Origin: Xestospongia muta
Taxonomy: Eukaryota > Porifera > Demospongiae > Haplosclerida > Petrosiidae
Length of the DNA stretch: 64,000 nt
Direction: 5' to 3'
Assembly (NCBI GenBank): GCA_963693285.1
Contig: OY848921.1
Location: 1,302,001-1,366,000 of the forward strand
Shown piece by piece: positions 1 through 64,000 of this stretch. How positions within the stretch are numbered: the first letter of the stretch is position 1; every line of letters starts with the position of its first letter. The notes under the pieces are model-generated. The model was not told where the DNA came from and made no database searches. It saw nothing but the letters and a program-made list of their open reading frames with translations. The position numbers and the translations under genes were made by a program.

Positions 1-16970
<16,970 letters not shown>

Positions 16971-17097
16971 ACAGTTGACACTTGAAGTAATTTATGTATT
17001 GATGTCTCATTTTATACAGTAATGTTAAATCATAATAATTATCTTGTTTTTGTATATTTAGTGATAAATTATGCTTTTATATAAATTATTTTATTTT

Positions 17098-17103
17098 AAT
17101 AAA
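17098..17103 (+). terminator. Polyadenylation signal AATAAA of the adhesion GPCR
   Basis: Canonical AATAAA about 130 bases after the stop codon at 16970. The copied 3' flank near 35775 carries the same AATAAA. Confidence 0.7.
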
Positions 17104-17298
17104 GTAAACCTTTTGTTTTTACAATTATTTCTGATAACTTACAAGCTCTGTATTATTTTGCCACATGTCTGCTGATAGTTAAGAATATCACATGAGAAAT
17201 AATGTAATAACATGATAATCCAAGTTTGTACATGTGGATCAGTTCCAATTTACAACACCCTAATTTATTATATCTTACCCTATAAATTGTGGATTTAG

Positions 17299-17327
17299 TG
17301 CAGTGGCCTGGTAGAGCGTGTTGGCCC
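17299..17327 (+). mobile_element. Solo end of a foldback repeat
   Basis: A 29-base segment beginning GCAGTGGCCTGGTAG matches the terminal part of the foldback element at 35978-36105. It sits in the same flanking context (TAAATTGTGGATTTAGTGC) as that element, so it marks the right edge of the segment shared by the two loci. Confidence 0.6.
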
Positions 17328-19118
17328 CTGGTAGTTATTGCAATGTTGGTCTTAATGGAACATATGGTAACGAATCAGTGTTCCTGGATTCTACATTTAC
17401 CATTACACTTTCATCTGGTAAATTATATTAAAGCTGCTAATAGTATTATATTGTTCTCATATTAACTACAGCACCCACTTCATCCACCAATAATGTCACT
17501 ATATCATCAATTGAGGCGAGGTCCATGACTGTCTTTTAGGATGAGGTACCATGCTCTGGACAGAATGGACCCATTACTGGCTATTTGCTCTACTAAACTA
17601 ATGCAACATTCAATGACACAGTTAACATTATTGGAGGCGACAACAGACAGTACAACCTCACAACACTCATGCCTTACACTAACTACACTGTGACAATAAC
17701 AGCATACAATGATGGTGGGATTGGACCAGCAAGCAGTGAGATAATACAACAGACAGGAGAAGATGTTAATTTTTATTGTTAATACTGGTAATATTTATAT
17801 ACTGTAGAACCTGGTGTGGTATCTGGTCTAATACAAGGTGGCACAGAGATACAAATGATCAATATTACATGGAATATACCCACAGTACCCAATGGTATCA
17901 TTATCATGTATGAGATACGTTATAGAGAGTCTAACAGCAACAGACCATACAATATGACTAATACAACCAACACGCAGTACAATATACAAGGATTACTATC
18001 ATTTACTAACTATACCATTGGAGTGAGAGCATATACCAGTGTAGGACCAGGAGAATGGACTGATAGACAATACATTATTGTTTATGTGCCAAGTAAGAAC
18101 TTCAGCAATCACGTTTTTCTTGTGTCAATGTTAATCTCTACAGATGTAGTAGGTCTGTCTATAGAAGTAATTGATGGTAGAGTTTTAATATCATGGACTC
18201 CATTGAACAATACATATCTCACAAGTTATATAATACAATATAAAGAGATTAATCAAATGGAATTACAAGAGATTGACTTGCCACCATCTGTCTCACTTGT
18301 TGGACTACCACATTTAGAAGAAGGAAAAGTGTATGCATTTCAAATATTCAATGTGCTAACAGTTAATGATATGAGATATAATGGTTCTTTATCTTTACCA
18401 GTTACTATACTAGTTACAAAACAAATAACACCAACAATAATCCCATCAGTTTGTCCTCTACTGTCATCTACATTAATAACAATTACTGAAAAGGTATTCT
18501 GTCATAACTTCTCTCCTTTACTTAATCCACAGGAAAGCTATTCCTGTTCTGTAGCAGATACTGTTACTCCATCAAAAGATCCACAGGAGAGTTGTACAGG
18601 TCCTCTAGTTGGTATAGCAGTAATAGTAGTTATATTACTAGCTATTTTAAGTTTATTTATTGGATTAGTTCTCTATTGTCATAAGAAAAAGAAATATAAT
18701 ATAACAAAGTATGATAACAATTAATACATAAAATGAGTTGATTCTGTTTCTATAGCAACAACGAGTCCATTTCCATGACAAGCAGTCCAGCATATTCTAG
18801 GATAGAGACTGGTCCATTTAACTCCACATCACTAGGACATTATGAAACTGTCGTACAGTATGTTAAATATAAATATAATTAGTACTATTTTATAACAACA
18901 TTGAAATATCAAACATTGTCTCTAAGAAGTAGTGATATTATAATATACATCATGATAGTTTTAATTGTACGTGTATGTGGTAATATTAATAATTATGATT
19001 GTGATATATTATATTTCATAGAAAAACTGAAGAACCATTATATGAGACAACAGTTGATCAAGAAGATTCAATTTATGAACTCACTGATTCTCTTACTCCA
19101 TATAAACTTATTCATTAA
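17328..19118 (+). pseudogene. FN3-type single-pass receptor with tyrosine-bearing tail, probably decayed at its 5' end
   Basis: A possible 5' fragment lies at 17331-17418 (CNVGLNGTYG). FN3 domain 1 at 17472-17766 has in-frame TAG (17537-17539) and TAA (17594-17596). FN3 domain 2 (exon 17808-18092) and domain 3 (start of exon 18144-18708) are open, with the FN3 pattern NITWNIP ... YEIRYRE ... YTIGVRAYT. The third exon continues into a TM helix of about 23 residues (GIAVIVVILLAILSLF...) followed by HKKKK. Tail exons 18756-18857 and 19022-19118 join in phase and give Y-E-T-V, L-Y-E-T and I-Y-E-L motifs, ending at TAA 19116-19118. The 3' half looks functional and the first FN3 dead; no signal peptide was found. 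Confidence 0.6.
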
Positions 19119-19789
19119 ACAATATAATATACTATATATTACTGCTACATAACAGACTTGGTATGCTATCGCGTGAATTTGAGAGTCACAATAAATTTTA
19201 GTATTATTAATTGATTTTATATATTTATAAAAATGTTGATACTAGTAATATAGGTATCAATTAATATAATTATATTAACAGGTATATTAATATATTAAAA
19301 TGATTATTAGTGATTAGAAGATGGACCAACACACGTTGTAATGGCAAGTAGTTTTTATTAGAGTGATCATTGATACATAGTTCATAAAGACAGATGTACA
19401 ATTGTATCTACTATATCTAGCAGGGACTCTGATATTGGACTGATATTCTAATAGTACTCAAGTTTGTTTATTTATTTGAATATCTAATGATAATTTAATG
19501 CTTTATGAAATCTATAATACTCTAAGAGGATTTAAAAAGGACAAATTGTATTTACTGGCTAGAACTGGAGTTGTTGGAAATATTATTTGTTGATGTTTTA
19601 TATTTAGTCTTTTAAAATTAAATTATTAGTTTGTTTGTTGTATTTTTGTGAAAACGAAACATTTTAGAGGAAAATAAATGTGTCTTAACATATATTGACA
19701 TAATTTTATGTGACTTTGTATTAATAAACAACTCTATTTTTAATATTAAACAACATGTATATATAATATATGGTAAATGCTGTTTGTTT

Positions 19790-20061
19790 TTTATTGATAT
19801 ATCTAATATATTACCAGTGGACATATACTGGTAATATTACTGATATATCTAATATACTACCAGTGTTTATACACTGGTAATATTACTGGTATATCAAATA
19901 TACTACCAATGGACATGTACTGATAATATCACTGATATATCTAATATACTACCAGTGGTCATATACTGGTAATATTACTGATACATCCAATATACTACCA
20001 GTGTTTATAAACTGGTAATATTACTGATATATCTAATATACTACCAGTGGTTATATACTGA
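19790..20061. repeat. Tandem array, about 47-base unit, six copies
   Basis: Units share the core ATATCTAATATACTACCAGT followed by a variable GGACATATACTGG or GTTTATACACTGG part and TAATATTACTG. Each unit contains a small internal inverted repeat (CCAGTG...CACTGG). Confidence 0.85.
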
Positions 20062-20073
20062 TGTTAACATATT

Positions 20074-20111
20074 TTTTAATAAGGTATAAGAACATTATAC
20101 CTTATTAAAAA
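20074..20111. repeat. Hairpin (inverted repeat)
   Basis: The arm TTTTTAATAAGGTATAA is followed by a 5-base loop GAACA and its complement TTATACCTTATTAAAAA. It lies immediately after the 47-base array. Confidence 0.85.
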
Positions 20112-21867
20112 GTATACTAACCATTATGTATGTCCACTGGTTGTGGCTGCTAGTATATATTGAACCACAAGACCCAATCCAATCTTTTTATTGTAGTCAC
20201 TAAAATTGCTTGATTGTATTTCAAAATAATATATGAATCACTTCATATAATACATTAATATACGAGATATAATACACTGATCATCGTTAGTAAACGTTTG
20301 GTATAAATTAATTAGTCAAAGTTGAACAGCAACTTATTTTAGATCATTTAACTGAGATGTACAATTAGAGCTTTAGACTGTATCAGATGTACACAGCTGC
20401 TTATAGTGTGTCCAGAAAAGAAGGGACTCCTGTATTATCTGTGATTTTGAGTGGGTGGGGTCACTTCATTATCATGTTATATATGCATATACTTATGAAA
20501 GCTAGAGTGAGATAGTCTGAATTTCAATCTGGCACAGTGGGACAGTTCAAACCTTGAGACACATACTTTATTATCAGACTAGCATTTTAGTCTGTATCAA
20601 TAGTGCTATAAATAATATTGAACACACATTGTATTATAATGCACACTATAATTATTAATATATATTAATGCATGTGTCATTACTAGTGTATAGACTTTTT
20701 AATCAAGTCCCAGGTCTAAAGACATTAGACTTCTGGAGCCATATCTTGTGAGGAAGAGTATAGTTGTAAGAACATATAACTTATCCAAGTACAATTATTA
20801 CTTTAGGAGTGACCGTACTCACTAATATGGAGTCACCTGTATTTTCATTATAAAAATTGTTTACATGATCTCTATGAACTGGCACATAACTATACAGGGA
20901 ACAACTTATTGTAACAATGTATTGCTAGTTATCAATATAAATCTTACCAAAGCCACGTTCAAAGTATAAATTCAACTTGTCCAGCCGTCCCATTTGCTCA
21001 TGACACTTACCAGTTATCAATTGTAAGGAGATAAGAAATTAATAGTAAGTTTCTCATTTGTTTGTAAGTGACTATCTCTGGTAGTATTTGATATGTGTAT
21101 TTCAATGTGAAATAGATATGTTTTAGGATTGTTTTGAATTCTGTTTTAAATGAATTCAGTATTAAAAATTATAAAGATAAATTAATTGACAATATGACAT
21201 AGTGAATATTAACCTGGTTGGTTGATATATTAAGAAAATACAGCAATACAACTCTCAAGTAATATAGTTACTCTTTCATCAGCTTTAACTATAACTTAAG
21301 AACCTGACAAGTAGGCCAGTTCAGTATACCTATTTAGTGGGCACTGTTATAACAGTCAACAATATAACACAATAATTATCCAATGATCTACACTTAAACC
21401 AAGAAGGTGGGAAGTACATCCATGAATCTCACTAACAGTCAAACCTCCAGAAATGACATCCTAGTGACTTATGACCCTTCTTGTTATATGATAGCCACAA
21501 TATCATACTGCATGATAATTTATAGAAATTTGATGGTTTTCCTTCACAAAGATGTGATAATATCCATAGGAACATCAGAATGAACATCTTTAGAACAATA
21601 ATTGTTATTGTTAAGATTAAAAATTTAAAAAATTAATTTATTACATGATTAAAATAACACGTTGTTTCCTGCTATTAGAGTAAAGAAGCAAGACGTGACA
21701 AACAATCGAAAGGTATACTCTTTACAAAATTTCATAGATTTGGTTTACCACTGAAGAAATGACGATCATGCAAACCTTCATCCTCATAAGTCTATGTTCT
21801 TACGTTTTGGGTGAGCTTATGTGTGTGTCTATGTGTGTATTTAACATATCTCATAATTGTCTTAAAC

Positions 21868-21926
21868 CAGGAGCCCATCAATAAAAAAAGCACGGGTACC
21901 CGTGCTTTTTTATTGATGGGCTCCTG
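21868..21926. mobile_element. 59-base foldback element with 7-base target duplication
   Basis: Near-perfect palindrome from CAGGAGCCCATCAAT to ATTGATGGGCTCCTG, centred on CACGGGTACCCGTG. Flanked by direct repeats CTTAAAC (21861-21867 and 21927-21933). It lies in the intron after the signal-peptide exon at 21759. Confidence 0.85.
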
Positions 21927-22493
21927 CTTAAACAAAGTTGCCCAGTACTTGAGTCTCTATTATTGTAATTTTTGCTCCAGTGCTTAACCTTATGTTTTAG
22001 AGTTAAGATTTATGGTATATAAAAATCTAAACTCTATGCACATCATAAAACTTTCTAAACTTAGTCACTTTAAACAGCTGTGCATTCAAAACACCCACAG
22101 TTCAGAATACACATCACCCTTCATATATATGAATTTTACTGAAGTCTGCACACTCCAGACACTCTGTTAAAATAAGCATCAAATTATAAGCGTAACAGAG
22201 TTAAGTTAGGGAGATAATATAGTCCTGTATCACTTCACTATCCCTTTCCTCTGTTACGCACATACATGGGGTATGAAGTCGGCAAACTCTAGATACTCTG
22301 CCCAGCATCTTATTAAAATCTTAAAAGTTCTAACATAAGCTACATAAACATCACTTCCACAGTACATGAGTAATCACAACAATATAACGTTTACTTTCAT
22401 TGAATCAAACAGTTTTTTTAACCTGCAGTATAACCATATTTTTGTTGATTCAACAAATCAATCTTGACAGTGATAGTTAAAACATGCCATTTG

Positions 22494-23225
22494 ATTCCAT
22501 TAGGTTCTATTAGGTTCTATTAGGTTCTATTAGGTTCCATTAGGTTCTATTAGGTTCCATTAGGTTCCATTAGGTTTCATTAGGTTCTATTAGGTTCTAT
22601 TTGGTTCCATTAGGTTCTATTAGGTTCCATTAGGTTCTATTTGGTTCCATTTGGTTCCATTAGGTTCCATTAGGTTCTATTAGGTTCTATTTGGTTCCAT
22701 TATGTTCTATTAGGTTCCATTAGGTTCCATTAGGTTCTATTTGGTTCCATTAGGTTCCATTAGGTTATATTTGGTTCCATTAGGTTCCATTAGGTTATAT
22801 TTGGTTCTATTAGGTTCCATTAGGTTATATTTGGTTCCATTAGGTTCCATTAGGTTATATTTGGTTTCATTAGGTTCCATTAGGTTATATTTGGTTCCAT
22901 TAGGTTCCATTAGGTTATATTTGGTTCTATTAGGTTCCATTAGGTTATATTTGGTTCCATTAGGTTCCATTAGGTTATATTTGGTTTCATTAGGTTCCAT
23001 TAGGTTATATTTGGTTCCATTAGTTCCATTAGGTTATATTTGGTTCCATTAGGTTCCATTAGGTTATATTTGGTTTCATTAGGTTCCATTAGGTTATATT
23101 TGGTTCCATTAGGTTCTATTAAGTTCCATTAGGTTCCATTAGGTTCCATTATGTTTCATTAGGTTCTGTTAGGCTCCAAAGTTTCTTAAGGTTCCATTAG
23201 ATTCCAGAGTTTTTTATGTTCTATT
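22494..23225. repeat. 10-base minisatellite with 30- and 120-base higher-order periods
   Basis: The basic unit is TAGGTTCCAT with variants (CTAT, TTAT, TTGG start). From about 22741 to 23040 three units (TTGGTTCCAT, TAGGTTCCAT, TAGGTTATAT) form a 30-base block, and blocks differing at one site recur every 120 bases. Both strands stay open across it only because the period is a multiple of three; it is not coding. Confidence 0.93.
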
Positions 23226-23935
23226 AGGTTCTGTTAAGAGAACCTGGTATGTCATTCTGAGACTTTGTTTTATATTTCATTTTCATTATTATGTAGCTGT
23301 TCAGTTCATATTTACTCCATCTCCTAATATTGGAGTCTATCAACTAACACATTACCAATGTTCAGTGGATCATACTGGTGTGAGTATTATTTGGAATATA
23401 AATGGAACAGCTTATGGTCATAATAATATTATACAACTTGATATTGTTACAAATGGAGGCCCACAACAGTCAAATCTTACAATAACTGGATACCCTCTAT
23501 ATAACAATACAGAAGTGATATGTATTGCCTCAGGAGTTGTTGATGGTAATCGTTATAGTAACAAAAGTGAACTAGCTATTCTAAGAATACAAGGTAACAC
23601 ACTCTCTAATATATGTCATTATATCTCCTCTCATTAGGTGAACTAGCTGCTGTCAAGAAATTAATATATTGTGTACATAGTCAGTATATAAACTGTTCCT
23701 GGTCTCCTCCCTTCTCTCTGATATCCATACTTGGTTATATTATCAATGTTACTTATAGAGGAGAACTAGTTACACAGAACACTACATCTTCTACAACATA
23801 GCAGTACAACTATTATCCCGGTCAATTTGGTATATACATATATACAATTAGTGTAGCTGGTAATAACTTAGCTGGAGAAGGAGAAAAAAATACCACATAA
23901 ATTGTAGTACCCAAAAGCAAGTAATGCAATCATGC

Positions 23936-24363
23936 TCATTATTTAATGGCCACTAATCATAGATGCAATTACAAGCTCTGATATAAACCTACTAAAATTA
24001 AGCAGAAATGGTACATATTTGGTCTTTTATAATGTAGAGGTATAACAATATCTCTTACTTATCTTATAATTATAATGTAGATGTATATCATCCCCTCTAG
24101 CCTGTGTATCCCCTACAACCATCATCAGTATGTATCCATTTAACTTATGGAATTGAACCTGCTTGTGATGAATATGTTAGTGCACTGGAAATCAATACAC
24201 TGGAAGTATAAACATTGGAGATTTTAGCAGGCAAAAATGGAATGCTTCTTTAATGTTGAGATTTAGCTTGACAAATGTGATTTATGATTCACAATCTAAA
24301 ACATTTTAAAGTTATATTGATCAAATATTTTATTTCATTTTTTGCTATTATTTAGCTACATTT
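23936..24363. other. Intergenic gap
   Basis: AT-rich sequence; nothing supportable seen. Confidence 0.5.
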
Positions 24364-24816
24364 AATGTTCAATTTGGTTGACTGACCATGGACAACTTCT
24401 CCTAAATTTATGTTTTTCATCTTCATTTTCTCTAAAACACCAAAGAAAAGCTCAGTCTAGTTTGAGATTCACAGCTAAATCTCCTACTAGTCCCAAAAAA
24501 GCAAGTGGAGTATTTGTTTATGATGATTCCACACTAAGGAGATCTTATGGTGATCCAGGTGATAGTGGAACACTTCAATTTCACACTGAGAAAGAAGAAA
24601 AATGAGGAAACAAGCAAGTTACAGGTGCTATAAATCTGAAGAGCATAGAGAGAGGTATAGAGAGTGTAACAGAGCAGGAAAGTAGTGTATTTACTGAGAC
24701 ATCATTTGCTAAATCCTTTCCTGATGATGAAGTGGATGAAAAGGAAAAGCTGCGCAGAGAAGAAGAGGAAGAATATAAATTACAAAATCAATCTACAACT
24801 GATCAGGAATTATGAA
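24364..24816 (+). pseudogene. Adhesion-GPCR remnant (TM2 start joined to a cytoplasmic tail)
   Basis: TDHGQLLLNLCF is identical to the start of the TM2 exon of the adhesion GPCR at 15426. It then passes directly into a hydrophilic tail (KKASGVFVYDDSTLRRSYG ... FHTEKEEK), so nearly all of the 7TM is missing. A TGA interrupts at 24603-24605, after which the frame continues acidic (DEKEKLRREEEEE) to TGA near 24816. The tail differs from that of the 16970 gene, which points to a further, related receptor as the source. Confidence 0.65.
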
Positions 24817-25209
24817 CTCCTGATGTTTAAAGAAATGTCAGGACTTTAATTTGATGTGTTTTGTTTAACTCTTTTAGTATTGATTCAGCTATTGTAACTA
24901 TTGTTATACTTTTAATAACATATATATATATATACTATAGAAATTCAATATATTTTGTCCTTGTATTGACTAGTTGTTTGTTTGTGTTATAAAAAAGAAA
25001 CAACAATATGTTGTGTTTTAATTACTTTTGTTGTCTTGTTGACTATATAAAAATAGTGTTTATTTGTTTATTTTGTTTTTGTTTCAGTTTAACTTAGGGT
25101 TAATTGAAGGGGACATCCTCAAATTGTACAGTAGTAATTCAGCTCCACCTCTCCCCCCCCAGGGATATATATAAGTCGACCTCATGCACTCTATACCACT
25201 TTATTAACG
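24817..25209 (+). promoter_or_regulatory. Intergenic region with likely promoter of the receptor tyrosine kinase
   Basis: Contains a TA repeat near 24921 and, just upstream of the start at 25210, a short C run (about 25153-25160) followed by ATATATATAAG, a plausible TATA element 35-45 bases before the start codon. Confidence 0.35.
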
Positions 25210-26207
25210 ATGTATTTTCTGAGGACCTCTTTATTTCTGATATTTGTCTTTTTCTCACAGCCACAACCATCAGAGTGCAGTATACAACAAGATGACTCGT
25301 GTACTGATCTGACCCGAGTTCCTGAAACTAATGGCTCTTCCGTGGTACTTGCTTGTGTAAGACTTATAGAGAAATCTGAGATCTTTACAAACGATTACCA
25401 AACTTTACGTCGAATAGCCTTTGTTGAGACTGCAGATGGTACTAAACAGAGTACCTACAGACCCTATTATCATGGTGGCATATGGGCAGTAAATGAAAGT
25501 GTCTTTCTGTCAACAAAAACTTCTACCAATGTCACTATTCGAAATCAGATACAGTCATTCTTTAGCATTGATTGGTCATCTGTGGAATGGAAAGACCTTC
25601 GAAAACCTCTGTACTCAGCTCTGGCTGCCAGAATTTATATCAACGAGATAAGTCAAAATGTAGATCTCAGTCAAGTAAGTAATCAAGCATCCTTCTGGTC
25701 AGCCACTTACAATGGAGCAGGTGAAACTGCAATTTATATTAATGCATCCAATAGTCTGGGTAATTATCGAAATGGTAAGTAATGCTGTGTTATTTATAGT
25801 AGTTTTAGTAGCGAGTATAGTCTATAATATGACTATGTTTCATAATAACTTTGAATTTTTTTACACAGTATCAATTGGTGAATATGAAATTGAGTTTAAT
25901 GTCAGTAGGAGACTGACAAAAGATGAATGGAGTTATTTACAAGTTTCATTAACTGATGATTCATTAGATTCAATCATTGAAATTGCTGTCTCGGTATCAA
26001 ATGGTCAAACGCTGTTGTATGTATCCGATCTTATCATCCCATCTGAAGCTGTTTCTTGTGCCAAAATCAATACCACAACAAATGGACGCACGTACATATC
26101 TCCAAGAACTTTGAACCTTCATTCAAACAAACTTTACATTGGTGTTTTTGAAAAAAAGGATGTAGAAAATAGTTTTACAGTGTCTGTTGCCAAAACAGAT
26201 TTAAAAG
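25210..26207 (+). other. Unrecognised N-terminal domain of the receptor kinase
   Basis: Secreted-type region of about 300 residues over two exons. After the signal peptide it shows IAFVETADGTK, YHGGIWAV, SIDWSSVEWKDLRKPLYSAL and N-glycosylation sites; the second exon is beta-rich (YEIEFNVSRRL). The Glu followed by a GGIW-type motif faintly recalls lysozyme-like folds, but I cannot assign it to a family. Confidence 0.4.
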
Positions 26208-29200
26208 GTAATAATCACATTAACAGTAACAAATGTAATTATAGTTTCAATGTCATTTGTGTTTTTTCTTTGACATGACTGTGTTGTATCTTTACTAGAA
26301 ACACGAGCGTAATTCCAACACATAGGCGGAGGAAGCTCAAAAAGTTGGGGGGGCTGAACATATTTGTACACAGTTTCACATGCAAAGCATACATTTTAAA
26401 AATGAGAATTAAAATGCACCAAAATATTTTCTTCGTTCATCATTTTTTGAACAAACTCCTTGGCAAGTTCTTGCAGATCTACTAGTAATAAATGTTAGAA
26501 TGCAAAATGAGTAACTCTATGTAAAAGTTGGGGGGCTCTGCCCCCCCTTTATAAAAGTTGGGGGGCATCAGCCCCCTTCACCCCCACCCTCAGCCGCCTA
26601 TGCAACATAGTATTGTTTGTCATGTAGCTGGTTAGTAGTACTCATATGTTTTTATAATATAGTATCATAGCTCGATATGAGTAGTATTGTTGTTATGGTG
26701 TGTTATAATTGTAGTATAACTGTTTCTTAATAAGTTGGATTTACGGTCATTACCAATGAAAGCAGATTCAGCTATTCAGTACTATAGTAATAATAATCTT
26801 AATTGCCAATAATCATTCCATTTGTTTGTTTCCTTCTTGTAGTTATTCAAAATATGAACACTGAAGCTAATCAATTCTTCATTGGATTGTTTAGTAACCA
26901 TCCTGATACTGGCTCTGTTCCAATATCTTTGCTCATTACAACTAGTAGTTCTGAGCCTGTTAATATCATTGTGGAGTCCATTGATGGTGAACTGTTCTCT
27001 GGACAAATAAATTCGTCACAGACAGCTGAGTTTTTTATTCCTGATACGTATATTGTTTCAAATATTTCTGACAGAGAGATGGGTCTCCTTGTTAAAGCTG
27101 AGAATGGGAAACATATTAGTGTATCAGTGAGCAATCATCATTACTATTCCAGTGACTCATATCTCGCTTTACCTCTTATTAAGTACTCTCGTATCGACCA
27201 GTACACGTATTATGCTTTGACACCTGAAGTCAATTCTACAGATCTAAAGAGCAGGATACTTCTAGTGGGTGGTTACAATAGTACAAATGTAACTATCACA
27301 CCCACACAATCTATCTACATTCCACAAGATCTGTCTCCAACAGGCCAAATTTATGAATTGCAACCATCAGAATCTTTGACAATTCAACTAAACATGTTTG
27401 AGACCCTCTTATTAGAAAGTGAATCAACATTGTCAGGAACAAAAGTTGTGTCAAACAAACCAATAACTTTTCTTTCAGGACACCAATGTGCAGTTATACC
27501 TAACACTAACGGATCATGTGACTTTGCTATTGAACAATTTCCACCTACCATTAACTGGGGTAAAACTTTCATGTTTCCTATACTAGCATCTCGTCCAGGA
27601 GAATCACATTTGTCAATCATGGCAGCAAAAGAGAACACAAGAGCTGACATAATATGCTCGTTTGCCAATGAAATTGATGACAATATTTCTGATTCTTTTA
27701 ATCTTGCCAATCCTGGGGACTTCACATCTATTTCTGTAGCTCCTGACAATGTCATATGTAGCGTAGTCACTGATAAACCAGTTCAACTTGTTCTTCTTAG
27801 TACGAGTGAAGGTACAGATGATGGTGATGGAGATCCCCTCATGATGTTGGTACCTCCTGTGGAACAGTATTCAACAGAAACCATTTCATTTACAGCTCAT
27901 AAAAGAGATTTTGAAAATCATTATGTCAACTTGGTTGCAAGTGGGGCTTCCTCTCATATACTTTTAGATGATGCATTAATTTCATCTGATTGGGGAACTG
28001 TAACATCAAAAAATGGAACCATTCTTGGCTATGCCATCCAACTGAACTTGACTGATACAACACATACTATATCAGTCAGTAACAACTCTACAGTGGTTGC
28101 TGCTATGATGTATGGATTTAACTTCTCTGTCGGTTATGGACAAATAGCTGGTACGAAGCTCTTTCTAACTGATGGTAAGTTATGATAACATTATGTTCTT
28201 GTCATAAAAGGCTATTATCAGTAATGTTATCATAATACTAATGATGTTTGCATTATTTAAATTATTTTAAAAAACCAACAATACACAGCTTACATACTTA
28301 ACTAGATATTTTGTTTATGTTTTGACTTTATAGGTAACTATGAACCACTCAAAGTAAATGTTGATTTTGGAAGTGGCCAAGTTTCAGTTGGTCAGAGCAT
28401 ACAGTTAACATGCACTACTACAGGACCTCCAGCATATGCTATACGTTGGAAACAAAGCTCCACATTAATCATGCCATCTCGTAAATACTCCATTGTCAGT
28501 AACAGCTTAGACACCAGCATACTGACCATCTACAATGCTAGTATTAGTGATAGAGGAACATACGAATGTATTGCTTACAGCTATTATACTGCTGACATTG
28601 CATCTAAGGAAGATACTCTCACTGTTGATCGTAAGCACTATATAAAATTTCTTTAACAATTTAATTGTTATATTTTGTTACAGAACCTCCCTTATTAGTG
28701 TATTTTTATATTACAGTTCTATATCCTCAGGGCTTTTGTCAACTATAACATACTTTCCATCACGATCTTCAACTATTTCTAAGCCTATGTCAGCAACAGA
28801 ATATGTTCCATCTTCCTCACCTACAACAGTACAACAGTCAAACTCAAATAATTCTTTTACAATTATCATGGCCATGGTAACAACAATTGCTATCCTACTT
28901 CTTTCTTTAAGTTTGGTGATTATTATGGTGGTGTGTTTTAAAAAAAAAAGGAGGAAGGGCCAAGCAAGGTAATGTAGTCAGTGAGTTTAATATAACCAAA
29001 TGGGATTTGGATGTATAGTCATTGTTATTATGCGAAAAGACTGTCACAAGCAATATTAATAGTAACACTGACATGCAATCCTAGTATTATTTTGGGCAAA
29101 TTGTATATGTATATATTCAATGTAAAAGCAATCAGTTGTTTTAACAACCAATTTGTACATTACATCAGTCGATTACTATATAATCTAAAAATCATGTGAA

Positions 29201-30858
29201 TCACTCACTACATATATAATTTGTTGTTTTGTAATAGTATAATATGCAAATAAATAGACTATGAATAATAGATCTGATTGTAGATTCCATACAAATCCAC
29301 TGGTGTAAACAAGAAATTGAATGTTATAATAACTTATTAATTTTTACAGTGATTTTCTATATACATAGTAGCTACTATTTTCAGTATTAACAAAGTTCTA
29401 TTATTTTATTACATCAACATAATATATAGTTGAAAACAACTGGTAGATTAATTTTCAAATCTTGTTTTGTAGCTTTCAAACAGATATCTCCATGAAAATT
29501 TGTTGTAAGGATAAATGATTAACTAAATATCAATAACATATCTTTCCTACTACAGCAAGTAATATTACTACAGTATACAAAGACACCAAAGAAGAAAGCA
29601 CTAGACTTAGCATTTCGTCATCATGTTTGCAATTAAATCAGTTATCAGATACCAGGATAATTTCGGGATCCTTTTTACAATTACATGAGACTGTTGGTCA
29701 AGGTATCATTGATAGGTTTTCTGATTTGTATTATATTATGTAATTGTAGGTGAATTTGGAATAGTATATCGAGGACTACTAACTAAAGATGGCGATGTCA
29801 TTAATAATGTTCCCATGCCTGTTGCTGTTAAAACACTCAAAGGTTAGTGATATTAACTCTGAGATCATTTATAATTCTGTAACATGGAAGGCCTTTACAG
29901 AAAAGAAGATGTCAACTCCATTATAGAAGAGAGTCTAAAGATGTCCACTTTTGATCATCCTAATATACTTTCTCTTATCGGAGTTTGTCTTGATCTTGGT
30001 GAGGCACCTCACATTATAATGCCTTTTATGGCTAGAGGTAGTCTGTTGTCTTATCTCAAGAAAGAGAGACCAAATTTAACAATAGCAGAGAACAGTGATG
30101 ATGATGTTACACTTGATTCAAGGAAACAACTTCTTTCTATGTGTTTACAAGTTGCTAAAGGAATGTCATATCTAGCTCAACAGAGGTTTGTTCACAGAGA
30201 TCTTGCTGCTAGAAACTGCATGTAAGATGAGTCTATCCTCCTTAATCTTATATTACATCTCTATCATTTTAGGATTGATGCTAATGGAATTATTAAAGTT
30301 GCTGATTTTGGACTCTCAGAAGATATATATGTAGATAACTATTTTAGACAATGGAGAAGAGATGATTCCAATAGCACAGCTGCTATAAAACTGCCTGTTA
30401 AGTGGATGGCTATGGAAAGTCTTCACGATGGTCTGTTCTCAGAGAAGACAGATGTTGTTAGTACATTATTAATTTATTAACAGTATTCTTCTATTCAAAT
30501 ACACAGTGGTCATATGGTGTATTATGTTGGGAGGTATTCAGTCTTGGTAAAATTCCCTATCCTGGATTAGATCCACTGAGTGTGGTTCAGTTACTAGACA
30601 GTGGAGGCAGACTTATCTGTCCTAGTAATGCGGCATGTTCTGAGGAAATGTAAGGAACAGGACATCATCAGTAATTGTTTACTCATGCCAACTTACATTG
30701 TCTTTAGATACACGTTGATGATGTCCTGCTGGAAATATAATCCAGGGGAGAGACCAACATTCTCTGATTTAGTTCAGTCTGTAGAAGACATTATGAAACC
30801 ACTAGCTGGCTATCTTGATTTCACTGCTTCTTATGTTGAAGATTCTATCTATTATTAA
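25210..30858 (+). CDS. Receptor tyrosine kinase with IgGFc-binding-like + Ig ectodomain
   Basis: Eleven exons in consistent phase, about 1271 aa: 25210-25774, 25869-26207, 26843-28174, 28334-28630, 28731-28968, 29560-29702, 29750-29842, 29891-30221, 30273-30456, 30507-30649, 30708-30858. The signal peptide begins MYFLRTSLFLIFVFF. Next come an unrecognised N-terminal region, an IgGFc-binding-N-like domain (26843-28174), one Ig (28334-28630; LTCTT ... YECIA), a TM helix and a complete kinase: GQGEFGIVY loop, VAVK lysine, [18 protein letters not shown] activation tyrosines, PVKWMA, GERPTF. Sponge receptor kinases are known for varied ectodomains on similar kinases. Likely ligand-activated at the cell surface; ligand unknown. 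Stop TAA at 30856-30858. Confidence 0.88.
26321..26602. mobile_element. MITE-like element in an intron of the receptor kinase
   Basis: Terminal inverted repeat CATAGGCGG ... CCGCCTATG, flanked by 5-base direct repeats CAACA on both sides. Inside are three copies of AAAGTTGGGGGG(C) and a G/C-rich end unlike the AT-rich surroundings. No coding capacity. Intron 26208-26842. Confidence 0.75.
26843..28174 (+). other. IgGFc-binding-N-like domain
   Basis: A single exon of about 443 residues. Features match the N-terminal domain of IgGFc-binding proteins: LALPLIKYS..., NVTITP, KPITFLSGHQCA, CDFAIEQFPPTINWGKTF and FSVGYG near the end. The family occurs in mucin-like secreted proteins; here it sits outside a kinase, presumably as a ligand- or matrix-binding module. 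Confidence 0.7.
29560..30858 (+). other. Kinase region, copy A (complete)
   Basis: All subdomains are present: glycine loop in exons 29560-29702/29750-29842, VAVKTLK lysine, alpha-C Glu in exon 29891-30221, HRDLAARN (around 30190-30215), then [16 protein letters not shown], activation-loop Y-V-D-N-Y, APE-equivalent PVKWMAMES and the C-lobe. Copy B (39812-40584) is almost identical from the HRD-side exon onward but lacks the N-lobe. The acceptor for 29560 is the second AG of CTACAGCAAG; only that choice keeps phase with the TM exon. Confidence 0.85.
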
Positions 30859-31865
30859 ATCTATTTAAACTGAGCATTAAATTGACATTAATTTTGACGA
30901 TAATAACTATTGATAAAATTGTTGTGTAATCAATATTTTTTGCTGTGTTACATTACAAACTGACTATTTATTTTTAGAAGACTCCAAAGATACTATGAGT
31001 AATCACTATATCTTTATGAATTGTTTTTATTTGGATTATAAGATGAGTTGTTTGTTTTAGTTTTGCCACTAATATGGTGTATGTATATAATAGTATATGG
31101 GAGATTTAAATGTATCAATTTATTTAAATGTAAATGAAGTAAGCTATTGGTTACCTTATGAAGGTAACAATTAACGTAGTTCATTTCATACATCACAAAT
31201 GATAGGGTTGCATCTTGTCATTAAAAACTTTCTTTTTGTGGACATTAATCAGTCTCTATCAAGGTACATTATATTTTATGATACCAGTAATACAGTCACT
31301 TATGTAGGTGGTATTACTAATTTACTATGTTACTTTAGTTTTGACTATTTAAGTCTCAGTTAATTTATGTTGTAGCTATCACATTTACTACTCTAATATT
31401 GACTGTATTATTAATACTTATCTTTCCTCAATAAATAAAATAATTTACCATCATTTACAACGAACTTCTCTGCCTTTTTTCTTATTTGTCTTTTTCTAGT
31501 AGCAGTGTATTCTTTTAAATATCTTTTTACCATGATATACAAACTTCATCTAATAGATCAAAGTCATCTCTCTCTCTCTCTTTGTCATTTTTTTAGCTCT
31601 CCTTTCAATAGTAACACGTTATTGAAGGTCAAAACATTTCTTTGACAATTTCTTGAATTTTTGAGTTAGTACAAGTATTGTTTGTCACTTTACTGCATTC
31701 TTCTATTATAGGCTAGGATAATTGGAATTAGTCATTTTGATCTGGTAGCTATAGGACAAAAATTTACAACAGCAGAGAAAAAATTTCAATAGTATAGTTG
31801 GATTATTTTGCTCTAGGACCAAAATTTTGGGGAGACAAAAAAAATTAATAGGCGTGGTCTGAAGT
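30859..31865. other. Intergenic region, copy A
   Basis: About 1 kb of AT-rich DNA almost identical to 40585-41629. No gene. Contains short CT runs (31568-31582). Copy B carries an extra segment of about 50 bases just before the ACAD10 start (41555-41610). Confidence 0.6.
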
Positions 31866-35039
<3,174 letters not shown>

Positions 35040-36003
35040 AGAAAAGAAAATCTGGTCCCACAGCCTCTACCTCTCTGGCTACTAAGGAACGGAGACAAAG
35101 GTTTAATAAAGGCAGCACTAAAAGCACTTCCAATGCTGGTGAAGAATTTTCCTTTACATCAAGTCTTGAAGATGATAGATATGGCACTCTTCAACGCAAT
35201 GTTCAAAAGACTGGAATACTCAACGAGTACAGTACACTCAAACGTTTTCAACAAGCACCAATTGGAAAAGGTTTGCCTTTAATCATTGAAGATGATGAAG
35301 TAGACCAAGACCGTCAGTCACCAATTTTGATTGAAAACGCAGGAATAATAGGTTCTGAAGAAGACTCTGATAAAGCAGAATTGGAATATGGCGTGGCAGG
35401 ATTTGAGTTACCTGAAGGTGTATATGATTATGTTTTTGATAGTGCTTCTGTTGGGGGAATGACAATTGTCTCCGAAGATGGCAAAGAATGTACCGTATTT
35501 GAAAATCCATGGAACTTCAAGAAATGGATCCTTTTTACAATATTGAGCGTCCTTCCACATCTGCCTCTCAGCACAGCTTCAAATCGGCAGATTTTATAGA
35601 TGAATCACAAACTTCATTCACTAATCCATTTGCTTTGTTTAAGAAATAAACAGTTGACACTTGAAGTAATTTATGTATTGATGTCTCATCTTATACAGTA
35701 ATGTTAAATCATAATAATTATCGTGTTTTTGTATATTTAGTGATAAATTATGCTTTTATACAAATTATTTTATTTTAATAAACTAAACTTTGTTTTTACA
35801 ATTATTTCTGATAACTTACAAGCTCTGTATTATTTTGCCACATGTCTGCTGCTAGTTAAGAATATCACATGAGAAATAATGTAATAACATGAAGATCCAA
35901 GTTTGTACATGTGGATCAGATCCAATTTACAACACCATAATTTTTATATATCTTACCCTATAAATTGTGGATTTAGTGCGGTGGCCCAGTAGGTCACGTT
36001 GGC
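35040..36003 (+). pseudogene. Copied 3' end of the adhesion GPCR
   Basis: Matches 16361-17327 almost base for base: the cytoplasmic-tail part of the last exon, stop, 3'UTR, polyadenylation signal and flank. A 1-base deletion (GAAAATCCATGG against GAAAACCCAATGG, near 35508) shifts the frame. There is no upstream 7TM; the left edge is fused into ACAD10 copy A and the right edge ends at the foldback repeat. Confidence 0.9.
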
Positions 36004-36105
36004 CCCTAAACCCTAAACCCTAAACTAAAATGCAACCTACCAGGCCACCGCAGTTTAGGGTTTAGGGTTTAGGGACCAACACGACCTACCGGGCCACTGC
36101 AATAT
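35978..36105. mobile_element. Foldback element with TTTAGGG repeats
   Basis: Arms of about 49 bases: left GCGGTGGCCCAGTAGGTC... to CCCTAAA repeated three times; right arm the complement, TTTAGGG three times then ...GACCTACCGGGCCACTGC. The loop holds a third, shorter copy of the end (GCAACCTACCAGGCCACCGC). The same end lies solo at 17299-17327. Confidence 0.8.
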
Positions 36106-36179
36106 AGACGTAAGAAGGTATAAGAGACAGGATCAATATACTGATAGCCCAGTATCACAATATTAACAATCAACCTACC

Positions 36180-36826
36180 AGTACAATTAGTATCCATATA
36201 TATGATACCACTGCAATTACATATGTAAATATCATGGATAGATATAATATACATGATCCTCTATTTTGGTGAAGTGATCTTGTGGAGAGACATTGGTCAG
36301 ATCATATCCATTATATGTAGCTTCACCAGGACCACAAGTATAGTTACAGACTGTATAGTTAGTTGGACATTATGTAGTACGTATACAGTTGCCTCAAAAT
36401 TAAAGAACAGACAACAATCAAGAATAGATAATACACAACTTTTTTGTCCTTCAAGTTACACACTACACTTTAATGGTTAGATACAATGGTTAGAATCAGC
36501 ACTAATACTGTCAAGTACACAATGTCTTCTCTCCATTGAGTTTGAGTTTGAGGTAGGAGTTTGAAAACTATCACTATCACTCCATGTATCAATGAACACT
36601 AACTGAAAATGCTGTTTGTTGAGGTTGTCCACTGTTAGGAAAAAATGTAGCTATAATAGATACTCTTCAATATGAGAATGATCTCTAGTTGATCCTTGAG
36701 CAAGACATGTGTAATGATATGATGATACAATAACTATAGTTCTCCCCAGAGCCTAATGTATCAATATCATCTAGTAGATTGATCAATTCACTCTCCATAT
36801 TATCTACAGTAGGAAGAGGATATTAA
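36180..36826 (-). pseudogene. Inverted, degraded copy of the Cys-rich/EGF receptor ectodomain
   Basis: The reverse complement of this block aligns with the coding exons and introns of the plus-strand gene at 37494-38335: its EGF end (CNCSG...YMDTNCTGR, 36180-36250), the VCNYTCGPGE exon (around 36300-36350), the ERRxC exon (36500-36540) and the start (P-T-V-D-N-M-E near 36800). Many substitutions and indels break the frame. Together the two form a head-to-head inverted duplication. Confidence 0.75.
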
Positions 36827-37000
36827 CCAATAGGTAATATCAATAGGAAGAGGATATTAACCAATAGGTAATGTCAATAGGAAGAGGATATTAACCAATA
36901 GGTTATGTCAATAGGAAGAGGATATTAACCAATAGGTTATGTCAATAGGAAGAGGATATTAACCAATAGGTTATGTCAATATTACTATATTAACCAATAG
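36826..37000. repeat. Tandem repeat, about 33-base unit
   Basis: Four to five copies of CAATAGGAAGAGGATATTAA followed by CCAATAGGT(T/A)ATGT, degrading to shorter ATATTAACCAATAG units up to about 37070. Confidence 0.88.
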
Positions 37001-37493
37001 GTAGTGTCAATAATCTCAATATTACTATATTAACTAATAAGTAATGTCAATATTACTATATTAACCAATAATCATTTTCCATCTCAATATGTAAGAATGT
37101 AAACAAGATAGCAATGACATCATCCTTACATAATAGCACAGGTGGTACAAACAATTGAGGAGATTCACCAACTATCTAAATCACTTAAATAATAATATAA
37201 GTGATATCTTGTTGCATTCTGTGCACGTGCTATTGACATCTTACTATCTTGTTTGTGTTTGTTTGGACTGATAGTGTCTATTAACCATTTTTACATTTAC
37301 TTCATTTTTTAAAAAAACGTTTTTGCTTACTTGTATATAATAGTAAGTGATGATAACTACTTGCTGTATCAGCAGTTTAGTATTATTTTATTGTTAATAA
37401 CTTAATAGTTATTAATAAAATAACCAGTTAGCTAGTAACGATGTTCTTTACTTGAAACTTAGTACTTTTAATTCAAGCAGAGTGACAAAGAGG

Positions 37494-39421
37494 ATGAAGA
37501 TACTTCTGTTCTTATCAGTTGTACTGATAGTAATACTGCCATTAGCTACTGGACAATGCCCTCTCCCTACAGTTGATGATATAGAGAGGGAGTTGAATGA
37601 TCTACTTGTTGATGCAGATTCAGGAGGAGGACCATATAATCCTAATGTATCATCACATCAATATACTTGTCTTGCTCAAGGATCAACTAGACTTACTTAT
37701 CGTAGAGTGTCCATTATAGCTACATTTACTCCTAACAGTGGACAACCTTCACAAACTCAACACTTTCAGTTAGAGTGTTCAAGTGGTACATGGAGTCCAG
37801 TAACTAATGATGGTTTTGGTACTCCTCCCTCCAATCCAATGGAAAGAAGAGATTGTTTAACTTGTGTACTTGAAAATCTTGGTGGTGACTCTAACCATTG
37901 TTCAGGTAAGTTAACATGATATTGTTGTTGATATTATTAATAATGTATAAATAGAGTGTAGTGCAACCTGCAGGAATATAGGACAAGGAAGTTGTGTAAC
38001 ATCCATTAATGATTGTTGTCCATTCTTTGGTCTTGATAATATGTGTACTACATCATGTCCAACTAACTACATTGCTAATGCTGATACCAACTTTACATGT
38101 GGTAAGTAAACTAATATATATATATATAATACATTGATCCTGTACTATATAGTCTGTAACTATACCTGTGGTCCTGGTGAAGTTGTTAATCCTACATGTA
38201 ATGGATGTAATCTGACTGATATCTGTCTACGAGATGTACCTTGTCAAAATGGAGGATCATGTATATTATTATCTGCCCCTGATAATTACACATGTGATTG
38301 CAGTGGTACTGGATATATTGGTACTAATTGTACTGGTAAGCTGTCTATGTTATTACATACACCTTGTCTTTGAGTTTGTTACTGCTAAGCTAGTACAGTG
38401 AGCACATGTTATGGGAGCTACAACAAGAAATTTTTTAATGTAAAAATAAACATGACATTGTTTTAATTACTGTAATGTTATGTTTATGTAGCTAGTAGTA
38501 CATCAGTAATAAAAACAGTGTTATGTTATTTTTACATCATACTAAGTTTGCTACATGCAGCCTGTACACTGTAAAAATTAATATGTCATTTTAACAACTA
38601 ATTTGTAGCTTACGTGGATGGAATACTATGGAATATAGAATTCTTGTGAATTACCCACTAATTTGTTGGTATGTTGTACTTTTACATATCAATAAATAAT
38701 ATAGTGAGTAATTCACATAAATTCTATATTCCATAGTAATCCACCCACATAAAGTACAAATTAGTTGTTAAAATATATAACATATTAATTTTACACTGTA
38801 TAACAATATATTGGTTAAATCAACAGGTAATTTTTTAAGGTGGGAAGGTTAGGATTGTAATTACAAAGTGAAGAGATTGTGTAAATTAAAGGAGTGGATC
38901 AGAAACAAGCAATGAGGGAGTTATTCTCATTTTATATTGTTTCTGTGGGCATTTATTTATTAATAAATAAAGCATATTGTCACAACTAGCTCTTCTCCTC
39001 AACATTCATTTCCAATCCTTTTACTTTCTCTTTATTTAAAACTCTCACTTATAAGATTTCAATAATAAAATAACAAGAAAAGTGAACCATCATAAAAACA
39101 ATTTGCACTGACTTTTTTTGCCAATGTATTTCAATGGACAACCCACCCCATCCTAGCTACCACATGCCTAATAATTCAAAACTTATGAGTGTATTTTTAT
39201 ATTACAGTTCTATATTCTTAGGGCTTTTGTCAATTACAACATACTTTCCATCACGATCCTCAACTATTTCTAAGCCTATGTCAGCAACAGAATATGTTCC
39301 ATCTTTCTCACCTACAACAGTACAACAGTCAAACTCAACTAATTCTTTTACAAGTATTGTGGCCATGGTATCAACAATTTTAGTCCTACTTCTTTCTTTA
39401 ACTTCGGTGATCATTATGTAG
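37494..39421 (+). CDS. Cys-rich/EGF membrane receptor lacking a kinase (copy B ectodomain)
   Basis: Exons 37494-37905, 37955-38101, 38153-38335 and 39222-39421 join in phase 1. ATG 37494 opens a clear signal peptide (MKILLFLSVVLIVILPLATG). Next come a region with a Cys-pair CLTC, a Cys-rich exon (SATCRN ... DCCPFFG ... CTTSCP) and an EGF (CQNGGSC ... CDCSG ... GTNC). The fourth exon is homologous to the TM exon of the receptor kinase (28731-28968): same Ser/Thr stalk (STISKPMSATEYVPS) and TM helix. TAG 39419-39421 ends the protein where copy A continues VVCFKKKRR. Predicted product: a receptor of about 313 aa without kinase, possibly a decoy. The upstream ATG-less start at 37452 was not used. 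Confidence 0.7.
38565..38802. mobile_element. Foldback/MITE element with long inverted repeats
   Basis: Arms of about 100 bases: TACACTGTAAAAATTAATAT ... TTTTAACAACTAATTTGTA ... CTATGGAATATAGAATTC on the left and the complement on the right, ending ATTTTACACTGTA. It sits inside intron 38336-39221 of the Cys-rich/EGF receptor. No coding content. Confidence 0.8.
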
Positions 39422-39453
39422 TAGTGTGTTTTAAAAGAAAAGGAGGAAGGGTC

Positions 39454-39811
39454 TGTGATATCCTTTGAACTCTTTGAACACTTTCACTCTTAGATTTTGT
39501 TTGTAATTATGTTAGTTGGTTAGTATCTCTACTGTAAATTGGTGCTAATTTGTGTTAATAGTTTTGTCACATAGCTCTTTATTGTTCTTGATTTTGTATA
39601 AATAGGATTTAGTTTTTCTGTCATTCGTTTCATTAAAAATTATTTCAACTTAACCAAAAACTACATTTGGTGATGAGGGTTGTGGATTTCAACTAAATAA
39701 TGGCTACTGGTACAACGCAATTTGGGACTTTCAACGAATTCAATTCCGATGTGGAGACAATCGCAAAATACCTTGATCGGGTGCTACTATATTTCGAAGC
39801 AAATGAAGTGG
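39454..39811 (+). mobile_element. 5' end of an LTR retrotransposon (LTR, primer site, gag start)
   Basis: A putative LTR of about 212 bases (39454-39665) starts TGTGATATCC and ends CTACA, with TATAAATA at 39597 and ATTAAA near 39632. It is followed by a primer-binding-like TTTGGTGATGAGGGT (39666-39680) and an ATG at 39700 opening a gag-like reading frame of about 37 codons. No 3' LTR or pol is seen. It replaces the part corresponding to 28960-30085 of copy A. It is a genomic fragment and not autonomous. Confidence 0.6.
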
Positions 39812-40584
39812 GAGAGAACAGTGATGATGATGTTACACTTGATGCAAGAAAACAACTTCTTTCTATGTGTTTACAAGTTGCTAAAGGAATGTCATATCTA
39901 GCTCAACAGAGGTTTGTTCACAGGGATCTTGCTGCTAGAAACTGCATGTAAGATGAGTCTATCCTCCTTAATCTTATATTACATCTCTATCATTTTAGGA
40001 TTGATGCTAATGGAATTATTAAAGTTGCTGATTTTGGACTCTCAGAAGATATATATGTAGATAACTATTTTAGACAATGGAGAAGAGATGATTCCAATAG
40101 TACAGCTGCTATAAAACTGCCTGTTAAGTGGATGGCTATGGAAAGCCTTCACGATGGTCTGTTCTCAGAGAAGACAGATGTTGTTAGTACATTATTAATT
40201 TATTAACAGTATTCTTCTATTCAAATACACAGTGGTCATATGGTGTATTATGTTGGGAAGTATTCAGTCTTGGTAAAATTCCCTATCCTGGATTAGATCC
40301 ACTGAGTGTGGTTAAGTTACTAGACAGTGGAGGCAGACTTATCTGTCCTAGTAATGCAGCATGTTCTGAGGAGATGTAAGGAACAGGACATTATCAGTAA
40401 TTGTTTACTCATGCCAACTTACATTGTCTTTAGATACACATTGATGATGTCCTGCTGGAAATATAATCCAGGGGAGAGACCAACATTCTCTGATTTAGTT
40501 CAGTCTGTAGAAGACATTATGAAACCACTGGCTGGCTATCTTGATTTCACTTCTTCTTATGTTGAAGATTCTATCTATTATTAA
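39700..40584 (+). CDS. gag-kinase chimeric reading frame (kinase copy B without N-lobe)
   Basis: From ATG 39700, about 37 gag-like codons ([19 protein letters not shown]...) run in frame into kinase sequence at about 39812 ([16 protein letters not shown]). The exon ends at 39947 and continues in correct phase through 39999-40182, 40233-40375 and 40434-40584. [17 protein letters not shown] and GERPTF are intact, but the glycine loop, VAVK lysine and alpha-C helix are absent, so ATP binding should fail. Expression would depend on the LTR promoter. It could equally be an unexpressed relic; the conserved frame and splice sites may simply reflect the recent duplication. Confidence 0.5.
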
Positions 40585-41629
40585 ATCTATTTAAACTGAG
40601 CATTAAATTGACATTAATTTTGATGATAATAACTATTAATAAAATTGTTATGTAATCAATATTTTTTGCTGTGTTACATTACAAACTGACTATTTATTTT
40701 TAGAAGACTCCAAAGATACTATGAGTAATCACTATATCTTTATGGATTATTTTTATTTGGATTATAAGATGAGTTGTTGGTTTTAGTTTTGCCACTAATA
40801 TGATGTATGTATATAATAGTATATGGGAGATTTAAATGTATCAATTTATTTAAATATAAATGAAGTAAGCTATTGGTTACCTTATGAAGGTAACAATTAA
40901 TGTATTTCATTTCATACATCACAAATGATAGGGTTGCATCTTGTCATTAAAAACTTTCTTTTTGTGGACATTAATCAGTGTCTATCAAGGTACATTATAT
41001 TTTATGATACCAGTAATACAATCACTTATGTAGGTGGTATTACTAATTTACTATGTTACTTGAGTTTTGACTATTTAAGTCTCAGTTAATTTATGTTGTA
41101 GCTATCACATTTACTACTCTAATATTGACTGTATTATTAATACTTATCTTTCCTCAATAAATGAAATAATTTACCATCATTTACAACAAATCTCTCTGCC
41201 TTTTTCTTATTTGTCTTTTCTAGTAGCAGTGTATTCTTTTAAATATCTTTTTACCATGATATACAAACTTCATCTAATAGATCAAAGTCATCTCTCCCTC
41301 TGTCATTCTTTTTAGCTCTCCTTTCAATAGTAACACGTTACTGAAGGCCAAAACATTTCTTTGACAATTTCTTGCATTTTTGAGTTAGTACAAGTATTGT
41401 TTGTCACTTTACTGCATTCTTCTATTATAGGCTAGGATAATTGGAATTAGTCATTTTGATCTGGTAGCTATAGGACAAAAATTTACAACAGCAGAGAAAA
41501 AATTTCAATAGAATAGTTGGATTATTTTGCTCTAGGACCAAAATTTTGGGGAAACAACTTTTTTCGTGACAGTACTTAGATGATTATTATTATTAAAACT
41601 TTAAAAAATTAATAGGCGTGGTTTGAAGT
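40585..41629. other. Intergenic region, copy B
   Basis: Near-identical to 30859-31865 with an extra segment of about 50 bases at 41555-41610. No gene seen; probably holds the ACAD10 promoter. Confidence 0.6.
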
Positions 41630-46885
<5,256 letters not shown>

Positions 46886-47217
46886 TTTTGTGCTATTATT
46901 TGTATTAATTTTGAATATAGATTTATCAACAATTTCCTAATTATAAATGATTAATAATATAATAATGTACTTGAAATATTAGAGAAAATCAAATTTCTGA
47001 TTAATGTTGCAAAAAATGTGTGTTCAAAATATTTTAAAACTGAAATATAAATGTCGTGTGTAGAAAAATGACCATATCGCATGTACAGTAGTATGTACAA
47101 CAACAATCTATGTATACCTAAATATAATGCAAATATAGATAATTTACAACATGACAATATAATAATGTATAAAAACAATGACATATATATATAGATTGTA
47201 CTTGTCGTTTCTTTATG
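46886..47217. other. Convergent intergenic gap
   Basis: 330 bases between the ACAD10 stop (plus) and the PX-SH3 stop (minus). AT-rich; holds both 3'UTRs. Confidence 0.6.
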
Positions 47218-50200
47218 TTACTCTTTCAATGCATCTTTCATTTGTGGATCACTAAAAACTATTTCACGTAGCGTTTCTTTCAAACTGTTGTCTTTGGAAG
47301 CTAAGATGTATTTTAGCATTGAGTCTACCATTTCTTGAGTAAATGGATTAGACCCTCCTCCTGTGCTAGATCCTGCTGCAACTTCATCAGATTGGTAACC
47401 ATGGTCATTTGGCTGGCTCTCATTCTGCAATGGTGGGGAGAGGCTATCTGATTTAGGGGTACCTCTTCTACCAGCAAAAGGACTAGTTTTTGGAGTAATA
47501 TTGATTGGACTACTTCGAGGACTTGGACTCCGTCGACCTAAAAGACGAGATGGTGAAAACCCTCGTTTTTTACTTGGCTCAGGAGGACTTTGATCAAATT
47601 CATCATCTCCTGGAGGAGAGAATTGTTTATTGTCACTCCAAGCACGATTAATCTGACTCTGTCTTGGTCTAGGTGGCGTGTAAGGAGCGACCAATCTAAC
47701 TGGTTTAGGCGAGACAGGGGGAGGTTTTGGAGAGGTAGACAATATGGTTTTGTTCTCTGGTTGGCTATTTTTACGAGGTGGAGGTACTGGTTTTGTTCTG
47801 GAAGTTGGATCACTAGACTTCCTTTCTTGTCCTTGGATCCTTTGTTCACTTTCCACATTCATTTGCTGAATTTTAGACCTGACCGGAGATCCCCTGGAAA
47901 CGGGAGTGGAGTCTTGACTAGAAGGTGTTTCTCTAGAAATAGGTGTAGAGTCTCGACTAGAAGATGTTCCTCTGGATATAGGTGTGGACTCTCGGCTGCT
48001 ATCCTCTTTGTTTTCGAGAACTGTTTCAATATGAGGTTTATGTTTGTTGTTCCCCTTGTTTGTACTTTTCCTCTTGCGAACTGTACGTCTAGAGAAAAGA
48101 CAATTCTCATAAAATAAAAGGATTGAATTAATAATAAGAATTATTATTATATTACACATGAAATACACTTACTGTCTTGGTACTTGTTTGAAAGATGATG
48201 TCGAATATTCTTGCTTTTCAAGACTGCTCTCAATTCCAGAATCATTACCACTCAATTCCTAAGATGAAATGGTAAAGTTTAATGAAACAAATATTCACTC
48301 AAAAGTTCTGGACTAGCTTAACTAGTTGACAGATATTGACAGATGTTGCAATCCCTTATTCAAATTTAACTAACTAGAGACATAAAATATTTACCTCCCT
48401 CCCTCCCTCCCTCTATTTAAACAACATATAAATTACTAGTTATCTTACTTGAGCTTCGGTAGAAATTTTCTTGAGGTAAGTCGCTGGAGCTAGACCCACA
48501 TTTCCATCACATCTTATCAGCCACCATCCTGTGAGAGATTTCTGTAAGACTTCAGCCACTGCTAATTGAGGGAATGATATCTCATCGTCTTCTTCAGCAG
48601 TGTATGGAGCTAATGTTTGGTATTTCTCTATGTCTATAGGAAAAATAAACAAATAAAAGCTTGGCATTTGATAAAACAAGAAATGTAGCAGATGCCAAGA
48701 CAATAGCTTGGCAATGTATATGAACAACAAGAGATGTGAGTTACTACAGGTATAAGGATAGCAATAACTGTGATAGCAATAACTTGAGTGGGATGTTCTG
48801 ATATTGATATGTAATACATAGATAACTCACACATATATTCCTAGAATTTCCTGCTAATCAACTTAATCATGTCACTTCTGTTATATCTTCATTTTATTGT
48901 TAATTTAGTGAAGTCTTATACATTGATTATTTGTCCTCACCTAATGTGGAAATAGGGTTTTCTTCATCGTTGTTTTCTTTATGTAGAGGCTCTAGGTAAC
49001 CACATGGCACCCAACCCTCTTCTTGTTCATCTCTAGAAACAAACCACCAACCTACATTGATATAACAAAAGATATTGGTAATATTAGAGGAAACAATTCA
49101 ATGCAAAGACACTTTGGGAAACACTAATATGCTGTGTCATTGATATAGATAGGAAGGAGATAATGTATTAAAGAGATAAAGATCGTATAGAGAAAGACAG
49201 TTTGATATGTTGGCAACTAAAGAAGTTAAGGTCACTACTATTTGGACACTTTAGGAAACACTAATATGCTGTGTCATTGATATAGATAGGAAGGAAATAA
49301 TGTATTAAAGAGATAAAGATCCTATAGAGTAAGACAATTTGATATGTTGGCAACTAAAGAAGTTAAGAGCACTACTATTTGGGAACATTAGTTGGCTACA
49401 ACTTGTGCAAAATCCAAATATGGAAGGTGAAACCTGATAGGGAATATTTAAACAAGATTCTGTTACAAAAATAAACAATAATACAAACTATTGTTGCTAT
49501 AGAATCGTTTAGAAGAAAGCTTGCAGCTGCAGTGACAACAGTGATACAACTAGTGGAGCATTTGGTATTCTGCCAAGTAATGATATTTCATCCTCGTTTG
49601 TGGTTTGAAGACTTGGCTTATAGTTAGGGTGTGTTTTAATGTGTTGTGTCACAAACCACTCCTTTAATGGCATTTGTGTTGTCTTACAACTAAGTTTTAT
49701 AGTATGTCACAACCAATCTCTTTACAAAACAATTGGAGTATTAACACGAACCAGTACATAACAAGGAGCTCTAGTCTTCTTCTCACTTTGCAAACTTTAG
49801 TCTAGAACTGTGACATTTGGTTTACAATATGATGTTATGTTTTGATACCAATATCATACAGGAAGCTCTAATTACACAACAACACTCCCAAATATCAGCT
49901 GCCAAATTCTTGACTGTTTATCTACTACATATCAATGTTACTAACCATCTTCCATTTTGTCAAGCACTGTTATAACCTCTCCTTCTTCAAAGCTCAACTG
50001 ACCAGTTCCTTGAGCTTGATATGAGTCAATAGCCACATATTCTTGGGCCTCTATCTCCATGGAAGTAGGACTCAGAGACAACTGACCATCACTACCAGTT
50101 CCCTTCTGGTCAGCTCCTAAGGACAACAGAGACAAATCACATTTAATATTTCATGTATCTTGTCATCAAGATATCCTAGCTGTGACATAGATTGTTATCT

Positions 50201-52116
50201 AATGTATTATTATAACTTGTAATTGTTCTGTACTCTAGAAACTTCTCCATGTTTTGATATCCTTGGAATAAATGTTACTATACATTCTGTACTTGGAATA
50301 ATACTCAACTATAATAACATAATTACACACTCTTTGACTTTGTTAATGATATAATAGACAACACATACCAGCTCCTACTAATCCCAAATATGGTGATGTG
50401 TCATAGTCTTCATCATCATCTACTTTAGTCTTCTTGAGATAAGAGCTGGGTATCCATCCTATTTTACCTCTTCTCTCCACTAACCACCAACCTACCGAGA
50501 AAGGACATAGTTATTTTCTCCATTAATCCATCTATCCATCCATCCATTCATCCATCAATCCATCCATTCATCCATCAATCCATCCATTCATCCATCTATC
50601 CAATCCATCCATTCATCCTTTTACCTGAAGGGTCTTTGTTTAACAAGATAACTTGATCACCACTCTCAGCTGAGATTTGACTCGGACTCTCACCTTTAAA
50701 TGCAGCAATTACACAATATTCCTCCCAAACATTGTTGCCTATAGCAACAATATGATATGCAGATGAATGCATGGGCAGTTGGTTAAAACATGATATAATA
50801 TTATGTCATACAAGAATACTATTGAATTTCAATAATTTAATTATTTGCTGCTTTCTTACCAGCTGGCCTTATTTGAGGATAGAGCGTTGCTGGTCGTTGT
50901 AATCGTAATCTACAAATAAATTAAGTACAATAAATTAATCTAATAACATCCTGTTTTGTTGTTATAAAATAAGGTGTATCATGTTTGCTAACTTTGGTTG
51001 TTTTCTGTCGCCAAATTTTGGTGAGAAGAATGTTAAAACGTGACTGCTTCTTGAAATCTTCTCATCTAAGCTGACAAGTAACTGGATTGATAGAAAAAAA
51101 TATTAATAAGTTAATTAATATTTAATATTACTGGGAAAAATTCAAGTTAGTTCTTGCAAACTACAGTCAGTACAGTAAAACTATCTATATCTGATGTTTT
51201 CAAACACTCCTTGCTAAACTAAAACTGTTCTCAACACAGAGGTTTTATAAGACTATAACAAGAGGGTCTAGGTACTTACAAAGAGAAGTTGAATAATACA
51301 TTAAAAGTGGAGTAGATAATAGATCATGGGAGGTATTTGACATACTACTGCTATGAAATATGTTGTAATAAACCAAACACTACTATCAGTAATAATATCA
51401 CTATAAAAACAGGAAGAATTATTAATCAATACATTAACAGTAGAGGTCGTTCTGAAGTAAAATTAAGTTATACATTATTAAAAACATTATATTAATTTAC
51501 GTAATATAATAATTACCTGACAATATTTATTGATAGCTTCAAGTCTGGCTTCAGCCACACTCTTTATATGACTCCTTCCAATAAACTTTCTATCTAGAGA
51601 AGTCAAAACAACAGCTGATTAATGACATTTTAAATTGTAATTTCTTACTTGGAAGAGGTGGCAAGGAGTACTGTTTGTCAGTATATCTATTTGCTCTTTC
51701 AGGAAAAACCAGCTTTAATGTTTCCTACAAAAACAAAATGTAGTTAGTCAATAACTTAATTCTTGCACAATAATCATAAGTCCGTCTGCTGCATTTCCCA
51801 CTTACCTGCAAGGTAAAAAATTCACTGTATCTTCGGAGGACTTCATAACGTTCATCATTGTCCCATGTAACATCGACAACATATACCTGGATATAAAAGT
51901 ATATTATAAATGCTCGTGATTTCTTATCAGCAGAACAGTTCAAACATAGAGAACAAGCTTAGTACTTGTAGTTGTATGAAGATAACTGCACGGTTGGCAG
52001 ACTACTTATGATCATGTCTAACTCACATAATGTTTGCTAGGAACTCTTCTCTTCTCGTAGCCCGTCACAACAATATGATTAACGGCTGTTCTTGGTCCGT
52101 CTCTAGTTCGAGGCAT
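47218..52116 (-). CDS. PX-SH3-SH3-SH3 adaptor 1 (NADPH-oxidase organiser/Tks-like)
   Basis: Thirteen exons on the minus strand, about 707 aa: 52116-52027, 51886-51806, 51724-51649, 51593-51517, 51081-50993, 50909-50860, 50738-50625, 50491-50369, 50116-49946, 49051-48941, 48633-48449, 48258-48173, 48088-47218. Start MPRTRDGPRTAVNHIV. The PX domain has RRYSEFFTLQ (phosphoinositide Arg), SLPPLP and GRSHIKSVAEARL, very like p47phox/Tks5. Three SH3 domains end in WWLVERRGKIGWIPSSYL, WWFVSRDEQEEGWVPCGYL and WWLIRCDGNVGLAPATYL. The tail is Ser/Arg/Pro-rich with repeated SR(E/D)STPISR units and a KPVPPPRK SH3-binding motif, which could fold back on its own SH3s as in p47phox. Probably a membrane-recruited scaffold for an oxidase or podosome-like structures. 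Confidence 0.88.
49109..49386. repeat. Tandem duplication, about 138-base unit, two copies
   Basis: The unit begins ACTTT(G/A)GGAAACACTAATA and ends at CACTACTATTTGG; the copies differ at a handful of bases. It lies in intron 49052-49945 of PX-SH3 gene 1; the rest of that intron shows nothing. Confidence 0.88.
50522..50618. repeat. ATCC-type tetranucleotide repeat
   Basis: Repeated CATCCATTCATCCATCAATC blocks just upstream (in + coordinates) of exon 50625, i.e. inside intron 50492/50624 of the minus-strand gene. Confidence 0.85.
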
Positions 52117-52519
52117 AGCTATATCCAACTTTTACGAGATCTAAAACTGTGTTCTGCACCCTCCCACAGAGCTATATAGTTATTAGGAAACCATAGATAT
52201 ACATTTCATAAAGACCCTCCTACACTAGCAATCGGCTGACTCATCAAAATACTGTAGTATTATAGCAAGATATCTTTATATGGTATTTGTCACGTAAGAA
52301 TAGGTAGGGTTGTGTACATAATTTAGTTCTTATTGGTAAGTTTAAAGGAAGTGTTTAGTGTTTCAACAGGAAGTGCATATATTGCCAAGTACAGTAAACA
52401 AGTGAGAAACTACAGTCTATAAGGTAAATATACTTCCAAACAAAACTTCCTACCAGACTTCAAGACATATTTTATAATAAATATATCTGTATACATATCT
52501 TCTTAATATTAATGTATTA
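52117..52519. other. Intergenic gap between PX-SH3 genes 1 and 2
   Basis: About 400 bases; presumably the promoter of gene 1 and the 3'UTR of gene 2. Nothing else seen. Confidence 0.5.
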
Positions 52520-53383
52520 TTAACAATCCTCCTCTTTTTCTGGTTCATCTTTGTTTTCTTTTTTATGCTTTACTTCAGAAATGTGCCAACTCCTTGGACG
52601 AGGTTGAGCTATTAGTTTTGGCGGTCCTTTGTCTGAATCAGATGGAACTAAGACAACTTTTGTATTCTCAACTGTGTTCTCTTCTTTTGTCTTTTCTTTT
52701 GTCACAGAGTTTGATTTACTGCGAAAATTAGATCCTCTCAAATTATGAAACCAGTCTTTAATGGAAGACATCGATGGTCGTCTTTTGTCTAACGTGGGTT
52801 CATCTTTTTCATTCTCTTCCATAATTGGCGTAATAAAAGTTGAAGCCCTTCGTTTTTCAATTGTCTCCATTAAAAACTTCCTACATTAGTAGTAAGTGTA
52901 AATCTCTCTCTCTCTCTCATACCTTCTTGGAGGAGGTCTTTTTATTCCGGATATAGAGTGGCTTAAGACCTAATGTGAAAAAGGATTGGTTGTAAAATGG
53001 ATTGACTGTAAAATGGATGGATGGATGGATAAATAGATGCATGAATTGATGGGTGAATTGATTATACATTTACTAGCACATACTTGTAAAGAAGATTCTG
53101 TATCTACACTACTATACTCTTCATTTTCATGAGGTTTAAGTATGACAGCTGGTGCATAGCCCGACTTTTTTTTATACCTAACAACCTATCAATTGACTAG
53201 CTAATAATCTCATTCAATGTACTTGACTCTCCACCATCCATGCAATGATTTCTCAGTCACTTCAACCTTCACACCACTGGGTAATGATATCTCATCTTCA
53301 TCTTTAGCTGTATAGTTTTGTGTTGTGATATACGTTTGACCTAATATCAATGATTCTGTGTGTGTGTGTGAAAGAGAGAGAGA

Positions 53384-53441
<58 letters not shown>

Positions 53442-56339
53442 AAGAGACAGAAACAGAGAAGTACAATATTAGGTAGTGTCATATACTGACCTTCCATATT
53501 GTTAGAGCTATCCTGAGACTGAGGTTCCAAATATGTAGATGGAACCCACCCACTTTGATTGTTGTACGTTGCTAGCCACCATCCTAAAGACAAAGTTCCC
53601 GTATTAGCAGCTACAGTCAAGTGAACAGACAATTTCTTACCATCTTCACTTTTCTCAATAATTGTCAGAACAGCTCCTACAGGAAAACTAAGTTGTCTAG
53701 TATCGTCAGTTTTATAGTTATCCAGAGCAGTGTATGAAAGCACAGGAGCAATAGTGGGTGTTGCTTCTTGATCATGAGTAAGAGAGAAGACAAAGCCTAA
53801 TATATCGCGAGTGTCTGTTGGACTCATCAGAGCTTCAGGATCACCTAGTTTCTTGAGAAATGAAGCAGGAACATAGCCACACTCATCTCCTTCAGTTTTG
53901 TAGACAAACCACCATCCTATAATTATAACAAAATAATTTTGTAATATAGTAGTGACAATGGTGACTCTAGTGATAGTAGTGACAGTGATGACATTAGTGA
54001 TAGTATTGACAGTGGTGATAGTACTTGTCAGTGATGACATTAGTGATAGTACTGACAGTGGTGATAGTACTTGTCAGCGGTGACATTAGTGATAGTACTG
54101 ACAGTGTTGATAATAGTGACACTAGAAACACTATTGATGCTAGTGATAATACCGACACCGGTTTTTTATTTTTTATACAATGAAACTAGGGCAAATGGAG
54201 CATTGGTATGGAATTAGAATAAATGTCCTGCATAATAGAGGATGTTATCAAAATTTTCAGTGTATCATTTATGAAAGATGTCATTATGTAATGTACCTGA
54301 GTCATTCTTTAGAGCAACTCGGACACTCTCATGTGCTTTTAACGGCATCTGACAACTTTTTGTGTCTGAACTTGGAATAAAATCAGCTATTGCAATATAT
54401 ATATCCAAACCACTGCCTACAATGATAAGAGGAGGTCAAGAGACTAAAGGAAGACAATTGTAACTCTTACTTTCTGGTAGAAGAGGATAGACAGACAATT
54501 CTAGACTATGTCTTCGTGGTCGTTGGAGTCCTTCTAACTGCTTGTCTCCTGGTCTTGGCTTGAAGAAATCCTTTACAAATATCGATTTTGAAATTTTTGA
54601 TGGCAATTGAAGCAAAATTGTCTGCAACAATAAAGCAAAGAAACAAAAACTTCTTCCCCAAATAGTGAGCTCTCATAAAGGATTTAAGATATTTTCAAAG
54701 GTCTAACTATTATAGAAAACAGTAACAATACTGAGCTACTCTTGTGGATTTGTTGTTATGGTAACGGTACCTATGATCTACTTACTGTACAGTAATCGCT
54801 AATTAATTGAAGTCGAGACTCCACAGCATTTTTGGAATTAGTAGCTCCCAAAATAGCCAGCACATTATCAGCAGCTGTCAGGTTATTATACATTATTTTT
54901 AAAATATATATATTTATTAGCTTCTCACTTGGTAAAGAAGGTATGATTCTCTCACTAGATTTCTGCTTGCCTGCTTCGGCTGGAAACAACAACAACAGAG
55001 TATTCTAAATAAAGACACAGTTGTTGTTTACAAGTGAATTGAGAGATAAGCGAGTTCCTTATGTTACCTCTCCTCACCTGGAATGTAAAAAACTCGCCAT
55101 ATCGACGATATATCTCAAACCTTCTCTTGTCAGACCAAGTAATTTGAATTGCAAATACCTAAAATTCAAAATATGAGACTGTAATTTTGAATTATTGAGA
55201 CTGGATATAATTATAGCAACTTACAAATTTTTGATTTTGTTGTGCGTGGCCTACAACTTCAACATCAGTAACAAACACATCTACTGTTTCTGACTGTGGT
55301 TGGGGCCTGTAAAATGGATGGATGGATGGGTGCTTGGATGGATACATAAATGGATGGATGGATGGATGGATGGGTGCTTGGATGGATAGATAAATGGATG
55401 GATGGATGGATAGATAGATGGATGGATGGATGGATAAATAGATAAATGGATAGATGGATGGATGGATGTACAAACAGACAAACAAAGAAGACAGACCTAA
55501 AATCAACTCCTTTTGGTAATAGTCCAATTGTATTAGCTTCAAGTTCTGTTGGATAACCATATCCTTTTTCTAATTGTGTCTCCGCCTTGTTTAATTTTTC
55601 TTGTGTTTCTGTTGCAGCTCTAAATAGATGGACAAATGAATGGATGAATGGATGAACAGATGGACAAATGAATGGATGAATGGATAAACAAACAAAATGT
55701 ATAGATAGATTAATTAACCTCTTCCATTCTTTTAATTCTTCTTCCAAAGAAGAGATTTGTTCTTTTAAGATATTCCTCTCCTCTAACACAGCCAAAAGAT
55801 CTTTCTTATAAAATTTAGGAACATCACATCTGGAAACTTGACTTTCATGACTCAACTCATCTATCTTTTCTAGTCTGCTTTCAGATGGAAGCATACTTTC
55901 TCTTTCTTCGTCTTCAACTCTTGCATCACTAGAGAGACCATCTTCTTTTATTAATGTCTCAGTGACAACAGTATCGATCAGTTTTTCATCATTGTTCTGA
56001 CTTAGTGAGAAACTATTATGTCTCTTAAAGAGGTCACCAAAGACAATCTGTATGCATACAAATATAATAACAAGCGATACTAATTACAGACACACCTCTC
56101 TTTCTTGTTGGTTGATGTTGATTGTCAACTTAGCTCCACCTAGTATATCTTTTAGAAGGTCATTCTCATTCAGAATTCTCTAGAAAGTCGTGAACGTATA
56201 AAATATAATTTTAACACTTTATAATGCTTGGGTCATTGGCTAGTCATCTACAGTGCATTACGAAGCATCAAATTACCTCGTTTTGCTCAAGAAGTAGCTT
56301 AATATCCTCATCTTTAGTTGTCAAGTCTCTCGACTCCAT
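52520..56339 (-). CDS. PX-SH3-SH3-SH3 adaptor 2 with N-terminal RH2-like coiled coil
   Basis: Sixteen exons, about 728 aa: 56339-56277, 56179-56096, 56047-55719, 55619-55497, 55306-55225, 55158-55078, 55004-54929, 54874-54786, 54621-54471, 54416-54297, 53916-53641, 53583-53491, 53340-53223, 53177-53084, 52969-52923, 52880-52520. The N-terminal 200 residues are helical: [12 protein letters not shown], then [17 protein letters not shown] and [13 protein letters not shown], resembling the RILP/JIP RH2 helix that binds Rab8-type GTPases. [43 protein letters not shown]3s: [80 protein letters not shown]. Basic tail with RRPSM and RPRSW, ending EKEEDC. Exon 55004 rather than 54979 was chosen because it keeps phase and aligns with gene 1. 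Confidence 0.85.
53357..53440. repeat. (GT)n/(GA)n compound microsatellite
   Basis: GT runs then GA runs in + orientation, i.e. (TC)n in the sense of the minus-strand gene, in intron 53490-53341. A GACAGAAA tail follows. Confidence 0.9.
53955..54150. repeat. Degenerate GTGA-type repeat
   Basis: Imperfect GACAGTGGTGATAGTA(C/T)T and GTGATGACATTAGTGATAGT units within intron 53917-54296. No coding. Confidence 0.75.
55310..55480. repeat. GGAT tetranucleotide repeat
   Basis: ATGGATGG repeats with TGCTTGG and TAGATAAA interruptions in intron 55496-55307. A related run lies at 55618-55690. Antisense reading gives Ile-His-Pro-Ser runs, which are not genes. Confidence 0.9.
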
Positions 56340-57009
56340 ACTTACTATTGCCCAGTCGTCATCTTTTGTTATCATTACTGTATCATTTGATATGACAGTG
56401 AATGGGTGTTATATACACACCCACATTCTCTGGCCAATTCGATAGTTTGTCAATGACATAACGAAAGTTTACTTACTCGAAACAGTTAACACAGTCTCTC
56501 AACGAACCAATACAATAGTTCCATCGGCTTAGTGTCAGCCTTTGTAGGGATTCCACGTATTTATAAATACACTTTTGCATGTGAAAAACAACAGTTCATT
56601 ACAACACGCTTATAATAAATATAGACTGTATATTTTAATTTCAGATTCATTATTGTTATTTTTTTAAATATAATGAATGATACTTACATTAAATATCAAT
56701 ATAATTATAAAGAAAGAATAAAAGATAACATTATAGTGAAAATATAAACAAGTTATACAATACAATTGTGTGCTATATTATTTCTTGTACAATAGTAACA
56801 ATGCCCCATACTTGGTATATAATATATACCATACATTATACTTATATACTTAGTATAATAATATATGTCGGATGTATAATATACTAGTATTATATACTAG
56901 TATATAATATATAGAACATATTATTCCCAATACAATGGTGGGACTGCTGGATGTTTGAAGGTATAGACAACTAGACTAGAATAAAATAATGTCCCACTAA
57001 TAAGTTGTG
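56340..57009. other. Intergenic region between PX-SH3 genes 2 and 3
   Basis: Very AT-rich (TATA/ATAT runs around 56780-56930). Presumed promoter of gene 2 and 3'UTR of gene 3. No gene seen. Confidence 0.5.
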
Positions 57010-59446
57010 CTATGTAGTACTTTCATGATGATGTTCATGTTTGTGTTTATTATTGTCTTTCTGATGAAACTGTAAGAAGAGGCCAGGTAGACTTTGAGGT
57101 AGCGAAGATCGATGATAGGGACCATCTATGTGAGATCGAAGAGATAGGTGGTGTGTGGGGGAAGTTAATGAATAGGTGTGGTCGGTTGGAGAGAGAGACA
57201 AATGACGAGTTGAACGGATGGGTCTGTAGGTGTGGTCAACTGTTGAGGGAAATGGCGTGTGATTGTTTGTCCTTGGGAGAGATAAGTGACGAGTACTATA
57301 AGAAGGGTCTGTCAGATATGTTCCATCAGTTGGGAAAAGTGAACGATGATGATGACTGCTGTATCTTGGTAGAGGTAAGTCAGTAGGTGAGGGTGACTGA
57401 TATCTTTTATTAACTGGTGAAGATGGCCGACGGTGTGGTCTATATTCAGATAGAGAAGCAGAATAAGATGGATCTGGAGTGAGTGAATGATGACGAGTGT
57501 TGTTGTCTGAATACCTATACTGGGTGGGGTCAAATGGCAAATGTGGCTGACAAGGTTGATCAGCTGGTGGAGGTGACTGATGATGTCGGTCAGTTGGCAA
57601 AGACGACTGATGATGCATTAAGGGAGTTGGTAAGAATGAATGATCGTTTATTTTACCAGTGCCTGAAAAGATGTAGTCAGAAGGCGATAGTGATCGATGG
57701 CGCTGTATACTATCCAAAAGGTGGTATTGGTCACTTTGTGAAGGAGACTGCCAAGTTGGTTCTTTTAGAGAAGTAAGGTCAGTTGGTGAAAGTGATTGCT
57801 GACGAATTTTACCTAATGATTGCAAAGGGGTGTGGCTAGTTGGCGAAAGTGGTTGACGGGGTACACTGTTGTCTAGAAAATCATCTGAAGGATAAGCTGA
57901 AGGGGTGCAATCAATCACTGAAGGTGATTGGAAGGTGTGGTGAGGGGTGTGATCATTTGGTGAGAACAAGGACAGATCATGCACTGTATTCTCTGGTAAA
58001 TGATCAGAAGAGGTGTGGTCAGTTGTTGTACTATTGAGTGGAAGGTTTACAGTTGTTGATGAGAGGGACTGATGATCAACACCGCTACTATTTACCAGAT
58101 CCTTTTCCTCAGTGTGTTTGGGTGGAAAAGACTCAATAAACTCATCTAGTGTGACATGTTGGAGAAAATCCTCTTGAGATGGGTTTGAAATACTTTGTGT
58201 CTCACTTTTAGATGAGGTCTGATCATCAGTAAACTTTGGTAAGGCAGATTGTTCAAAATCTTTGTCAGACAGAGGTGGTAGAACTTGTTCCTCAAGTTGC
58301 TGCTGCAAATGAATTGTAGAAGGAAGTATAGGAGGCTTAACGTGAAGAGGTGTGGACTTCCAGGCCAGTCTGGGAGGATCATCAAAAGAGTTATCTTGTG
58401 TTTCATCTGAAACATTTGTCATTGGAAGGGCAGATAATTTGGGAGGACAAGTTGGATCATTGTCATCAGCATGATCTGTCATCACATCATCTGGGAGAGT
58501 TGATTTGGTTTTTTCAAAAGAACTCTCTCTCTTGTATGACATATTTCTATTAGTGATTTTGGATGTAGTAGATTTAATATTGTTATCTGATTCATGATCT
58601 TGATGCTCTTTGAAAGGATGTCTATCTTGTAGATTTGTCTCATCAGTATTCAAACTTTCTTCCTTTTTTGCTGTTACTACTTCATCCTCCTTTTCAAGTT
58701 GTCCAGTTTCTGTAATTAAAGTATCTTCTGCATTAGTATCACTTATACGAGGAGGTTTGGGATATGATTGCAATATGGACTGTGCAGGAACTTCACTTGG
58801 ACACAGAGTATCGCTACGATTCATGACTACCTTTTTAGGTGATAGACTTTTCATTTCTCTTACTCCAGTAGAAGAGAGCAGTGAATGACGAACCTGTAGC
58901 TGTGGAGACAAGAATGCCTGCTTCTTGTAAAATCGTATAGGAATTGGACTTTGCCTTTGAGGTTCACGCCAAGTCTGGAGAGATGGAGAACTGGACCGAT
59001 TCCAATCTGATGGATCTGGACTACGTGGGCTTAGGAACCTTAAAGGAACAGCACTGTGTGTTGCAGTGAGTATATCATCATCCTCTCCATCACTAAGATG
59101 GTGTTCATTAAGCGCAAATTGGCTGTGTTCAGGACTGGCAGGAAGAGACCGAGATAATAACCTCTCCATAACACAGATATGAGGTTTATGGAGAGGATGT
59201 TGTTCCTTGTCTGATTTTAGGGAATCGTTATTTAATTCTTGCTTCAGCTGATGTCTTTGAGAGTTTAGAATTAAAGATGTACCTTTCTTGCTTTCATTGG
59301 TTTCTCTTTGAGCAATGTTTAGAGCAGGATATGGGGAACTTTGTCTACTATTAGAAGGAGACAAGCTACATTCAGCAAATACTGTGCCCTCCATTATTGG
59401 AGGAGAGAGAGGAGCTGATATTGGAGAAAGTATCTCAGGGCTACCT
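57010..59446 (-). other. Long last exon: Ser/Pro/His-rich tail
   Basis: 812 codons in one open exon. The first third is SP-rich (SPEILSPISAPLSPP, LSRSLPASPEHSQ), the middle acidic/Ser-rich, and the last third has repeated (H/R)xxSLSPTD or SPSDY/SPTDL units, many proline-directed Ser/Thr sites. It ends in KHEHHHESTT. An open frame of this length against AT-rich background, plus the in-phase acceptor, supports coding. Confidence 0.8.
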
Positions 59447-62400
59447 CTGAATGAAAACAATAGATAGTCATTAAGAATGAGTTTTTTTAACTTCTCACCT
59501 TCTAGGGGGAGGTTGGTTAGCTAGAGAGGAATTGAAACCAATATTATAAGCTCTGCCAACACCAGATGTTAGGGCCACCTTTTCAGGTGTTCTAGACAAC
59601 AATTGACCAGGAAAAAGCCCAACTGTAGATTCACCATAATGACACTGAGACCTGTAGACAAAGAAAAGAGATGAAACATTAAGATCATACCATAATTGTC
59701 CAGCTATCATAATTTCCTTGTCTCGTAGCTAAGTGTCCTTTTATCATCTGTCAACTGTTCAACTATCCTCCTGCCAGCTGATCACACACTAACAGTCCTT
59801 TTACATATTAAACCACTCCAATACTCAATTGTTCACATATTAAGACTACTCATTTACTACATACCTAACAGTCCACCATCCAGACATAGATTGATAAAGT
59901 ACATGTACATAGTCACCAGCACTCAATGATAATTCGTCTGTTTGATTAGCTCTGTAATCCTCCATGACATAATAAGGTACTGGTTGTTTCCAATCAGTTG
60001 ATTTTTCATCAGGTATAAGAATACTGTCCTGGTCTTCTTTGTGGTTCTTTAGAGAAGCTCGTCTTGGTTCTAGGACAGTAGATGGAACCCACCCTTCACC
60101 TTTTTGACAGGATACAAACCACCAACCTATATAATGGATGAATGGATCAGACAAGACAGATGGATGGTTGAATAAAAAAGAAATGAATGAACAAATTGAT
60201 GGATGAGTTGGTGAAGTACATATAGAAGAATTGGAAGAAGATTATAAATAACAAAGTACTTTATAACTTACCATCAACATCCCTATCAACAACTGTCACA
60301 ACTTCCTTTTTCTCTAGATTTATAGCATCTCCATTGATACAATAGAGACAAGACTCTTGTGTGATACGATACTTGTAAAAGTTAGCGCCAAACTTCAAAA
60401 GATCAGTGCCTGCTGTACCAGAGTCAAAGGATTCATTACCAAATGAACTTCTCAGATCTAATCATTGACAACACACAATTATTGCATAATAGAGTATACA
60501 GAAAATACAGATATGGTTGACTATATTGGTGGGTCAGTTGTTTATATCTCATTATAGTTTGTTTAATTATACAAAAAATATGTCCTTTATAATTCTGGTA
60601 CATTACAATGTAAATATTAAATTTGTTATAATTAACAATTATTAACAATTATTAACAATTAATAATTAACAATTAATGACATTATGTACATATCCATTAG
60701 TAAATCATAATTATGAGTGTCAATTTTAATTTTTGTATCAAAACATAAAAAACATTGAAGCCACAAATATTACATATAGCAAATCACTTTTAGTACTATT
60801 ATATCATATTACGCAATCCTAATCTGTCTTGTGGTGTATCTGTAGAAAGGCTTGTATAACTAATCAATAAAATAAAACATAGTTTGTATTCTATTAGAAA
60901 GAACCACAGGTTCAACTTTATTCATGCATATTACTGAATTTAATACTGGTAAGAGTATATTAGTACAACATACAATATTTAAAACCAGTAAATAATTTTT
61001 AACCCCATTACTTCTAGATAATACTATTTAACCTGTCTATTACCTAATAAATAAGTCTGTATATCTTCAACCATAGGTTCGTCTTTTTCCTTGAGTATCA
61101 AGTATTTATTAGGTATCCAGCCATATCTTGTACTGTTAAATGTGTAATGGACCACAATGTTCCATCCTATGTAATCAAAACAAGGACACTTCAAATTTGG
61201 AAATTCAAATTCAAATGATCAATTTAAAAATGATACCAGCTGTGTTATTCACATGAAATATACTGTATTTTAAAAAAATTAATTATCAAAGTACCACAGA
61301 TTGGCTTGTGATCAGAGATGATCACAAAAGGTACAAAATGTATGGACCTTGCTGACAGAGACTTGGGAAAGAGTTGTGATGTATCTGTTTAGTCTAAATT
61401 AACTTCATTGTTCATTGTTCAGTGTGTTGTGGATTATCCCATATTCCCAACATTTAGTAAACCAATCATCTGACGTGAGTACATTTTGTAAACTGATATT
61501 GAAGTTATTCTAAGAGCGTTACAACTTTTGAAAACATCTCATTTCCCCATTCAATTAAAGATCTAAGATGTTATTTCTGGATTTAAAGTAATCCCTGACA
61601 AACTAGTATCATGAAATCAAGAAAGGATTAAACTCTTCATTCTATTACTACAATAACTTGTACTATTTCTTATTGCTAAGAAGCCAGAAACTTGACAACC
61701 ACTAATGTCATTAAAACATAAACCAACATCATGTACAATGGAACAGGGCCATTAGTCTGTTCCATTTAATTTAATATAAACTTTGTTTTGGAAATCTGCA
61801 GCAGTTCGCTGCTATTATATCGATTATATCATTACAAGTTGTTAGTATAATAATATAACACACTCATACACTTCATTATGTGTCAACGTTTTCGTAGAAA
61901 TAATTATGTATAAGATTAAATTATATTACGTGAGGGAGTAGTAGACTAACTTAAGGAAATGAACAATACAAAGCTTCATTAACATATTTCATTGTAAATA
62001 GACAAAACAACAAATTACTACACAAGTAGAACATGGGCATAGCAATAGTTGGTAGATCAATGCTTAAAAGATATCAAAGAATTATCAACATACTTCGTCA
62101 TGCTATATAATTCTGGTATAATATATTCTACAATATTCCAGACAATTAAACTTTTTTATAGGTGACAATTTGATATATCGTAGAGATGTCCTCAATAAAG
62201 AGGTTAAAAAATATACTGAAATATTAGGAGCAGAACAAGTCTCCAGAAGTCTACACTGACTCTTTCGATTAGTAAATGCATGAGAGACACCATAGTACTT
62301 ATTTAATGTGTACTGTTAGTGTATGTATGGATTAGTAAATGGATGTATGGATTAGTAAATGCATGAGAGGCACCATAGTACTTATTTAATATGTACTGTT

Positions 62401-63742
62401 AGTGAGAGCTATGTTTATTTAGTACCGTCATTGTCTCCACCAATAACAATCACTGTTTCTCCTGCCTCAATGGTGAATTTTTCACTAACAAAGTCTGCAA
62501 TTACAAGAAACTCTGGAAAGTTATCAACTATAAGAAATAGAAAAGAGATGAATGAATGAATGAATGGATGGATGGATGGATGCATAGATTATTATTGGTT
62601 TTGCATTTACAAGTTACCATGACGATTATATATGTCTGAGTTTGGAACAGATCTTGATAATTTCTGTCTACATTATGTGAGAAGTTGAGAATGATAGATT
62701 CATTTCATCAGATCATGTGATACCTACCTTCTTAGCTCAGAATCAAAATCATTATACTCAAAGAACCCTTGAACAAACAAATTGTTGACAGTAGCCAGCA
62801 ACATCTACAATGACAGATACAGCAAACCTTGTATATACCATGTATGTATATGATATTGAGAAGGATGAACTAATGGATAAGTTAATTTTATATGATTGTA
62901 TTACTCATACCATGCAGTACTCTGTTAGTAGTTCTAGATCAGGGACAAGATAAGTGGGATCATCCAGAACAGTGTGGAAGACTCCTTGAAAAGCTAGAAA
63001 AAAGTATAAACAAATAAATACCACATGATAACTTAATTATTCTATCTATCTATCCAGCTGTTTATCCAGTATTTCATTAATCCATTGTTATGACTTACTA
63101 GGTAGGACTGGCAACTCCATTTCCTCTAGGTAGTCATGACAACGAGCAAGCAAAGCCCTCTGTAAGTCAAAACAGTGCATATAAAATAAATATTATAGGA
63201 AGAGAAGATAACACAAAGTTGTGTCCTATGCCTACACATGTTTATATCAAGTCATACACAACAGTACCCATACAATTGAAATTAGCATTCTTTGTTCCAG
63301 CATACTTAGAATAAATATTGTCACATTCTAAGAAATTTATCACACCTATATCAGGTGTTCACACACTAAACACTTTGAAACTGACATCCTTTAGACCACT
63401 TATTAGGTGGTAATGTAAGCATGTCTGGCATTACTAAGAAGAAGTAAACATAACCCATACAGTAGTACTTTAATTAGTTAAACTATCATTAAAATAGTTA
63501 AGCTGTCATTAATCCCATTAGATAAACAGGAAAGCACACTTACATGGAAGGAAGCGAAATCAACATATCGTCTGGCAAGCTGTTGATTGGTACCACTAGA
63601 CCAACTAACATTGACTTGAAAAACCTAAAGGTAGAAAACGATAAAGAATTTACATTCTAACATCTACAATTATCTTCAGAGTAGATGTACTCACTATGCA
63701 ACTACTTGTTACAGTTTTGACTCTGTTGCAATTAAACATCAT
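57010..63742 (-). CDS. PX-SH3-SH3-SH3 adaptor 3 with long Ser/Pro/His tail
   Basis: Twelve exons, about 1220 aa: 63742-63695, 63624-63544, 63159-63099, 62993-62911, 62804-62728, 62667-62618, 62527-62426, 61166-61044, 60457-60272, 60126-59865, 59651-59499, 59446-57010. Start MMFNCNRVKTVTSSCI. The PX is recognisable by exon pattern and by VFQVNVSW ... ARRYVDFASFH, but is more diverged and lacks the aromatic-rich RRYSEFF. SH3s: FLVIADF/WNIVVHYTFNSTRYGWIP; FYKYRITQE/WWFVSCQKGEGWVPSTVL; YVMEDYRANQTDE/WWTVR with VGLFPGQLL. The single 2.4-kb last exon gives an 812-residue low-complexity tail rich in SP/SPTD and PxxP, with a repetitive His/Ser region near the end (HLSLSPTDHTY). The exon plan is collinear with genes 1 and 2. 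Confidence 0.85.
60458..61043. other. Intron of PX-SH3 gene 3
   Basis: AT-rich; a small TTAACAATTA repeat at 60629-60676. Nothing else seen. Confidence 0.5.
61167..62425. other. 1.26-kb intron of PX-SH3 gene 3
   Basis: It splits the first SH3 domain between the DNDG turn and the GW strand, as in the other SH3s of these genes. No gene. Contains a two-copy repeat at 62268-62405. Confidence 0.6.
62268..62405. repeat. Tandem duplication with ATTAGTAAATG spacer units
   Basis: The block ATTAGTAAATGCATGAGAG(A/G)CACC...GTACTGTTAGTG occurs twice, separated by two short GTATGGATTAGTAAATG units. Confidence 0.85.
63160..63543. other. Intron of PX-SH3 gene 3
   Basis: Splits the PX domain; AT-rich, nothing else seen. 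Confidence 0.5.
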
Positions 63743-63782
63743 TTTTTGGCTTCCTAAGCTACTGGTAGATGGTTGAAGAAAG

Positions 63783-63819
<37 letters not shown>

Positions 63820-64000
63820 AATAAAAATTAATACTGAACTATATATCTCTCCCAACTTTGTTCTTTTCAAGTCAAGCTTTTGTTCTACTTTTATAAAAAG
63901 GCTATATAGTATTAACGACTGTTATGATCTAATCAGTTATTGTTTTAAATCCGAATCTGACTACGTACTTCACTTTCTCTTTCTAAGAAAGCTTGCTGTC
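63743..64000. promoter_or_regulatory. 5' flank of PX-SH3 gene 3
   Basis: Upstream of the minus-strand start at 63742. Holds a CT run at 63786-63818 (GA in gene sense) and no recognisable gene to the window end. Confidence 0.35.

Follow-up and report, generated by a model that had tools for sequence, protein, structure and literature searches.

The window analysed here is a stretch of 64,000 nucleotides from the sponge Xestospongia muta, in which an LTR, a short piece of retrotransposon leader and gag, and the C-terminal part of a tyrosine-kinase gene lie end to end, with the gag start codon opening a frame that runs into the kinase. The kinase part belongs to a receptor tyrosine kinase (RTK) copy, here termed B. 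The intact paralogue of B, copy A, is found 10 kb upstream of the fusion; farther upstream, at a distance of about 110 kb and outside the window (about C5:1226.2-1231.8 kb), is a third copy, C. The retrotransposon part was compared throughout with a related element on contig C8. The features are as follows.

25210-30858, + strand: copy A, an intact 11-exon RTK of 1266 aa and paralogue of B, with IgGFc-binding-like, Ig, transmembrane (TM) and kinase regions; exons placed by hand
35039-36007, + strand: GPCR 3′ fragment directly adjoining the copy A block, a copy of 16359-17329; the parent ORF matches PF00002 (7tm_2)
39182-39453, + strand: relic of the copy B RTK TM exon, cut by the LTR; 91% to 28691-28959 (copy A) and to copy C
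39454-39665, + strand: LTR of 212 bp; start, end and motifs read in the sequence, ends fixed from other genome copies
39668-39678, + strand: candidate primer-binding site, read in the sequence and compared with the C8 copy
39700-39813, + strand: first 38 gag codons, providing the start codon of the fusion (ATG at 39700), assigned by identity to the C8 element
39811-39815, + strand: breakpoint with 5-bp microhomology; GCAGA is common to C8 gag and copy A, and B reads GGAGA
39813-45054, + strand: right block of B (kinase C-lobe and HAD-like hydrolase gene), a copy of 30087-35041; HAD label via the copy A exon (PF00702)
39814-39947, + strand: remnant of kinase exon 8 (ENSDDDVTL...HRDLAARNC) without the N-lobe half; B and A 98% alike over 1014 bp from here; PF07714
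39999-40182, + strand: kinase exon 9 (DFG, activation loop, APE-equivalent region), with copy A-like splice sites
40233-40375, + strand: kinase exon 10, with copy A-like splice sites
40434-40584, + strand: kinase exon 11 and natural stop; the tail keeps the YLDF, YVED and IYY tyrosines

With respect to the retrotransposon portion, the LTR reads TGTGATATC at its start (39454) and ACTACA at its end (39665), and contains TATAAATA (TATA) at 39597-39604 as well as ATTAAA at 39632-39637. A genome search gave at least 14 matches, including the window's own, which is the single LTR match within the window. Among 11 other copies aligned, the start TGTGATAT is common to 10 and the end ACTACA to eight. 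Three bare LTRs (L004, L005 and L007) are flanked by 5-bp target-site duplications, and in that of L003 four of the five bases agree. At B, the last 5 bases before the LTR are GGGTC, presumed to be the left target-site duplication and the sole side surviving; the homology with copy C runs on through GGGTC, beyond the LTR insertion point.

Searching the genome with the leader and gag start found one other locus, on contig C8, where a Ty3/Gypsy-type element is 92% identical over 39668-39815. The match of the LTR plus gag to this copy (E = 3e-127) is not a chance one. Read piecewise, the C8 relative encodes parts of gag/protease, of RT/RNase H and of integrase, arranged as in Ty3/Gypsy elements (PR, RT, RNase H, integrase). 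In Pfam, RT, RNase H and integrase score above their cut-offs, and PR falls just short of its own (20.4; cut-off 20.7). The earlier note had proposed looking for full-length relatives of this LTR. A relative of Ty3/Gypsy type was indeed found, but it is disrupted, with its pieces in different frames and stops between them, and no second LTR was found in the 6.4 kb examined.

The primer-site-like sequence described in the earlier note is present at 39668-39678. It differs from the C8 copy by two CpG-to-TpG changes, the second of which makes the ATG of a 7-codon upstream ORF (39673-39696) that precedes the gag ATG of the fusion; the C8 copy has neither this ATG nor the ORF. Five differences were flagged as CpG-to-TpG or CpA-type, the upstream-ATG change among them. 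Pattern searches, a tRNA family search and tail comparisons gave no match for a primer tRNA of the candidate site, the tRNA list being incomplete (64 family matches from 63 of the 6293 candidates scored, with 36 tRNAs fetched). The best of the tRNAs compared agrees with the C8 site at 9 of 12 bases. ARAGORN names for several tRNA genes differed between two runs.

From the ATG at 39700, the fusion ORF continues through four exons (39700-39947, 39999-40182, 40233-40375 and 40434-40584), using the same splice sites as copy A, and encodes 241 aa with no internal stop before the natural one. Three introns are retained in the kinase part at the copy A positions. Kinase homology to copy A begins at 39813, and the 98% identity over 1014 bp is not attributable to chance. 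The Pfam PF07714 match to the fusion begins only at profile position 101 of 258, and thus the G-loop, ATP-binding lysine and alphaC region are absent, whereas HRD, DFG and the remainder are present. The activation-loop tyrosines are kept along with those of the tail. The structural description in the earlier note is therefore upheld in each of these respects: the LTR with its TATA and the gag ATG directly before kinase copy B can all be read in the sequence, the gag frame passes into ENSDDDVTL and on through correct splice phases to the natural stop as an open four-exon frame of 241 codons, and the ATP-binding lobe is lacking.

Among 34 related kinase exons found, the N-lobe half directly adjoins in 33, and B is the sole exception; the 34 were counted from 42 scored C-lobe DNA matches as those reaching to within 9 bases of the N-lobe half, the other eight, which begin further in, being excluded, and the match lists are lower bounds. 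Looking for other copies of the fusion, as the earlier note also suggested, yielded only that of B as a gag-kinase fusion in the genome, again from match lists that are lower bounds. As regards an annotated fusion protein outside this genome, comparison of the 38-residue gag leader with 240 listed proteins (120 listed of 677 matches plus 120 listed of 2243, candidates ranging from 0.55 to 1.75 times the query length) gave nothing better than E = 0.29. The best named protein matches are from sponges, with Amphimedon queenslandica reaching at most 75% identity among the 120 listed of 677 and at most 65% among the 120 listed of 2243. Among the papers found on in-frame fusions of gag to host sequence, on kinase capture and on Gypsy elements of sponges, titles and abstract openings contain no report of this fusion.

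At the join, gag codon 38 runs into kinase exon 8 midway along its length; nothing is left here of the remaining element, the second LTR or the kinase N-lobe. The gag and kinase frames coincide here, an outcome with a prior chance of 1 in 3. On the other side of the LTR, the TM relic retains its splice acceptor, carries a TAG (39419-39421) immediately after the TM codons, and terminates precisely at the LTR start. Because the RTK's own TM exon lies upstream and is cut at the LTR, the order of events is that the LTR inserted into an RTK copy and not that the kinase was copied into an element. Upstream of the relic is a small gene (37494-38335) with a signal-peptide-like start, judged by eye, and an EGF exon (PF00008) ending in phase 1. 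The acceptor phase of the relic (39222-39421) matches this EGF exon, and the relic frame stops right after the TM codons. Exon sharing between the two could possibly produce a secreted-to-membrane chimera.

The surroundings are repetitive, with a GPCR unit present at least three times and an RTK/HAD block three times (partial at B), the pieces being 92-98% alike. The rearranged junction between the HAD gene and the GPCR fragment is the same in A and C and is not found after B, which has its own right flank from 45055. In exon 3 of copy C (L034, C5:1225501-1235500), a CAA codon has become the stop TAA; no other stop was seen in the projected coding sequence. Copy C also carries an insert of about 137 bp (C5:1229687-1229828) immediately before its TM exon. 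Part of the insert is an inverted fragment of that exon, and the insertion point coincides with the left edge of the B TM relic. At the end of the GPCR fragment (36005-36075) are inverted runs of telomere-like CCCTAAA and TTTAGGG, and the unit at 37556-38433 has nine copies in steps of about 1.2 kb at C5:1237961-1248857 (L039 and L040), between large repeat units.

Three-way alignments of A, B and C, with gap columns excluded, reveal a sharp difference between the two sides of the LTR. Specifically, B alone differs at 23 of the 270 TM relic sites, versus 43 of 4761 in the kinase/HAD block (Fisher p = 1e-13). Divergence of the right block is roughly even along its length, averaging about 2% from either A or C. 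This jump at the LTR/gag segment implies either that the two sides differ in age or that the right side was homogenised by gene conversion. When five related copies on C12 and C7 are used as outgroups, B has several derived states in common with A; at one site all five outgroups side with B against A and C, and at a second site three of five do so. Such conflicting site patterns among the three copies are what exchange or gene conversion would be expected to leave.

In terms of selection, the kinase coding exons and introns contain six B-only sites, of which four are synonymous, one is nonsynonymous and one is intronic. At the nonsynonymous site (copy A position 30588), B agrees with three of the five outgroups, and at one of the synonymous sites (30647) with all five; thus, three clearly B-derived coding changes remain, all synonymous. 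This pattern weakly favours constraint, as far as so few changes can, and much of it may predate the fusion. With five B-only coding changes, two of them matching outgroups, we rejected selection as proof of function. In simulations of 3-6 random mutations, the frame stayed open with a probability of 0.41-0.64 when indels were included and 0.77-0.87 with substitutions only, so that openness counts for little as evidence of function. In the TM relic, the B-only changes (11 nonsynonymous versus 3 synonymous) are as they would be without constraint.

With respect to known systems, tr-KIT arises from an internal promoter of an intact gene. The gag-onc fusions of acutely transforming retroviruses place a gag start codon in frame with tyrosine-kinase sequence and are processed cDNA captures, with a complete kinase in a mobile virus. 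The B fusion shares the in-frame gag start. It differs from these fusions in retaining introns, in having no N-lobe and in carrying a single LTR; intronless host sequence and a complete kinase domain are wanting, as are two LTRs in the window and, among genome matches that are lower bounds, further copies. In the part of PMC3980740 drawn on here, tr-KIT and i21-VEGFR-1 are described as C-terminal truncated RTKs without kinase activity and with reported effects on Src, and i21-VEGFR-1 as arising from an internal promoter of an intact gene. The B fusion likewise has part of the kinase domain and the C-terminal tail without the ATP-binding domain, the rest of the kinase being kept, and by analogy its product could possibly be a tr-KIT-like C-lobe adaptor; unlike the two proteins of that account (PMC3980740), it belongs to a gene copy of its own and begins with a gag leader. 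LTR-promoted truncated RTKs are recorded in human cancer in the sections of PMC5134097 used here, namely ALK-ATI from LTR16B2 and truncated ERBB4 from MLT1C/MLT1H; ALK-ATI retains its catalytic domain and starts at a host ATG in exon 20, and the ERBB4 start sites are undefined there. The B locus resembles those cases in that a sense LTR immediately precedes the intracellular part of an RTK gene and could promote a 5′-truncated protein. In contrast to ALK-ATI as described in those sections, the B fusion has lost half the kinase (the N-lobe half), has no catalytic domain and takes its start codon from gag. Finally, the portion of PMC4299795 consulted describes crocodilian ERVs that captured host mRNAs (KIT-ligand and nectin3, the latter with six insertions in one species) inside otherwise proviral elements. 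The B locus is similar in having a host signalling or adhesion gene beside retroelement sequence, and differs from these mRNA captures, as that portion presents them (PMC4299795), in being a genomic breakpoint.

The earlier note likened the locus to a retroelement-captured kinase at birth, and a gag start and kinase in one frame, as in gag-onc fusions, would fit capture of the kinase through an RNA intermediate. That proposal does not survive the three retained introns, the one LTR match in the window, the one fusion found in the genome, the TM exon upstream of the LTR, or the HAD gene downstream in synteny with copies A and C. We consider RNA-mediated capture exceedingly unlikely, and reject it on the retained introns and synteny. 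Instead, the introns, single LTR, single fusion and upstream TM exon indicate insertion of the LTR into a kinase gene followed by a breakpoint, and not copying of the kinase into an element. The TM exon, copy C and the divergence jump go beyond what the earlier note described. A plain local deletion, confined to one RTK copy that already carried the LTR and involving no exchange among the copies, would account for the collinearity of TM exon, LTR, gag and kinase with copy A and for the microhomology at the join. However, it predicts equal similarity to A and C for the TM relic and the kinase block, and the observed 23/270 versus 43/4761 would require the relic to evolve about nine times faster; this divergence jump disfavours a plain recent deletion, which we regard as improbable.

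It is very doubtful that the junction is an assembly artefact uniting haplotypes or repeat copies: the locus does lie within a large array of repeated units, but the junction is inside an 8.7-Mb contig, and B has its own substitutions throughout as well as its own right flank. As for a functional LTR-driven truncated RTK, several features are consistent with it: the frame is open and has a start codon, splice sites and a stop, a TATA is present, the activation-loop and tail tyrosines are retained, the three clearly B-derived coding changes are all synonymous, and the part of PMC3980740 drawn on here offers a precedent. Against this stand the 1 in 3 chance of an in-frame join, the upstream ORF before the gag ATG, and mutations too few to demonstrate selection, and such a function appears unlikely. 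The more specific proposal, a sponge gene of recent origin whose promoter, start codon and leader come from a retrotransposon and whose catalytically dead RTK C-lobe would act as a ligand-independent adaptor or a dominant-negative of the intact 10-kb neighbour, seems to us quite unlikely.

Taken together, these observations are most consistent with the fusion being a neutral chimeric ORF that arose by DNA rearrangement, a reading that assumes non-expression and to which we assign a probability of about 0.72. The intact frame and splice sites count against neutrality. Most likely, the fusion has no selected function, and the suggestion in the earlier note that it might be a relic holds. In this reading, a Ty3/Gypsy-family LTR element inserted in the TM exon of an RTK copy, and a DNA breakpoint at the microhomology then followed. 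The right block may be a recent arrival, derived from copy A or one of its relatives and added to an older LTR relic through microhomology-driven template switching or through duplication; alternatively, a local deletion may have occurred, after which the right side would have been kept young by gene conversion. The LTR promoter may drive a normally spliced transcript, giving a 241-aa C-lobe protein that, lacking the G-loop, ATP-binding lysine and alphaC glutamate, is predicted to have no catalysis; the earlier note suggested such a product as a possible pseudokinase or substrate trap.

The stages of this history are still legible at the locus, in the intact copy, the LTR relative and the TM relic. 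If the fusion is expressed, it would be a case of a transposon creating a non-catalytic kinase gene beside its intact sister copy, and if the adaptor or dominant-negative reading were true, a protein of the tr-KIT type would have arisen independently here. If it is not expressed, it would provide a worked case of a chance in-frame chimera and would illustrate why an open frame is, by itself, poor evidence for function.
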